A stretch of DNA of 64,000 nucleotides from Rhizobium halophilum (lineage in GTDB: Bacteria > Pseudomonadota > Alphaproteobacteria > Rhizobiales > Rhizobiaceae): contig NZ_JAKJHS010000007.1 of assembly GCF_021648825.1 (NCBI RefSeq), forward strand, positions 62,001 to 126,000, given 5' to 3'. Positions 1 to 64,000 of this stretch are shown here, piece after piece. Positions within the stretch are counted from its first letter, which is position 1; every line of letters begins with the position of its first letter. The notes beneath the pieces were generated by a model. That model ran no database searches. It was given only the letters and a program-made list of their open reading frames with translations, and was not told where the DNA came from. Both the position numbers and the translations under genes were made by a program.

Positions 1-26
1 ATGTCGGCGGACCGGTGGAATAGATC

Positions 27-1331
27 ATGCTAAAAGATCAGGATCGCATCTTTACCAATATCTACGGCCTTAAGGACAAGTCCCTGAAGGGCGCGATGAG
101 CCGTGGGCATTGGGACGGCACCAAGCAGATCCTCGAAAAGGGCAGGGACTGGATCATCGACGAGATGAAGGCTTCGGGCCTGCGCGGGCGTGGTGGCGCC
201 GGCTTCCCGACCGGTCTCAAGTGGTCCTTCATGCCGAAGGAGTCCGACGGGCGCCCGCACTACCTCGTGGTCAACGCCGACGAATCCGAGCCCGGCACCT
301 GCAAGGACCGCGACATCATGCGCCACGATCCGCATACGCTGATCGAGGGGTGCGTGATCGCGAGCTTCGCCATGGGTGCGCATACGGCCTACATCTATGT
401 CCGTGGCGAGTATATCCGCGAGCGCGAGGCGCTGCAGGCGGCGATCGACGAATGCTATGATGCCGGCCTTCTCGGCAAAAACAACAAGCACGGCTGGGAC
501 ATGGACATCTATGTCCACCACGGCGCCGGCGCCTATATCTGCGGCGAGGAAACGGCACTGCTCGAAAGCCTCGAGGGCAAGAAAGGCCAGCCGCGTCTGA
601 AACCGCCATTCCCGGCGAACATGGGTCTCTACGGCTGCCCGACCACCGTCAACAACGTCGAATCGATTGCAGTGGCTCCGACCATCCTGCGTCGCGGCGC
701 CGGCTGGTTTTCTTCCATTGGTCGCCCGAACAACGTCGGCACCAAGCTGTTCATGGTGTCCGGCCACGTCAACAAGCCCTGCACCTTCGAGGAAGCCATG
801 GGCCTATCGTTCCGCGAGATCATCGAGCGTCACTGCGGCGGTATCCGCGGTGGCTGGGATAACCTTCTTGCCGTGATTCCAGGCGGCGCTTCCTGTCCGG
901 TCGTTCGCGGCGAGGATATGGCCGATGCGATCATGGATTTTGACGGGATGCGGGAGGTGAAGTCCTCCTTCGGCACCGGCGGCATGATCGTGATGGACAA
1001 GTCGACGGACATCATCAAGGCGATCTGGCGCATTGCCGCCTTCTTCAAGCATGAGAGCTGCGGGCAGTGCACCCCATGCCGCGAAGGCACGGGCTGGATG
1101 ATGCGGGTGCTCGAGCGCATGGTTCGCGGTAACGCGCAGAAGCGCGAGATCGACATGCTGTTCCAGGTGTCGAAGCAGATCGAGGGCCACACCATCTGCG
1201 CCCTGGGTGATGCGGCTGCCTGGCCGATCCAGGGGCTGATCCGTAACTTCCGTCCCGAGATCGAGGCGCGGATCGATCGCTACACGCACAACGCGCTGGC
1301 GGGTGGTGCGGTGATGGAAGCAGCGGAGTAG
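27..1331 (+). CDS. nuoF: NADH-quinone oxidoreductase subunit F
   Basis: This is the NADH-oxidising flavoprotein of respiratory complex I. It binds NADH and FMN at the tip of the cytoplasmic arm and passes electrons into the Fe-S chain. The 434-residue protein has the glycine-rich FMN/NADH loop [10 protein letters not shown] at residues 54-63. The N3 4Fe-4S ligands lie in SCGQCTPC near residues 344-351, with the fourth Cys near 391 in TICALGD. The length is normal for the family. The ATG at 27 gives the expected N-terminus. The 26 bases before it probably hold the tail of the preceding nuo-operon gene (an in-frame TAG lies at 21-23), too little to identify. The next gene begins 5 bases after the stop, so the two are probably cotranscribed and translationally coupled. 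Confidence 0.97.
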
Positions 1332-1336
1332 GAAGA

Positions 1337-1945
1337 TTGCCCAAGTCGGTGAAAGAACAGCAGAACGAAGCAGCGACGGTGAAGCCGGCGACAGCTCCCG
1401 GCCATGTTGATTTCGCCGACACGCTGACCAGCAATCCGCTACTGGTGCAGTCGACGGCCGCCATGGCCGCCGCGACCGCGGTCGGTTTAAGCATCGCCGG
1501 CCAATTCGCAGGGGCCTTCTTCGGTGCGCTACAGGGTGCGCTAGAGGCGCAGAGGCGCGTTTCCGGTGACGCCGATGCGGAGGTTGCGCCCTCTCGTCCG
1601 GCACCAAGGGAAGAGCTTGCGGCAGCGCCGTCTGCTCCGGCGAAGCCGCAGGCGAGGACGAGACGCAAGCCAGTTGGACAGCAGGCGCCGGCAGCCGCCA
1701 AAGCGGGTGGGACGAAACCGACAACCCGCCGGTCGGCCAAGACTGTTGCCAAGGATAACCTGAAGCAGATTTCGGGCGTGGGACCGAAGTTGGAGAAGGT
1801 CTTGAACGAGAATGGCATCACGGCACTGAGCCAAATTGCAGCCTGGAATGAGGCGGAAGTCGCCAAGCTCGACAAGCTACTGGGGCTGGACGGGCGGATC
1901 GGTCGTGATGATTGGGTTGGTCAGGCCGGAAAGCTGGCAAAGTAA
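1337..1945 (+). CDS. Helix-hairpin-helix domain protein inside the nuo operon
   Basis: This 202-residue protein of unknown function lies between nuoF and nuoG. Residues about 25-65 are Ala/Gly-rich and hydrophobic, either one membrane-associated helix or a phasin-like amphipathic stretch. The middle, about 75-135, is low-complexity Ala/Pro/Arg/Lys linker. The C-terminal 60 residues carry the helix-hairpin-helix motif ISGVGPKLEKVLNENGI and then a GRIGRDDWVGQA tail. From memory, the same C-terminal module ends rhizobial NuoE and some alpha-proteobacterial ribosomal L21 proteins, so it may be a protein- or nucleic-acid-docking module rather than a nuclease. The start is TTG at 1337, with purines directly upstream. 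GTG at 1349 is a possible alternative. Its place in the operon suggests a complex I assembly or accessory role, which is inference. Confidence 0.8.
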   Translation: MPKSVKEQQNEAATVKPATAPGHVDFADTLTSNPLLVQSTAAMAAATAVGLSIAGQFAGAFFGALQGALEAQRRVSGDADAEVAPSRPAPREELAAAPSAPAKPQARTRRKPVGQQAPAAAKAGGTKPTTRRSAKTVAKDNLKQISGVGPKLEKVLNENGITALSQIAAWNEAEVAKLDKLLGLDGRIGRDDWVGQAGKLAK

Positions 1946-1999
1946 GGATTTATCTCCGGCCCAAGGCCGCGGGATTGAGCACAGGACGTAAGTGAGACG

Positions 2000-4081
2000 A
2001 TGGCAAAGCTGAAGGTTGACGGCAAGGAAATCGAGGTTCCGGATCATTTCACGCTGCTTCAGGCATGCGAGGAAGCCGGAGCCGAGGTTCCGCGGTTCTG
2101 TTTCCACGAGCGCCTTTCGGTAGCAGGTAACTGCCGCATGTGTCTCGTCGAGGTGAAGGGCGGCCCGCCAAAGCCAGCGGCTTCCTGCGCCATGGGTGTG
2201 CGCGACGTCCGGCCCGGCCCGAACGGAGAACTGCCGGAAGTCTTCACCAACACCCCGATGGTCAAGAAGGCCCGCGAAGGCGTGATGGAGTTCCTGCTCA
2301 TCAACCACCCGCTGGATTGCCCAATCTGCGACCAGGGTGGCGAATGCGACCTGCAGGACCAGGCAATGGCCTTCGGCATGGACGCATCTCGCTATACCGA
2401 GAACAAACGCGCGGTTGAGGACAAGTACATCGGCCCGCTCGTCAAGACTGTGATGAACCGCTGCATCCACTGCACGCGCTGCGTCCGCTTCACGACCGAA
2501 GTGGGCGGTATCTCCGAGCTCGGCCTGATCGGTCGCGGCGAGGATGCCGAGATCACAACCTATCTCGAACATGCCATGACGTCGGAACTGCAAGGCAATG
2601 TGATCGATCTTTGCCCAGTCGGTGCGCTGACTTCCCGCCCGTTCGCCTTCACGGCGCGTCCGTGGGAGCTTGGGAAGACCGAGTCGATCGATGTGATGGA
2701 TGCGGTCGGATCCGCCATACGCGTTGATACCCGCGGTCGCGAAGTGATGCGCATCCTGCCGCGCGTCAACGACGAAGTGAACGAGGAGTGGATTTCCGAC
2801 AAGACCCGCTTCATCTGGGACGGGTTGAAGACCCAGCGCCTCGACCGGCCTTACGTCCGGCGCAACGGTCGTTTGCAGCCCGCCAGCTGGGGTGAGGCGT
2901 TCGCCGCCATCAAAGCTGCGGTGTCCGCTACCTCCGCTGAGAGGATAGGAGCAATCGCCGGCGATCTTGCCGCCGTGGAAGAAATGTATGCGCTGAAGGA
3001 GCTCATCCGCTCGCTCGGCTCCGAGAACCTGGATTGCCGTCAAGATGGCGCGGCGCTCGATCCGTCGCTCGGTCGCTCAAGCTATCTCTTCAACCCGACC
3101 ATTCAGGGAATTGATCAGGCCGGCGCGCTGCTCCTCATCGGCGCAAATCCGCGCTACGAAGCAGCAGTGCTGAACGCACGCATCCGCAAGCGCTGGCGGC
3201 GTGGTGACTTCCCGATCGGCGTGATCGGGGAGGGCGGTGATCTGCGCTATGGCTACGAGTATCTCGGCGCAGGCCCCGACAGCCTCACAGAACTCCTCAA
3301 TGGATCCGGTGGTTTTGTCGACACGCTTCGCAATGTCAAGAATCCGATGATCATCGTTGGTCCGGGCGCTCTCGCTCGACCGGACGGTGCCGCCATCTTC
3401 GGCGCTGCCGCCAAGCTCGCTGCCTCGGTCGGCGCAGTCTCGGGCGAGTGGAACGGCTTCGGAGTTCTGCATACGGCCGCGTCACGCGTCGGTGGCCTCG
3501 ATCTTGGCTTTGTGCCGGGCGCAAACGGCGCCCCGGCCGCACAGATGTTGGCGGACATGGATGTGCTCTTCTTGCTCGGCGCCGATGAGATGGACTTCTC
3601 GCGCAAGGGAGCAAAGTTCACCGTCTACATCGGAAGCCATGGCGACAACGGCGCGCACCATGCTGATGTGATCCTGCCAGCTGCCACTTACACGGAAAAG
3701 TCGGGTACTTGGGTCAATACTGAAGGCCGCGTGCAGATGGGGAACCGTGCTGGCTTCCCACCGGGCGAGGCGCGAGAAGATTGGGCCATCATCCGCGCCT
3801 TGTCGGACGTGCTCGGCCACAAGCTGCCCTTTGATTCGCTGTCCGCATTGCGCACCCAGCTCTACGGCACCTACCCGCACCTTGCCGAACTGGACCAGAT
3901 CGCGCCCGGCAATATTGATGCGATCACCGCGCTAAGCCAAAAAGCCGGTGACTTAAGCACGTCTGGATTTGCGTCGCCGATCAAAGACTTCTATTTGACG
4001 AACCCGATCGCACGCGCATCGGCCGTGATGGCCGAATGCTCAGCATTGGCCCGCAATAATATCCAGGCTGCGGCGGAGTAA
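2000..4081 (+). CDS. nuoG: NADH-quinone oxidoreductase subunit G
   Basis: This is the large Fe-S subunit of the complex I peripheral arm, carrying electrons from NuoF toward NuoI. The 693-residue protein starts with a ferredoxin-like 2Fe-2S domain whose ligands are C34, C45, C48 and C63. Next come the His-ligated N5 cluster motif HPLDCPICDQGGEC and the 4Fe-4S motif CIHCTRC with a distal CPVGAL. The remainder is a molybdopterin-oxidoreductase-like domain that in complex I no longer binds the cofactor. The ATG at 2000 follows a purine-rich AAGTGAGA. NuoH begins 6 bases after the stop. The length agrees with alpha-proteobacterial and mitochondrial (NDUFS1-type) homologues rather than the roughly 900-residue E. 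coli protein. Confidence 0.97.
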   Translation: MAKLKVDGKEIEVPDHFTLLQACEEAGAEVPRFCFHERLSVAGNCRMCLVEVKGGPPKPAASCAMGVRDVRPGPNGELPEVFTNTPMVKKAREGVMEFLLINHPLDCPICDQGGECDLQDQAMAFGMDASRYTENKRAVEDKYIGPLVKTVMNRCIHCTRCVRFTTEVGGISELGLIGRGEDAEITTYLEHAMTSELQGNVIDLCPVGALTSRPFAFTARPWELGKTESIDVMDAVGSAIRVDTRGREVMRILPRVNDEVNEEWISDKTRFIWDGLKTQRLDRPYVRRNGRLQPASWGEAFAAIKAAVSATSAERIGAIAGDLAAVEEMYALKELIRSLGSENLDCRQDGAALDPSLGRSSYLFNPTIQGIDQAGALLLIGANPRYEAAVLNARIRKRWRRGDFPIGVIGEGGDLRYGYEYLGAGPDSLTELLNGSGGFVDTLRNVKNPMIIVGPGALARPDGAAIFGAAAKLAASVGAVSGEWNGFGVLHTAASRVGGLDLGFVPGANGAPAAQMLADMDVLFLLGADEMDFSRKGAKFTVYIGSHGDNGAHHADVILPAATYTEKSGTWVNTEGRVQMGNRAGFPPGEAREDWAIIRALSDVLGHKLPFDSLSALRTQLYGTYPHLAELDQIAPGNIDAITALSQKAGDLSTSGFASPIKDFYLTNPIARASAVMAECSALARNNIQAAAE

Positions 4082-4087
4082 CGGAAT

Positions 4088-5134
4088 ATGGACGATACCT
4101 TCTTCTCGACCTACGCATGGCCGGCGCTGGTGATGATTGGCCAGTCGCTGCTCGTCCTCGTCTGTCTTCTGGTCTTCATCGCTTACATCCTCTACGCCGA
4201 CCGCAAGGTCTGGGCAGCGGTACAGCTGCGTCGCGGTCCCAACGTGGTGGGTCCTTTTGGTCTCTTCCAGTCCTTCGCCGACCTCCTGAAGTTCGTCTTC
4301 AAGGAGCCCATCATCCCATCCGGCGCGAACAAGGGCGTTTTCCTGCTCGCACCCCTGGTGGCGGTGACGCTGGCTCTCGCGACATGGGCAGTGATCCCCT
4401 TCGGTGAGAACTGGGTGATCGCCAACATCAATGTCGGTATTCTTTACGTGTTCGCGATCTCGTCGCTCGAGGTCTACGGCATCATCATGGCCGGGTGGGC
4501 GTCGAACTCGAAATACCCGTTTCTCGGCGCGCTACGCTCTGCTGCACAGATGGTCTCCTACGAAGTTTCGATCGGCTTCGTAATCGTCACTGTGCTGCTT
4601 TGTGTCGGTTCACTCAATCTGTCCGACATGGTGTTCGCCCAGAAGGATGGCCTAGGTACGATGATGGGGCTTCCGAACTCCTTCCTCGACTGGCACTGGC
4701 TACCGCTCTTCCCGATGTTCATCATCTTCTTCATTTCGGGTCTGGCTGAAACCAACCGTCCGCCCTTCGACCTTCCGGAAGCGGAATCGGAGCTGGTTGC
4801 CGGCTATATGGTGGAATATTCGTCGGCGCCTTACATGATGCTGATGCTGGGCGAATACGCGGCAATCCTGCTGATCTGCTCGCTGACGACGATCTTGTTC
4901 CTAGGGGGCTGGCTGCCACCGTTCGACATCTGGATCCTCAACTGGGTCCCCGGCATTGTCTGGTTCATCCTGAAGGTTCTGCTGATCTTCTTCGGCTACT
5001 CGATGGTGAAGGCCTTCGTTCCGCGCTACCGCTACGACCAGTTGATGCGGCTGGGCTGGAAAGTCTTCCTCCCGATCTCGCTCGCCATGGTCATCATCAC
5101 TGCATTCGTGCTCAAGCTGATGGGATGGGCCTGA
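4088..5134 (+). CDS. nuoH: NADH-quinone oxidoreductase subunit H
   Basis: This membrane subunit of complex I joins the peripheral and membrane arms and forms much of the quinone-binding cavity (ND1 homologue). The 348-residue protein has about eight hydrophobic helices. It also has the conserved acidic loop [20 protein letters not shown] near residues 220-240, a hallmark of NuoH, and an early [14 protein letters not shown] segment. The start ATG at 4088 sits 6 bases after nuoG. A 39-base gap, the largest so far in this operon, separates it from nuoI. Confidence 0.97.
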
Positions 5135-5173
5135 TATGTCCCGTCACACGCTGATCCGCACTGGAGAATACTA

Positions 5174-5665
5174 ATGGCAAGTCTGACACAGACCGTCAGT
5201 TCGCTCTTCCTCAAGGAGTTCGTCTCAGGGTTTTTCCTGTCGATGCGGTACTTCTTCAAGCCGAAGGCGACGGTCAACTATCCTTTCGAGAAGAACCCCG
5301 TCTCGCCGCGCTTCCGTGGTGAGCATGCGCTGCGCCGTTATCCGAATGGCGAGGAACGCTGCATCGCCTGCAAGCTTTGCGAAGCGATCTGTCCCGCCCA
5401 GGCAATCACCATCGAGGCAGGGCCTCGGCGCAACGACGGCACGCGCCGGACGGTCCGCTACGACATCGACATGGTGAAGTGCATCTACTGCGGCTTTTGT
5501 CAGGAGGCCTGCCCGGTCGATGCCATTGTCGAAGGCCCCAACTTTGAGTTCTCAACCGAGACCCGCGAGGAGCTTTATTACGATAAGGCACGTCTTCTCG
5601 ATAACGGTGATCGTTGGGAGCGTGAAATCGCTCGTAACATGGCGCAGGACGCGCCTTACCGCTGA
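5174..5665 (+). CDS. nuoI: NADH-quinone oxidoreductase subunit I
   Basis: This is the ferredoxin-like subunit that holds clusters N6a and N6b, the last relay before N2 and quinone. The 163-residue protein carries two complete 4Fe-4S motifs: C63, C66, C69, C73 ([12 protein letters not shown]) and C103, C106, C109, C113 ([12 protein letters not shown]). An N-terminal amphipathic or hydrophobic stretch at about residues 10-28 would sit on the membrane. Length and motif spacing match the 23-kDa TYKY subunit of mitochondria. A spacer of about 127 bases to nuoJ follows. It shows no convincing terminator, so the operon probably continues. Confidence 0.97.
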
Positions 5666-5792
5666 GGCGGACGAGCCCCTGCCACAGCAGGGGGTTGACG
5701 GTTGGACAGGATAACTGCCGGTGGTGTGCTCATCCACCGGGACAAATTGGAGAACGCGCGCGCTCTCCCGAGAAGGACGAAAAGGCACCACG

Positions 5793-6407
5793 ATGGGTCT
5801 GCAGGCACTCTTCTTTTATCTCTTCGCCTTCGTTGCGGTGGCGTCGGCATTCATGGTCATCTCGGCTAAGAATCCGGTTCACTCCGTCCTTTTCCTGATC
5901 CTGGTGTTCTTCAACGCGGCCGGGCTCTTCCTGCTGACGGGGGCAGAATTCCTCGCAATGATCCTTCTCGTCGTTTACATCGGCGCGGTCGCGGTTCTCT
6001 TCCTCTTCGTCGTGATGATGCTGGACATCGACTTCGCCGAGCTCCGCTCCGGCGTCCTGCAGTACGCGCCGGTCGGCATCCTGATTGGCCTCATCGTTGC
6101 AGCTGAACTGATCGTTGTGATCGGCGGAAGCGTGGTGACGCCGCAGGCGGGAAGTGCGATCACTATGCCGATCCCGAACCCTGCTGTGCGGACAAATACG
6201 GCGGTACTCGGCGACGTCCTTTACACGCACTACGTCTACTTCTTCCAGATCGCCGGTCTCATCCTGCTGGTGGCGATGATCGGCGCCATCGTGCTGACAC
6301 TGCGCCACCGCCAGCACATCAAGCGCCAGGATATTTCGCGCCAGGTCGCCCGCTCACCCGAGACTGCCGTGGAAGTGGTCAAGGTTAAGTCGGGGCAGGG
6401 CATCTGA
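5793..6407 (+). CDS. nuoJ: NADH-quinone oxidoreductase subunit J
   Basis: This is the ND6-type membrane subunit of complex I, with about five hydrophobic helices and the conserved helix containing LLVVYIGAVAVLFLFVVMM, which undergoes structural change during proton pumping. I start it at the ATG at 5793, preceded by a purine-rich AGAAGGACGAAAAGG, giving 204 residues. The reading frame is open further upstream to 5721, but those residues are not NuoJ-like. The C-terminal tail is hydrophilic and Arg/Gln-rich. NuoK begins 24 bases downstream. Confidence 0.95.
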   Translation: MGLQALFFYLFAFVAVASAFMVISAKNPVHSVLFLILVFFNAAGLFLLTGAEFLAMILLVVYIGAVAVLFLFVVMMLDIDFAELRSGVLQYAPVGILIGLIVAAELIVVIGGSVVTPQAGSAITMPIPNPAVRTNTAVLGDVLYTHYVYFFQIAGLILLVAMIGAIVLTLRHRQHIKRQDISRQVARSPETAVEVVKVKSGQGI

Positions 6408-6431
6408 GGTAGGCGACGAAGGAACAAGCAC

Positions 6432-6740
6432 ATGGAAATCGGTCTCTCCCACTACCTGACGGTCAGCGCCATCCTCTTCATTCTCGGCGTGTTCGGCATC
6501 TTTCTGAACCGCAAGAACGTCATCATCATTCTGATGTCGATCGAATTGATCCTTCTGTCGGTCAACCTGAACATGGTGGCCTTCTCGTCCTTCCTGAACG
6601 ACATCGTCGGTCAGGTCTTCGCACTGTTCATTCTGACCGTCGCGGCTGCGGAAGCGGCTATCGGTCTCGCAATTCTCGTCGTCTTCTACCGCAACCGTGG
6701 CTCCATCGCGGTTGAAGACGTCAACATGATGAAGGGCTGA
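6432..6740 (+). CDS. nuoK: NADH-quinone oxidoreductase subunit K
   Basis: This is the ND4L-type subunit of complex I, 102 residues and three transmembrane helices. It has the two buried glutamates typical of the family, one in the second helix ([12 protein letters not shown]) and one in the third ([13 protein letters not shown]), which belong to the membrane proton path. The length is exactly what is expected. It is packed tightly between nuoJ (24-base gap) and nuoL (7-base gap). Confidence 0.96.
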
Positions 6741-6747
6741 TCAGGTC

Positions 6748-8748
6748 ATGATCTACAAGGCTATCGTCTTTCTTCCCCTGATCGGCTTCCTGATTGCCGG
6801 CCTGTTTGGACGCTCGATTGGCGCCAAGGCTTCCGAATACGTCACCAGCGGCCTAATGATCATCGCCGCGGCTCTCTCGTGGGTGGTCTTCTTCAATGTC
6901 GCGCTCGGTCACGGCGAAGCGGGAGAGGTCATCAAGGTTGATGTGCTGCGCTGGATCCAGTCTGGCGGCATCGACATCGAATGGGCATTCCGGATCGACA
7001 CCCTGACGGCGGTCATGTTCGTGGTCGTCAACACGGTCTCGACGCTCGTCCACGTCTACTCCATCGGCTACATGCATCACGATCCGCATCGGCCGCGCTT
7101 CTTCGCCTACCTGTCGCTCTTCACTTTCGCCATGCTGATGCTGGTGACGTCGGACAACCTGGTGCAGATGTTCTTCGGCTGGGAAGGCGTCGGTCTTGCC
7201 TCGTATCTGCTGATCGGCTTCTGGTACAAGAAGCCCTCGGCTTCGGCGGCGGCGATGAAGGCTTTCATCGTCAACCGCGTCGGCGACTTCGGCTTCCTGC
7301 TCGGCATCGCCGGCATCTTCATGCTGTTCGGCTCGCTCAATTTCGAGACGATCTTCGCCGCCGCCGGCAGCTATCTGCCCGCAGAAGGTGCAGCCGAAGG
7401 TGGCGAGGTCATCGCCAGCATCTTCGGCATGGAACTGACCCGCTACGGCGCGCTCACCATCGTCTGCCTGCTGCTGTTCATGGGCGCGATGGGCAAGTCC
7501 GCGCAATTCCTGCTGCACACCTGGCTGCCGGATGCGATGGAAGGTCCGACTCCCGTCTCGGCTCTCATCCACGCAGCGACCATGGTCACCGCCGGCGTTT
7601 TCCTTGTCGCACGCATGTCGCCGATCTTCGAACTGTCACCGGATGCTCTTCTGGTCGTCACGATCGTTGGCGCGATCACCGCCTTCTTCGCGGCAACCGT
7701 CGGCCTGGTGCAAAACGACATCAAACGCGTCATCGCCTATTCCACCTGCTCGCAGCTCGGCTACATGTTCGTGGCGCTTGGGGTAGGGGCCTACGGCGCC
7801 GCCATCTTCCACCTGTTCACGCACGCGTTCTTCAAGGCGCTCCTGTTTCTTGGAGCCGGCTCCGTGATCCATGCCGTCGATGGCGAGCAGGACATGCGCT
7901 ACATGGGCGGCCTGCGCAAGCACATTCCGGTTACCTTCTGGATGATGACCATCGGAACGTTGGCCCTTACGGGCGTTGGCATTCCCGGCACGATGTTCGG
8001 ATTTGCCGGCTTTTTCTCTAAGGACGTGATCATCGAATCGGCTTATGCATCGCATTCCGTGGCAGCCGGCTTTGCCTTCACCCTTCTCGTCATTGCCGCA
8101 CTGTTCACCAGCTTCTATTCATGGCGACTGGCGTTTCTGACCTTCTTCGGCAAGCCGCGCGCTTCTGCGGACGTGATGCATCACGTTCATGAATCACCGC
8201 AGGTTATGCTGGTGCCGCTCTATATCCTAGCGGTCGGTGCAGTTGCCGCTGGCTTCCTGTTCGAGGGCTACTTCTTCGGCCACCACTACGGCGAGTTCTG
8301 GAAAGGCGCTCTGTTCACCCTGCCGGAGAACGAGATCCTCGAGGAGTTCCACCACGTGCCACTGCTGGTGAAGTGGAGCCCGTTTATTGCTATGGCGCTC
8401 GGGCTGATCACGGCATGGTACATGTACATAAAGTCCCCCGACACCCCTCGCCGATTGGCGGCGTCGCAGAAGGTCCTTTACGAGTTCCTGCTCAACAAGT
8501 GGTACTTCGACGAAATCTACGACTTTCTCTTCGTTCGTCCCGCCAAGGCTCTCGGCCGCTTCCTGTGGAAGAAGGGTGACGTTGGCGTCATCGACGCCTA
8601 TGGCCCGAACGGCGTTGCCGCTCGCGTCGTCGATGTTACGCGTGGAGTCGTGCGCCTGCAGTCTGGCTACCTTTATCACTATGCGTTTGCGATGCTGCTC
8701 GGCATCGCCGCCCTCGTCACCTGGATGATGCTCGGGAGCTCAATGTAA
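6748..8748 (+). CDS. nuoL: NADH-quinone oxidoreductase subunit L
   Basis: This is the most distal antiporter-like proton-pumping subunit of complex I (ND5). The 666-residue protein has an N-terminal region, then the proton-translocation core with [20 protein letters not shown] near residues 255-275 and the discontinuous-helix region after it. A long C-terminal part includes the lateral helix that runs along the membrane arm. The stop codon overlaps the nuoM start by one base (TAATG), which implies translational coupling. Confidence 0.97.
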
Positions 8749-10259
8749 TGACCGACTGGCCAATTCTCTCGACGGTCACCTTTCTGCCGCTGGTGGGCGT
8801 GCTGCTTCTTCTGCTGACACGCGAAGACAGCCCTTACGGCCGGCGCAATATCCTGAATGTATCGCTGCTGACGACTGTCTTCACATTCGTCGTCTCGCTC
8901 TTCATCTGGATCGGCTTCGACAACTCGAACCCTGGCTTCCAGATGGTCGAGAAGCATGCGTGGTTAGGCACCGGCATCTCCTATCACCTTGGCGTTGACG
9001 GCATATCGATGCTGTTCGTTATCCTGACGACCTTCCTGATGCCCTTCTGCGTGCTGGCCAGCTGGCACTCCGTAGAAAAGCGCGTCAAGGAATACATGAT
9101 CGCCTTCCTCCTCCTGGAAGTGGTGATGGTCGGCGTCTTCGTTGCGCTTGATATCGTTCTCTTCTACGTCTTCTTTGAAGCGACGCTGATTCCGATGTTC
9201 GTCATCATCGGCGTGTGGGGCGGCAAGGACCGCGTGTATGCGTCCTACAAGTTCTTTCTCTATACACTTGCCGGGTCGGTGCTGATGATGCTCGCGATCA
9301 TGGCGATGTACTGGCAGGCCGGCACGACCGACATCACTGAACTGCTGCGGTACAACTTCCCGGCCAATATGCAGACCTGGCTTTGGTTGGCTGCCTTCGC
9401 CGCCTTCGCAGTCAAGATGCCGATGTGGCCCGTCCATACCTGGCTCCCGGACGCGCACGTCCAGGCACCAACCGCGGGATCTGTCATTCTTGCGGGCGTC
9501 ATGCTGAAGCTCGGCGGCTATGGCTTCATCCGCATTTCGCTTGCGATGTTCCCGCTGGCATCGGATTATTTCGCGCCCTTCGTCTTCACGCTGTCCGTCA
9601 TGGCCATCATCTACACCTCGCTCGTGGCCATGATGCAGGACGACATCAAGAAGCTGATTGCCTATTCCTCGGTCGCTCACATGGGCTTCGTGACGATGGG
9701 CATCTTTGCCGCAAACATGCAGGGCGTGCAGGGTGCGATCTTCCAGATGCTGTCGCACGGCATCGTTTCGGGAGCACTCTTCCTTTGCGTCGGCGTGATC
9801 TATGACCGTCTTCATACCCGCGAGATCGCGGCCTATGGCGGGCTCGTCAACAACATGCCCAAATATGCCGTCGCCTTCATGGTCTTCACCATGGCCAACG
9901 TGGGGCTTCCCGGGACGTCCGGTTTCGTCGGAGAGTTCCTCACGGTTATCGGGGTGTTCCAGGTCAACACCTGGGTTGCCCTCTTCGCCGCGACCGGTGT
10001 CGTTCTTTCAGCATGTTACGCGCTTTGGCTCTATCGTCGCGTGATCTGGGGGGCGCTCGAGAAGGAAAGCCTCAAGGGGCTGCTCGACCTATCTGGCCGC
10101 GAGAAGCTGATCCTTTATCCGCTGGTCGCGCTGACGATCTTCTACGGTGTTTATCCGGCTCCCATCTTCGATGTGACGGCGGCTTCGGTGGATCTGCTCG
10201 TCAACAACTACTCCGCGGCCCTGCAGGCGGCGCAAGACCTTGCACAATCGGTGCACTGA
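8748..10259 (+). CDS. nuoM: NADH-quinone oxidoreductase subunit M
   Basis: This is an antiporter-like proton-pumping subunit of complex I (ND4). The 503-residue protein has about fourteen transmembrane helices. It carries the family motif [20 protein letters not shown] near residues 225-245 and the conserved glutamate in [10 protein letters not shown] near residue 144. The first codon shares a base with the nuoL stop. An 18-base gap leads to nuoN. Confidence 0.97.
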
Positions 10260-10277
10260 GACAGGACACGACAGGAT

Positions 10278-11720
10278 ATGACCTCAGAACTCTTCCTCGC
10301 AAGCCTGCAGCTCGCCATGCCGGAGATCATCCTGGCCGTAGGGGCGCTCGCTCTCCTGATGATCGGGGTCTTTTCCGGCGAGCGTTCGGCTCCGACCGTG
10401 ACCGGCCTGGCGGTTGCGCTGATCATCGCCTCCGGCTTGTGGCTGGTGCTGGTCCCGGGTGAGGGCGCAGCCTTCGGCGGCGCATTCATGCTCGATCAGT
10501 TTGCTCGGTTCATGAAGGTCGTCGCCCTGATCGGCTCGGTTACCGCCATGATCATGACCGTTGGGCATGCCCGCTCCGAACAGCTGGACCGGTTCGAATT
10601 CCCGGTCCTTCTGGTGCTAGCCACGCTTGGCATGATGCTGCTGATCTCCGCCAACGACCTGCTGGCGCTTTATCTCGGCCTCGAGCTGATGTCGCTGGCG
10701 CTTTATGTGGTTGCCGCCATCAATCGCGACAGCCTGCGCTCCACAGAATCGGGCCTCAAGTATTTCGTCCTCGGTTCGCTCTCATCAGGCATGCTGCTCT
10801 ACGGTATGTCCCTCGTCTATGGCTTCACCGGCAACACTGGTTTTGACGAGATCGCGTTTGTGCTGGCATCAGAGACACGATCTCTGGGTGTGGTCTTCGG
10901 TCTCGTCTTCGTCCTCGCGGGCGTCTGCTTCAAAATCTCGGCCGTTCCCTTTCATATGTGGACGCCTGACGTTTACGAAGGCGCCCCGACTCCCGTTACG
11001 GCATTCTTCGCCGCTGGCCCAAAGGTTGCCGCCATGGCGATCCTTGTTCGGGTCGTGTCGGAAGCCTTCCTGCCGGTTGTCGCCGATTGGCAGCAGATCC
11101 TGGTCTTTGTCTCGATTGCCTCCATGTTGCTCGGTTCCTTCGCCGCAATCGGGCAGCGCAACATCAAGCGGCTGATGGCCTACTCCTCCATCGGGCACAT
11201 GGGTTTTGCACTCGTCGGGCTGGCGGCAGGGACGGAAACAGGCGTGTCCGGCGTCATCCTCTACATGCTGATCTACATGGTCATGACCCTTGGCACTTTC
11301 GCCTGCATCATGGCGATGCGCCGCAAGGACGGCGACAACGTCGAGAACGTTGATGATCTTGCGGGTCTTGCGTCGACCAAGCCGTTCATGGCGGTGGTGC
11401 TGACCGCGCTGATGTTTTCGATGGCAGGCATTCCGCCGCTGGCAGGGTTTTTCGCCAAGTATTTTGTGTTTATCGCGGCCATCGAAGCCAAACTCTATGC
11501 GCTTGCCATCATTGGCGTGCTTAGCTCCGTTGTTGGCGCCTACTACTACTTGCGCATCGTCAAGCTGATGTGGTTCGACGAAGCGACCGGCGAGTTTGCG
11601 CGTATCGCCGGTGAACTCCGGCTGGTCTTCGGTCTTTCCGGTCTCTTCGTGACGGCTTATGTGATCTTCGGCGGCCCGGTCGGCAGTGCGGCCAACGCCG
11701 CTGCCAGATCTTTCTTCTGA
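10278..11720 (+). CDS. nuoN: NADH-quinone oxidoreductase subunit N
   Basis: This is the third antiporter-like subunit of the complex I membrane arm (ND2). The 480-residue protein has about fourteen transmembrane segments. It carries [15 protein letters not shown] near residues 133-147 and the proton-path region [20 protein letters not shown] near residues 225-245. It is the last nuo gene. The stop is followed after only two bases by the birA start, so birA and probably rnj are read from the same transcript. Confidence 0.97.
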
Positions 11721-11722
11721 GG

Positions 11723-12493
11723 ATGGCGGGCAAAAAGGAACGCTACTCCCTGGAGGCGTTCCGCCACGAGGCGCTCGGGGACGTTGGTTCAACCAACACC
11801 GAGTGTCTGACACGAGCAAGGGACGGTGACCCAGGCAACCTTTGGGTCACTGCTGTCCGACAAACGAGCGGTCGCGGCAGGCGCGGTCGTGTTTGGACGT
11901 CGGAGCCAGGAAATCTCTACGCCTCCTTGTTGTTGATCGACCCTGCTCCGATGGAGCGGATCGCGTCCTTACCGTTGGCGGTAGCGGTTGCTGTCCATGC
12001 CGCAGTTCAGACTGTGATGCCGAGGGATGCAGATCCCGTCAGGGTCAAATGGCCGAACGACATCTTGATCGGGCGCAAGAAGTCCTGTGGGATACTGATC
12101 GAGGGGGAGGGGCTTCGCGGTGGTCACCATGCCCTCGTAATCGGCATCGGAATCAACATTCGCCACAAGCCGGATGTGTCAGATTACGCAGTGACGGGCC
12201 TGGAAGATCATGGATGTTTTGTCTCTCCTGAGGAGCTATTTGCCCATCTTTACAAAGAGATGGGAGACGCGCTTGAGCTTTGGGATGAGGGGCGAGGGAT
12301 ATCCAGCATCAGCCATCGGTGGCTTCAAGTAGCCTGCGGCGTGGGGGAGGAGATTACCGTGAACCTTCCCGACCGTAAGCTGACGGGACGATTTGCCGGA
12401 ATCGGAGCAGACGGATTTCTCATTCTTGATCGAGGCGAGGGCCAGGTTTTGCCCATAGCTGCCGGTGATGTATTTTTCGGACGAACGGAATAA
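11723..12493 (+). CDS. birA: Biotin--[acetyl-CoA-carboxylase] ligase
   Basis: This enzyme makes biotinyl-5'-AMP and attaches biotin to the lysine of AccB-type carrier proteins. The 256-residue protein shows the adenylate-binding loop GRGRRGR at residues 50-56, KWPNDI at about 109-114 and a C-terminal SH3-like cap. It lacks the N-terminal DNA-binding domain of E. coli BirA, so it is a group I ligase and should not act as a repressor. It begins 2 bases after nuoN and ends 5 bases before rnj, so it appears to be carried in the nuo operon. One likely substrate, AccB, is encoded at 56224-56685. Confidence 0.94.
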   Translation: MAGKKERYSLEAFRHEALGDVGSTNTECLTRARDGDPGNLWVTAVRQTSGRGRRGRVWTSEPGNLYASLLLIDPAPMERIASLPLAVAVAVHAAVQTVMPRDADPVRVKWPNDILIGRKKSCGILIEGEGLRGGHHALVIGIGINIRHKPDVSDYAVTGLEDHGCFVSPEELFAHLYKEMGDALELWDEGRGISSISHRWLQVACGVGEEITVNLPDRKLTGRFAGIGADGFLILDRGEGQVLPIAAGDVFFGRTE

Positions 12494-12498
12494 AGACC

Positions 12499-14169
12499 AT
12501 GATGGCCCAGCAAGAAGAACTTGTTTTTGTACCCCTCGGCGGCGTGGGTGAGATCGGCATGAATCTCGCCCTCTATGGCTACGGTACGCCGGCCAAGCGT
12601 CAATGGATCATGGTTGATTGCGGCGTGACATTTCCGGGTCCGGACCTTCCAGGCGTCGACCTTGTGCTGCCGGACATCCAGTTCCTTGCCAATGAACGAA
12701 GCAACCTCAAGGGCATCATAATTACCCATGCCCATGAGGATCATTACGGTGCGCTGAACGACCTGTGGCCCGGTTTGAATGTCCCCGTCTACGCCTCTGC
12801 CTTCACAGCAGGGATGCTGGAAGCGAAGCGCAACTATGAGGGAAACCGGCCCGACATCCCGATCACGCCATTCAAGGCGGGAGACCGGATCAATGTCGGG
12901 CCGTTTGAGGTCGAAGCGATCGGCGTCAACCATTCGATCCCTGAGCCCATGTCTCTTGTGATCCGCACGCCGCTAGGCAACCTCGTCCATACCGGCGATT
13001 GGAAGATCGATGACGCCCCGTCACTGGGGCCGTTCACCGACGAGGCACGCTTCCGCGCCGTCGGTGATGAAGGCGTGCTGGCGCTGATGTGTGATTCCAC
13101 CAACGCCGAGCGGGAAGGCGTCTCCCCTTCGGAAGAAGAAGTGTCTGAAGGTCTGCGGAAGATCATCGAGAGCGCCGAGGGCCGAGTAGCCATCACCACC
13201 TTCTCCTCGAACGTCGGGCGTATCCGTTCAATCGCACAGGCTGCGCAGGCCGCCGGCCGCGAAACCCTGCTGCTGGGAAGCTCGATGAAACGCGTCGTCA
13301 ATGTCGCCCGCGACCTCGGTCTGATGGAGGGCATCAACCCGTTCATCGGTGAGGATGAGTTCGGATACGTTCCGCGTGACAAGGTCGTTGTCATTCTCAC
13401 GGGCAGCCAAGGCGAGCCGCGGGCAGCTCTGGCGAAAATCTCCCGCGACGAGATGCGCAATGTCGCGTTTGCATCGGGCGACACTGTTGTCTTTTCCTCC
13501 CGCACCATCCCTGGGAACGAAAAGCCGATCATCGAGATCAAGAATGCGTTGATCGAGCAGGGCATCCACATCGTCACTGACCGCGAAGCGCTCGTTCATG
13601 TGTCTGGTCACCCACGTCGCAACGAACTTCTGCGGATGTACGAGTGGACGCGTCCGCAGATCCTCGTGCCGGTTCACGGGGAGGCCGCCCATTTGACTGC
13701 GCAGGCGGAACTCGGCGCACAGGCAGGTATCCCCTCCATTCCCAAGGTCCGCAATGGCGACATCCTGCGGATCGCGCCAGGTCCCGCCGAAGTCGTTGGC
13801 CAAGCGCCGCACGGCCGCGTCTTCAAGGACGGTAAGCTAATCGGCGACCTGGACGAGATGGGGATCGGCGACCGCCGTAAGCTTTCCTATGTCGGTCATG
13901 TCTCTGTAAACGTGCTCCTCGACAGTCGCTACGACTTCCTCGGCGATCCCGACGTCGCGGCCGTCGGCCTTCCGGAGCTTGACTACGAGGGCGAGGAGAT
14001 GGAGGACACGCTTTATGACGCCGTCTTGAATGCAGTGGAGAGCATTCCACGGGGTCGGCGCAAGGATCTCGGGATGCTGCGGGAAGCGGTTCGACGGGCG
14101 GTCCGTTCGGCGGCAAACGAGGCCTGGGGAAAGAAGCCGGTCGTTACGGTATTCGTCAATAAGGTCTAG
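12499..14169 (+). CDS. rnj: Ribonuclease J
   Basis: This is a metallo-beta-lactamase/beta-CASP ribonuclease for RNA maturation and 5'-to-3' decay. The 556-residue protein has the zinc motif HAHEDH at residues 77-82, downstream His and Asp ligands in VHTGDWKID, and a beta-CASP segment with HVSGHP and PVHGE. In Sinorhizobium, RNase J is known to take part in 16S rRNA and mRNA 5'-end processing. Two consecutive ATGs occur at 12499 and 12502, and either could be used. The gene follows birA by 5 bases. RNase R and RNase E are also in this window. Confidence 0.93.
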   Translation: MMAQQEELVFVPLGGVGEIGMNLALYGYGTPAKRQWIMVDCGVTFPGPDLPGVDLVLPDIQFLANERSNLKGIIITHAHEDHYGALNDLWPGLNVPVYASAFTAGMLEAKRNYEGNRPDIPITPFKAGDRINVGPFEVEAIGVNHSIPEPMSLVIRTPLGNLVHTGDWKIDDAPSLGPFTDEARFRAVGDEGVLALMCDSTNAEREGVSPSEEEVSEGLRKIIESAEGRVAITTFSSNVGRIRSIAQAAQAAGRETLLLGSSMKRVVNVARDLGLMEGINPFIGEDEFGYVPRDKVVVILTGSQGEPRAALAKISRDEMRNVAFASGDTVVFSSRTIPGNEKPIIEIKNALIEQGIHIVTDREALVHVSGHPRRNELLRMYEWTRPQILVPVHGEAAHLTAQAELGAQAGIPSIPKVRNGDILRIAPGPAEVVGQAPHGRVFKDGKLIGDLDEMGIGDRRKLSYVGHVSVNVLLDSRYDFLGDPDVAAVGLPELDYEGEEMEDTLYDAVLNAVESIPRGRRKDLGMLREAVRRAVRSAANEAWGKKPVVTVFVNKV

Positions 14170-14180
14170 GGGAGGGATCT

Positions 14181-14585
14181 TTGCTGGGTCGTATCAATCA
14201 TGTTGCAATCGCCGTGCCCGATCTTTCGCAGGCTACGGCGACGTATCGTGACGTGCTTGGCGCTCGAGTCTCGCAGCCGCAGGCGCTGCCGGAGCACGGC
14301 GTGACGGTGGTCTTTGTCGAGCTCGACAACAGTAAAGTGGAACTTCTGGAGCCGCTGGGAGCAGAGTCGCCGATCAAGGCTTTTCTGGAAAAGAATCCGT
14401 CCGGCGGGATGCACCACATCTGTTACGAGGTGACGGACATTCTGGCCGCACGTGACCAACTAAAACAGGCAGGGCTCAGGATACTCGGCGATGGCAGCCC
14501 GAAGACGGGCGCACACAACAAGCCGGTTCTGTTTCTTCACCCGAAAGACATGAACGGCACTCTCGTCGAGTTGGAACAGGTGTGA
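14181..14585 (+). CDS. mce: Methylmalonyl-CoA epimerase
   Basis: This vicinal-oxygen-chelate protein interconverts (2R)- and (2S)-methylmalonyl-CoA in the propionyl-CoA to succinyl-CoA route. The 134-residue protein has metal-ligand positions in INHVAIAVPDL (H7), MHHICYEV and the terminal GTLVELEQ glutamate, with two beta-alpha-beta-beta-beta repeats. I use the TTG start at 14181. A strong GGGGAGGG lies at the proper distance upstream, and the N-terminus matches the family without extension. It lies 11 bases after rnj, so it may share its transcript. Confidence 0.9.
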   Translation: MLGRINHVAIAVPDLSQATATYRDVLGARVSQPQALPEHGVTVVFVELDNSKVELLEPLGAESPIKAFLEKNPSGGMHHICYEVTDILAARDQLKQAGLRILGDGSPKTGAHNKPVLFLHPKDMNGTLVELEQV

Positions 14586-14663
14586 CATTCCGCCCCGGAG
14601 AGGCCGTTTGAGCGCAGCGCCGGTTCTGGTTATAAGCGAGCCACCTCCCGCAGGAAGCACCCG

Positions 14664-14942
14664 ATGTCGTTTCTCTCGTTCTTTGCCGTCTACTTCATCA
14701 TCTGGTGGATTACGTTGTTCGCGGTCCTGCCGGTGGGGATGCGCTCGCAGCACGACGAAGGAGACGTGACTCTGGGGACCGTGGAAAGCGCGCCGGCGCG
14801 CTTCCGGATTGGACGTGTTCTGCTGTTGACAACGCTGATCTCGGCGGTGGTCTATGGAGGCTGGCATGCCGCCTCAACTTATCTGGGATTCAGCGTGGCC
14901 AACCTTCCACGGATCGTGCCGGATTTTGTCCAAGGCAGATGA
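14664..14942 (+). CDS. DUF1467 family small membrane protein
   Basis: This is a 92-residue protein with two transmembrane segments, at about 5-25 and 52-72, joined by a polar loop containing GMRSQHDEG and a TLGTVESAPAR segment typical of DUF1467. The function is unknown. In alpha-proteobacteria the family commonly sits between mce and proS, as here. A hairpin that terminates the opposite-strand small RNA lies 16 bases after the stop and could also stop this transcript. Confidence 0.88.
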   Translation: MSFLSFFAVYFIIWWITLFAVLPVGMRSQHDEGDVTLGTVESAPARFRIGRVLLLTTLISAVVYGGWHAASTYLGFSVANLPRIVPDFVQGR

Positions 14943-14949
14943 TCCTGCC

Positions 14950-15095
14950 AAAAAAAAACAAGGCCTGTTGGCCTTGTCTTAAGTTTCGCGTGATCCTTAA
15001 CCGTTGCCGGGGCAGCGACGAGCGCGCCTAAGATCTGATCCTCCCAAGACTTGACCGCGAACAAGCAAGGATCTGATCTCCTTGCCTCTTTTATG
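14950..15095 (-). ncRNA. alpha-r9-type trans small RNA candidate
   Basis: The 430-base gap between DUF1467 and proS holds a compact minus-strand RNA unit. A promoter-like pair (-35 at 15124-15129, GTGACA; -10 at 15102-15107, CTAGGT; 16-base spacer) predicts a start near 15095. The transcript would begin with a hairpin of 7-base arms (15065-15085). It would end in an 8-bp GC-rich hairpin (14958-14977) followed on the minus strand by a run of about nine U, an excellent intrinsic terminator. The length is about 146 nt. From memory, Sinorhizobium Smr9C, founder of the alpha-r9 family, lies next to proS, is minus-strand and is about 149 nt. No target is known to me. Confidence 0.75.
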
Positions 15096-15101
15096 AGCTG
15101 A

Positions 15102-15129
15102 ACCTAGCCTAAGATTTGAGCCTTGTCAC
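15102..15129 (-). promoter_or_regulatory. Putative promoter of the alpha-r9-type small RNA
   Basis: On the minus strand GTGACA (15129-15124) and CTAGGT (15107-15102) are separated by 16 bases, close to the housekeeping sigma consensus used in rhizobia (CTTGAC, then CTATAT). The -35 overlaps, on the other strand, a weak TTGTCA/TTGCTA pair (15123-15128 and 15146-15151) that could serve proS. The two may therefore form a back-to-back divergent promoter. Confidence 0.5.
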
Positions 15130-15373
15130 CCCAAATTTTGCATTTTTGCTACACATCCGGAAAATTGATCCAGGTGACGAATATGTCGCAGCACCGTCAC
15201 GAAAATTGCCATCTTCTCCTGATGTGAAGCCGCGTCGGTTGCCTGAGCCGCGACTTCAAGGTCGCCCTGATGCGGGTTCCAATCCCTTCCCGAACCGGCT
15301 ATGACGCTGCCCAAGCCGGAAGGAATGGAAGGTCGATTCCCTTCTGGTAAGCCTCTTACACTCGGAAAATTCC

Positions 15374-16696
15374 ATGCGTCTGTCCCGTTATTTTCTGCCG
15401 ATCCTGAAGGAGAACCCGAAGGAGGCCGAGATTGTCTCTCACCGACTGATGCTGCGAGCCGGCATGATCCGACAGCAGAGCCAAGGGATCTATTCCTGGC
15501 TGCCACTTGGCAAGCGCGTTCTCGACAAGGTCAACGCGATCGTGCGGGAGGAGCAGAACCGCTCAGGCGCAATAGAGCTCCTGATGCCGACGCTGCAGTC
15601 CGCTGAGCTTTGGCAGGAGAGCGGACGCTACGAAGCCTATGGCAAGGAGATGCTGCGCATCCAGGATCGCCAGGATCGGCCGATGCTTTATGGGCCCACG
15701 AACGAGGAGATGATCACCGACATCTTCCGCTCCTATGTGAAGTCCTACAAGAACCTGCCCCTCAATCTCTACCACATCCAGCTGAAATTCCGTGACGAGA
15801 TCCGTCCCCGTTTCGGCACGATGCGGTCGCGCGAATTCCTGATGAAGGATGCCTATTCCTTCGACCTGACCAAAGAAGCGGCCATTCATTCCTACAACAA
15901 GATGTTTGTCGCATACCTGCGCACGTTCGCGCGGTTGGGTGTACGGGCGATCCCCATGCGCGCCGATACGGGTCCGATCGGCGGTAATCACAGTCACGAG
16001 TTCATCATCCTGGCGGATACAGGGGAATCCGAAGTCTTCTCGCACCGAAGCTTCATCGAGTTCGACATTCCCTCCGCGGATACGGACTTCGATGATGTGG
16101 CGGGCCTGCAGGCGATCTTCGAAAAATGGACCTCGCTCTACGCCGCCACGTCTGAGATGCATGACGAGGCTGCGTTCAACGCGATCGCCGAGGGTGAACG
16201 CCTTTCCGCGCGCGGCATCGAGGTTGGTCATATCTTCTATTTCGGCACCAAGTACTCAGAGCCTATGGGGGCAAAGGTGCAGGGGCCGGACGGCAAGGAG
16301 CACCTCGTTCACATGGGGTCCTATGGGATCGGTCCAACACGCCTTGTTCCCGCCATCATCGAAGCCTCGCATGACGAGAACGGGATCATCTGGCCCGAAT
16401 CGGTTACGCCTTTCGATGTCGTGCTGATCAACATGAAGCCGGGTGATGCGGCATGCGATGACGTCTGTGGTCGTCTGTATGAGAGCCTGGGGAATGCCGG
16501 CAAGGATGTTCTCTACGATGACACCGACGACCGTGCCGGTACGAAGTTCGCCACTGCCGATCTCATCGGGGTTCCGTTGCAGGTTATCGTTGGCCCACGT
16601 TCGGCGGCTAACGGTGAAGTCGAGATCAAGAACCGCAAGACCGGCGATCGTGAGGTCATGACGATCGAAGCTGCGATGAACAAGCTCGCCGGCTGA
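15374..16696 (+). CDS. proS: Proline--tRNA ligase, short form without editing insert
   Basis: This class II aminoacyl-tRNA synthetase charges tRNA-Pro. The 440-residue protein has motif 2 around the [15 protein letters not shown] region (residues about 151-165), the class II core, and an anticodon-binding domain in the last 100 residues. At 440 residues it lacks the roughly 180-residue INS editing domain found in E. coli-type ProS. This is usual in alpha-proteobacteria, where free-standing YbaK/ProXp-type proteins clear Ala-tRNA-Pro. The ATG at 15374 gives the normal MRLSRYF start. The 5' leader from 15096 contains no convincing gene. Confidence 0.95.
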
Positions 16697-16735
16697 TCCG
16701 GCCGATACAGCAGTTGAAACGGAAGGTGGAACAGG

Positions 16736-18043
16736 ATGGCGAGCGTGGCGGCGGATGGTGGAACGGAAGCAGGAAGCCGCGGCGCCTCGGCTAAGCCGTT
16801 CTCTGCTTTCGAACGAATGGTGGCGTGGCGCTATCTTCGGTCGCGGCGCAAGGAAGCCTTCATTTCCGTCATCGCCGGTTTCTCCTTCATCGGCATCATG
16901 CTGGGCGTTGCAACCCTGATCATCGTTATGGCGGTGATGAACGGCTTTCGGACCGAGCTTATCTCCCGCATCTTGGGCATCAACGGTCATATGATCGTTC
17001 AGCCCATCGACGGACCACTTACCGACTATGCAGACCTAACCACGAAATTTGCAGCAGTACCCGGTGTCCGCATGGCTCTTCCGCTCGTCGAGGGGCAGAC
17101 ATTGGCCTCGGGGCGTGGCGGGGCCGGATCTGGAGCCCTAGTTCGCGGTGTCAGGCCCGAAGATCTCGAAAAGCTGCAAGAGGTGGCTGGGAACATCCGT
17201 CAGGGCGACATTATCGGCTTTGCATCGGGGCAGGGGGTTCTGGTCGGTTCGCGGCTGGCGGCGTCGCTGGGGATCGCCGCCGGTGATGACATAACCCTGA
17301 TCTCTCCCGAGGGCGACGTAACCCCGATGGGTGTGAACCCGCGGGTAAAGTCCTATCCCGTTTCCGGGGTCTTTGAGATCGGCATGTCGGAATACGACGC
17401 GACGATGATCTTCATGCCGCTGGAGGAGGCACAGCTCTATTTCAACGCGGATGGGCTGGTCCAATCGATCGAGCTCTTCGTCGACAACCCCGAGGGCGTC
17501 GACGGGCTTCGCCCGCTTGTGGAAGCCGCAGCGGGTCGGCAGATCCACATCACCGATTGGCGCCAGCGCAACCAGACGTTCTTCTCTGCCCTGCAGGTGG
17601 AACGGAATGTCATGTTCATGATTCTGACGCTGATCGTTCTGGTGGCTGCGCTGAACATCATCTCGGGCCTCATCATGCTGGTGAAGGACAAGGGAAGCGA
17701 CATCGCGATCCTGCGCACCATGGGTGCGAGCTCCGGTGCAGTCATGCGGATCTTCTTCATGACTGGAGCGGCGATCGGAACAGTGGGCACCATCGCTGGG
17801 GTGGTGCTGGGGGTGATCGTGTGTCTCAACATCGAATCCATACGTCAGTTCTTCAGCTGGCTGTCAGGAACGGTGTTGTTTGATCCGGAGCTCTATTTCC
17901 TCAGTCAGTTGCCTGCGGAGATGAGCTTGAGCGAGACCCTTACCGTCGTGCTGATGGCGCTGGCGTTGTCGTTCCTTGCAACGATCTTTCCCGCGTGGCG
18001 CGCCTCCAAGCTCGACCCCGTCCAGGCCCTCCGGTACGAATAG
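16736..18043 (+). CDS. Lipoprotein-releasing ABC transporter permease (LolC/LolE type)
   Basis: This is the inner-membrane permease that, with LolD, extracts outer-membrane lipoproteins for transfer to LolA. The 435-residue protein has a cytoplasmic N-terminus with the entry motif [18 protein letters not shown]. One transmembrane helix follows at about 45-68, then a large periplasmic MacB/FtsX-like domain, and three C-terminal helices with an FtsX domain. A single such gene is found next to lolD here, rather than the lolC plus lolE pair of E. coli, so the permease may be a homodimer (the LolF arrangement). That is inference. LolD starts 15 bases downstream. Confidence 0.92.
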
Positions 18044-18057
18044 GACCCTCCATCTCC

Positions 18058-18741
18058 ATGGCATCGAAAACCGTGCTCCAGCTCAAGGCCGTCGACCGCC
18101 ATTATGGCGAGGGCGAGATGATGTTGTCGATCCTCCATAACGTGGACTTCGAACTGCGGAGCGGCGAGACCGTTGCGCTGGTTGCACCATCGGGCACCGG
18201 CAAGTCGACGCTGCTGCATCTCGCGGGCCTTCTTGAGCATCCCGATGGAGGCGAGGTGGTCATTGGCGGTCGCGCTTGCAACGGACTGTCCGATGAGGAA
18301 CGCACCGCTATCCGCCGCAACGAGATCGGGTTTGTCTACCAGTTCCACCATCTTCTGCCGGAGTTCACGGCGCTGGAAAACATCATGATGCCGCAGCTGA
18401 TTGCGGGACTGCACGCGTCCGAAGCGAAGGAGCGGGCGGCGCAACTGCTGGACTATATGCGAATCGGACATCGTGCAGATCATCGCCCTGCGGAGTTGTC
18501 CGGAGGAGAGCAACAGCGCGTTGCCATTGCCCGTGCGGTCGCGAACGCGCCGCGCGTTCTTCTTGCTGACGAGCCGACGGGCAATCTCGACCCGAAAACC
18601 GCCTCCTATGTCTTCGATGCGCTGGAAGCGCTTGTGCGGCAGTCGGGACTTGCGGCCATGATTGCTACGCACAATCACGAGCTTGCGGCGCGTATGGACC
18701 GGCGCGTGACCATTGATGGCGGTAAGATCGTGGACTTCTGA
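18058..18741 (+). CDS. lolD: Lipoprotein-releasing ABC transporter ATPase
   Basis: This ATPase drives release of lipoproteins from the inner membrane together with the upstream permease. The 227-residue protein has Walker [10 protein letters not shown] at residues 43-51, a Q-loop [10 protein letters not shown], the signature LSGGEQQR and Walker [15 protein letters not shown] start it at the ATG at 18058, since upstream in-frame codons lie inside the permease gene and do not look like LolD. A clear intrinsic terminator follows at 18778-18805. Confidence 0.94.
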
Positions 18742-18777
18742 AGGCTGATCTCTTTCCCTTAACCTTCTGTTTACTAG

Positions 18778-18805
18778 AACGCCGGCAACGGCGTTTTTGT
18801 TTTGT
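18778..18805 (+). terminator. Intrinsic terminator after lolD
   Basis: The 7-bp perfect stem AACGCCG/CGGCGTT with a GCAA tetraloop is followed by TTTGTTTTG. It lies 36 bases after the lolD stop and ends the proS-side transcription unit before the microprotein gene. Confidence 0.8.
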
Positions 18806-18871
18806 TCACCTGCTTGACGCGGGAATAAAAAGAGAACAGAAAGAGAATATACAGGAACAAGGGAGATCGCC

Positions 18872-18958
18872 ATGACTGACCTCATTCGTGACATTGCCGC
18901 GTTTGCTTCCATTGCAACCTTCGTCACCAGCCTTGCAATGTTGATGATGGCTTTCTGA
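18872..18958 (+). CDS. 28-residue hydrophobic microprotein
   Basis: This short open frame starts at ATG 18872 and ends in TGA at 18956-18958. A GGGAG Shine-Dalgarno lies seven bases upstream (18861-18865). The product begins MTDLIRDIAAFASIATF and ends LAMLMMAF. It is almost wholly apolar after residue 8, so it would form a single membrane-spanning helix. I believe near-identical tiny reading frames occur upstream of dnaE in related rhizobia, but that is recollection. It stands alone between the lolD terminator and dnaE. No function can be assigned. Confidence 0.65.
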   Translation: MTDLIRDIAAFASIATFVTSLAMLMMAF

Positions 18959-19056
18959 ACGTCCTCTTTCCGAAAGGCGTTGATGGTTTCAATCTGAACT
19001 GGACACATAGCCTCCTCCACTGGAAAATCACCCGATTCATGAGGTGAGTGACGAAG

Positions 19057-22000
19057 ATGGCAGAGCAGATGGCAAAGGTGGCGACGACTGGCGCAGATGA
19101 GGCACCGGAGTTCGTTCATCTGCGGGTCCATTCGGCTTATTCCCTGCTGGAGGGCGCGCTTCCCCTCAAGAAGGTTCTTTCCAGGGCAGTGGCCGACGCC
19201 CAGCCGGCGATTGCGATCACCGATACCAACAACCTCTTCGTGGCGCTGGAGTTTGCTCAGAAGGCGCTGGGTGAGGGGCTACAGCCGATCATCGGTTGCC
19301 AGATGTCCATAGACATGGAGGATCAGGCAGAGGAGCGGCGGGGAAGCCAGCTTGTAAAGCTGCCGGCGATCGTGATCCTTGCCTCAACGGCAGAAGGTTA
19401 TGAGCGCCTCGTCGATCTTGTCAGCCGCGCTTACCTCGGGGGCGCGGACGGCAGCCAGGGTGTCCACGTTCGCGCATCATGGTTTGAGGAGGCGGGAACG
19501 GAGGGGCTGATTGCATTAACCGGAGCCAGAGGCGGTCCCGTTGATGCCTGTCTCAGGGAGGGAAACGCAGCTCAGGCCGAGAGCCGGCTCCTGCGCCTGA
19601 AACAGCTCTTCGACGACCGGCTTTACGTCGAATTGCAGCGCCACGGCGACTATGACAGACGCCACGAGCAAAAGATCGTCACCTTCGCGTATGAGCACGA
19701 TCTACCCCTGGTTGCCACCAATGAGGCATTCTTTCCCTCACGCGACGACTACGATGCGCACGACGCGTTGATGGCGGTTGCCCATGGGGCAATCGTTTCG
19801 GACGACAGCCGCTTCCGACTGACGCCCGACCACTACCTGAAGAGCCGCGCTGAGATGGCGACGCTGTTTGCGGATCTTCCGGAGGCATTGGAAAACACCG
19901 TGGAGATCGCGCGGCGCTGCTCTTTCGTTCTTGATACCCGCAAGCCGATCCTGCCGCGTTTCGCCGGCGCGACTGCCGATGCGGAGGAAGCCGAGCGCGC
20001 CGAAGCAGATGAACTGCGACGCCAGTCAATCGAGGGCCTCGAGCAAAGGCTTGCGGAACTTGGCATGAGCCCCGGCTACAGCGAGCAGGACTACAGGGAC
20101 CGTCTGGATTTCGAACTCGGGGTCATCGAGCGGATGAAGTTCCCGGGCTACTTCCTGATCGTGTCAGACTTCATCAAGTGGGCGAAGCAGCACGACATTC
20201 CCGTGGGCCCGGGCCGCGGATCGGGTGCAGGTTCCCTGGTCGCTTATGCGCTTACCATCACCGACGTTGATCCACTGCGGTTCTCACTCCTTTTCGAACG
20301 TTTCCTCAATCCTGAGCGCGTCTCGATGCCGGACTTCGATATCGACTTCTGCCAGGATCGCCGCGAAGAGGTGATCCGCTACGTCCAGCAGAAGTACGGT
20401 CGCGAGCAGGTGGCCCAGATCATCACGTTTGGATCGCTGCAGGCGCGCGCGGCTCTTCGGGACGTCGGCCGTGTTCTGGAAATGCCCTATGGGCAGGTGG
20501 ACAAGATTTGCAAGCTCGTGCCGAACAACCCGGCAAACCCGACGCCGCTGTCAAAGGCCATCGAGGAGGAGCCAAAGCTGCAGGAGGAGGCGGAGAAGGA
20601 GCCGGTCGTCGCGCGCCTTCTCGACATCGCCCAGAAGATCGAGGGGCTCTATCGCCATGCCTCGACCCACGCCGCAGGTATCGTCATCGGAGACCGGCCG
20701 CTGTCGAAGCTGGTGCCGATGTACCGAGATCCGCGCTCCGACATGCCGGTCACCCAGTTCAACATGAAATGGGTGGAGCAGGCGGGCCTGGTCAAGTTCG
20801 ACTTCCTCGGCCTGAAGACGCTCACTGTCTTGAAGACGGCGGTCGACTATGTCGCCAAGCGCGGCATCCACGTGGATCTTGCTAAGATCCCGCTCGACGA
20901 TCCGAAGACATACGAGATGCTCTCACGCGGCGAGACGGTTGGTGTCTTCCAGGTGGAAAGTGCCGGCATGCGTAAGGCGCTGATCGGCATGCGCCCGGAC
21001 TGCATCGAAGACATTATCGCGCTCGTGGCGCTCTATCGACCCGGCCCAATGGAGAACATTCCGGTCTACAACGCCCGCAAGCACGGCGAGGAAGAGATCG
21101 AGTCGATTCATCCCAAGATCGACTATCTCCTGAAGGAGACCCAAGGGGTCATCGTCTATCAGGAACAGGTGATGCAGATCGCCCAGGTCCTGTCCGGCTA
21201 TTCGCTTGGCGAGGCCGATCTTCTGCGTCGCGCCATGGGCAAGAAGATCAAGGAGGAGATGGACAAGCAAAGGGCTCGTTTTGTCGATGGAGCTGTCAAG
21301 AACGGTGTCTCGAAGCCCCAGGCGGACCTCATCTTCGACCTGCTTGCGAAGTTCGCCAACTACGGCTTCAACAAGTCGCATGCGGCCGCCTACGCGATCG
21401 TCTCCTACCAGACCGCCTATATGAAGGCGCACTACCCGGCAGAATTCCTGGCCGCGTCGATGACCTTCGACATGGCCAATACGGACAAGCTGAACGATTT
21501 TCGTCAGGATGCCGCGCGTCTGGGTATCGCCGTCGTTCCGCCCTCCGTGCAAACCTCATTCCGCCGCTTCGAAACGGACGATAACAAGATCTACTATGCG
21601 CTTGCTGCCATCAAAGGCGTGGGCGAATCGGCGGTTGACCACATCGTCGAGGTTCGCGGCGACAAGCCATTCGCCTCCATTGAGGATTTTTGTCTGCGGA
21701 TAGATCCGAAGCAGATCAACCGTCGGGTCTTCGAAAGCCTGATCTCCGCAGGCGCCTTCGACTGCTTCGGACGCGATCGCGCCGAGGTCTCGACAGGTCT
21801 CGATCGCATCATCGGCTACGCGCAGCGGGTGCAGGAAAACAAGACGAGTGGCCAGTCTGACATGTTTGGGTCATCATCTGCTACCGGGCCGGAGGTACTG
21901 GTTTTCCCGTCCTTCACGCCGTGGATGCCGTCGGAAAAGTTGATGCGGGAGTATCAGGTGCTGGGGTTCTACCTGTCGGCACATCCGCTGGATTCCTACA

Positions 22001-22548
22001 AGGACGTGCTGGACAAGATGCGCGTGCAGAGCTTCGCGGAATTCTCGGCTGCGGTTAAGCAGGGTGCCACAGCGGGGCGCTTGGCAGGTACGGTGACCGG
22101 GCGTCAGGAACGCAAGACCCGTACGGGCAACAAGATGGGCATAGTTACCTTCTCGGACGCCTCGGGTCAGTTCGAGGCAGTTCTTTTCTCCGAGGCGCTG
22201 GCTCAGTATCGCGACCTCCTGGAGCCAGGAAAGTCTCTGGTGATAACGGTTCAGGCGGACGAGCGTCCGGAAGGGATCGGTCTGCGGATCCAGACTGCGG
22301 TGTCTCTGGAAGAGCAATCGGTGCGGATGCAGAAAGCACTCCGGGTCTATGTCCGCGATTCCGGGCCGCTGAAGACCGTTGCCCGTCACCTGAACGCCAA
22401 GGGCGATGGACTCGTCTCCTTTATCGTCATCAAGGAAGATGGCCGTCGCGAGATCGAAGTGGAACTGACGGAGAAGTTCCGGATCTCTCCCGAGATCGCC
22501 GCCGCCCTTAGGGCGGCGCCAGGTGTGCTCGACGTCGAACTCGTGTGA
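19057..22548 (+). CDS. dnaE: DNA polymerase III alpha subunit
   Basis: This is the replicative polymerase subunit. The 1163-residue protein begins with a PHP domain (FVHLRVHSAYSLLEG near residue 20). It has the polymerase catalytic aspartates in MPDFDIDF at about residues 424-431, a helix-hairpin-helix region, and a C-terminal OB fold around GRLAGTVTGRQERKTRTGNK. The length matches DnaE1 rather than the shorter ImuB-linked DnaE2. I start at ATG 19057, with GAGGTGAG eight bases upstream. A GTG at 19048 is in frame but lies too close to that site. It converges with the next gene, whose stop lies 10 bases away. Confidence 0.96.
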   Translation: MAEQMAKVATTGADEAPEFVHLRVHSAYSLLEGALPLKKVLSRAVADAQPAIAITDTNNLFVALEFAQKALGEGLQPIIGCQMSIDMEDQAEERRGSQLVKLPAIVILASTAEGYERLVDLVSRAYLGGADGSQGVHVRASWFEEAGTEGLIALTGARGGPVDACLREGNAAQAESRLLRLKQLFDDRLYVELQRHGDYDRRHEQKIVTFAYEHDLPLVATNEAFFPSRDDYDAHDALMAVAHGAIVSDDSRFRLTPDHYLKSRAEMATLFADLPEALENTVEIARRCSFVLDTRKPILPRFAGATADAEEAERAEADELRRQSIEGLEQRLAELGMSPGYSEQDYRDRLDFELGVIERMKFPGYFLIVSDFIKWAKQHDIPVGPGRGSGAGSLVAYALTITDVDPLRFSLLFERFLNPERVSMPDFDIDFCQDRREEVIRYVQQKYGREQVAQIITFGSLQARAALRDVGRVLEMPYGQVDKICKLVPNNPANPTPLSKAIEEEPKLQEEAEKEPVVARLLDIAQKIEGLYRHASTHAAGIVIGDRPLSKLVPMYRDPRSDMPVTQFNMKWVEQAGLVKFDFLGLKTLTVLKTAVDYVAKRGIHVDLAKIPLDDPKTYEMLSRGETVGVFQVESAGMRKALIGMRPDCIEDIIALVALYRPGPMENIPVYNARKHGEEEIESIHPKIDYLLKETQGVIVYQEQVMQIAQVLSGYSLGEADLLRRAMGKKIKEEMDKQRARFVDGAVKNGVSKPQADLIFDLLAKFANYGFNKSHAAAYAIVSYQTAYMKAHYPAEFLAASMTFDMANTDKLNDFRQDAARLGIAVVPPSVQTSFRRFETDDNKIYYALAAIKGVGESAVDHIVEVRGDKPFASIEDFCLRIDPKQINRRVFESLISAGAFDCFGRDRAEVSTGLDRIIGYAQRVQENKTSGQSDMFGSSSATGPEVLVFPSFTPWMPSEKLMREYQVLGFYLSAHPLDSYKDVLDKMRVQSFAEFSAAVKQGATAGRLAGTVTGRQERKTRTGNKMGIVTFSDASGQFEAVLFSEALAQYRDLLEPGKSLVITVQADERPEGIGLRIQTAVSLEEQSVRMQKALRVYVRDSGPLKTVARHLNAKGDGLVSFIVIKEDGRREIEVELTEKFRISPEIAAALRAAPGVLDVELV

Positions 22549-22558
22549 GCCGGTATCT

Positions 22559-23299
22559 TCAGTAGAGGCCAATACTGTTTCGGTAGGCCCGGCGGGGTTC
22601 GTTGCGCTTCTTCTTCGGAGCAGACACCTGCTTGGGAGCCGCTGCTTTCGCTTCTGCGCGGGTGAGGGTGATGAAGTCGGTTCCCTTGCCGGTTTCCGGC
22701 CCCAGTCCCTCGTCCGTGATGGTAAGCGATGTCCCGTTGGTCATCATGGTGCCGATGCGCTCCCGTAGGTCAGCAGGAATTTCCAGCCGATCGAGAGCCT
22801 CGGCAGCGGTTGAGGGCAGGGCTTGCGGCGCGATTCCCATCCGCTGCTTCTCCGACGATGTCAGGATGTTGGCCAAGGTCACGGCCTGCCATTCCGCCGT
22901 CTCGCGCTCACGGTCGATACCGTTCGCGGTGAAGAAATGCGTGCCGAGCGGGATCTCCGGGTTCTTCAGCCCGACAGGGGCTTCGAAGGTCGGCTTGAAC
23001 TGTTGCCGGACAAGCAACATCGCCGCCGGCGGCTCCGTCCGCCCCGACGACCGATAAAGAGCCTGAAGGACGTCGTCCGAAATCAGCTCTCCATTTGCTG
23101 GCAGGTCCTTCCAGCGCTTGAAGCCTGCAATGGCGGACCGAGTCAATGTACCGGTCAGCCCGTCAGGCGTACCCGCATGGAAGCCAAGTCCATTGAGCAT
23201 CTGCTGGACGTCGCGGATGGTGTCGCGCCTGTCCCTGCGCTTTATCAGCATGCGCAGCGGAGGCTGGTCGTCAGCCGAAACGGATGCCGTCACCATCAT
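22559..23299 (-). CDS. Peptidoglycan-binding domain protein, second half of an L,D-transpeptidase locus
   Basis: The 246-residue product carries a PG_binding_1-like fold at about residues 17-80 (DVQQMLNGLGFHAGTPDGLTG, then TRSAIAGFKRWKDLPANGEL). A conserved but uncharacterised C-terminal region and a basic Lys/Arg tail follow. The start ATG is directly after the TGA of the upstream L,D-transpeptidase gene, one base apart, with no evident Shine-Dalgarno and no signal peptide of its own. In several alpha-proteobacteria the YkuD domain and this region are, as I recall, one polypeptide. Here they may be separate coupled genes or one gene split by a frameshift. Confidence 0.7.
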   Translation of the reverse strand: MMVTASVSADDQPPLRMLIKRRDRRDTIRDVQQMLNGLGFHAGTPDGLTGTLTRSAIAGFKRWKDLPANGELISDDVLQALYRSSGRTEPPAAMLLVRQQFKPTFEAPVGLKNPEIPLGTHFFTANGIDRERETAEWQAVTLANILTSSEKQRMGIAPQALPSTAAEALDRLEIPADLRERIGTMMTNGTSLTITDEGLGPETGKGTDFITLTRAEAKAAAPKQVSAPKKKRNEPRRAYRNSIGLY

Positions 23300-23300
23300 A

Positions 23301-23882
23301 TCAAGGTTGCGGCTCTGCCGAATTCATCGCCACCTGGTAGGGAGATGACGTCTTGCGCTTCACCGTTGGCCTCAGGTCGATGTCTGACATCAGCGGTTCG
23401 GATGCGAGTGGCTTGAGCGGTGCGAACAGATTGACGTGTTGAATGGAGGCCGGCTCAACCGGCGCATCCGAGATAAGGACATGAACGCCGCGATCCGTCA
23501 TGCCGAACAGTTTCTTTGCGAATTCACGCGGGAGCCGAATGCAGCCGTGCGACGCGGGGTAGCTGGGCACATGGCCTTCATGCAGGGCGATGCCAGACCA
23601 GGTGAGCCTCTGCATGAAGGGCATGGGCGCATTCGAGTAGATGTTGGACTCGTGGTACTTCCGCTTCTCCAGGATGGAGAAAATGCCGCTTGGCGTGGTG
23701 TGGCCGGCCTTGCCTGTTGAGACCCGCGAGGTGGCGATCACCTTGTCTCCATCGTAGACAGTCATCGACTGGCTGTCCTTGGACACAATGATCTGCAGTG
23801 TGCTCTGGATCTCGGCGGAGGCGGAAGGGGGAAGTACGGTCGCGGACAAGAGCCCGAGACTGAACACGAGACGACGCAGCAT
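23301..23882 (-). CDS. L,D-transpeptidase (YkuD domain), exported
   Basis: This enzyme forms 3-3 peptidoglycan cross-links or attaches lipoproteins in the periplasm. The 193-residue protein has a clear signal peptide (Arg2-4, hydrophobic 6-19, cleavage near ASA-EI at 23/24). The YkuD catalytic signature SHGCIRLP at residues 111-118 contains the nucleophile C114, and H101 in ALHEG is the conserved upstream histidine. The reading frame ends soon after the catalytic domain and is followed one base later by the peptidoglycan-binding gene. The promoter would lie in the 106-base gap after dinB. Confidence 0.88.
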   Translation of the reverse strand: MLRRLVFSLGLLSATVLPPSASAEIQSTLQIIVSKDSQSMTVYDGDKVIATSRVSTGKAGHTTPSGIFSILEKRKYHESNIYSNAPMPFMQRLTWSGIALHEGHVPSYPASHGCIRLPREFAKKLFGMTDRGVHVLISDAPVEPASIQHVNLFAPLKPLASEPLMSDIDLRPTVKRKTSSPYQVAMNSAEPQP

Positions 23883-23988
23883 GATGACCTCTTACGCAAT
23901 ACGAGGCTCGAGGGTATCGCCGAGGACTTAATGAAGATTTTAGGGTGCCCGTTGAGGAGGTGCTAACCCGACAATTTCGCATCACATA

Positions 23989-25281
23989 TCATTGATCGCG
24001 GCGCCTGCCCCCGAAGGTATAGCCGGTCTCCACGGCTCCTTTGCCGAACCTGTCACGAAGACGATCCATGGCAGCTTCCGCCGCCGCCCGCCGCGCGGCG
24101 CCCTGGTCGACCAGATCGCGCGGGTCGGCTCTTGCGGGATCGCAGAGTTCCGTGACGCCGACGCCGATCAACCGGAAGCGGCTTCCGTCCGTTTCCCGCT
24201 CAAGCATGGATAGCCCAGTGCGAAAAATCCTGTCCGCGAGTTGAGTCGGGTCTTCCAGGCGGCGGTTGCGGGTCCTGCTCTTGAAGTCGGCCGTCTTGAG
24301 CTTCAGCACGACTGTATACCCGGCCACAGACTGCTTCTTCAGCCGGGCAGAGACCTTTTCCGAGAGGCGCCGTAGGATAGGGACCAGCTCTTCATGTCGC
24401 GATATGTCCTCGAAGAATGTCGTCTCCGCTGATACGCTCTTGGCCGGGTCGTTCGCATGGACGTCCCTGTCGTCGATGCCGCGCGACAGGCGGTAGAGCC
24501 GCTGGCCCATTGAGCCGTAGCGACGCATGAGATCGCTCTCTTCCATCGTCTGTAGTTGACCGATCTTGCGAATTCCATCCGTCTCCAGCTTTGTTGCGAA
24601 AGCCTTGCCAACACCCCAGATCGTCGTCACCGGACGGGATGCGAGAAATTCGATTGCCTCCTGCCGTCCGACCACCGAGAACCCCCGCGGCTTCTGCAGG
24701 TCAGAGCCGACCTTGGCCAGAAACTTGCAGTAGGAGAGGCCAATCGAGACGGTGATGGCGATCTCTGCCTCCACACGCTTGGCAAACCTCGCCAGGATCC
24801 GGGCTGGTGGATCGTGGTGAAGGCGTTCCGTCCCGGCCAGGTCGAGGAAAGCTTCATCGATGGAGAGGGGCTGAACGAGTGGCGTGAGATCTTGCATCAT
24901 CTGCCGAACCTCGCGACCGACTTTCGCATATTTCTCCATGTTCGGTGGGATCACAATTGCCTCGGGACAGGCCTCCAAGGCCTTGAACATCGGCATCGCC
25001 GAGCGCACGCCATTGATCCGAGCGATATAGCAGGCAGTCGAAACCACGCCGCGTTTGCCGCCACCGATGATCACCGGCTTGTCCAGGAGTTCCGGGTTGT
25101 CACGCTTCTCGACAGCGGCATAGAAGGCGTCGCAGTCAACGTGGGCAAGGGACAATTGGTAAAGCTCTGCGTGATAAACGAGCCTTGGGCTGCCACACCT
25201 GTGGCAGCGGCGCACTTCGGCCTTCTGCTCGGCAAGGCAGTCGCGACAGAAGCCAAGTCGAAGGTCGGGCGCGGATTTCAT
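23989..25281 (-). CDS. dinB: DNA polymerase IV (Y family) with N-terminal zinc ribbon
   Basis: This is an error-prone translesion polymerase. I use the ATG at 25281, giving 430 residues. A longer reading frame from 25320 would place the SOS box inside the gene. Residues C12, C15, C26 and C29 form a treble-clef-like zinc motif (CRDC, CHRC) ahead of the polymerase, an extension seen in rhizobial DinB. The catalytic core follows with [13 protein letters not shown] (D49) and SIDEAFLDL. The palm, thumb and little-finger parts are complete. A GTTC-N7-GTTC box lies just upstream, so LexA control is likely. Confidence 0.93.
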
Positions 25282-25286
25282 GGGCG

Positions 25287-25301
25287 GAACATAAGTTGAA
25301 C
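25287..25301 (-). promoter_or_regulatory. Alpha-proteobacterial LexA (SOS) box at dinB
   Basis: On the minus strand the sequence reads GTTC-AACTTAT-GTTC, a perfect match to the GTTC-N7-GTTC operator recognised by alpha-proteobacterial LexA. It ends 5 bases upstream of the chosen dinB start codon, where it would overlap the promoter -10 or the transcription start. Confidence 0.8.
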
Positions 25302-25375
25302 AACCGCACCTTACGCGCACTGGCCCGGAGGCTCAATAGCGCGGCGGATCGCTGTTTCCTTGCCGCACAACTTCC

Positions 25376-25693
25376 TCAATACTCGCCGGAATCGAGGCCT
25401 GGCTTTGAGTAATGCCGCCATGCCGCCTCCACCGTTTCAGGCGACGTGTTCGAGGCTTCGCAGAAGGCCAGCAGCGTCGGCTCGTGGCTGACGAGAAAAT
25501 CGATCATTCCGGCAAGGAAGGCCGGGTCGTTGACGGCGTCACGAAGCTGGTTTGCCTCAAGTCCCGAAAGCGCAAGGAACCGACCCAGCATTTCCGGTTC
25601 AGTTGCAAGCCAGCCAAGGATGGAGACGGCCGTCCGCTCCGCCTGTTCGGGCCCGACTGTCGTGCTTTTGGGATTGCGTGGCATTGCACCCAA
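25376..25693 (-). CDS. DUF3572 family protein
   Basis: This is a small helical cytoplasmic protein, 105 residues from a TTG start at 25693 that sits seven bases after a GAGG ribosome-binding site. The ATG three codons later (25684) is the alternative. The body ([24 protein letters not shown], then [15 protein letters not shown]) matches DUF3572, a family of unknown function typically found beside divK in rhizobia. It is divergent from divK and lies upstream of dinB. Confidence 0.85.
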
Positions 25694-25812
25694 AGGATTA
25701 CCTCTTTTTCAACCAAATGCTTCTAGCGTGGTTTCACATACTCAGGGAATTCGGAACGACGCAACCAGATATAGTTGGGTATCAGGTAAGAAGCAGGATT
25801 GGGGACAGGTGC

Positions 25813-26184
25813 ATGCCCAAGCGGGTCATGATTGTCGAAGACAACGAGCTGAACATGAAGCTCTTCCGCGACCTCATCGAAGCTTGCGGCTACGAAACCA
25901 TCCAGACCCGCAACGGCATGGAGGCAATGGACCTTGCTCGCAAGCACCGCCCGGACCTCATCCTCATGGACATCCAACTCCCGGAGGTCTCCGGTCTGGA
26001 GGTCACCAAGTGGCTGAAGGAGGACGACGAGCTTCACATCATCCCCGTGATCGCCGTTACCGCCTTCGCCATGAAGGGCGATGAAGAGAGGATCCGTCAG
26101 GGCGGGTGCGAGGCCTATGTATCAAAACCCATCTCGGTGCCCAACTTCATAGAGACCATCAAGACCTACCTAGGCGACGCATGA
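25813..26184 (+). CDS. divK: Single-domain cell-cycle response regulator DivK
   Basis: DivK is a stand-alone receiver domain that, when phosphorylated, feeds back through DivL/CckA-type kinases to lower CtrA activity and so sets cell-cycle and polarity decisions. The 123-residue protein has acidic pocket residues E9 and D10, the phospho-acceptor D53 (LMDIQLP) and a conserved lysine in SKPIS near 105. There is no output domain. Homologues in Sinorhizobium are essential. I start at ATG 25813, since upstream in-frame codons lack any family similarity. PleD follows 16 bases later. Confidence 0.96.
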
Positions 26185-26200
26185 GGCGGGAGTACTTGTC

Positions 26201-27640
26201 ATGACGGCGCGCATTCTGGTGGTGGACGATATCCCTGCGAACGTAAAGCTGCTGGAGGCACGGCTGCTTGCGGAATATTTCGACGTGCTGACCGCGGACG
26301 ACGGATTCAAGGCACTCGACATTTGCAGGGGCACGCATGTCGATCTCGTCCTGCTGGATATCATGATGCCGGGCATCAGCGGCTTCGACGTCTGCGAGCG
26401 ACTGAAGGCGGATCAGCGAACGGCTCACATTCCCGTGGTGATGGTGACGGCTCTCGATCAGCCGGCGGACCGGGTTCGTGGGCTGAAGGCCGGTGCGGAT
26501 GATTTTCTCACGAAGCCGGTCAATGATCTGCAACTCATCTCCCGCGTGAAAAGCCTCGTTCGCCTGAAAACACTGAGCGACGAGCTGCGTATCCGCGCAG
26601 AAACCGCGCAGAACATCGGTATCGAGGACATGCTGAAGGGCCCGGACGGCCGTGACGAGCCGGGGCAGGTGCTCCTGGTTGACGGCCGTGCAAGCTCGCA
26701 TGAGCGCATCATCAAGGCGCTCAAGCCGATTGCGCATGTTGTTGCCATCTCTGATCCGCAGGCGGCACTTTTCGAAGCGGCCGAAAACCCTTTCGACCTC
26801 GTTATCGTAAATGCCAATCTGGAGGAGTACGACCCCCTTCGTCTGTGCTCTCATCTGCGCTCGCTTGAACGCACCCGCTTTCTGCCGCTGCTCCTTGTCA
26901 CTGAGCCGGGGGCCGAGGACGTCATCGCCCGCGCTTTGGATATCGGCGTCAATGACTACATTGTACGTCCCATAGACCCCAACGAACTGCTTGCGCGAAG
27001 CCTTACCCAGATCAAGCGGAAACGGTTCAACGACCGGCTTCGCACCAGCCTGCGCCAGACGATCGAACTCGCGGTTACCGACGGCTTGACCGGCCTCCAT
27101 AATCGTCGCTACCTCGACAACCACCTTAGAACGCTGTTCGATCGCGCGGCTGCGCGGGGACGTTCGCTCTCGATCTGCATTGCCGATATCGATCATTTCA
27201 AGGAGGTGAACGATACCCACGGGCACGACGTCGGCGACGAGGTGCTGAAGGAATTTGCGAACCGCATCCGATCAACTGTCCGGGGTGCGGATCTTGCGTG
27301 CCGTTATGGGGGCGAAGAATTCGTCTTGGTGATGCCCGATACGGACGCCGACGTCGCGAGTGCGATTGCAGAACGGCTCCGTAACCTGATTGCCAGCGAG
27401 CCTTTTGTTCTCAAGAAGGCGGGTTTGACATTGACTATAACGGCTTCGCTGGGCGTTGCGTCCAACGACGGCGGAGCGGAGACCCGTGAGCAGCTTCTCA
27501 AACAGGCCGACAGGGCACTTTACGAGGCGAAGAGTGGCGGGCGCGATCGCGTCGTTCTGTCAGGCCCGCCGCGCGAAGCGACGGACTTGCGCAGCATTGA
27601 AAGCATCGCTTTCCCCACAAAACTTCAAAAGGTGGTGTGA
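26201..27640 (+). CDS. pleD: Diguanylate cyclase response regulator PleD
   Basis: PleD makes cyclic di-GMP in response to phosphorylation, linking cell-cycle signalling to surface and motility behaviour. The 479-residue protein has a receiver domain with phospho-acceptor D53 (LLDIMMP) and a second, degenerate receiver at about 155-280. A GGDEF domain has active site GGEEF at about 370-374, and an RxxD product-inhibition site (RGAD) lies ten residues before it. Both catalytic and feedback sites are intact. It is cotranscribed with divK (16-base gap). Confidence 0.96.
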   Translation: MTARILVVDDIPANVKLLEARLLAEYFDVLTADDGFKALDICRGTHVDLVLLDIMMPGISGFDVCERLKADQRTAHIPVVMVTALDQPADRVRGLKAGADDFLTKPVNDLQLISRVKSLVRLKTLSDELRIRAETAQNIGIEDMLKGPDGRDEPGQVLLVDGRASSHERIIKALKPIAHVVAISDPQAALFEAAENPFDLVIVNANLEEYDPLRLCSHLRSLERTRFLPLLLVTEPGAEDVIARALDIGVNDYIVRPIDPNELLARSLTQIKRKRFNDRLRTSLRQTIELAVTDGLTGLHNRRYLDNHLRTLFDRAAARGRSLSICIADIDHFKEVNDTHGHDVGDEVLKEFANRIRSTVRGADLACRYGGEEFVLVMPDTDADVASAIAERLRNLIASEPFVLKKAGLTLTITASLGVASNDGGAETREQLLKQADRALYEAKSGGRDRVVLSGPPREATDLRSIESIAFPTKLQKVV

Positions 27641-27792
27641 CCATTATCGTGGCGACGTCGCTGATCGCTTTCGTTTGACGACTTTCTTCTGCAGTGCGGG
27701 CGGGGTGTCCGCTCCACGGTCGTGTGCAGATTTTAACCAAGAGTGGACCTTCTTGGTGCCGAATTTAAGAATATGTTGATCTTCCTCCCGTT

Positions 27793-27820
27793 TTGCGCGA
27801 TTTTGGATTGGACATATACT
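27793..27820 (+). promoter_or_regulatory. Putative promoter of the small RNA downstream of pleD
   Basis: TTGCGC (27793-27798) and TATACT (27815-27820), 16 bases apart, form a good housekeeping-type promoter. Initiation near 27827 would place the first hairpin of the RNA 14 bases into the transcript. Confidence 0.5.
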
Positions 27821-27826
27821 TATCTT

Positions 27827-27987
27827 CGTCGGTTCCGATACCCCATGATGCTCAGGTCCGCCGCATCTCCTGGGTCGTGGGGTCGGTCGACCGGGTTGCA
27901 GTCAAAGGCGGTTCCTCGTGCCGCTTTGCAGCCGGTCGACCCCCAAAAGAAAAGCGCCGCCTCCTATCGGAGCGGCGCTTTTTCTTT
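27827..27987 (+). ncRNA. Three-hairpin trans small RNA candidate, EcpR1-like
   Basis: The 406-base gap between pleD and rpmG contains a strongly structured unit of about 160 nt. Hairpin 1 (27841-27882) pairs CCCCATGA/TCGTGGGG and CTCAGG/CCTGGG around a 12-base loop rich in C and U. Hairpin 2 (27885-27941) has a perfect 10-bp base GGTCGACCGG/CCGGTCGACC and an inner stem with a TTCCTC-containing loop. Hairpin 3 (27951-27981) is a 13-bp terminator stem followed by TTTTCTTT. C/U-rich loops can pair with Shine-Dalgarno sites. From memory, the Sinorhizobium cell-cycle RNA EcpR1, which targets dnaA and gcrA, lies between pleD and rpmG. Confidence 0.75.
27951..27987. terminator. Bidirectional intrinsic terminator between the small RNA and rpmG
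   Basis: A 9-bp stem AAAGCGCCG/CGGCGCTTT extended by CTCC/GGAG with loop TATC has a T run on the plus strand. On the minus strand the opposite arm is followed by TTTTCTTTT. It can end both the plus-strand small RNA and minus-strand rpmG, whose stop lies about 60 bases away. Confidence 0.85.
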
Positions 27988-28046
27988 GCCAGGGGAACAA
28001 GCAATAAGGCATCACCTACAGGTTCACGCCCTCACTGAAAATCAGC

Positions 28047-28214
28047 TTACTTGATTTTGGCTTCCTTGAACTCGACGTGCTTCTTAGCAATGGGATCGTA
28101 CTTCGTCTTGGACATCTTGTCCGTAAAGGTACGGCTGTTCTTCTTGGTTACGTAGAAGAAACCGGTGTCCGCCGTCGACAGCAGCTTGATCTTGATGGTC
28201 GTAGCTTTCGCCAT
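28047..28214 (-). CDS. rpmG: 50S ribosomal protein L33
   Basis: This is a 55-residue ribosomal large-subunit protein. It begins [14 protein letters not shown], contains YVTKKNSRT and [19 protein letters not shown] at the end, and has the usual basic composition. It lacks the zinc-binding cysteines seen in some L33 paralogues, so it is the Cys-minus form. The gene lies between an MFS transporter gene upstream on the same strand and the shared terminator downstream. Confidence 0.95.
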
Positions 28215-28274
28215 GGTGTTCTGCCTTTAGGAAAAGTGAAAGCCGCGGATGACCGGACGGTGCCCACGGCGAAA

Positions 28275-28304
28275 TCTGGCGCGAAACTACAAATCGCGCC
28301 CAGA
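28275..28304 (-). terminator. Possible terminator hairpin after the MFS gene
   Basis: TCTGGCGCG (28275-28283) pairs with CGCGCCCAGA (28295-28304) with one bulge. It lies four bases beyond the MFS stop. The following minus-strand bases are only weakly U-rich, so termination may be partial. Confidence 0.4.
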
Positions 28305-28307
28305 AAG

Positions 28308-29492
28308 TCAAGTCTGTTTCGGCTTAAAAAGAAACCGGCCGACGGAAAGGATGACATAGAGGCCGAAGAAGGCGGCGAGCGCCCATGCGAAGCCATCGTT
28401 TCCGCTGACATCAATGGCGGCTCCGATTGCCTGAGGCCCTGCGACGGTGCCGACGGCATAACAGAACACGAACGCGGCATTGGCGGCTGCAAGATCCGCA
28501 CCAGTGAGTCGTGAGCCGAGATGGGCAAGTCCCACGGTGTAGAGACCGGAGACGCAGCCGCCCCAAAACAACAGCACGACGGCCGTCAGCAGCCAATTCT
28601 CGATCAGCAGGGGGAGGAGCAGCGATCCGGCGAGGCCGATGACGGCCATGAGTGCAAGAAGGGGCCTCCTGTCGTGAAGACGGTCCGAGTACATCCCGAG
28701 CGGGATCTGAAACACCATGTTGCCTATGCCCATGACCGTGAGCAACAATGCGCCTTGGGCCTCGGTGAACCCCGATCGCAATGCGTAGATGGGAAAAAGG
28801 GATAAGCCACCTGCTTCCACCGCGCCGAAAACAAAAACGGCGGCCGTCGCAGTTGGCACGAGCAAGATGTAGCGCAGAAAATGTCGCTCCGGCTTCTCGT
28901 CGAGGATCGGGCTCTCCTTGCGCGCAAGGTAAATCGGGATCGCAGCAAGCAAGATCGCCACGGCTCCGAAGAGAAAGGGTCTGATTCCTTCGCTCCCCAG
29001 CGCGGAAAAGAGAAGCGGCCCCATTGCAAAGCCGACGGCCAACACGGTTGCATAGATCCCAAGTACCAGGCCTCGCCGGCGAGGCGGCGCTGCGGCATTG
29101 ATCCAGAATTCGGACAAAATGAAGAGCGTCGTGGTCGCGCCATGAAAGGCAAACCGCAACGGAAACCACATCCAGAATGCTTCGGCATAATAGAACCCAA
29201 GCGCACTGACGGCAGATATCAGCACCGCCCACAGCATGGTTCTCGCGACGCCAAGATGATGGGCGAGGCGGGTGGTGATCGGTGCCGCGATCATGGCCGC
29301 TACACCCGCCATGGCGCTGTTGAGACCGATCAGCGTCGACGAAATGCCGCGTTTCTCAAGTATGATACTCAGCAGCGGAAGGCCCAGCCCAATGGCTATA
29401 CCAACCGCGCTGATGGCGGATATAGCAGCGAAAAGTGAGGGCCAGTGGATGACCTCAACGTGGCCACTGATGTTGGTCTGGGGGCGGGACAT
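28308..29492 (-). CDS. MFS transporter, YcaD-like
   Basis: This 394-residue integral membrane protein has about twelve transmembrane helices and an MFS layout. It has the loop between helices 2 and 3 in a degenerate form, RGISSTLIGLNSAMAGVA before helix 2, and PPRRRGLVLGIYATVLAVGFAMGPLL in the region of helices 4 and 5. It resembles the YcaD/YfkF group of permeases whose substrate is unknown. It lies 9 bases from the Nudix gene in a run of minus-strand genes from topA to rpmG. I cannot name the substrate. Confidence 0.85.
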   Translation of the reverse strand: MSRPQTNISGHVEVIHWPSLFAAISAISAVGIAIGLGLPLLSIILEKRGISSTLIGLNSAMAGVAAMIAAPITTRLAHHLGVARTMLWAVLISAVSALGFYYAEAFWMWFPLRFAFHGATTTLFILSEFWINAAAPPRRRGLVLGIYATVLAVGFAMGPLLFSALGSEGIRPFLFGAVAILLAAIPIYLARKESPILDEKPERHFLRYILLVPTATAAVFVFGAVEAGGLSLFPIYALRSGFTEAQGALLLTVMGIGNMVFQIPLGMYSDRLHDRRPLLALMAVIGLAGSLLLPLLIENWLLTAVVLLFWGGCVSGLYTVGLAHLGSRLTGADLAAANAAFVFCYAVGTVAGPQAIGAAIDVSGNDGFAWALAAFFGLYVILSVGRFLFKPKQT

Positions 29493-29501
29493 CCTGTGCC
29501 T

Positions 29502-30185
29502 CTAGATTTGGGTTCTCAAGAACCGGCCATGGCGCATAAAGTAGTAGGGCACAGGTAGTCCATATGGAATCGGGCTGCCGGGCACGAACATTGATTTCAC
29601 GTCATGCATTACAGCCGCTGTGATCCGCGGCACCTCGATGGAAGACAGCTCAGAGAAGCTTAACCAGCGAAGATCCTGCAGTTCGTCCGTATCCACCAGC
29701 GATGACGGCGAGATGTCAGCTTCGTCGGTCGGGAGCAGGAAAAAGCGAGTGTCGAAACGTCGAACATTACCTGGAGGCGTTACCGCCCGAGCCACATAGC
29801 GAAGATGAGACAGGTCAGGTGGATCGCCAACCACGAGACCCGTTTCCTCCTTTAGTTCGCGGAGCGCTGCCAAGGCGAGGGCGCGCGCGGAACTCGGTTT
29901 CGCTTTTGCCATGGTTTCGCAGAGCAGGCGGCGGGCCACCAGCGGATGAAGATCGCGGCTGAAGGGAAGGGCATGATCCCGCCGGTCCCGTCGTCCGCCG
30001 GGAAAGACATAGAGCCCGGGCATAAAGGCGTGGCCGTGGCCGCGTCTGCCCATCAGGAAACGAGGTTCCCCATAAGTGCAGTCGAGGAGTATGATCGTGG
30101 CGGCGTCCTTTGGCCGAAGTCGCCTCGTGACCGCATCGGGCGCCTTGTCCATGGCGGAAGGTACGGCCTCAATAGCTCCAGACAT
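29502..30185 (-). CDS. Nudix hydrolase
   Basis: This is a 227-residue Nudix-fold hydrolase. The Nudix box is recognisable as a GG at about residue 61 and RELKEETGL at about residues 98-106, with an insertion between the conserved glycine and the REUXEE helix compared with MutT. That is typical of NUDT7/NUDT19-like or uncharacterised alpha-proteobacterial members. The substrate is unknown. I start at ATG 30185, which shares its A with the TGA of the upstream DUF983 gene. A TTG one codon earlier is the alternative. The layout suggests translational coupling. Confidence 0.85.
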   Translation of the reverse strand: MSGAIEAVPSAMDKAPDAVTRRLRPKDAATIILLDCTYGEPRFLMGRRGHGHAFMPGLYVFPGGRRDRRDHALPFSRDLHPLVARRLLCETMAKAKPSSARALALAALRELKEETGLVVGDPPDLSHLRYVARAVTPPGNVRRFDTRFFLLPTDEADISPSSLVDTDELQDLRWLSFSELSSIEVPRITAAVMHDVKSMFVPGSPIPYGLPVPYYFMRHGRFLRTQI

Positions 30186-30637
30186 CAATGCTTGGGACCG
30201 CCGGGTCCGTCGCTGCCTGTCTCGTCCTCGTCACCACCAAAACCATGCATGCGGTAGGCCCATTGTATGCTGATGACCGCACCCTTGATGGGCTGGATTG
30301 TCAGCAGCGCGGCCAGGACGGCCAGCGGAACCCAGATCGCGAGGTGAGCCCAAGGAGATATTGGATAGAAATTGTCCGCGAGCATGTAGCCCGTCATGAG
30401 CACATGACCGACGATGAAGATAACGAGATAGGCTGGAAGATCGTCAGCGCGATGGTGGTGAATTTCCTGGCTGCAAACGGCGCAGGTATCGACCGGTTTC
30501 AGGAAGGCGCGGAACAGCTTGCCTTCGCCGCAAGACGGACACTTGCTTCTCATGCCTCTGCCGATCGAGCGCAGTAACGGCCGCTCTGCTTCGGGCTCTC
30601 CGCCGTAGCGGATGGGCGCCTCGCTTTGTTGCAGCAT
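30185..30637 (-). CDS. DUF983 family zinc-ribbon membrane protein
   Basis: The 150-residue protein has an N-terminal zinc ribbon (CPSCGEGKLF at about 34-43 and CAVC at about 52-55) and two transmembrane helices (about 70-95 and 100-120). A short hydrophilic tail rich in Gly/Asp/Glu follows. DUF983 has no established function. Because it is a small membrane protein with a metal-binding finger it is sometimes found near respiratory genes, but here it lies between rnr and a Nudix gene. AGGAG lies upstream of the ATG. It overlaps the next gene by one base. Confidence 0.86.
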   Translation of the reverse strand: MLQQSEAPIRYGGEPEAERPLLRSIGRGMRSKCPSCGEGKLFRAFLKPVDTCAVCSQEIHHHRADDLPAYLVIFIVGHVLMTGYMLADNFYPISPWAHLAIWVPLAVLAALLTIQPIKGAVISIQWAYRMHGFGGDEDETGSDGPGGPKH

Positions 30638-30646
30638 CGGAAACTC

Positions 30647-32986
30647 CTATCTGCGGCCCCGCGGCGGCCGCGTTCCGGGCTTTGAGCGGCGCTGGGACCG
30701 ATCTCTTCGGCCGGACTTGTGAAACGAGCGGGTTGCCGTCGGCATCTTGCGGCCTTCGCTCAGCATGTCGAAGCGAAGCGCTCCAGCCAGAGGGATCGCC
30801 TCCACAAGCTTCACGTCCACTGCGTCGCCAAGCTGGTAACCCAAACCACTCTTTTCGCCGATCAGGGCCTGATGGGCCTCGTCATAGATGAAGTAGTCCG
30901 TCCCCAGCGTCGATATGGGCACAAAGCCATCGGCGCCATAGGTGGGCAATGTGACAAAAAGGCCGGCCTTGGTTACGCCCGATACCCGTGCTTGGAACTC
31001 GCTGCCCACCCGCTCGCTCAGATGGTGCGCGATCAAGCGATTGATCGTATCACGCTCTGCTGCCATCGCCCGTCGTTCGAAGGTGGAGATTTCCGCGGCG
31101 ATGTCATCCAGCGCGGCCTCTTCCTCTGGGGTGATGCCACCTTCGCCAAGCCCCAGGGAGCCGACAAGCGCCCGATGCACGATCAAATCCGCATAGCGGC
31201 GGATAGGGGAGGTGAAATGGGCGTATTTCATCAGATTGAGGCCGAAGTGACCAATGTTCTCCGGACTATAGATGGCCTGGCTTTGTGAGCGCAGGACCAT
31301 CTCGTTGACCATCGTTTGGTGCGGCGTGTCGAGGGCGCGCGCGAGAATGCCGTTGAAGGAATTTGCGCGGAGCTGGCCGCCTTGCGCCATCGAGAAGCCG
31401 ATCGTCGCCAGGAATTCCCTCAACGTCTCCTGCTTGGAGAGAGCCGGTGCGTCATGGACCCGGTAGACCAGCGGCTGGCGCTTCTTTTCCAATGTCTCGG
31501 CAGCTGCAACGTTCGCCTGGATCATCATTTCTTCGATGAGCTTGTGGGCGTCGAGCCGTTCCGGGATGTGCACCCGGTCCACGGTTCCGTCCGCCTTCAG
31601 GATGATCTTGCGCTCCGGCATGTCGAGTTCGAGCGGCTGGCGTCGGTCGCGGCCACGCTTCAAGATGTCGTACGCGTGCCAGAGCGGCTTCAAGATAGGT
31701 TCCAGCAGCGGCCCGGCCTTGTCATCCGGCTTGCCGTCGATCGCTGCCTGCGCCTGTTGGTAGGAGAGCTTCGCGGCGCTCTTCATCATCACGCGGTGAA
31801 AGGTGTGGCCCGCCTTGCGACCTTCCTTGGAAAAGACCATTCGTACGGCGAGTGCCGGTCGGTCTTCGCCTTCGCGGAGGGAGCAGAGATCGTTGGAGAT
31901 GCGCTCTGGCAGCATCGGAACCACCCGGTCCGGGAAGTAAACGGAATTGCCGCGCTTCTGCGCCTCGCGGTCAAGTGGAGAGCCGGTGCGTACGTACCAG
32001 GAGACGTCGGCGATGGCGACCGTGACGATGACGCCGCCTGGATTGTCTGGCGAGGTATCTGCCTCGGCAAAGACGGCGTCGTCGTGGTCCTTGGCATCAG
32101 CCGGGTCGATGGTGATGAGCGGCACGTCGCGCCAGTCTTCCCGCTTCGACATCGTGGCAGGGCGGGCGGAATCCGCAGCGTTGATTACCTCTTGCGGGAA
32201 GATGTGCGGAATGCCGTGCGCGTAGATGGCGATCATCGAGATCGCCTTTTCCGAACCGACCGAGCCGACAACCGAAAGGACGCGGGCACGCGGCAGACCT
32301 AGGCGGCTGGAACGAACAACTTCCACTTCCACAAGGTCGCCATCCCTGGCTTCTCCCAGGCCATCGGCTTCGATCACCATTTCTTCGCCGCGTCGTTCGA
32401 TCGGCATCAGGCGTACTTCGTGTTCGCTCGCGCGGATAACACCAAGGGAGGCGCCCTTCCGGCGATCGATGATCTTGATGACGCGTGCGGTGTAAGCGGG
32501 GCCGCTTCGATCCTTGTTGGGGAAGATCTTTGCCAAAATGCGGTCGTTCAAACCAGCAGCCGGCGTCTTGCCCTTGCCGCGCGCCTGGGACGGCTGCCGG
32601 ATAAGAACCGCGGGCGCGGTGCCCTGATCTTCCGGCCACTCCGCCGGGCGGGCGATGAGTTCCCCATCCTTGTCGCGGGTGGTGATGTCCAGCACGGTGA
32701 CCGGTGGAAGTGCGCCCGGCCGAGCAAGTGACTTGCGGCTCTTCTTCAACAGCCCTTCGTCTTCGAGTTCCCGCAGGAGATCCTTTAGCTCGACGCGTGC
32801 CTCTCCCTTCAAACCAAAGGCCTTGGCGATCTCTCGCTTGGACGCCTGATCCGGGTTGTCTGTGATGAACTGCAGGAGGATCTCGCGCGGTGGGACGACG
32901 CCATGGATAATCGACGTCCCGTCGCCCAAAGAGGCCTTGTCGCTCTTGTCCTTTGTCACGTCGCTTCGGCGCGGTTGTCTCGTCAC
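30647..32986 (-). CDS. rnr: Ribonuclease R
   Basis: This is a processive 3'-to-5' exoribonuclease that degrades structured RNA. The 779-residue protein has an N-terminal winged-helix region, cold-shock-like OB folds, and the RNB catalytic domain with acidic residues in ITIDPADAKDHDDAVFAE at about residues 295-312. An S1 domain near residues 665-745 and an Arg/Lys-rich tail complete it. The start is GTG at 32986, overlapping the topA stop by four bases (GTGA), so the two are coupled. It is one of three major RNases in the window. Confidence 0.94.
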   Translation of the reverse strand: MTRQPRRSDVTKDKSDKASLGDGTSIIHGVVPPREILLQFITDNPDQASKREIAKAFGLKGEARVELKDLLRELEDEGLLKKSRKSLARPGALPPVTVLDITTRDKDGELIARPAEWPEDQGTAPAVLIRQPSQARGKGKTPAAGLNDRILAKIFPNKDRSGPAYTARVIKIIDRRKGASLGVIRASEHEVRLMPIERRGEEMVIEADGLGEARDGDLVEVEVVRSSRLGLPRARVLSVVGSVGSEKAISMIAIYAHGIPHIFPQEVINAADSARPATMSKREDWRDVPLITIDPADAKDHDDAVFAEADTSPDNPGGVIVTVAIADVSWYVRTGSPLDREAQKRGNSVYFPDRVVPMLPERISNDLCSLREGEDRPALAVRMVFSKEGRKAGHTFHRVMMKSAAKLSYQQAQAAIDGKPDDKAGPLLEPILKPLWHAYDILKRGRDRRQPLELDMPERKIILKADGTVDRVHIPERLDAHKLIEEMMIQANVAAAETLEKKRQPLVYRVHDAPALSKQETLREFLATIGFSMAQGGQLRANSFNGILARALDTPHQTMVNEMVLRSQSQAIYSPENIGHFGLNLMKYAHFTSPIRRYADLIVHRALVGSLGLGEGGITPEEEAALDDIAAEISTFERRAMAAERDTINRLIAHHLSERVGSEFQARVSGVTKAGLFVTLPTYGADGFVPISTLGTDYFIYDEAHQALIGEKSGLGYQLGDAVDVKLVEAIPLAGALRFDMLSEGRKMPTATRSFHKSGRRDRSQRRSKPGTRPPRGRR

Positions 32987-35622
32987 GTACCGGTCTTCTT
33001 TGCTTTAGGTGCCGCTTTGGCCGTTGATTTCGCTTTCGGCTTCGCGGCGGTCTTGGTCTTCGGTGTGGCCTTGGCAGCCGGCTTCTTCTTGCCCGACGCT
33101 GCCTTACCACCCTTCTCGACGATCAGCGCCATGGCTTCCTCGAGTGTCACGGCCTGAGGGTCTTTGCCTTTCGGAAGAGTGGCGTTCACCTTGCCCCAGT
33201 TGACGTAAGGCCCATAGCGCCCGTCGCGCACCGTGATGGCGCCGCCATCGGGATGATCACCCAACGTCTTCAACGCAGCGGGAGTTCCTCGCCCGCGCCC
33301 GCCGGGTCCCTTGCTCTGCTTCTCGGCAAGTACGGTTACCGCACGGTTCAGTCCTACGCTAAAGACGTCTTCAACCGTTTCGAGGTTGGCGTAGGTACCA
33401 TCGTGCAGCAGGAAAGGTCCGTATCGACCGATGCCGGCCGAAATCATCTTGCCCGATTCTGGATGCTTGCCGATGTCACGCGGCAGGTTGATCAGCGCCA
33501 GCGCCTTTTCATGGTCGATGTCTTCGGGTTTCCAGCCCTTTGGCAGTGATGCTCGCTTGGCATCCTTGCCTTCTCCGCGCTGTATATAGGGGCCGAAGCG
33601 GCCGGAACGAAGGGTCAGTTCCTCGCCGGTCATCGGATCTGCACCAAGCGCCTTGGGTTCGTTGAGGCCGCTTGCATCTGCCTCGGCGCCATCGGAGGAA
33701 AGTTGCCGGGTGAAGTTGCACTCCGGGTAGTTTGAGCAACCAACGAAGGCCCCATACTTGCCAAGCTTCAGCGACAGCTGCCCTGTCCCGCACACCTGAC
33801 AGATGCGCGGATCACTACCGTCTTCGCGCTTGGGGAAGACGAGGGGGGCGAGCGCTTCGTTCAAAGCGTCGAGTACGTGGGTGACACGCAACTCTTTCGT
33901 GTCCTCGATCTGCGAAAAGAAGTCCTGCCAGAACTCTCGAAGCACGTGCTTCCAGTCCAGTTCCCCCGCAGAGATCCTGTCTAGCTTTTCCTCCAGGTCG
34001 GCTGTGAAGTCGTATTCGACGTACTTCGTGAAGAAGTTCTCCAAGAACGCCGTGACCAAGCGGCCCTTTGCCTGCGGGATGAGCTTGCGCGTCTCCATCG
34101 TGACATATTCGCGATCGCTCAGGGTCTTGAGTGTCGCGGCATAGGTGGACGGCCGGCCAATGCCGAGCTCTTCCATCTTCTTGATCAGAGAAGCTTCCGA
34201 ATAACGCGGCGGCGGCTCGGTGAAATGCTGGCTGGCGTTTACCCTGCTCTTGTCGAGCCTCTCGTTCGCACCGATCGGGGGCAGGCGGCCGTCTTCGTCG
34301 TCGTCCTCACCTTTCTCGCCTTCCTCGCGCCGGTCCATGTAGGCGCCAAGAAAGCCATCGAAGCGGATGACGGAGCCGACGGCGCGCAGGCCTGCCTTCT
34401 GGCCCCCATTGTCAGCCAGGATTTCGACTGTTGTCCGTTCGATCTCGGCGGACGCCATCTGGCTCGCAATGCCCCGCTTCCAGATGAGTTCGTAGAGCCG
34501 TGCCTGGTCGGCGTCCAAGTGGCGCCGCACCTTGTCGGGACTGCGGTTGAAATCGGTGGGGCGGATTGCCTCGTGCGCTTCCTGCGCATTCTTTGCCTTG
34601 GTGGAGTAGAAGCGCGGCTTCTCCGGGAGATAGCGTTCTCCGAACTGGTCCTTGATAGCGCTGCGAGCGCCGTCCACCGCTTCCGGCGCCATCTGCACGC
34701 CATCGGTTCGCATGTAGGTGATGAGACCCACTGTCTCGCCGCCAATGTCCACCCCTTCGTAGAGCTTCTGCGCCACCTGCATTGTCCGGGAGGCATTGAA
34801 ACCGAGGTTGGACGATGCCGCCTGCTGTAGCGTCGATGTGGTGAACGGCGGTCCTGGATTGCGTTTGACCGGTTTGGCCTCGACAGTATCGACGGAATAG
34901 CTGGCGCCCTCGAGAAGCGCCTTCAGCCGGCTGGCATCCTCGCCCGTCTTGATCGAACGGTTCTGTAGCCGCTTGCCGTCGGCCGAGACCAGGCGCGCTT
35001 CGAACTCGTCTCCCCGCGGCGTCCGCAACAGAGTGGAGAGGTTCCAGTATTCTTCAGAGATGAAGCGCTCGATTTCCGTCTCGCGATCGCAGACGAGGCG
35101 GAGCGCAACGGATTGCACGCGCCCGGCCGAACGCGCGCCCGGTAGCTTGCGCCACAGCACCGGCGACAGGTTGAAACCGAAGAGATAGTCGAGCGCCCGG
35201 CGCGCCAGATAAGCGTCTACAAGTGGAACGTCGATGTCGCGCGGGACGGCCATCGCGTCGAGCACGGCCTTCTTGGTGATGGCGTTGAAGACCACGCGCT
35301 TCACAGGCATGTCGCCTAGAACGCGCTTCTTCTTCAGGAGGTCCAGCACATGCCAGGAGATCGCTTCGCCCTCGCGATCCGGGTCGGTTGCGAGGAAGAG
35401 GCCGTCGGAACCCTTCACCGCATCGGCGATATCTTTGATGCGCTTCTGGGAAGCAGTGTCGACTTCCCACGACATTTCGAAGTCCTGGTCAGGCAGGACG
35501 GACCCATCCTTCGCGGGAAGGTCTCTCACGTGACCAAACGATGCAAGAACCTTATAGCCGGGCCCGAGATACTTGTTGATGGTCTTGGCTTTGGCCGGAG
35601 ATTCTACGACGACAACATTCAT
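32983..35622 (-). CDS. topA: DNA topoisomerase I
   Basis: This type IA topoisomerase relaxes negative supercoils. It has 879 residues from ATG 35622. Upstream in-frame codons to 35751 are not part of the family. The protein begins with the TOPRIM domain (MNVVVVESPAKAKTINKYLG). The catalytic tyrosine is Y303 in GLITYMRTDG. One C-terminal zinc finger (CQVC, then CSNYPEC) remains, followed by repeated topo-C domains that each contain an RxGRYGP-like unit. The protein ends in a Lys/Ala/Pro-rich tail of about 40 residues that should bind DNA non-specifically. Confidence 0.96.
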   Translation of the reverse strand: MNVVVVESPAKAKTINKYLGPGYKVLASFGHVRDLPAKDGSVLPDQDFEMSWEVDTASQKRIKDIADAVKGSDGLFLATDPDREGEAISWHVLDLLKKKRVLGDMPVKRVVFNAITKKAVLDAMAVPRDIDVPLVDAYLARRALDYLFGFNLSPVLWRKLPGARSAGRVQSVALRLVCDRETEIERFISEEYWNLSTLLRTPRGDEFEARLVSADGKRLQNRSIKTGEDASRLKALLEGASYSVDTVEAKPVKRNPGPPFTTSTLQQAASSNLGFNASRTMQVAQKLYEGVDIGGETVGLITYMRTDGVQMAPEAVDGARSAIKDQFGERYLPEKPRFYSTKAKNAQEAHEAIRPTDFNRSPDKVRRHLDADQARLYELIWKRGIASQMASAEIERTTVEILADNGGQKAGLRAVGSVIRFDGFLGAYMDRREEGEKGEDDDEDGRLPPIGANERLDKSRVNASQHFTEPPPRYSEASLIKKMEELGIGRPSTYAATLKTLSDREYVTMETRKLIPQAKGRLVTAFLENFFTKYVEYDFTADLEEKLDRISAGELDWKHVLREFWQDFFSQIEDTKELRVTHVLDALNEALAPLVFPKREDGSDPRICQVCGTGQLSLKLGKYGAFVGCSNYPECNFTRQLSSDGAEADASGLNEPKALGADPMTGEELTLRSGRFGPYIQRGEGKDAKRASLPKGWKPEDIDHEKALALINLPRDIGKHPESGKMISAGIGRYGPFLLHDGTYANLETVEDVFSVGLNRAVTVLAEKQSKGPGGRGRGTPAALKTLGDHPDGGAITVRDGRYGPYVNWGKVNATLPKGKDPQAVTLEEAMALIVEKGGKAASGKKKPAAKATPKTKTAAKPKAKSTAKAAPKAKKTGT

Positions 35623-35775
35623 GGGTGCTTCTCTGAGGTGTAGCGGCACGTGGATTGCGACCGGATTCCAGGCCAAATTTGGTTCCGACATGGATGGCCT
35701 TTTGGCTGCGGTCAAGTGCCACGACCAAATTAGCCTCACAACGCGATACAACTATAACGAGATTTACCCTTGAAG

Positions 35776-35803
35776 TTGCAATTCTGGATAACTGCGATAT
35801 GCT
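35776..35803 (+). promoter_or_regulatory. Putative promoter of the small gene at 35860
   Basis: TTGCAA (35776-35781) and TATGCT (35798-35803) are separated by 16 bases. Initiation near 35810 would leave a leader of about 50 bases before the ATG at 35860. No operator is evident. Confidence 0.45.
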
Positions 35804-35859
35804 TTAGGCAAGGGTGGGTTCTCCCTGCTTGGCGAGGCGCCAGTTGGACAGGATGTATC

Positions 35860-36077
35860 ATGAGTTCGGAACATCGCACCTCCGGCAATGGAGACGCCAT
35901 TGCTTACATCCGGCAGATGCTCGGTGAATTGCATCAGGTCGCCTCTAGGGAAGGGGCGGATAGCTCTGCTATCTGATCGAAATGGCCTACGTCGAGGCTG
36001 GCGATGTCCAGGCGGGACTTCGTCCCCGATCAGTTATCCATCGCGATCGAGACAAGCCCTCCGGGGTGACGGTGTAG
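35860..36077 (+). pseudogene. Small conserved rhizobial protein gene broken by a one-base deletion
   Basis: From ATG 35860 the frame encodes SGNGDAIAYIRQMLGELHQV and stops early (TGA 35974-35976) after 38 residues. If one T is restored between 35962 and 35963, an ATG codon appears. The frame then continues LCYLIEMAYVEAGDVQAG and on to TAG at 36075-36077, giving about 72 residues. The restored segment DMLCYLIEMAYVEA is a pattern I recognise from a widespread small protein family of rhizobia with no known role. The gene therefore carries either a real frameshift or a sequencing error. Its tail overlaps the end of dprA on the other strand. Confidence 0.7.
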
Positions 36078-37181
36078 TCGACCCGCCAGGTCCAGTTCCA
36101 GAAGTACGAGGTAGACTGCGGAGGCAGATAGCCCGGTATGTCGTATGATGTCATCGACCTCGACCGGCGTCGGTCCGAGTGCGGAAACGATGCTCGCCCG
36201 CTCGCCCTCGTTCGGAGGTACAAAGGCGTCGCCACTTCCGCTCTTTTCCGGCTCCTCGATCACTGAACCTGCCGGAGATTCCATGTCAGACAGCGGCGCC
36301 AGCGCTTCGAGGACATCATCCGAACCGGTGGTGACGATGGCACCCTGCTTGAGCAGATTATTGGTGCCATGGCAGCGTGGATCGAGAGGAGAGCCGGGCA
36401 CGGCGAAGACGAGTCGGCCAAAGTCGGCAGCCAAGCGTGCAGTAATGAGCGAACCAGAACGCTGCGCCGCCTCAACCACAACGACCCCGAGCGAGATGCC
36501 GGCGATCAGCCTGTTCCGGCGCGGGAAGTCTCGCGCGCGGGGCTCCCAGCCGAAGGGCATCTCGCTGATCGCGAGGCCAAAGCCCGCCATGATTTCTTCC
36601 ATGAGGGGGATGTTCTCAGGTGGATAGGGCTGATCCAGCCCGCCTGCCAGGACGGCGATGGTTCCCGTTTCCACGCTGGCGCGATGTGCGGCCGTGTCGA
36701 TACCGCGCGCCAGGCCCGAGGTGACGGTATAGCCAGCGCGTCCCAAGTCTCTGGCGATACCAGCAGCAAACTTGGCGCCGCTTATCGACGCATTGCGTGA
36801 CCCAACGATACCAACGGAAAGGCGCGTGGCTACAGAAAGATGACCCTTAACTGCAAGCAGCGGCGGCGCGCCATCGATCTGCCTCAGCGCAGGAGGATAG
36901 TCAGGCTCGCCGATCCCCACGAACTGCGCGCCCGATCGGTACGCGATCTCCAGTTCCCGTTCTGCCTCCTCCACCGACGCGATGCGGATGGCGCGAGAGG
37001 CGCCGCCGCGGCTGGAAAGTTCCGGCAGCATGGTGAGCGCCGCTTCCGCCGAGCCGAAGTGGTTGATGAGGTCGCGGAAGGTGGCCGGCCCGACATTGTC
37101 GCTGCGGATGAGGCGGAGCCAGGCGATCCTTTGCCTGTCGGTAAGCGCAATCCCCTGTCGTCTTGCGCCGCCGTCAGGCAT
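36030..37181 (-). CDS. dprA: DNA-processing protein DprA
   Basis: DprA binds incoming single-stranded DNA and loads RecA during transformation. It is also widespread in bacteria not known to be competent. I start at ATG 37181, two bases after the plsY stop, giving 383 residues. The longer frame to 37313 runs inside plsY. The Rossmann-like core has [23 protein letters not shown] and [13 protein letters not shown]-terminal winged-helix (DprA_WH) begins near residue 310. It is the last gene of the pyrB-pyrC'-plsY-dprA run. Confidence 0.93.
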
Positions 37182-37183
37182 CG

Positions 37184-37801
37184 CTATCCCTTTTGGCCGA
37201 TCTTGCCTTCCGTGCCCGCCAGAAGCCTCTTGATATTGGTCTCGTGCCGCCACCAGGAAACTGCCGTCATGATCGCCATGACAAGGGCAATCTTTTCGCT
37301 GCCTACTATCCACAATGCAACCGGAATCACAAGAGTTGCAACCAGCGCGGACAGTGACGAATATTTGCTGATGAAGGCGACGGTGATCCAGACGACGGCG
37401 AAAACCAGCACCCAGACCGGCGCCACCCCGAGCAGCATGCCAATATAGGTCGCCACGCCCTTGCCGCCCTTGAAGCCGAGCCAGACGGGGAAGAGGTGTC
37501 CGAGGAAGGCGCCGAAGCCGGCCAGCAGCCCCGCTTCGGGCCCCGCGATGTAATAGCCGGCGAGTGCGGCAGCGGTCGCCTTGAGCGCGTCGAGGAGGAG
37601 TGTCGCGGCCGCGAGCTTCTTGTTGCCGGTGCGCAGCACGTTGGTCGCACCGATATTGCCCGATCCGATGGAGCGGATATCGCCAAGGCCTGCCATCCGT
37701 GTCAGCAGCAGGCCAAAGGGGATGGAGCCGAGGAGGTAGCCGAGGGCAAGCGAAGCGACCGCCACGCCTGCGCCGATCTGCCAGTTCAGAAGTTCATTCA
37801 C
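37184..37801 (-). CDS. plsY: Glycerol-3-phosphate acyltransferase PlsY
   Basis: This integral membrane enzyme transfers the acyl group of acyl-phosphate to glycerol-3-phosphate, the first step of phospholipid synthesis. The 205-residue protein has five predicted transmembrane helices and the three PlsY motifs: GSIPFG with [16 protein letters not shown] (about 47-62), [10 protein letters not shown] (about 109-118), and a C-terminal RHETNIKRL. It uses a GTG start at 37801 and lies 12 bases after pyrC'. It is almost certainly in the same transcript as dprA. Confidence 0.94.
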
Positions 37802-37813
37802 CGGCTCGCCTCC

Positions 37814-39103
37814 TCACAGCGAATGCACGCACTTGCCGCCCACATAGGTCGCGATCGCGCGGCCGGAAAAGCGGGCATCTTCGAAGGGCGTGTTCTTCGA
37901 CCGGGACAGCAGGGCATCCTTCGAAACGATCCACGGCTCGTCCAGGTCGATCAGGGTGATGTCGGCCTTTGCGCCCGGCTCCAACGTGCCGGCGTCGAGC
38001 CCGAACATTTGTGCCGGGCGCGTCGACATGGCGTCAATCAGGCGCATGAGAGAGACGTGGCCCGAGTGATGCAGGCGCAGCGCAGCGGCCAGCATGGTCT
38101 CGAGGCCCACGGCTCCGTCGGCCGCATCGGCAAAGGGAAGGCGTTTCGTATCCACGTCCTGCGGATCGTGGGACGAGACGATGATGTCGATCGTCCCGTC
38201 GGCGAGCGCCTCGACCATGGCGACGCGATCATCTTCGGTGCGCAGCGGCGGCGAAAGCTTGAAGAAGGTCCGGTACTCGCCGATGTCGTTCTCGTTGAGG
38301 CAGAGGTGATTGATCGAGATGCCGCACGTCACGTTGGCGCCGCGGCCGCGGGCAGTCCGGATTGCCTCTGCCGATTCCGGCACGGAGATCTTCGCCGCGT
38401 GATACTTCGCCCGGGTCAGGCCCGCGATCCGCAGATCACGTTCGAGCGGGATGATTTCGGCTTCCTTGGGTACGCCGGATAGCCCCAGCCAACTGGCGAA
38501 CAAGCCCTCATTCATCACGCCGTTGCCGATATAGGTTTCTCGGGGCTCTAGCGCGACGACGGCGCCGTATTCCCGTGCATAGGTCATGGCACGACGCAGC
38601 ACGAGCGTGTCCGGCAGCGCATGCCGGCCATTGGTGAAGGTGACGGCACCCGCCTGCTGCAGCAGGCCGATCTCGGTCATTTCATCGCCGTGAAGCCCCT
38701 TCGTCAGGGCCGCGGCGGGATGCACGTTCACGATCGCCGTGTCGCGCGCAGTCTTCTTCACAAATTCGACGAGTGCGATGTCGTCGAGAACAGGATCGGT
38801 GTCGGGCATCATGATGAAGGACGTGACACCACCCGCAGCAGCGGCGCGGCTGGCGGATTCGATCGTCTCACGGTGCTCTGCCCCGGGCTCTCCGACGAAG
38901 ACGCGCGCATCCACCAGGCCGGGAACGGCCACAAGCCCGTTGCAGTCGCGAACTTCGGCACCATCCGGTGCGCCTTGGTTGCGTGCCTCGGCGCCGGCGG
39001 CAAGGATGTGGCCATCATCGCCGATGATGATGGATCCCACCTCGTCCAGATTGCGGGACGGGTCGATGATACGGGCATTGTTCAGGACGAGGGAGCGCGT
39101 CAT
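37814..39103 (-). CDS. pyrC': Non-catalytic dihydroorotase-like protein (PyrC'/PyrX)
   Basis: The 429-residue protein has a complete amidohydrolase fold, but its metal site is destroyed. The first HxH motif is R67-V-F69 in [13 protein letters not shown]. The later histidines are replaced in [11 protein letters not shown] and INHLCL, and the catalytic TDHAPH-type motif reads SSHDPQ. In Pseudomonas an inactive PyrC' of this kind forms a complex with aspartate carbamoyltransferase. The start overlaps the pyrB stop by four bases (ATGA), which supports a 1:1 partner role. A working PyrC should therefore be encoded elsewhere in the genome. Confidence 0.9.
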
Positions 39104-40041
39104 GTCCGAGGCCCCTGGTTCTGCGAGAGAAGCAGCGTCTCCATAACCGCCATACGCACCGCGACCCCCATTTCAACCTGCTGCTCGATCACGCTCTGCG
39201 GACCGTCCGCGACCTCCGAAGCGATCTCCACCCCGCGGTTCATCGGGCCGGGATGCATGACAAGAGCATCCTCCTTGGCAGCCTTCAGCTTCTCGGCGTT
39301 CAGGCCATAGAAGTGGAAGTATTCACGGACCGAGGGGACGAAGGAACCCGACATGCGCTCGCGCTGGAGGCGTAGCATCATCACCACGTCGGCATCCTTC
39401 AGACCTTCCTCCATCGAGTGGAAGACCTCAGCGCCCATCTGCGCGATCCCGGAGGGAAGCAGCGTCGCCGGCGCAACGACGCGGACCCGCGCTCCCATGG
39501 CGTTCAAGAGCAGGATGTTGGAGCGAGCAACGCGCGAATGCAGCACATCCCCGCAGATCGCGACGATGATGCGTGAAAGCTTGCCCTTGGCGCGGCGGAT
39601 CGTCAGCGCGTCCAGAAGCGCCTGCGTCGGATGCTCATGCTGCCCGTCGCCCGCATTGACGACGGAGCATGCAACCTTCTGGGCCAGAAGGGCTGCCGCA
39701 CCGGCCGAGGAATGGCGCAGCACCAGCACGTCCGGGTGCATGGCGTTCAGTGTCATCGCCGTGTCGATTAGCGTTTCGCCCTTCTTCACCGACGAATTGC
39801 CGACGGACATGTTCATCACGTCCGCTCCCAGCCGCTTGCCGGCGAGCTCGAAGGAGGATTGGGTGCGCGTTGAGGCTTCAAAGAACAGGTTGATCTGGGT
39901 CAGCCCCCGCAGCGTGGAGGTCTTCTTTTCCCGCTGCCGGCTGATCTGGACCGCCTCGTCGGCCTTGTCCAGAAGATAGGTTATGTCCTGTTCGGTGAGA
40001 CCCTTGATGCCGAGGAGATGGCGGTGAGGGAAGAAGACCAT
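39100..40041 (-). CDS. pyrB: Aspartate carbamoyltransferase catalytic subunit
   Basis: This enzyme condenses carbamoyl phosphate with aspartate in de novo pyrimidine synthesis. The 313-residue protein has the carbamoyl-phosphate loop STRT at residues 57-60 ([13 protein letters not shown]), a second-site [12 protein letters not shown] and the RLQRERM loop. No pyrI gene is adjacent. The coupled pyrC' gene instead suggests the larger PyrB-PyrC' assembly. It is the first gene of the minus-strand run and is divergent from the AidB-type gene across a 121-base gap. Confidence 0.95.
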
Positions 40042-40162
40042 GAGGCGTCTCCGCTTGCGTTCGGGCGTCTATAATGACTGGCCGGGAAACCAGCAAGCGA
40101 AGGAGCGGGAAAAGTCCGCTCATCCTCATGCATTTTTCAGAGAAACGGGCTAGAAGCCAAGC

Positions 40163-41815
40163 ATGACACAGAATAGCCGGACCGAACAAAAGCTTGCAGA
40201 GCTGAACCAGCCCCAACCCTGGTCCGGCATCAACGCCTACAGATCAGACCCCTTGATTGTCGACCTCACGGCCGGGCTGCACCGCAGCCTGCGCGAGGAG
40301 TTCGATTCGCTCGGCCACTACGCCACCTCGCCGGAGGCACAGGAACTGGCGCGGATGGCCAACGAAAGTCCGCCAAAGCTGCGCACCCACGGACCCCGCG
40401 GCGAGCGCCTGGATGTCGTGGAGCTCCACCCGGCCTGGCACGCGCTGATGCGGCGCTCCATGTCCGTAGGGTTGCACTCGTCGGTCTGGGAAAGCATCGC
40501 AGAGGCCAAGGGGAGCGAGCACAAGGCGCGCGCCACGCGCTTCTACCTGACGGCGCAACTCGAATGCGGCCACCTCTGCCCGCTGACGATGACCAGCGCC
40601 TCTGTCGCTGCATTGATGGCATCGCCGCGTGTCCAGAAGGAATGGGCACCGAAGATCCTGTCGAGGAAATACGATTCGTCCAACCGGCCGGCGCTGCAGA
40701 AGAATGCCATTACCCTCGGCATGGGCATGACCGAGAAGCAGGGCGGCACGGACGTGCGGGCCAACCGCTCAACCGCCGAGCGGGTGGGCGAGGGCATCTA
40801 TCGACTTTCCGGGCACAAGTGGTTCATGTCGGCACCGATGAGCGACGCCTTCGTGATGCTGGCGAAGACCAACGAGGGCATCGGCTGCTTCCTCGTTCCG
40901 CGCTTGCTGGAAGACGGCTCGGCCAATGGACTGCAGTTCCAGCGCCTGAAGGACAAGCTCGGCAACCGCTCCAACGCCTCCTCCGAGGTCGAGTTTACTG
41001 ATGCCTTCGGCTACCTGCTGGGCGAGCCCGGCGCCGGCATACGCACCATCCTGGACATGGTCACCCTGACGCGGCTCGATTGCGCGCTGGCTTCAGCCGG
41101 CATCATGCGCGCTTCGCTGGCCGAAGCGGTCCATCACTGCCGCGGCCGCACCGTCTTCGGCAAGAACCTTATCGACCAGCCGCTGATGACGAGGGTTCTG
41201 GCCGACATGGCGCTCGATGTCGCGGCGGCCACGGCACTTGCCTTCCGGCTCGCCGACGCCTTTGACCGCGCGGCCAGCAGCCCCGCTGACGCAGCCTTCG
41301 CCCGCGTCATGACGCCGGTCATCAAGTATTGGAACTGCAAGATCGCACCATCGCTGATCTACGAGGCGATGGAGTGCCTCGGCGGCAATGGATACGTTGA
41401 GGAGCGTCCGGTGGCGCGGCATTACCGGGAAGCCCCGGTCAACGCGATCTGGGAGGGCTCCGGCAATGTCATGGCGCTCGACGTGCTGCGCGTCCTGTCG
41501 CGTGGCAAGGACCTGTTCGACATGGTGCTCGTCGGCTTCGAGCGCGATCTCGGCGCGTCCGGTCGGAAGACCATTGAGGTCCTGCGCGCAGCCATGGCGC
41601 TCTGCCAATCGGACGAGGGCGCGGCGCGTCTCCTGGTCGAGCAACTGGCGCTTGCCGCCGGTGCAGCCGAACTGGCGCGCCTCGGCGCCGGGAAGATCGC
41701 CGACGCTTTTTTGGAAACGCGTCTCGCCGGCGGTTGGCGCTCGACCTATGGCATGCTCGACGCCCGCTTCGACGCCTCCTACATCGTCGACCTTCTTTAC
41801 CCGGCGGCAACCTGA
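40163..41815 (+). CDS. Acyl-CoA dehydrogenase, AidB family
   Basis: This 550-residue flavoprotein is related to E. coli AidB, the alkylation-response isovaleryl-CoA-dehydrogenase-like protein that binds DNA. It has an extended N-terminal domain, the FAD-binding middle (TEKQGGTDVRAN, then LSGHKWFMSAPMSDAF) and the C-terminal helical domain with MECLGGNGYVEE and the NAIWEGSGNVMALD signature found in AidB. The enzymatic substrate is unknown. Lack of an adjacent ada gene means there is no local evidence of alkylation control. Its 3' end overlaps the AEC permease gene tail-to-tail by 19 bases. Confidence 0.88.
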   Translation: MTQNSRTEQKLAELNQPQPWSGINAYRSDPLIVDLTAGLHRSLREEFDSLGHYATSPEAQELARMANESPPKLRTHGPRGERLDVVELHPAWHALMRRSMSVGLHSSVWESIAEAKGSEHKARATRFYLTAQLECGHLCPLTMTSASVAALMASPRVQKEWAPKILSRKYDSSNRPALQKNAITLGMGMTEKQGGTDVRANRSTAERVGEGIYRLSGHKWFMSAPMSDAFVMLAKTNEGIGCFLVPRLLEDGSANGLQFQRLKDKLGNRSNASSEVEFTDAFGYLLGEPGAGIRTILDMVTLTRLDCALASAGIMRASLAEAVHHCRGRTVFGKNLIDQPLMTRVLADMALDVAAATALAFRLADAFDRAASSPADAAFARVMTPVIKYWNCKIAPSLIYEAMECLGGNGYVEERPVARHYREAPVNAIWEGSGNVMALDVLRVLSRGKDLFDMVLVGFERDLGASGRKTIEVLRAAMALCQSDEGAARLLVEQLALAAGAAELARLGAGKIADAFLETRLAGGWRSTYGMLDARFDASYIVDLLYPAAT

Positions 41816-42732
41816 CCGGCGGCCATCAGCACCAGAGGAATGGTGAGAAACGAGAAGACGGTCTGAACGGTCGCGGTGGCGGCATAGAGCTCGGCGTCAC
41901 CGCCCATCTTTTTGGCCAGGATATAGCCGTTCATCGCCGTGGGCACACTGGCGCTTAGCGCCAGCAGCGCCACCGCTGGGCCGGAAACGCCTGCTAGCAG
42001 GGCAGTGGCCACCATCACCAAAGGGAACACGGCAAGCTTTAGTGCGACCGAAAAAAGCACCAGTGGCCGCGGCTTCAGGGCATCTGAAATCCGTAATCCT
42101 GCACCGACGGCGATCAATCCCAGGCTCAGTGCCGCGCGCGCCACGAGATCGACGGTGGTCATCAACGGCGCGTAGATCGGGATGCCCATCTGGTTGACGA
42201 TCACGCCAAGCAGGCTGCTGATGATCAGCGGATTGGTGACGATCCTCAGCAGGAATGCTCCATAGCTGGTCCGCGCACCAGAGAACCAGAGCAAAACGCC
42301 GACATTGATGACGTTGATCGGCAAAATCACCACTGCCATCACGAGGGCAACGATTGTCAGCCCAAACTCTCCGTAGGTCTTCTGTGCGATGGCCAGTGCG
42401 ATGAAGGCATTCCACCGGGTGGCGGTCTGGAACACCGAACTGAAGGAAGAGACGGGCACGCCGGAACGCTTCAGCGGCAGCCAGAGCGCAAGCACCAGCG
42501 CACACATCAGGAGCACGGCGCCGACTGCCCCAACGCCGATCGAACCGATCTCCATGCTGGAAAAGTCTGCAGTGGCTAGAGTGTGGAACAGCAATGCCGG
42601 AAACAGGACGTAATAGCCGCACTGCTCGAGGCCTTCCCAGAAGGTCCCATTGATGAGCGGGCTCCGCTTCAGCGTCACGCCGAGCAGGACCAGGAGGAAG
42701 ATCGGCAGGATACTCTCGAAGATGATCAGCAT
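41797..42732 (-). CDS. AEC family transporter (auxin efflux carrier-like)
   Basis: This 311-residue membrane protein from ATG 42732 has about ten transmembrane helices and the discontinuous AEC helix region. It begins MLIIFESILPIFLLVLLGV and contains KLAVFPLVMVATALLAGVSG and a conserved MPTAMNGY-like stretch (SVPTAMNGYILAKKMGG). Bacterial members export or take up small organic acids such as malate or malonate. The substrate here is unknown. Longer frames upstream lie over the regulator region and are not part of the protein. It is divergent from a TetR-type gene that probably controls it. Confidence 0.85.
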   Translation of the reverse strand: MLIIFESILPIFLLVLLGVTLKRSPLINGTFWEGLEQCGYYVLFPALLFHTLATADFSSMEIGSIGVGAVGAVLLMCALVLALWLPLKRSGVPVSSFSSVFQTATRWNAFIALAIAQKTYGEFGLTIVALVMAVVILPINVINVGVLLWFSGARTSYGAFLLRIVTNPLIISSLLGVIVNQMGIPIYAPLMTTVDLVARAALSLGLIAVGAGLRISDALKPRPLVLFSVALKLAVFPLVMVATALLAGVSGPAVALLALSASVPTAMNGYILAKKMGGDAELYAATATVQTVFSFLTIPLVLMAAGQVAAG

Positions 42733-42851
42733 TCGGCGGCCAGTTCGGGGAAGGGGGCATGGGAAGTCGACGAGGCTTATCCCCCAGCCTCCCTGGATGC
42801 AATGTTTCCAGATTCTGTGAATGGCCAGATGCTGTGCATTGTGTGGCACCG

Positions 42852-42870
42852 TCCGGCAGCTTATCCGGCA
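42852..42870. promoter_or_regulatory. Direct repeat in the AEC/TetR intergenic region
   Basis: TCCGGCA occurs at 42852-42858 and again at 42864-42870, twelve bases apart, just before the TetR gene. Such spacing is about one helical turn, so it might be an operator. TetR operators are more often inverted repeats, so the assignment is weak. Confidence 0.3.
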
Positions 42871-42892
42871 CTTAGCAGTTGGAGTACCGTCT

Positions 42893-43537
42893 ATGCTTGC
42901 AGCCGAGGAAGCTTTCGCCCCATCCGTGCCGGAAAAGCGCGTCAAGAACCGCGCCCAAACGGAGTCCGCGATTCTGCAGGCAGCGCGTAACCTGCTGGCG
43001 CAGGAGGGCTTCCAGGGCTTCGGCATCAACGCGATCGCCCGGCGGGCCGGCTGCGACAAGCAGCTGATCTACCGCTACTACGGTGGCCTGGATGGTCTTC
43101 TCGACGCCATCGGGACCGATCTTGGCGACTGGGTGAAGGAGCGAATCCCGGAAGATACCGGCGGTATGTTCCTGTTAACCTACGGCGATCTCATGGAACG
43201 ACTGGCGCTCCTCTACATGGAGGCGCTGCGGCGCGATCAACTCGTCTGCAAGATCATCGCCTGGGAAGTTTCGAAAGATACGCCACAGGTGAGAAGACTG
43301 GCCGAAGCACGGTCACGCGCACTGGCAAAGTGGCTCGCTCGCATGGGCGGCAGCCTGTCAGCGCCCAGGGGCGTGGACGCGCCGACCTTGAACGGCATCC
43401 TCTTTGCCGCAATCCAGCACCTCGTCATCTCCTCCGTCACAACCGGCGAGTTCGCCGGCCTTCCGCTCCGCAACGAGAAGGACTGGGGCAAGGTGGCAGC
43501 TTCGGTGCGCCGACTCGTGCGCGGCGTCTATGGCTGA
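42893..43537 (+). CDS. TetR/AcrR family transcriptional regulator
   Basis: This is a 214-residue repressor-like protein. The N-terminal TetR helix-turn-helix lies at about residues 22-68 (SAILQAARNLLAQEGFQGFG, then IARRAGCDKQLIYRYYGGLDGLL). The C-terminal ligand domain is helical and unfamiliar. I use ATG 42893, with GGAG nine bases upstream. The frame extends back to 42821 without family similarity. It is divergent from the AEC transporter (160-base gap) and likely controls it and itself. The gene ends within a GC-poor stretch containing the CtrA-like boxes. Confidence 0.88.
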   Translation: MLAAEEAFAPSVPEKRVKNRAQTESAILQAARNLLAQEGFQGFGINAIARRAGCDKQLIYRYYGGLDGLLDAIGTDLGDWVKERIPEDTGGMFLLTYGDLMERLALLYMEALRRDQLVCKIIAWEVSKDTPQVRRLAEARSRALAKWLARMGGSLSAPRGVDAPTLNGILFAAIQHLVISSVTTGEFAGLPLRNEKDWGKVAASVRRLVRGVYG

Positions 43538-43571
43538 GGCTTAAGCCTTGTCCACAGAGCCGAGCTCGCCG

Positions 43572-43579
43572 TTAACCAT
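43572..43579 (+). promoter_or_regulatory. CtrA half-site TTAACCAT
   Basis: An exact 8-base half-site of the type recognised by CtrA in alpha-proteobacteria lies 49 bases upstream of the full box. Alone it would be weak evidence. With the nearby full box it supports a CtrA-bound region. Confidence 0.4.
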
Positions 43580-43627
43580 ACCCGCCGGTTTCCGTTGCGT
43601 CGGGACGCCGCTCGCCTAAGTGTGGGG

Positions 43628-43644
43628 TTAACCGAGTGTTAACC
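43628..43644 (+). promoter_or_regulatory. Full CtrA box TTAA-N7-TTAAC
   Basis: TTAACCGAGTGTTAACC matches the CtrA consensus exactly, with the seven-base spacing. It lies 63 bases upstream of the first codon of the small gene at 43707 and 191 bases upstream of the DUF6105-like gene. CtrA is the master cell-cycle regulator acting downstream of DivK, whose gene is at 25.8 kb. No clear -10 was identified. Confidence 0.65.
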
Positions 43645-43706
43645 ATGGACGGATCGAGCCGTTGCCGCAGGGAACGCCATATACGGACCGGGCATTGCTG
43701 AGCATC

Positions 43707-43838
43707 ATGACGATGTTTTTTGCGGTGCTGGCGCTGGACATCGCCAATCCCGCGGTCATGCTGAGCCTGATGGCTCTCATGAAGTGGCTGCCGACGGTGG
43801 AGTTTCACCTTGTTCAGCCGGGAAGGAGGACCGCATGA
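43707..43838 (+). CDS. 43-residue membrane microprotein, coupled to the next gene
   Basis: The frame ATG 43707 to TGA 43838 encodes 43 residues beginning MTMFFAVLALDIANPAV and ending LVQPGRRTA. Residues about 3-27 are apolar and could cross the membrane once. The stop overlaps the start of the next gene (ATGA, 43835-43838), whose AAGGAGG ribosome-binding site lies inside this frame. The layout is that of a coupled pair. Its own ribosome-binding site is poor, and TTG 43662 or 43695 are alternative starts. I do not recognise the protein. It may be only a translated leader. Confidence 0.4.
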   Translation: MTMFFAVLALDIANPAVMLSLMALMKWLPTVEFHLVQPGRRTA

Positions 43839-44158
43839 AGTGGTTCCTGGTTCTTTGGGCGGGACCGATCCTGCTGCTCGGCAGCTGGTACGGACTGTCT
43901 TACAACGATGTGAGCTTCGGCATTTTCATGCTGACCCGGCAGGCCCACGACCTTGTGTTCCAGGTCTATAGCCAGGTGCTCGGCATCCCGGCAGACGATA
44001 TCCCGCCACTGGTCGCGCGGGCGATCGCAGTCGACAGCCTTGTCGTCTTCGCGATCATCGCTTTTCGCCGCCGCAAGAAGATTGCAGCATGGTGGCGCGC
44101 CCGTCAGGCCTCGTCGGAGGCTCTCGTCAAGGAGGAGAGCCTGTCGAGGGCGCCCTGA
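43835..44158 (+). CDS. DUF6105-like two-helix membrane protein
   Basis: The 107-residue protein begins [20 protein letters not shown] and has transmembrane helices at about 2-22 and 62-80. A conserved loop containing [17 protein letters not shown] lies between them and a basic C-terminus follows. It matches my recollection of rhizobial DUF6105, of unknown function. An AAGGAGG lies five bases before the ATG. Upstream sits a full CtrA box, so cell-cycle control is plausible. The 3' end overlaps ruvX by 55 bases on the opposite strand. Confidence 0.78.
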
Positions 44159-44589
44159 AGAATGAAGCTCGCTGCCGCCGAGTCGATTCGCTCGGCGCGC
44201 TTGGCGCGTGATACGTCCATCTCCAGCAGCGCACGCTCTGCCGCGACCGTGGACAGGCGCTCGTCCCAGAAGACGAAGGGCAGGTCGGTCTTGTCGCTCA
44301 TCGAGCGGACGAAGGCACGGGTGGCCTGAACGCGCGGGCCCGCGGAGCCGTCCATGTTCATCGGCAGGCCGATGATGAAGGCGGCGACTTTCTCCTTCTC
44401 GGCGAAAGCCATCAGAACCTCGGCGTCCTTGGTGAATTTCGTGCGCTTGAGCACCGGGCGAGGGGAGGCGAAGCGACGCCCCAGATCCGACATGGCGATG
44501 CCGATCGTCTTGGTGCCGAGGTCGAGGCCGGCAATCGCCTGGCCTCTTTCCAGTGCTCCGGCCAGTTCCTCGATTGTCAGCACTGTCAT
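44104..44589 (-). CDS. ruvX: Putative pre-16S rRNA nuclease / Holliday-junction resolvase-like protein
   Basis: The 161-residue YqgF/RuvX-family RNase H-fold protein has the first acidic residue in [13 protein letters not shown] (about residues 20-32) and the glutamate region GLPMNMDGS. The last conserved site is [15 protein letters not shown] and the following Asp in [13 protein letters not shown]. The family is thought to process the 5' end of 16S rRNA. A resolvase role has also been proposed. It starts at ATG 44589. The gene is convergent with the DUF6105-like gene. Confidence 0.9.
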
Positions 44590-44704
44590 CCGCTTGGCAT
44601 CTCCTGCGTAGAAATTGTCGCGCCGCCGCTTCCATTCAGTGGCAGCCGGAATATGTGTTTAGCACTCTCAACGATTTCCGCATCACCCATCGATGGAGAC
44701 CTTC

Positions 44705-45409
44705 ATGAAGATCACCTGGCTCGGCCATTCCGCCTTCCGCATCGAAACCGCCAAAGCGAAGATCCTGCTCGATCCGTTCTTCACCGGCAATCCCGGATTC
44801 TCCGGTCTGGACGCGCGCGAGGCCGCCGAGGGAATCACCCACATCCTCCTCACCCATGGCCATGGCGACCACGTCGGCGACACGATATCCCTTGCCAACG
44901 AAACCGGCGCCGTGGTGCTGGCCAATGCGGACCTCGCTGGATGGCTCGGCAAGAAGGGCGTGGCGAAGACGGATATGGGCAACACCGGCGGCACCGTTTC
45001 CTTCGAAGGCTTCACCGTCACCTTTACGCAGGCGCAGCATTCTTCTGCTCAGATCACCGAGGACGGCATCTCCCATGCCCTCGGCAACGCCAACGGCCTC
45101 ATGCTGCATTTTGATGACGAGCCATCTGTCCTGCACATGGGCGACACCGACATCTTCACCGACATGGGCCTAATCAACGAACTGCACCAGCCGGACATTG
45201 GGCTCGTGCCGATCGGCGATCGGTTCACCATGGGCGGCGCCGTTGCAGCACTGGCCTGCCAGCGCTTCTTCGATTTCAAGCACGCCATTCCCTGCCACTA
45301 CGGTTCCTTCCCGATTGTCGACCAGACGGCGGAGAAGTTCGTGAAGGGGATGGAGGGTACGCGGACGCGTGTCGAGGCTCCGACGCCTGGCACGACCCTC
45401 AGCTTCTGA
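44705..45409 (+). CDS. UPF0173 metal-dependent hydrolase
   Basis: This is a 234-residue metallo-beta-lactamase-fold protein of UPF0173 (YtkL-like). The zinc motif THGHGDH is at about residues 50-56, and further ligands are in MGDTDIF and [11 protein letters not shown] 44705 has a GGAG at the right distance. An ATG four codons earlier (44693) is in frame. Substrates of this family are not established, though related members act on phosphodiesters or lactones. It precedes gatC by 75 bases with its own promoter between. Confidence 0.85.
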
Positions 45410-45425
45410 TTAGCTGCTCCCCCCG

Positions 45426-45454
45426 TTGCGAACGGCGGACGTGGCCATTATAGC
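45426..45454 (+). promoter_or_regulatory. Putative promoter of gatC
   Basis: TTGCGA (45426-45431) and TATAGC (45449-45454) are spaced by exactly 17 bases, a good match to the housekeeping consensus. Transcription would begin near 45461, leaving a short leader before the gatC ATG at 45485. Confidence 0.55.
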
Positions 45455-45484
45455 GGTAGGAAATTCTTGCCCGGAGTTATTGCC

Positions 45485-45772
45485 ATGTCCGTCGATCTCG
45501 CCACCGTCAAGCGCGTCGCGCGCCTTGCCCGCATTGCTGTCAGCGAAGACGAGGCCGAACGGATGGTGGGTGAACTGAACGGCATCCTCGGCTTCGTCGA
45601 GCAACTCGGCGAGGTCGATGTGACGGGCGTCGAGCCGATGACCTCGGTGATGCCGATGGTCATGCGCAAGCGTGCCGACGAGGTGACGGACGGCAGCAAG
45701 GCCGATGATATTGTTGCCAACGCGCCGTCCACGGACCGCAATTTCTTCCTCGTGCCGAAGGTCGTCGAATAG
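45485..45772 (+). CDS. gatC: Aspartyl/glutamyl-tRNA amidotransferase subunit C
   Basis: This small subunit tethers GatA and GatB in the complex that converts Glu-tRNA-Gln and Asp-tRNA-Asn to the amidated forms. The 95-residue protein has the belt-like sequence [20 protein letters not shown] and ends [10 protein letters not shown], as expected for GatC. A start at ATG 45485 gives the family length. The longer frame to 45467 is not needed. A 7-bp hairpin and a 59-base spacer separate it from gatA. Confidence 0.94.
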
Positions 45773-45788
45773 CAGCAGATTTGCTGCT
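45771..45788 (+). other. Small hairpin between gatC and gatA
   Basis: AGCAGCA (45771-45777) and TGCTGCT (45782-45788) pair perfectly around GATT, directly at the gatC stop codon. There is no T run, so it is more likely an mRNA-stability or processing element than a terminator. Confidence 0.35.
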
Positions 45789-45831
45789 GCCATCCGACCA
45801 TTCAAGACACACCCGCTGAGCGATTGATAAT

Positions 45832-47313
45832 ATGACCGAACTCACCAGCCTCACCATTGCCGAAGCACGCGAGAAACTGAAGGCTAAGGACATCACGGCC
45901 GTCGAGCTGACACAGGCCTATGTCGACGCCATCCAGGCAGCCAACGGAGCGCTGAACGCGTATGTCGCCGTCACGCCGGAAAAGGCGCTGGGGATGGCAC
46001 GGGCGTCCGATGAACGGATTGCGACCGGCAAAGCCGGAGCGCTTGAGGGTATTCCGCTCGGCATCAAGGATCTCTTCGGCACCCGCGACGTCCATACTCA
46101 GGCCTGCTCGCACATCCTGGATCGATTCCAGCCGAAGTATGAGTCCACAGTCACCCAAAACCTCTGGAACGATGGCGCCGTCATGTTGGGCAAGCTCAAC
46201 ATGGACGAGTTCGCCATGGGCTCATCCAATGAAACCTCCTATTACGGGCCGGTGATCAACCCCTGGCGGGCCGAAGATTCCAACCAGCAGCTTGTGCCGG
46301 GCGGGTCCTCCGGCGGCTCGGCCGCAGCCGTTGCTGCGCAGCTTTGCGCCGGGGCCACCGCGACCGACACAGGTGGTTCCATTCGCCAGCCTGCAGCCTT
46401 CACCGGTACCGTCGGTATCAAGCCCACCTATGGCCGCTGCTCGCGCTGGGGTGTCGTCGCCTTCGCATCGTCGCTGGACCAGGCCGGCCCGATCGCCCGT
46501 GACGTCCGTGATGCTGCAATCCTGTTGAAGTCGATGGCAAGCGTCGACGCTAAGGATACCACCTCGGTCGATCTGCCGGTTCCGGATTACGAGAACTCGC
46601 TTGGACAGTCAGTGAAGGGCATGAGGATCGGCATTCCCAAAGAGTATCGTATCGATGGCATGCCCGAAGAAATCGAAGCTCTTTGGCAGCAGGGTGTGAC
46701 CTGGCTGAAGGACGCGGGTGCCGAGATTGTCGACATCAGCCTGCCGCATACGAAATACGCTTTGCCTGCCTACTACATTGTCGCGCCGGCAGAAGCCTCG
46801 TCCAACCTCGCGCGCTACGACGGCGTCCGCTACGGCCTGCGCGTGGACGGTAGCGACATTGTCGACATGTACGAGAAGACCCGCGCCGCCGGCTTTGGCC
46901 AGGAGGTCAAGCGCCGCATCATGATCGGCACCTACGTTCTCTCGGCCGGCTACTACGATGCCTATTATCTGCAGGCGCAGAAGGTCCGCACGCTGATCAA
47001 GCGCGACTTCGAGCAGGTCTTTGATGCCGGGGTCGATGCGATCCTGACTCCCGCCACCCCATCCTCTGCCTTCGGTGTCGCTGATGAGGCCTTTGCGGCC
47101 GATCCGGTCAAGATGTACCTCAACGACATCTTCACGGTGACGGTGAACATGGCGGGTCTGCCCGGCATCGCCGTTCCTGCTGGTCTTGACCACAGAGGCC
47201 TTCCGCTCGGCCTGCAGTTGATCGGCAAGCCGTTCGAGGAGGAAACGCTGTTCAAGACGGCGCACGTCATCGAGCAGGCTGCAGGACGCTTCACCCCGAA
47301 AAAGTGGTGGTGA
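45832..47313 (+). CDS. gatA: Aspartyl/glutamyl-tRNA amidotransferase subunit A
   Basis: This glutaminase subunit releases ammonia from glutamine for the amidation step. The 493-residue protein carries the amidase signature: a catalytic Lys in IPLGIKDLF, the Gly/Ser-rich [14 protein letters not shown] (about 160-173), and the nucleophilic Ser in [11 protein letters not shown] (about 178-188). The length is typical. The gene is followed by an acetyltransferase gene that overlaps its stop by 10 bases. GatB is 2.9 kb away, an unusual split of the gatCAB set. Confidence 0.96.
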
Positions 47314-47810
47314 CCGGTCTTAACATCCGGAATATGACGGTCGCCGATCACAGAGTGGTCGGCGACATCGGTTTCGCGGCATGGAGTTCCAGCGACGCGT
47401 CTGGTGCCCTCTCTCCGGCTCCGGAGCTGATTGCTCGCGTGCGGCAGGAATTCTCTGTCTTCCCATCCATAGCGACCCGCGACGTCCATGTGGCCGAAAT
47501 CGAGAGCCTGGTTGTCGGCTGGGCGGCGCGGGAAGGGGAACGCGATTACATCTCAGATCTTTGGGTGCATCCTGAATATCAGGGCCGGGGCATCGGGCGC
47601 CAGCTTGTCCTCCACCTCCTCAGACTCATGACAGAAGAAGGCCATTCCTTCGTCCGCATTCACACACAGGCCGGCAATTCTGGTGCTATCCGTCTTTACC
47701 AGCGTTGCGGCTTCGCAATCGTTTGGCGAGGAATGGAGCACTCCAGAAGCATGGGCATCGATGTGGAAAAAGTGCACCTGCAAAGAGAGCTGCCTGCCGC
47801 TTGGGTCTAG
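47304..47810 (+). CDS. GNAT family N-acetyltransferase (1 of 4)
   Basis: The 168-residue protein has the acetyl-CoA-binding motif [16 protein letters not shown] at about 88-102, and the N-terminal strand [11 protein letters not shown]. It begins with GTG at 47304 (or GTG 47307) inside the last codons of gatA, a coupled start. It shares with the GNAT protein at 49274 a pattern (ADxGF or DIGF, WAARE, ISDLWV or ITDFWI, YQxxGxG), so the two look like paralogues. The acceptor substrate is unknown. Confidence 0.85.
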
Positions 47811-47826
47811 TTGCCGGACCTAGGCG

Positions 47827-49146
47827 TCAACCGCCATCCTCCGTCTGCGCTTCGCGGCGTACAGCGACCTCTACCGGTGTCTTCATGATGATCTCCCTGT
47901 GCGGGAATGGGATGTTGATGTCCGCCTTTTTGAATTCGTCCCACAGCAACATCAGGATCTCTCCCTTGACGTTGGAGATGCCGTTGGAAGGATCGGCGAT
48001 CCAGAAGCGCAGCTTGAAATCCAAAGAGGAGGCTCCAAAAGCGGTGAGCCAGCAGACGGGGTCTCGATAGGTCGTAACCCGCGCGTTGGCTTTGGCCGCT
48101 TGGGAAGCGATCCGCGCCACCTCGTGAGGATCTGCCGAATAGGCGACACCGAAGTCGAGATCGACGCGCACATATTCGTTGGAGAAGGACCAGTTCACCA
48201 CCTGCTCAGTGATGAAATTCTCGTTCGGGATCAGATATTCCTTGCCGTCACGCGTAATCACCGAGACGAAACGAGCGCGCAGTTCCCGAACCCAGCCGAA
48301 GGTGTCGCCAAGGGAGATCGTGTCTCCGGGCTTGATCGATTTATCGAGTAGGATGATGATTCCGGAAAGGAAGTTGGAGACGACTTTCTGCAGACCGAAG
48401 CCCAGGCCCACGCCAATGGCGCCCGAAAACACCGTCAGGGCAGTCAGATCGATGCCGGTGGCAGAAAGAACCACGGCACCAGCCAGAAGGATGAGCACGA
48501 TCTTGATCAGCTTGCTGATCAGCACGCGGAAGGTGGGGGTGATGGAACTGGCGCGTTCGACGCGGTTGGACGCTATATTGCCAAGGAAAATCGCTGCCCA
48601 GATCACGGCAGCCGATACGATGACGCCCTTTATGACGGCAAGAAGCGAGAGCCTGACGGCGCCGAGTTGTATCGCCGCATTGTTGAGCTGTTGTGCGACC
48701 GGTTCATCCAGTTCTACGAGACGCAGTGCCAGATAGATCCACACCCCAACTGCAACGATCCGGGCGACACTCCTGTTGCGAATGATTCGAGTGAGAACCG
48801 AGACAACAAGCCAGGCTGTTGCCAGCACGAGTGTCTTTGAGATCAACCACACGTGCAGAGGGTCGCCCGTCTGCCGCATCAGGGCCACGGCGACCCACAG
48901 CCAGACAATAAAGATCAACCACTTCGTTCTGCGCATGAGAGCGATGACCAGACGCAGAAGATCGGGATTCCCGCGAATGGTACGAGCCCGGCCCTCTATC
49001 GCCGGCTCCAGGCGTTGGGCGACGAGCGCCGACAGAAGAAAACCGAGCGCAATCAAGCCGAGCTGCTGGATACCCCACTCCCGCCACAGGAAATGCTCCA
49101 CCCAACCCTCGGCCCGCGCGAAAAGAACGCGAAAATCCAAGCTCAT
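47827..49146 (-). CDS. MscS-type mechanosensitive channel
   Basis: This 439-residue protein is predicted to have about five transmembrane helices, more than the three of E. coli MscS. A pore-lining Gly/Ala-rich helix (VFSGAIGVGLGFGLQKVVSNFLSG) lies near residue 250-273, followed by the MscS beta and alpha/beta cytoplasmic domains (SIKPGDTI, LIPNENFITEQVVNWSF). It probably gates under osmotic downshift. It is convergent with the acetyltransferase gene, only 16 bases away. Confidence 0.88.
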   Translation of the reverse strand: MSLDFRVLFARAEGWVEHFLWREWGIQQLGLIALGFLLSALVAQRLEPAIEGRARTIRGNPDLLRLVIALMRRTKWLIFIVWLWVAVALMRQTGDPLHVWLISKTLVLATAWLVVSVLTRIIRNRSVARIVAVGVWIYLALRLVELDEPVAQQLNNAAIQLGAVRLSLLAVIKGVIVSAAVIWAAIFLGNIASNRVERASSITPTFRVLISKLIKIVLILLAGAVVLSATGIDLTALTVFSGAIGVGLGFGLQKVVSNFLSGIIILLDKSIKPGDTISLGDTFGWVRELRARFVSVITRDGKEYLIPNENFITEQVVNWSFSNEYVRVDLDFGVAYSADPHEVARIASQAAKANARVTTYRDPVCWLTAFGASSLDFKLRFWIADPSNGISNVKGEILMLLWDEFKKADINIPFPHREIIMKTPVEVAVRREAQTEDGG

Positions 49147-49273
49147 CCTCCAGTCTCACGGGAAGCCGCTCCCGTGAGTTGTGAACGGATAGTGGGAGCT
49201 TTGGTTCTGTCGCAGACCATAGTTCTGGAAAAAGGCTAAGCCTGATGCTTTACTGGGGCCACTTGGAGTAGCC

Positions 49274-49783
49274 ATGTATACCATCCGCAATGCCCGTGAA
49301 CATGAGGTCGGTATTCTGGCGGATGTAGGCTTCCGCTCCTGGGAGCAGGTCATGTCCTCCATCGGCGGACTGGAAGACATGCGCCCCAATGCCCGCACGG
49401 CCTTCCTCAATTTTACACGCGCGTCTTGGCTCACTGTCACTGTCATTGAACAAGGCGGCAGTCTATCCGGTTGGGCGGCGCGAGAGAAACTGGATGAACT
49501 GATCACCGATTTCTGGATAGATCCATCCTATCAGCATCAGGGGCTTGGCAGCGTGCTGCTTGCAGCGCTGGAGAGGGAAATCGTGCGCCAGGGGCTCGAG
49601 TCGGCACGGGTCGAGACACATGCCCTCAACGAGCAGGCAATAGGTTTCTTCGCAAAGCACGGCTATCGCATAAACTGGTTGTCAGCGGCATACTCGCCTA
49701 AACTGGATCAGGAGGTTCAGTCGGTTGGCCTTTCCAAGGTCCTGGTGGCGGATTCGGTGGAAGGTTATGGTCCGGCTCGATGA
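49274..49783 (+). CDS. GNAT family N-acetyltransferase (2 of 4)
   Basis: The 169-residue protein has motif A DPSYQHQGLGSVLL at about 84-97 and a start region MYTIRNAREHEVG. ATG 49274 has GGAG six bases upstream. It resembles the enzyme at 47304 in the middle part, suggesting local duplication. It is convergent with a DUF1294 gene. I cannot name a substrate. Confidence 0.85.
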   Translation: MYTIRNAREHEVGILADVGFRSWEQVMSSIGGLEDMRPNARTAFLNFTRASWLTVTVIEQGGSLSGWAAREKLDELITDFWIDPSYQHQGLGSVLLAALEREIVRQGLESARVETHALNEQAIGFFAKHGYRINWLSAAYSPKLDQEVQSVGLSKVLVADSVEGYGPAR

Positions 49784-49787
49784 TCGC

Positions 49788-50108
49788 CTAGGAAGCGCAG
49801 CGAGGCAGCCATGTCCTCGGGAGCCAGAGCCACAGGCCCGCCAGGGAGGTGAACAGGAAGACATGCAGGGAGGCAATCAGTGCCAAGATGGTGCGAAAGG
49901 GTTCCTTGCGCGTCTTATGACGCAGCAACCGCTGTGCAAAGATCGCTCCGAGGCTACCGCCCAGAAAAGCAGCCGTCAGTAGCGTACGTTCTCGTACCCG
50001 CCACAGACCCTCGATGGCTGCGTGCTTGTCCCACCAGTAAATTGAGAACACGGTGAGGTTGAGAAAGAGATAGATCAGAATGATGGTGAAAAGATCGGGC
50101 GATGGCAT
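49788..50108 (-). CDS. DUF1294 family membrane protein
   Basis: The 106-residue protein has two or three transmembrane segments and the DUF1294 signature [20 protein letters not shown] followed by [21 protein letters not shown]. The family is found fused to cold-shock domains in some bacteria, but here it stands alone. The function is unknown. It ends 4 bases from the GNAT gene and is divergent from gatB across 141 bases. Confidence 0.83.
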
Positions 50109-50249
50109 TGTTCAAGCATGGCATGTTTGAATTGTGGGTTCGCTGCAGCCGCGAGCAATGACTGGAGTTGCGCAGGCGTGTGCTTGCACCCCATCGGCAT
50201 TTGTTCTACCTCACAGATCACCCTCACAAGACGATCAGAAGAGCCATTC

Positions 50250-51752
50250 ATGACCATTGTCGATGTCCGCACGCCTGACCCAAAGCGTTTCATCCCCGGT
50301 GCCACCGGTGACTGGGAAGTCATCGTGGGCATGGAGGTCCATGCCCAGGTCCTGTCGAGGTCGAAGCTTTTTTCCGGCGCCTCGACCGAGTTCGGCAGGG
50401 ACCCGAACGCGAACGTCTCTCTCGTCGACGCCGCCATGCCCGGCATGCTTCCGGTCATTAACGAGGAATGCGTTCGGCAGGCCGTCCGAACCGGGCTCGG
50501 TCTGAAGGCGAAGATCAACAAGCGCTCGGTTTTCGATCGCAAGAACTACTTCTATCCCGACCTGCCGCAGGGCTACCAGATCTCGCAATTCAAGGATCCG
50601 ATCGTCGGCGAGGGCAAGATCGTGATTTCGCTCGGGCCCGATCGGCAAGGGCAGTTCGAGGATGTAGAGATTGGGATCGAGCGCTTGCACCTCGAGCAAG
50701 ATGCGGGCAAGTCGATGCACGATCAGCACCCCACCATGTCCTTCGTCGACCTCAACCGGTCGGGTGTGGCGCTTATGGAGATCGTTTCCAAGCCCGACAT
50801 GCGATCCTCCGACGAAGCAAAGGCATACATGACAAAGCTGCGCGCGATCGTGCGCTACCTCGGGACCTGCGACGGCAACATGGATGAGGGTTCCATGCGC
50901 GCTGACGTCAACGTCTCGGTTCGTCGCCCCGGTGAGGCTTTCGGCACCCGTTGCGAAATCAAGAACGTCAACTCGATCCGGTTCATTGGCCAGGCCATCG
51001 AGTATGAAGCCCGTCGCCAGATCGGCATCCTTGAGGACGGTGGTACCATCGATCAGGAGACCCGGCTCTTTGACCCCAACAAGGGCGAGACGCGTTCCAT
51101 GCGGTCGAAGGAAGAGGCGCACGACTATCGCTACTTCCCCGATCCGGACCTCTTGCCGCTCGAGTTCGACGACCCCTTCGTCGAGGAACTGAAGCAGCAC
51201 CTTCCGGAATTGCCGGATGACAAGAAGGAGCGTTTCGTTCGCGAGCTTGGCCTCTCTGTGTATGACGCCTCGGTGCTCGTCTCGGAGAAGGCGATCGCCG
51301 ACTACTTTGAGGCGGTGGCCGCGGGGCGCGACGGCAAAACGGCTGCCAACTGGGTGATCAACGACTTGCTGGGTGCCTTGAACAAAGCCGGCAACGTCAT
51401 TGAAGAGACTCCTGTTTCTCCGGAGCAACTGGGTGGCATCATCGATCTCATCAAGTCGGAGACGATCTCTGGCAAGATCGCCAAGGACCTCTTCGAGATC
51501 GTTTGGAACGAAGGTGGCAACCCGGCCGAGATAGTCGAAAGCCGCGGCATGAAGCAGGTGACCGACACCGGTGCCATCGAAGCGGCCGTCGATGAAATCA
51601 TCGCCGCCAATCCAGACCAGGTCGCCAAGGCACAGGCAAAGCCAGCGCTCGCCGGCTGGTTCGTCGGACAGGTGATGAAGGCGACGGGCGGCAAGGCCAA
51701 CCCGCAGGCGGTTCAGGCACTGGTGAAGGCAAAGTTGGGCATCGAGGAGTAG
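50250..51752 (+). CDS. gatB: Aspartyl/glutamyl-tRNA amidotransferase subunit B
   Basis: This kinase and tRNA-binding subunit activates the glutamyl or aspartyl-tRNA. The 500-residue protein starts at ATG 50250. The frame is open back to 50118, but those residues are not GatB. It shows GMEVHAQ near residue 31, [13 protein letters not shown] and the [11 protein letters not shown] motif. The C-terminal half has the tail domain with YqeY-like helices ([10 protein letters not shown], then GQVMKATGG). The third GNAT gene begins 4 bases after the stop. Confidence 0.95.
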
Positions 51753-51756
51753 GCCG

Positions 51757-52260
51757 ATGGTCTACTTCGTCCGTACGGCCGGGGAGGAGGACGTGGAGAA
51801 GATCCGCGCTCTCCTCAGCGACACGTTCCACGCTACCTACGACCCCTTCTACGGCGCAGACAAGGTCACCCAGCTCATCGCAGCATGGCATTCGCCCCCA
51901 GCCATCCGCAGCCGAATCGGCAAGAAGGATGGCGAGTTTCTCGTCGCTGACAGTGGCAGGGACCTTGGTGGCATAGGTTACGCCGCAACCTATCCGAAGA
52001 TGGAAAAGACGGTGATGCTGCATCAGCTCTATGTCAAACCATCCTGCCAGGGCCAGGGTATCGGACGGGACATCTTCGCCGAGATCGAGACTTGTTTTCC
52101 GGATGCGGAGATCTTACGCGTTGAGGTGGCGTTGCAGAACCTTCGTGCCATTTCCTTCTACGAACGCCTAGGCTTCGCAGAAGTTGATCGCATGGAAGAG
52201 TGGGGCGGTCCAAACTCCGGCCTGCCGGCGGTGGTGCTGGAAAAGACCTTGCCTCGATAG
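51757..52260 (+). CDS. GNAT family N-acetyltransferase (3 of 4)
   Basis: The 167-residue protein has motif A VKPSCQGQGIGRDIF at about 90-104 and the C-terminal strand with FYERLGFAEVDR. It starts at ATG 51757, four bases after gatB, using the purine-rich GAGGAG at the end of gatB. Cotranscription with gatB is likely. No acceptor can be inferred. Confidence 0.84.
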   Translation: MVYFVRTAGEEDVEKIRALLSDTFHATYDPFYGADKVTQLIAAWHSPPAIRSRIGKKDGEFLVADSGRDLGGIGYAATYPKMEKTVMLHQLYVKPSCQGQGIGRDIFAEIETCFPDAEILRVEVALQNLRAISFYERLGFAEVDRMEEWGGPNSGLPAVVLEKTLPR

Positions 52261-52263
52261 CCG

Positions 52264-52695
52264 CTACTGAAGCTCGGGAACCTCATGTTCCTTTCCCTGC
52301 TCATCCAGGAGTCGAACGGCGCTGCACTCCACCAGATCGCTTCGGCGGGTGCGGTTGCAGACGGCATCGACCACCTGCAGCGCTCCTTCGCGACTGTCAA
52401 AGCCGCAGTGAACCTCGTGCCAGTGCGGCCCATCCCGCTGCTGCACGAAGATGTCCACCGACCATCCGGCCGGAAAACAGGCGGTCGTTTCCAGGCAGTC
52501 CTCGTTCGTGCCGCCGCCGTCTATGCACTGCTTCTTGGCACAGTCTAGCGCTTCCCGGATGCTGTCGGCCACACAGTGGCCGCTACTCATCTCTGGCGCC
52601 TGCGAAAAGGCGATCGCATCGCGTGCTTCTGATGGGGCCGCGATAGCCCACATCAGGGGACAGCAGAGGATCCAGTGGGCTGTTCGTTGTGTCAT
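52264..52695 (-). CDS. Secreted cysteine-rich hypothetical protein
   Basis: The 143-residue protein has a probable signal peptide (hydrophobic residues about 7-21, cleavage near PSEA-RD). Eight cysteines follow, in the order GHC, DC, QC, DC, AC, HC, VC, EC. The pattern resembles DUF4189-like periplasmic proteins, but I am not certain. It contains no catalytic motif I recognise. It is convergent with the third GNAT gene, only 3 bases away, and divergent from the fourth. Confidence 0.6.
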   Translation of the reverse strand: MTQRTAHWILCCPLMWAIAAPSEARDAIAFSQAPEMSSGHCVADSIREALDCAKKQCIDGGGTNEDCLETTACFPAGWSVDIFVQQRDGPHWHEVHCGFDSREGALQVVDAVCNRTRRSDLVECSAVRLLDEQGKEHEVPELQ

Positions 52696-52758
52696 CCGTG
52701 AAAATCTTTAGAAGGAATGCTGTCTGTAGCATCAACGGATTCGGCTTCGGAGGAAAGA

Positions 52759-53223
52759 GTGCAGCCAGAGATGGTGATACGCCGCGCATGCGAGGAGGAT
52801 CTTCCCTCTCTCATCGCAATCTTCGCGGAGGATGCTGTCGGCGGGCATGGCGACACCACGGAACTGGAAGTCTTCGGCGATTACCTTCGCGCTTTCAAAG
52901 AGATTGAGGCCTCCGGAAGGGAGCAACTGTTCGTAGCCGAGCTTGGCGGTGAGGTGGTCGGCACGTTCCAAATCGTGTTCAATCGCACGCTGACCGGACG
53001 CGGTGGGCTGAACATGACGCTCGAGGCCGTCCAAACGCGGCCGGATGTTCGAGGGCAGGGGATCGGTGCCGCCATGGTCGGTCACGCTGTGCGGGAGGCG
53101 CGGCTACGGGGATGCCGCTTTGTCCAGTTGACCTCCAATGCGGCCCGCATTGATGCTCACCGGTTCTACGAGCGCCTGGGCTTTGCCAAGAGCCATATCG
53201 GCTTCAAGATGAAGCTGAGATGA
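52759..53223 (+). CDS. GNAT family N-acetyltransferase (4 of 4)
   Basis: The 154-residue protein has motif A TRPDVRGQGIGAAMV at about 92-106 and the C-terminal FYERLGFAKSHIGFKMKL. I choose the GTG at 52759 because GGAGG sits five bases upstream. An ATG at 52771 and an upstream frame to 52717 are alternatives. It is not adjacent to a gat gene but closes the acetyltransferase group. The substrate is unknown. Confidence 0.84.
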   Translation: MQPEMVIRRACEEDLPSLIAIFAEDAVGGHGDTTELEVFGDYLRAFKEIEASGREQLFVAELGGEVVGTFQIVFNRTLTGRGGLNMTLEAVQTRPDVRGQGIGAAMVGHAVREARLRGCRFVQLTSNAARIDAHRFYERLGFAKSHIGFKMKLR

Positions 53224-53329
53224 ACCCTGTAGCGGTCCGGAAATGCTGGACATCATGATCGCCAGATTGCATAACCCTTCAAACAGTCACCCGAGCTGCC
53301 TGCAGCATTTGCCAGAGCTGACGAAGAAC

Positions 53330-53728
53330 ATGAAAAATCTCCTGCTTCAGATATTCACATGGTGGAACGGCCAGACCATTGGCACCCGCTTCTACACCTG
53401 GCGCTTCGGCAAGAAGGTCGGCGAAGACGAGATGGGCAACGTCTACTACGAGGGGCCGAAGACCTCCTTCGGTGTTCCCCGTCGCTGGGTCATCTTCAAC
53501 GGCGAAGCTGAAGCCTCGGCGATTTCGCCAGGCTGGCACGGCTGGATGCACCACCGTACGGATATTGCGCCGTCCCAGGACCACTACGTGCCGCGGGAGT
53601 GGGAGAAGCCGCACAAGCCGAACCTGACCGGAACTCCCGGCGCCTATCGTCCCAAAGGATCGCTCGCAGGCGCGGGTGAACGCCCCCGCGTGACGGGCGA
53701 CTATGACGCCTGGACGCCAGGCTCCTAA
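53330..53728 (+). CDS. Complex I accessory subunit, NDUFA12/B17.2 type
   Basis: This 132-residue homologue of mitochondrial NDUFA12 is a supernumerary subunit present in alpha-proteobacterial complex I. It has the signature FYTWRFGKKVGEDEMGNVYYE (about residues 19-39), RRWVIFNGEAEASAISPGWHGWMHH, and a C-terminal extended arm with PHKPNLTGTP. It starts at ATG 53330, preceded by GAAGAAC. Its gene lies away from the nuo operon, as in other rhizobia, and shortly before DUF2155. Confidence 0.93.
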   Translation: MKNLLLQIFTWWNGQTIGTRFYTWRFGKKVGEDEMGNVYYEGPKTSFGVPRRWVIFNGEAEASAISPGWHGWMHHRTDIAPSQDHYVPREWEKPHKPNLTGTPGAYRPKGSLAGAGERPRVTGDYDAWTPGS

Positions 53729-53820
53729 CGCGCGCCTGTTTTGGCCACATTCCGCCTTTAGGCGAGGAACACGTCAAGAAGCGCATCCGGAGACTTGGCC
53801 GGAGCAGAAGGGGATCGTTG

Positions 53821-54243
53821 ATGAGGACACTTGCTCGCGCGCTGGCGTTCGGCTTTTCGATCATCTCGGTTTCGATGATGTCTGCGACTGTCGTTTCGGC
53901 TGCTCGCATTTCCAACCCGGTTGCCGTCTTCGCGGGGATCGACAAGATCACCGGCCGAATCACGACGTTCGACGTTTATATCGACGAGACGGTTCAATAC
54001 GGCGCGCTGCAGGTCACGCCAAAGGTCTGCTACTCCCGGGACGAGACGGAAGCACAACGAGTCGATGGATTCGTGGAGGTCGACGAGATCACGCTCGACC
54101 GCAAGATCCGTCGGATCTTCACCGGCTGGATGTTCGCTGATAGCCCCGGCTTGAATGCGGTCGAGCATGCCATCTATGATGTCTGGCTGACGGGCTGCAA
54201 ACAGCAGTCCGATGTTCCTGCGCCCGACGCGGCCACCAATTGA
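53821..54243 (+). CDS. DUF2155 family secreted protein
   Basis: The 140-residue protein has a signal peptide (hydrophobic about 8-25, cleavage near SAA-RI) and the DUF2155 core FDVYIDETVQYGALQVTPKVCYSR followed by RIFTGWMFADSPGLNAVEHAIYDVWLTGC. Two cysteines could pair in the periplasm. The function is unknown. In rhizobia it commonly follows the NDUFA12 gene. I use ATG 53821. A TTG one codon earlier is possible. It ends directly before the aat stop on the other strand. Confidence 0.86.
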   Translation: MRTLARALAFGFSIISVSMMSATVVSAARISNPVAVFAGIDKITGRITTFDVYIDETVQYGALQVTPKVCYSRDETEAQRVDGFVEVDEITLDRKIRRIFTGWMFADSPGLNAVEHAIYDVWLTGCKQQSDVPAPDAATN

Positions 54244-54861
54244 CTAGAAGGGGAGGTGCGGTGAAGCGACGGCTTCCTTCAGCATCTCCAGGTAGTCCTC
54301 CTTAGGCACATCGATCGCACCGAAGGTCTTCAGATGTTCGGTGGTAAATTGTGTATCGAGGAGGGTGAAGCGCTTTTCTCTCAGTCGCTCCACAAGATGC
54401 ACAAGGCAGATTTTCGACGCGTTGGTTCTTCGGGAGAACATACTCTCGCCGAAAAAGGCCGAGCCGAGCGTGACACCATATAGCCCTCCCACCAGTTCCT
54501 CGCCCTCCCAGGCTTCCACGCTATGGGCATGCCCCATGCGATGGAGCTCGGAATATAGCAGGCGGATGGTGGTGTTAATCCAGGTGTTGGGCCGATCGTC
54601 GGCGGCCTCGGCGCAGAGGTCGATCACGTGGTCGAAGGAGGTGTTTACCCGGATCGAGAATGGGTCTCTGCGCATGGCCTTCGCCAAGCTTTTGGAAATG
54701 TGTAACTGATCCAAAGGCAGGATACCTCGGACCTCTGGCTCGACCCAGAAGATTTCTGGGTCGTCGGCAGATTCGGCCATGGGAAACAGGCCAATGGAAT
54801 AGGCGCGCAGCAGAATATCCGGCGTAATGGTTGGATAGTACCTGCCGCGGCGCCCGATCAT
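54244..54861 (-). CDS. aat: Leucyl/phenylalanyl-tRNA--protein transferase
   Basis: This enzyme of the N-end rule pathway adds Leu or Phe to proteins with N-terminal Arg or Lys, marking them for ClpS/ClpAP. The 205-residue protein starts at ATG 54861 with [21 protein letters not shown] and has [26 protein letters not shown] and a conserved GESMFSR segment. It lies 10 bases downstream of accC and is likely in the same transcript. Confidence 0.93.
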
Positions 54862-54871
54862 CAGTTCCCCG

Positions 54872-56215
54872 TTAGTGCTTTTCCCCCGCCAGATAGTTTT
54901 CCAGCCAGTGGATATCGTAGTCGCCATTGGCGATGTCCTGATTGGACACCAGATCCTGGAAGAGGGGAAGCGTCGTCTTCACCCCATCAACGACGAATTC
55001 GTCGAGAACCCGTCGCAGACGCATCATGCACTCGATCCGGGTCCGGCCGTGGACGATCAGCTTACCGATAAGGCTGTCGTAGTAAGGCGGGATTTTGTAG
55101 CCGGCGTAGACGCCGGAATCGACGCGGACGCCGAGGCCGCCTGGGGCATGAAAGTGCGTGATTTTGCCGGGGGATGGGACGAATGTCCGTGGATCTTCGG
55201 CATTGATGCGGCATTCGATGGCATGGCCCGAAAAAACGATCTCCTCCTGCGACACGGACAATCCCGCACCCGAGGCCACGCGGATCTGCTCGTGCACGAG
55301 GTCGATACCGGTGATGGCCTCCGTGATCGGGTGCTCCACCTGCAGGCGAGTGTTCATCTCGATGAAGTAGAACTCGCCGTTTTCGTAAAGGAACTCGATC
55401 GTTCCCGCACCGCGGTACTTCATCTTCTTCATCGCGTCGGCGCAGATTTGGCCGATCTTCATGCGCTGTTCGACATTCAGGGCAGGGGAGTTCGCCTCCT
55501 CCCACACCTTCTGGTGGCGGCGCTGGAGCGAGCAGTCGCGCTCGCCGAGATGGATCGCATTGCCTTCCCCGTCACCAACCACCTGAATCTCGATGTGGCG
55601 CGGCTTGCCGAGGTATTTCTCCATGTAGACAGCATCGTTGCCGAATGCGGCGAGCGCTTCTGAACGAGCGGTGGAGACGGCCTCATCAAGTTCGGCTTCG
55701 GTCTTTGCAACCTTCATCCCGCGGCCACCACCACCGGCGGTGGCTTTGATCAGCACGGGGAAGCCGATCTCGCGTGCGATCGTGAGCGCATTCTCCGGCT
55801 TCACTTCGCCTTCCGAACCGGGAACCACGGGGATGCCAAGGTCGACGGCCGTCTTTTTCGCCGTGATCTTGTCGCCCATCATGCGTATATGTTCGGCGGT
55901 GGGCCCGATGAAGGTAATGCCATGCGCTTCCAGGATGTCGGCAAACTTGGCGTTCTCCGACAAGAAGCCGTAACCCGGATGCACGGCGTCGGCACCGGTG
56001 ATTTCGCAGGCAGCAACGATTTGGTGAATGTTGAGATAGCTGTCGCGCGATGGCGGGGGGCCGATGCAGACGCTTTCGTCTGCCAGTCGTACATGCATCG
56101 CGTCGGCATCGGCGGTCGAATGGACCGCCACGGTAGCAATACCGAGCTCTTTGCAGGCGCGCAGAACGCGAAGCGCGATTTCGCCACGGTTCGCTATGAG
56201 GATCTTGGAAATCAT
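54872..56215 (-). CDS. accC: Acetyl-CoA carboxylase biotin carboxylase subunit
   Basis: This ATP-dependent biotin carboxylase carboxylates the biotin on AccB. The 447-residue protein shows an N-terminal domain starting [20 protein letters not shown]. The ATP-grasp glycine loop [11 protein letters not shown] lies at about residues 160-170, with the later [14 protein letters not shown] catalytic segment. The length is standard. It lies 8 bases after accB. A carrier protein for this enzyme is encoded immediately upstream, and the biotin ligase is at 11.7 kb. Confidence 0.96.
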
Positions 56216-56223
56216 GGAGCGTC

Positions 56224-56685
56224 CTATTCGATGACGACGAGCGGCTCGCCGTATTCGACGGGTTGGCCGTCGCTGACCACGATCTCCGTCACTTTGCCCG
56301 ACTTTGGAGCCGGGATCTGGTTCATGGTCTTCATCGCCTCGATGATGAGAAGGGTCTGGCCTTCCTTCACCATGGCACCGACCTCGACGAAAGCACGGGC
56401 TCCGGGAGCGGGTGAAAGATATACGGTGCCCACCATTGGAGCCGGAACGGCATCGCTATTGTCGCGTGCAGCAGGAGCCGCTGCAACGGGCGCGGCTACC
56501 GCTGCAACAGCAGGAGCAGCCGGTGCTGCGGCCACAGGCGCCTGCACGTAGTGTGTTGCGGCGCGCGAGACGCGGATGCGCAGATCGTCCTGCTCCACCT
56601 CGATCTCGGTGAGGTCGGTGTCGTTGAGGATGTTCGCGAGGTCGCGGATCAACCCCTTGTCGATACCGTTCTTATTGTCAGACAT
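56224..56685 (-). CDS. accB: Acetyl-CoA carboxylase biotin carboxyl carrier protein
   Basis: This is the swinging-arm carrier of fatty-acid synthesis, 153 residues. An N-terminal helical part is followed by a Pro/Ala-rich linker (about 50-75) and the biotinyl domain with the modified lysine K119 in [13 protein letters not shown]. The EAMK form is used instead of EAMKL/MKM, which is usual for AccB. It follows aroQ by 28 bases and precedes accC by 8. Confidence 0.95.
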
Positions 56686-56713
56686 GGCAAACCCTATTGT
56701 TCTGTTTATCTTG

Positions 56714-57160
56714 TCAGTCAGTGATGCTTTTCAAGGCATGCAGCGCGAGAACGTAGCTCGTCGGGCCGAAGCCGCAAATGACGCCCTTGCACGCCGGCGC
56801 GATCATCGAGTGATGGCGGAAGGCCTCACGTGCGTGAACGTTAGAGATATGAACTTCGATCACCGGGATTGGGATCGCACGAATTGCATCATGAAGCGCG
56901 AGAGACGTGTGGGTATAGGCGCCAGCATTAATGGCGACGCCCACGGCGTTTTCACCTGCTTCGTGGAGCCAATCCACCAGAACGCCTTCGTGGTTGCTTT
57001 GGCGGAAGTCTACGGCCAAACCGAGGTCACGGCCCATGGCCACGCAGTCGTTCTCGATGTCTTTCAGGGTCTTGCCGCCATAGATGCCCGGCTCGCGCTT
57101 CCCGAGCATGTTAAGGTTGGGGCCGTTCAGAACGAAGACCGTCTTGCTCATCGTGTCCAC
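56714..57160 (-). CDS. aroQ: 3-dehydroquinate dehydratase, type II
   Basis: This enzyme catalyses trans-dehydration of 3-dehydroquinate in the shikimate pathway. The 148-residue protein has the active-site loop [20 protein letters not shown], the [10 protein letters not shown] segment and the catalytic [15 protein letters not shown] segment. The GTG at 57160 has AAGGA five bases upstream. An ATG three codons in (57151) is also possible. It leads the aroQ-accB-accC-aat run. Confidence 0.94.
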
Positions 57161-57209
57161 AATGTTCCTTCAAAAGTCAGGGGCAACCTATAGACCGGCG
57201 CAATGGCAA

Positions 57210-57245
57210 GGAAAAGCCCCCGGCCATTGAAACACCGGGCTTTCC
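57210..57245 (-). terminator. Intrinsic terminator after the DsbA-like gene
   Basis: On the minus strand GGAAAGCCCGG pairs with CCGGGGGCTTTTCC across an 11-base loop, 30 bases beyond the gene's stop. The distal arm is T-rich and ends in TTTTCC. It isolates the DsbA-like gene from the aroQ-accB-accC run. Confidence 0.65.
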
Positions 57246-57274
57246 TGACCCGCCAGAACGGGTTGGGGGCCGTT

Positions 57275-58033
57275 CTAGCAGTTGCTCTTTCCGCAGGCCC
57301 GCACGTTTGCCACCTTCTCTTCGATGGCATCCTTGCCGACGGCGCCGAACAGTGCCTCGTCGCCAACGATATAGGTCGGCGTTCCGGTTACGCCGAGGCT
57401 GGTGGCGAGCCTGTAGGCTTCGCGTACGATGCTGTCGTTGGGATTTTCTTCCATAGATTTGCGGACGGCAGCTTCCTTGAGCCCCAGTGAAGTAGCCACG
57501 TCCATGGCGCTGGCTTCAGTCGCTAGGCCCGTTGCGCTGAGCAGGGTGCGGTGGAATTCTCCATATTTCTCCGGGGCAAGCAGGCGCACCGCATTTGCCA
57601 CGCGATGTGCCGCAAGAGAATCCGGGCCGAGGATGGGAAATTCCTTGAGCACGAAACGCACGTTCGGGTCCGCCTGAAGGATGCTCTCCATATCATTCAG
57701 TGCGTTCTTGCAGTAGCCGCAATTGTAGTCGAAAAATTCGACCACCGTGACGTCACCGTCCGGATTTCCAAGCACGACATCGGCGTCAGAAGCGAAGATC
57801 GCATCGTGATTGGCGGCAACGGCCTGCCCGGCCATCTGCAACCGCTGCGCCTGCTGTTTTGCCTCTAGTGCAGACTGTACTTCCAGCATGATTTCCGGAT
57901 TATCAATGAGATACTCGCGAATGAACTCGCCCATCTCCTTTTTCTGCTGCTCGTCCAGAGCAATTGCGGGGGTGAGCCATGCTGCCGAGATCAGCAAGGT
58001 CCCAAGAGCAAGGGTTTTCAAACGGGCAGGCAT
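57275..58033 (-). CDS. DsbA-family thiol:disulfide oxidoreductase, exported
   Basis: This is a 252-residue periplasmic thioredoxin-fold protein of the ScsC/BdbD/DsbA group. The signal peptide has its hydrophobic core at about 7-23 with cleavage near AIA-LD. An N-terminal helical extension precedes the active site FDYNCGYCKN (C105, C108). The cis-proline lies in GVTGTPTYIVG near residue 218, and the C-terminal RACGKSNC carries two more cysteines. The frame is open further upstream to 58126, but ATG 58033 with AAGGATC upstream is the likely start. The partner is unknown. Confidence 0.9.
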   Translation of the reverse strand: MPARLKTLALGTLLISAAWLTPAIALDEQQKKEMGEFIREYLIDNPEIMLEVQSALEAKQQAQRLQMAGQAVAANHDAIFASDADVVLGNPDGDVTVVEFFDYNCGYCKNALNDMESILQADPNVRFVLKEFPILGPDSLAAHRVANAVRLLAPEKYGEFHRTLLSATGLATEASAMDVATSLGLKEAAVRKSMEENPNDSIVREAYRLATSLGVTGTPTYIVGDEALFGAVGKDAIEEKVANVRACGKSNC

Positions 58034-58186
58034 AGATGATCCTTGTTGTGTGCAGGCGGCGAAGCCGTCCGAGTAGCTATGGTTTGCGGCGAACCTAAGC
58101 CGACCGTCAATGTATGGGAACTGCAAATGCGGCGGACGGAGCGCGATACCCTCCTTGCTGCGTGCGAAGCTGCTGTCGCCTCAAAT

Positions 58187-58215
58187 GGAAAAGGCCGCGG
58201 ATCTGCGGCCTTTCC
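58187..58215 (-). terminator. Intrinsic terminator after rne
   Basis: On the minus strand GGAAAGGCCGC and GCGGCCTTTTCC form an 11-bp stem with a six-base loop, 20 bases beyond the rne stop. The U-rich end of the right arm is consistent with rho-independent termination. Confidence 0.75.
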
Positions 58216-58234
58216 AGTCATGCTGTTGCCGATC

Positions 58235-61063
58235 TTAGAAGAAGCCGCGACGCTGCCACCAGCCGGCCTTCTTCGGCTTTCCTGTGTCGTCCTCCGAGGT
58301 CGACGGTTCCGAGCTCTTCACGACCGGATCCGTCGAGCCGATATTGGAGCCCCGATTGGCGCGAGCAGGCTTTGCCTCCGGCTCAAGATCTGCATCCGCG
58401 TCTTCCTTCCCTGATGCATCTTCTCCAAGAGCGGCATCGACCTGAGGCGCAATGACCGCTTCGGCTGCATCGGGCGCCGTTTCGGTGGCTTGCGCGAGAT
58501 CCCCCGTTTCGACCGCGACTTCTTCGACAGGTGCGGCAGCTGCCTTGCGGCGTGTCCGACGCGGCTTGGCGGCAACAGGCGCCTCAGCTTCCGGCTCCGT
58601 TGCTGGAGGGACCGCTGCCCCTTCGGCTTGAGCTAGGTTCGCTTCACCTTCTGCTGCCTCGTCCTGATCGCCCGTGGATGCGGAGGCCGCATCAGCATCG
58701 GAAGAAGCCGCCTGTGCCTCGTCTTCCTGACGGTTGCGACGCCCGCCACGCTTGCCACGGCGACGGCGTTTGCGGCGACCACCCTCATCGTTGTCGTCCC
58801 CAACATCGGAAGCGCCCAGGGCGTCGCTCTCGTCGTCGCCTTCGTCCTCCTTGGAATCATCGCTGATCGAATCGTCGTGACCCGAAGTTCCTTCGGCGCT
58901 CGCACCCTCGGCACGGTCGCCATTTCGGTTGCGGCGGCGGCGACGACGTTTGCGCTTGCGGCCGCTCTGCTCACCTTCTTCCGCGGCAGGAGACGCGGCG
59001 GGCTTTACATCTGCGAGTTCTTCGTTCTCTTCGTCGTCCTCGATGACGACATTGTCGTCCTCATCGTCTTCAACGGGAAGCGCAGCGAACGGCATCAGGG
59101 TCTCGATTCGAACCGGATTTTCTACAGGCTCGCCTCGATCGATCGCGAAATGGCTCGCGCCGATGCTGGCGTCGGACTCGATGAAGATCGACACGCCAAA
59201 GCGTCTCTCGTAGTCGACGACGCTGTTGCGCTTCTGGTTGAGAAGGTAGAGCGCGATTTCCGGCGTCGTCCGCACAGTGATGTCGTGCGTGGTATTCTTG
59301 AGTAGATGTTCTTCGATACCGCGCAGAACATGCAGCGCAACCGATGACTGCGACCGGACATGGCCTGTACCGCCGCAATGGGTGCAGATCTGGGTTGTCG
59401 ATTCGAGGACTGAGGCGCGAATCCGCTGCCGCGACATTTCCAGCAGGCCGAAATGTGAAATGCGACCCACCTGGATACGGGCACGGTCGTTCTTCAGGCA
59501 GTCCTTCAGCTTCTTCTCGACAGCGCGGTTGTTGCGCTTCTCTTCCATGTCGATGAAGTCGATGACGATCAGCCCCGCCAAATCTCGGAGGCGGAGCTGG
59601 CGAGCCACTTCCTCCGCCGCTTCCAGATTGGTCTGGAGGGCGGTGTCCTCGATCGAGTGCTCACGGGTCGAGCGGCCGGAGTTTACATCGATCGCCACCA
59701 GAGCTTCCGTCTGGTTGATGATGAGGTAGCCACCTGACTTGAGCGTTACCTGCGGCTGCAGCATGCGGTCGAGTTGTGCTTCGATGCCGGAGCGCGCGAA
59801 GATCGGATGTATATCCCGGTAGGGCTGTACCACTTTGGCGTGGCTCGGCATGAGCATCTTCATGAAGCTTTTGGCTTCGCGATAGCCTTCCTCGCCGGAA
59901 ACGATGATTTCCGAGATATCCTTGTTGTAAAGGTCACGGATCGAGCGCTTGATCAGCGAACCTTCCTCGTAGACGAGGCAGGGGGCGGTGGAGGCAAGGG
60001 TCAGCGTCCGCACGTTTTCCCAAAGCCGCATCAGGTATTCGAAATCGCGCTTGATCTCGACGCGGGTGCGGTTAGCGCCCGCAGTCCGCAGGATGACGCC
60101 CATGCCCTGCGGCACGTCCAACTCACGCGCGATCTCCTTCAGGCGCTTGCGGTCGGCCGGTTGGGTGATCTTGCGAGAGATGCCGCCGCCGCGCGCCGTA
60201 TTCGGCATCAGAACCGAATAACGACCCGCCAGCGAAAGGTAGGTGGTCAGAGCCGCACCCTTGTTGCCACGCTCTTCCTTGGCAACCTGGACCAGCAGGA
60301 TCTGTCGGCGCTTGATGACTTCCTGAATGCGGTACTGCTTGCGCGGCTTCCGGACAACGCGCTCCGGAACCTCTTCCATGGCATCTTCAGCGCCAACGGA
60401 TTCGATCTCTTCCTTCTCCCCGTCGTCGTCATCGTCATCATTGTGACGACGGCTGCGGACATCCTCGGAGACTGAATCGGTTTCAACCATGGCTGCCATT
60501 TCGCCAGGGTTACTCTCGTCGTCGCTGATTCCAGATGGTTCGGTCGCCGCCTCGCCTGCATCGGGTTCAGCCACTTTCTTGCGCGAGCGGCTGCGGCGAG
60601 GCTTCGCCTTTGGCTTTTCCGCCGCCGCGGCCTCTTCGCCGGGGCTGACCTCGGCTGCTTCGGCACCCGCCTCCGACGGGACCTCAGCCGTTGCCGGCTC
60701 TTCAGTGGGAGGCTGCTCGGCGGTGGCTTGGTCGACGACGGGATCGGCCGATTCATCTTCGGCGATCCTCCTCTGTTCCTCAGCTTCGGCCTGCATCAGG
60801 GCCTGCCGGTCCGCGAGCGGGATCTGATAGTAATCGGGGTGGATTTCAGCGAAAGCCAGGAAGCCGTGCCTGTTTCCGCCGTAGTCGACGAAAGCCGCCT
60901 GAAGCGAGGGTTCGACCCGCGTCACCTTTGCCAGGTAGATGTTGCCGCGTATCTGCTTCTTGTGCTGGGACTCAAAATCAAATTCTTCGATGCGACTGCC
61001 GCGAACGACGACTACCCGCGTCTCCTCTTCGTGAGACGCGTCGATGAGCATTTTGTCTGCCAT
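58235..61063 (-). CDS. rne: Ribonuclease E
   Basis: This is the essential endoribonuclease for mRNA decay and rRNA maturation. The 942-residue protein begins MADKMLIDASHEEETRVVV. Its S1 domain is interrupted by a long acidic and Arg/Lys-containing insertion (about residues 95-235). The catalytic core has LVAIDVNSGRST and DFIDME (DNase I-like domain), and the Zn-link is CTHCGGTGH (about 560-570). The C-terminal third is a low-complexity Arg- and Glu-rich scaffold with an RKRKRRRRRR tract, ending KKAGWWQRRGFF, a conserved tail in alpha-proteobacteria. A long structured leader lies upstream. Confidence 0.95.
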   Translation of the reverse strand: MADKMLIDASHEEETRVVVVRGSRIEEFDFESQHKKQIRGNIYLAKVTRVEPSLQAAFVDYGGNRHGFLAFAEIHPDYYQIPLADRQALMQAEAEEQRRIAEDESADPVVDQATAEQPPTEEPATAEVPSEAGAEAAEVSPGEEAAAAEKPKAKPRRSRSRKKVAEPDAGEAATEPSGISDDESNPGEMAAMVETDSVSEDVRSRRHNDDDDDDGEKEEIESVGAEDAMEEVPERVVRKPRKQYRIQEVIKRRQILLVQVAKEERGNKGAALTTYLSLAGRYSVLMPNTARGGGISRKITQPADRKRLKEIARELDVPQGMGVILRTAGANRTRVEIKRDFEYLMRLWENVRTLTLASTAPCLVYEEGSLIKRSIRDLYNKDISEIIVSGEEGYREAKSFMKMLMPSHAKVVQPYRDIHPIFARSGIEAQLDRMLQPQVTLKSGGYLIINQTEALVAIDVNSGRSTREHSIEDTALQTNLEAAEEVARQLRLRDLAGLIVIDFIDMEEKRNNRAVEKKLKDCLKNDRARIQVGRISHFGLLEMSRQRIRASVLESTTQICTHCGGTGHVRSQSSVALHVLRGIEEHLLKNTTHDITVRTTPEIALYLLNQKRNSVVDYERRFGVSIFIESDASIGASHFAIDRGEPVENPVRIETLMPFAALPVEDDEDDNVVIEDDEENEELADVKPAASPAAEEGEQSGRKRKRRRRRRNRNGDRAEGASAEGTSGHDDSISDDSKEDEGDDESDALGASDVGDDNDEGGRRKRRRRGKRGGRRNRQEDEAQAASSDADAASASTGDQDEAAEGEANLAQAEGAAVPPATEPEAEAPVAAKPRRTRRKAAAAPVEEVAVETGDLAQATETAPDAAEAVIAPQVDAALGEDASGKEDADADLEPEAKPARANRGSNIGSTDPVVKSSEPSTSEDDTGKPKKAGWWQRRGFF

Positions 61064-61602
61064 AAAGATTTAGCTCCTCGGCGCAACTGAGCAGTTGCAA
61101 AAAGGCCTGCCGCAGGGACAGGCCGTTCATGCAAAATTGTGGTTGCGCCGGAAAAAAGGGCTCCCTCCGAACGATATGGCGGCGACGACCGGACGACTGA
61201 CGGAGCGCTTAGCTCCTTCAGCGTATCCAGATTCTGTGACACTTGCCGCGACATGAACGTCCAAACGAGAACAACGATGTATTAGGCTCAAGGCCCGGTG
61301 GAGGTGCTCTCTGCGAGCATGGGTGGCGCGCCACCCGGTATGTGCCCGGCAAATGCCGGAAGTGATTGGTATTCGGAACAAAGGCGTGAAGACGGCGGAT
61401 GAAATTCCGGTATCGGCGCCAGATCCTTTGCTGGCCGGCCTGTCGGAAGACTATCCCGTCAACACCTTTATCCTCAGCTGCGTTGTATGGTTTCCGCGAC
61501 ATAATAGCAAGGGAAAAGCCTGTCACGCCATATTGTGGATAGAATTAAGACGCTAGTGGAAGTGCTTGATTCGTAAGCGCCGACGCTCGAAGCGGAGGCG
61601 GA
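61064..61602 (-). other. Long structured rne leader / rne-amiC intergenic region
   Basis: About 540 bases separate rne from amiC. I find no supported gene. On the minus strand it would be the rne 5' untranslated leader. It holds a perfect 16-base palindrome GGGTGGCGCGCCACCC (61321-61336), a hairpin CCGGCA/TGCCGG with AA in the loop (61346-61359), and several shorter stems near the rne start. In E. coli, RNase E binds structured elements of its own leader to autoregulate, and a similar role is plausible here. No promoter was found with confidence. A TATTAT motif on the minus strand near 61500 has poor -35 spacing. Confidence 0.45.
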
Positions 61603-62871
61603 GTGCGAACAGTGCAAGATGTACAGGCGGGGCAATTTGGAATGACGGGTGTTTCACAAGGTAGGCGCGGGGCGATGCGGCTGTGGCGACTCGCAGGACT
61701 GGTCACAGGTGTCGCACTGGCGGTCGCTCCGCTCGACCTGGCGGTGGCGGCGCCGGCGGACCCGAAGCCGCTGCTTGCCTTTGACGCTCGGATTGCGGGC
61801 GACGAGGCGCGCACACGCATCGTGGTCGATTTCGACGAGAAGCCGGACTTCTCCGTCCATTACGTCGCGTCTCCGGAACGCGTGGTTGTAGACCTTCCCG
61901 CCACGGCATTCGGGTTCCCACAAGAAGATCTCTCCGCTCGCGGCCTGTTTACAGATATCCGCTACGGCACCATGGACGAAAGCAGTGCCCGTATCGTGCT
62001 GACGGCAAAGCGGCCGGTGCGACTAACTCTGGCGGAGGTGCAGGAGGCTGACAATGGTGCCTATCGCCTGGTCCTTGATGCGGAGATGACCACCGCCGAG
62101 ACTTTTGAAAGCCTAGTGCGCCAGCAAAGCTGGGAAGCCCAGCCGGCGGAGCAACCTGCAATATCGCAGGATGACGGTGTCTTTGTGGTGGCGATTGATC
62201 CGGGTCATGGCGGGATCGATGCCGGTGCGACTGGCACGGAAACGAAGGTAGCCGAGAAAGATATCACGCTAAGATTTGCCAGGTCGGTCGCCGAGCGATT
62301 GAAGGAAAAGCCCGGCATCAGTGTTTTCCTGACCCGTGAGGACGACAGGTTCCTGACCTTGTCGGAGCGGGTCACGCTCGCCCGGCAGGCAAAGGCTGAT
62401 CTATTCATTTCCCTGCACGCCGACACGCTGAGCCAAAGGGATATCCGTGGTGCGACCGTCTACACGCTTTCAGACAGGGCGTCCGATCGCATGGCGGAGA
62501 AGCTCGCGGTGCGCGAGAACCTGTCCGATGAGCTTGCGGGCGTCAGTCTGAAAGATGAGCCTCCCGAGGTCGCCGACATCCTGCTCGACCTGACGCGAAG
62601 AGAAACGCAGGCTTTCTCCGTCACCCTGGCAGAAAACGTGATCGATTCGTTCGAGGGCCAGATCGGCTTGATCAACAACGCCCACCGGTATGCCGGCTTT
62701 CAAGTCCTGCGCGCCCCAGACATCCCATCGGTCTTGCTTGAACTCGGATTTCTGTCCAATCCGGAAGACGAGAAGCTTCTTCTAGACGAGACGTGGCGCA
62801 ACAAAGTGAGCAGCCTGCTTGTTGAATCGATCGAGCGTCACAAGGCTCGCGCCTTCTCGAATGGCGGTTAG
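61603..62871 (+). CDS. amiC: N-acetylmuramoyl-L-alanine amidase (AmiC type)
   Basis: This periplasmic enzyme cleaves the stem peptide from peptidoglycan during septum splitting. The 422-residue frame starts with GTG 61603 (GGAGG four bases upstream), although an ATG at 61675 would give a more usual signal peptide (MRLWRLAGLVTGVALAVAP). An AMIN domain (about 55-170) is followed by Amidase_3 with zinc ligands in IDPGHGGIDAG, a Glu after TETKVAEKD, and LFISLHAD. The final motif LLELGFLSN is present. It is followed by mrcA, a logical cell-wall partner. Confidence 0.92.
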   Translation: MRTVQDVQAGQFGMTGVSQGRRGAMRLWRLAGLVTGVALAVAPLDLAVAAPADPKPLLAFDARIAGDEARTRIVVDFDEKPDFSVHYVASPERVVVDLPATAFGFPQEDLSARGLFTDIRYGTMDESSARIVLTAKRPVRLTLAEVQEADNGAYRLVLDAEMTTAETFESLVRQQSWEAQPAEQPAISQDDGVFVVAIDPGHGGIDAGATGTETKVAEKDITLRFARSVAERLKEKPGISVFLTREDDRFLTLSERVTLARQAKADLFISLHADTLSQRDIRGATVYTLSDRASDRMAEKLAVRENLSDELAGVSLKDEPPEVADILLDLTRRETQAFSVTLAENVIDSFEGQIGLINNAHRYAGFQVLRAPDIPSVLLELGFLSNPEDEKLLLDETWRNKVSSLLVESIERHKARAFSNGG

Positions 62872-62881
62872 TTTTCTGAAG

Positions 62882-62908
62882 GTGGCGCGTCTACAACAGA
62901 CGTGCCAC
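62882..62908 (+). terminator. Hairpin after amiC, possible terminator
   Basis: GTGGCGCGTCT and AGACGTGCCAC form an 11-bp stem (one G-U pair) around ACAAC, ten bases after the amiC stop. No T run follows, so termination would be inefficient or Rho-dependent. Confidence 0.45.
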
Positions 62909-63113
62909 AAATATCCACTGGATAAGCCCGCATTTTATCCCGGGGGACAAGGGCCCTATTTTGCTCACATTCCCCCCATTAGTCGCTATGGAAACGACGT
63001 GACTCGGACACAGCGGTCTCGCCGGCTTGCGCCGGGACACTTGCCATGCAAAACCGGGTTATTCGTGCGATGGTGTTGCGGCACCGAATTTTTAGCCGAA
63101 CGGTAGCTTCGAT

Positions 63114-64000
63114 ATGATCAGACTCATTGGGTATTTCTTTGGACTCGCGTGCGTAGCGTTTCTGGGCGTCGCGGCCGTTGCGGGGATCTACCTCGCCGGC
63201 GTCTCAAGAGATCTGCCAAATTACGAAGTCCTGAATTCCTACGAACCACCGGTCGCTACGCGTGTGCATGCCGGCAACGGCGCTTTGATGGCTGAATATG
63301 CCCGTGAGCGGCGTCTTTTCCTGCCGATTCAGGCGATCCCCGATCGGGTCAAAGCTGCTTTCCTCTCGGCTGAAGACAAGAACTTCTACAACCACCCTGG
63401 TATCGATCCTGCCGGTCTGGCGCGCGCCATCGTCAATAACTTCCAGAACCTGGGCTCCGGTCGCCGTCCCGAAGGCGCATCAACCATTACGCAGCAGGTG
63501 GCGAAGAACTTCTTGCTCAGCAACGATCAGACGATCGACCGCAAGGTAAAGGAAGCCATTCTTTCCTTCCGCATCGAGCAGACCTACTCGAAGGACAAGA
63601 TCCTCGAACTTTATCTGAATGAGATTTTCTTCGGACTGAACTCCTATGGTATCGCCGGGGCAGCATTGACCTACTTCGATAAGTCAGTGACGGAACTGAC
63701 GATCGCAGAGTCGGCTTATCTCGCGGCGCTGCCCAAGGGCCCCAACAACTATCACCCCTATCGTCGTGAGGCAGCTGCGATCGAGCGCCGAAATTGGGTC
63801 ATCGATCGTATGGCAGAGAACGGCTACATCACGCCGAGCGATGCTAGCGAGGCAAAGAAGCAGCCGCTGGGCGTCAATCCCCGTCGAGGCGGCACACATC
63901 TTTTCGCGTCGGATTACTTTGCTGAGGCCGTTCGCCGGCAAATCATGGAGAAGTACGGGGACGATACCCTCTACGAAGGGGGGCTCTCCGTTCGCACCTC
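63114..64000 (+). CDS. mrcA: Penicillin-binding protein 1A, 5' part, cut by window end
   Basis: This is a bifunctional peptidoglycan glycosyltransferase/transpeptidase. About 295 codons are visible, and the frame is still open at the window edge. A signal anchor helix lies at residues about 5-27. The glycosyltransferase domain shows the catalytic SAEDKNFYNHPGID motif (about 85-98), GASTITQQVAKNF (about 123-135), and the KVKEAILSFRIEQ and ELYLNEIFFG segments. AALPKGPNNYHP and RRNWVIDRM follow. The ATG at 63114 gives the standard short cytoplasmic tail. The transpeptidase domain lies beyond the window. Confidence 0.93.
   Translation, partial: MIRLIGYFFGLACVAFLGVAAVAGIYLAGVSRDLPNYEVLNSYEPPVATRVHAGNGALMAEYARERRLFLPIQAIPDRVKAAFLSAEDKNFYNHPGIDPAGLARAIVNNFQNLGSGRRPEGASTITQQVAKNFLLSNDQTIDRKVKEAILSFRIEQTYSKDKILELYLNEIFFGLNSYGIAGAALTYFDKSVTELTIAESAYLAALPKGPNNYHPYRREAAAIERRNWVIDRMAENGYITPSDASEAKKQPLGVNPRRGGTHLFASDYFAEAVRRQIMEKYGDDTLYEGGLSVRT

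Follow-up and report, generated by a model that had tools for sequence, protein, structure and literature searches.

The feature at 27827-27987 of the window, the whole stretch of 64,000 nucleotides analysed here, was confirmed as the gene for EcpR1, a known small RNA (sRNA), and is an ordinary gene in a new genome. Very probably it belongs to a Rhizobiaceae bacterium of Pseudorhizobium/Neorhizobium type, is read from a sigma-70-type promoter and encodes a loop 1 that is predicted to pair with the gcrA leader and to lower GcrA synthesis. EcpR1 has been described before, as a brake on the cell cycle of stressed bacteria of the root-nodule type; what may be new is the conserved CtrA-like architecture of its promoter, together with a gcrA match tied to the genomes that keep EcpR1.

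The ecpR1 gene and its RNA

An earlier, sequence-only reading of the window had named EcpR1, and the name is upheld by an Rfam score above the curated cut-off, by the locus, by the near-invariant loop 1 and by covariation of the stems. The family RF02500 (Atu_C6/EcpR1) covers 27838-27946 of the plus strand in full length, with 98.1 bits against a gathering score of 60 (E 6.5e-13), so that homology to EcpR1, rather than a lack of it, was found. The features to which the text refers are as follows.

25813-26184, plus strand: divK (start predicted), an open reading frame (ORF) with a DivK-like receiver sequence
26201-27640, plus strand: pleD, the upstream neighbour, an ORF 89% identical to its Pseudorhizobium pelagicum homologue
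27733-27740, plus strand: CtrA-type half-site TTAACCAA, 32 bp upstream of the full-type site (motif search, family conservation)
27765-27779, plus strand: CtrA-like full-type site TTAA-N7-TTGA (TTAAGAATATGTTGA), overlapping the -35 (motif search, family conservation)
27775-27803, plus strand: sigma-70-type promoter by homology, with -35 GTTGAT at 27775-27780, N17 and -10 CGATTT at 27798-27803 (position and spacing as in S. meliloti)
27809-27987, plus strand: EcpR1 sRNA gene as the predicted primary transcript, its 5' end deduced and its 3' end in a T-rich stretch up to 27987
27838-27946, plus strand: RF02500 Atu_C6/EcpR1 match, with a covariance-model score above the curated gathering score
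27840-27883, plus strand: stem-loop SL1, whose loop UCCGCCGCAUCU at 27857-27868 is the pairing segment (fold, covariation, near-invariant loop)
27885-27941, plus strand: stem-loop SL2, with loop UCCUCGU at 27913-27919 (fold, covariation)
27946-27987, plus strand: intrinsic terminator hairpin with a T-run after and an A-run before it (fold and sequence)
28047-28214, minus strand: rpmG (ribosomal protein L33), the convergent downstream neighbour, an ORF and a conserved neighbour

The gene order is divK-pleD-ecpR1-rpmG, with ecpR1 about 170 bp after pleD and on the same strand, and the position between pleD and rpmG known from Sinorhizobium, which had also been pointed out, is thereby found in the window. 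The ORFs were named divK, pleD and rpmG by recognition of their translations. A genome-wide model search gave one copy of ecpR1 in the window's genome. The Rfam scan of the window also matched ar9 (RF02343), an sRNA of alphaproteobacteria, at 14950-15094 on the minus strand with 135.3 bits. Among named PleD proteins the closest came from Pseudorhizobium pelagicum (89% identical over the best segment), followed by Neorhizobium proteins at 83 and 81%. Among 106 ecpR1 loci of 3 kb or more, PleD was found nearby in 103 and RpmG in 95; 20 of these loci had been fetched via a PleD search, and without them the count for PleD is 83 of 86.

The three strong consecutive stem-loops described from the letters are present where they had been placed: the fold of 27827-27987 has an energy of -85.9 kcal/mol against -58.3 (sd 4.3) in 200 dinucleotide shuffles (z -6.4), none of which was as good. 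Covariation was assessed on an alignment of SL1 and SL2 without the terminator, comprising 43 homologues, four of them (L210, L211, L213 and L214) from outside the order. Across 25 pairs, 96.6% of the cells were standard-paired, and 17 pairs were changed on both sides. Cells with such a change number 92, where column shuffles give 27.6, and none of 500 shuffles equalled the alignment on any measure; when the partner was shifted by 1-3 columns, pairing fell to 32-52%. Both SL1 and SL2 covary. What varies within the family is the SL2 stem, in whose outer helix all 11 pairs were changed on both sides in some sequence. The loop positions G18-T29 and T31-G35 (numbering of the first sequence) were invariant in 43 of 43, and of the 152 loci in which the 20-mer GGTCCGCCGCATCTCCTGGG could be located, 3 mismatches being allowed, 143 have it unaltered. 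The species compared in the publication that set the EcpR1 numbering (PMC4414408) share the positions from C16 to G36, and this loop 1 block, CAGGTCCGCCGCATCTCCTGG, is identical in the window at 27853-27873.

Since C16 of the published numbering falls on 27853, the second (processed) 5' end would lie at 27838, where the Rfam match starts, and the first, 29 nt upstream, at 27809. The 5' end is probably near 27809 and not at 27827, that is, about 18 nt upstream of the start first proposed, and the RNA, which had been taken to be about 160 nt long, can be inferred to measure about 171-179 nt (171 in S. meliloti). The promoter that had been called fitting is a divided case: a scan for the sigma-70 consensus gave none at ecpR1, but GTTGAT-N17-CGATTT is homologous to the experimentally mutated S. 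meliloti promoter, ATTGAT-N17-CAATGC (PMC4414408). The bidirectional terminator that had been proposed is plausible, as the A-run before the hairpin, the T-run after it and the convergence of ecpR1 and rpmG suggest that it may be shared with rpmG; the hairpin at 27946-27987 was, however, absent from the list of the consensus terminator scanner. In S. meliloti, expression of EcpR1 depends on stress, stationary phase and ppGpp, species of 101, 142 and 171 nt are observed, and the sRNA is Hfq-independent and RNase E-dependent (PMC4414408). By analogy with those experiments, from which transcription, repression, induction by stress and ppGpp and the involvement of RNase E are carried over, the sigma-70-type promoter would make an RNA of about 172 nt that is probably processed to the SL1-SL2 core.

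A CtrA-like element at the ecpR1 promoter

The element upstream of ecpR1 is real, conserved and, in the sample, family-specific. TTAA-N7-TTGA occurs in 96 of 122 distinct ecpR1 upstream regions of the family (shuffle mean 0.7) and TTAACCA in 67 (shuffle mean 1.9), the 122 regions not being independent, with about 29 from the window's genus and 20 from the PleD search; the full-type CtrA-like motif was found at 0 of 27 ecpR1 loci outside the family. TTAACC stands 32 or 33 bp upstream of TTAA-N7-TTRA in 58 of 64 counted cases, a distance of three helical turns.

The motifs used for CtrA in Agrobacterium are TTAA-N7-TTAA and TTAACCAT (PMC11527210), and minC, which is directly regulated by CtrA in S. 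meliloti (PMC5900048), served as a control. It was found in 19 of 41 genomes, and 13 of the 19 carried TTAA-N7-TTRA upstream, all 13 with TTAA as the second half. The combination of TTAA-N7-TTGA and TTAACCA at ecpR1 belongs to the same motif class as the genome's own minC site, GTTAACCATTTGTTAACCAT, from which the candidate ecpR1 site differs in ending with TTGA and in coinciding with the -35. With a matrix built from those 13 minC sites alone, one per locus (one locus has two overlapping sites), 102 of the 122 ecpR1 regions exceeded the 95% level of the background and 64 the 99% level; with local shuffles of the upstream regions as the reference, 87 and 66 did so. The best hits lay on the -35 block in 92 of 106 cases. 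With conserved CtrA-type sites lying over the -35, CtrA may set the timing of ecpR1 transcription. It is proposed tentatively, with a likelihood somewhat below even, that ecpR1 in Rhizobiaceae is a direct target of CtrA, which from TTAACCA and TTAA-N7-TTGA would time an sRNA that shuts down gcrA (and dnaA in some species); ppGpp would be the other signal feeding into the ecpR1 promoter.

The block could instead be an extended sigma-70 promoter, in which an AT-rich upstream element precedes a TTGATT -35, or the site of another regulator, an explanation that comes very near to an even chance. Its second half-site TTGA doubles as the -35, and the fact that none of the 13 minC sites has a TTGA second half speaks against an ordinary CtrA site at ecpR1; moreover, 73 of the 106 best hits of the minC matrix lie on the block in minus orientation, and the motif is missing at every ecpR1 locus sampled outside the family. 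In S. meliloti, expression is described as depending on sigma-70 and ppGpp, with no CtrA effect mentioned in those accounts (PMC4414408, PMC7143759), and neither pleD nor rpmG nor EcpR1 appears in the main text of the paper on CtrA of S. meliloti (PMC4433202). On the other hand, 230 kb of background, searched on both strands, contained TTAA-N7-TTGA just 5 times against its high frequency at ecpR1 promoters, the nearly fixed spacing of TTAACC in many of them would be needless for an upstream element, and most regions exceed the minC-matrix background, also when compared with local shuffles. Control by GcrA/CcrM through GANTC sites was considered and dropped, as these occurred in 74 of 122 upstream regions against a shuffle mean of 64.3 (largest 76) and were not enriched.

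Control of ecpR1 by CtrA is not stated in the EcpR1 literature found by full-text search of open-access articles without their supplements. No binding of CtrA to the S. meliloti origin is reported and the CtrA effect is called 'indirect, unknown' (PMC4433202), while in another study CtrA sites were reported absent before dnaA and unidentified regulators linking CtrA and DnaA in rhizobia were suggested (PMC2877005). Direct control of ecpR1 by CtrA, if true, would supply the missing indirect arm that restrains replication and would make EcpR1 the rhizobial counterpart of CcnA of Caulobacter crescentus; the conserved CtrA-like promoter architecture would then be a concrete, testable answer to the question of how CtrA reaches into rhizobial replication control. 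CcnA is a non-coding RNA with a CtrA box that acts on ctrA and gcrA, and is described as having no clear homologue in S. meliloti (PMC8959179). Set beside EcpR1 by its description, it is unlike it in its locus by the origin, in its loop CCCC binding GGGG and in acting also on ctrA.

The window has a single further TTAA-N7-TTRA, TTAACCGAGTGTTAACCAT, which together with a TTAACCAT standing 56 bp before it occupies 43572-43646; a short ORF and a membrane-like protein of 124 aa follow. This site resembles the CtrA consensus more closely than that of ecpR1 does.

gcrA and dnaA as candidate targets

In S. meliloti, a 13-nt stretch of the gcrA mRNA at -109 to -95 pairs with loop 1, as supported by mutation (PMC4414408). 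The gcrA leader of the window's genome contains AUGCGGCGGA at -114 to -105, near the mapped S. meliloti site, as a perfect 10-nt complement of the loop 1 segment UCCGCCGCAU. Complement and duplex scans covered 30 of 41 gcrA genomes and 30 of 41 dnaA genomes. A perfect complement of 10 nt or more was present in 16 of the 30 gcrA leaders, in every case starting between -115 and -98, compared with 36 of 6000 random 240-nt windows from loci without gcrA. The energy of the RNAduplex pairing between loop and gcrA leader reached p<=0.05 against shuffles in 13 of 30; the window's own leader gave p 0.23, no better than shuffles, and the argument for gcrA therefore rests on conservation and position. 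Under the preferred reading, the loop 1 segment UCCGCCGCAU would bind AUGCGGCGGA, which lies close to where the gcrA leader begins and some 110 nt before the start codon, and this pairing would lower GcrA synthesis in a stressed or starved cell.

A further 17 + 8 leaders bring the comparison to 53 genomes, each of them either with an EcpR1 match of more than 60 bits or with none found. As positives it takes the 34 of 97 genomes for which the gcrA leader was read; G261 and G361, with a weak divergent EcpR1 of 38 and 47 bits, were left out, the gcrA search gave nothing in G290, and G328 was counted as negative despite a 28.5-bit match (E 0.06). The anchors of L297 and L300 in this table are not start codons, and 7 of the 19 negatives are genomes under 3 Mb. 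A gcrA complement of 10 nt or more was found in 19 of the 34 EcpR1-positive and 0 of the 19 EcpR1-negative genomes (Fisher 1.6e-5, Mann-Whitney 5e-6, both ignoring relatedness). A tree-aware pair test on the GcrA tree, with 6 well-supported independent pairs, gave on average 2.7 in the same direction and 0.0 in the opposite one (median p 0.25), and was without power for want of independent pairs, so that relatedness is a possible cause of the co-occurrence. In several EcpR1-negative genomes a decayed gcrA site, such as GTACGACGGACC or GTACGGCGAACC, occupies roughly the corresponding position.

The role as a regulator of dnaA and gcrA that had been ascribed to the sRNA is supported on the side of gcrA, by the 10-nt complement at a conserved place and with the duplex energy as given above, but not on that of dnaA in the seed and duplex tests. 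Repression of dnaA by EcpR1 in S. meliloti was traced by mutation to two weak sites near the start (PMC4414408). Here the windows were placed relative to the match of the DnaA model (-260 to +10 or +40) rather than to an established start; the duplex with the loop reached p<=0.05 in 1 of 30 genomes (median p 0.48; own genome p 0.705), and the longest exact complement to loop 1 was 5-8 nt, with 8 nt in 1 of 30 and 6 nt in the window's genome. For this genome's dnaA, short segments about the candidate starts gave -13.6 to -19.8 kcal/mol, values that had no control and count neither way. It is concluded that dnaA is not a target that the sequence would predict in the window's genome; since the S. 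meliloti sites are weak yet supported by mutation, this null result does not disprove repression of dnaA. A long gcrA match was seen, in 53 genomes, solely where EcpR1 is kept, and dnaA was without such a match in 30 genomes; on these grounds gcrA may be the older or main target of EcpR1.

That the RNA is an EcpR1 homologue whose chief target in this lineage is neither gcrA nor dnaA, its loop being held by another mRNA or by many, appears rather unlikely, with an appreciable chance all the same. Loop 1 is invariant, or nearly so, even where the CtrA-like promoter is lacking and outside the order; the 10-nt gcrA match is missing in 15 of the 34 EcpR1-positive genomes, which counts against the preferred reading; and in Methylosinus the target predictions of two programs are reported to have overlapped little (PMC12403871). 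Against this, the gcrA site keeps its position wherever it is present, and decayed forms of it stand at roughly that position in several genomes in which no EcpR1 was found.

Pairing of the C/U-rich loops with Shine-Dalgarno regions, another suggestion of the sequence-only reading, does not suit the gcrA site: the segment pairing with gcrA is UCCGCCGCAU of loop 1, which meets its target far upstream of the Shine-Dalgarno sequence, and not CATCTCCT. Shine-Dalgarno targeting was accordingly rejected as the main mode, the sole target supported here, gcrA, being paired some 110 nt upstream of its start. A kissing-loop with a gcrA leader hairpin was likewise dropped because a small hairpin around the site formed in some of 25 folded leaders and not in others. 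Separately, the gcrA upstream regions L217, L219, L221, L223, L225 and L232 carry AGGTTAA, a TTAACC-type half-site on the minus strand, slightly before the site for EcpR1; the corresponding region of the window's genome (L031) does not.

Known relatives and distribution

The closest known system is EcpR1 of S. meliloti (also SmelC291, Sra33 or SmrC10; RF02500, Atu_C6), with which the RNA of the window shares the sequence-structure model, the pleD-rpmG locus and the SL1 loop, and furthermore the SL2 loop UCCUCG, the terminator, the promoter layout and a complementary site in the gcrA leader. It differs in its -10, which is CGATTT in the window and CAATGC in S. meliloti, and in that no dnaA seed is supported in the window's genome. 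That the divK-pleD mRNA simply has its 3' end and terminator in these stem-loops, as their short distance behind pleD on the same strand might suggest, is extremely improbable given the conserved promoter block, the near-invariant loop, the covarying stems and a Northern blot that showed an independent transcription unit in S. meliloti (PMC4414408). GspR (SmelC775) of Sinorhizobium is likewise a trans-acting sRNA of the rhizobial cell cycle; it differs from EcpR1 in targeting ctrA and cspA5 via different loops, and is reported there only in Sinorhizobium (PMC5928217).

Earlier work found EcpR1 in five families of Rhizobiales (PMC4414408, PMC3927594). At E<=0.001, the model matched in all 57 genomes of the window's genus, at least 97 of 121 of the family and at least 170 of 249 of the order, and a class-wide draw gave a match in at least 7 of 289 genomes, 5 of them outside the order; owing to strict search filters, these counts are lower bounds. 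By model search EcpR1 went undetected in scattered genomes of the family (G303, G305, G310, G319, G322, G324, G328, G329, G334, G338, G340, G341 and others), 20 of the 24 EcpR1-negative family genomes being among those listed, and its presence and absence require at least 8 changes of state on the GcrA tree. A divergent lineage is represented by L313 and L314 (G361 and G261; 47 and 38 bits), in which the loop begins GGTTCGCC and the gcrA site is also altered, to TCGGGGCGGACA, with changes that do not look compensatory. In five genomes from two families outside the order (L210-L214), EcpR1 is found with loop 1 unchanged or nearly so.
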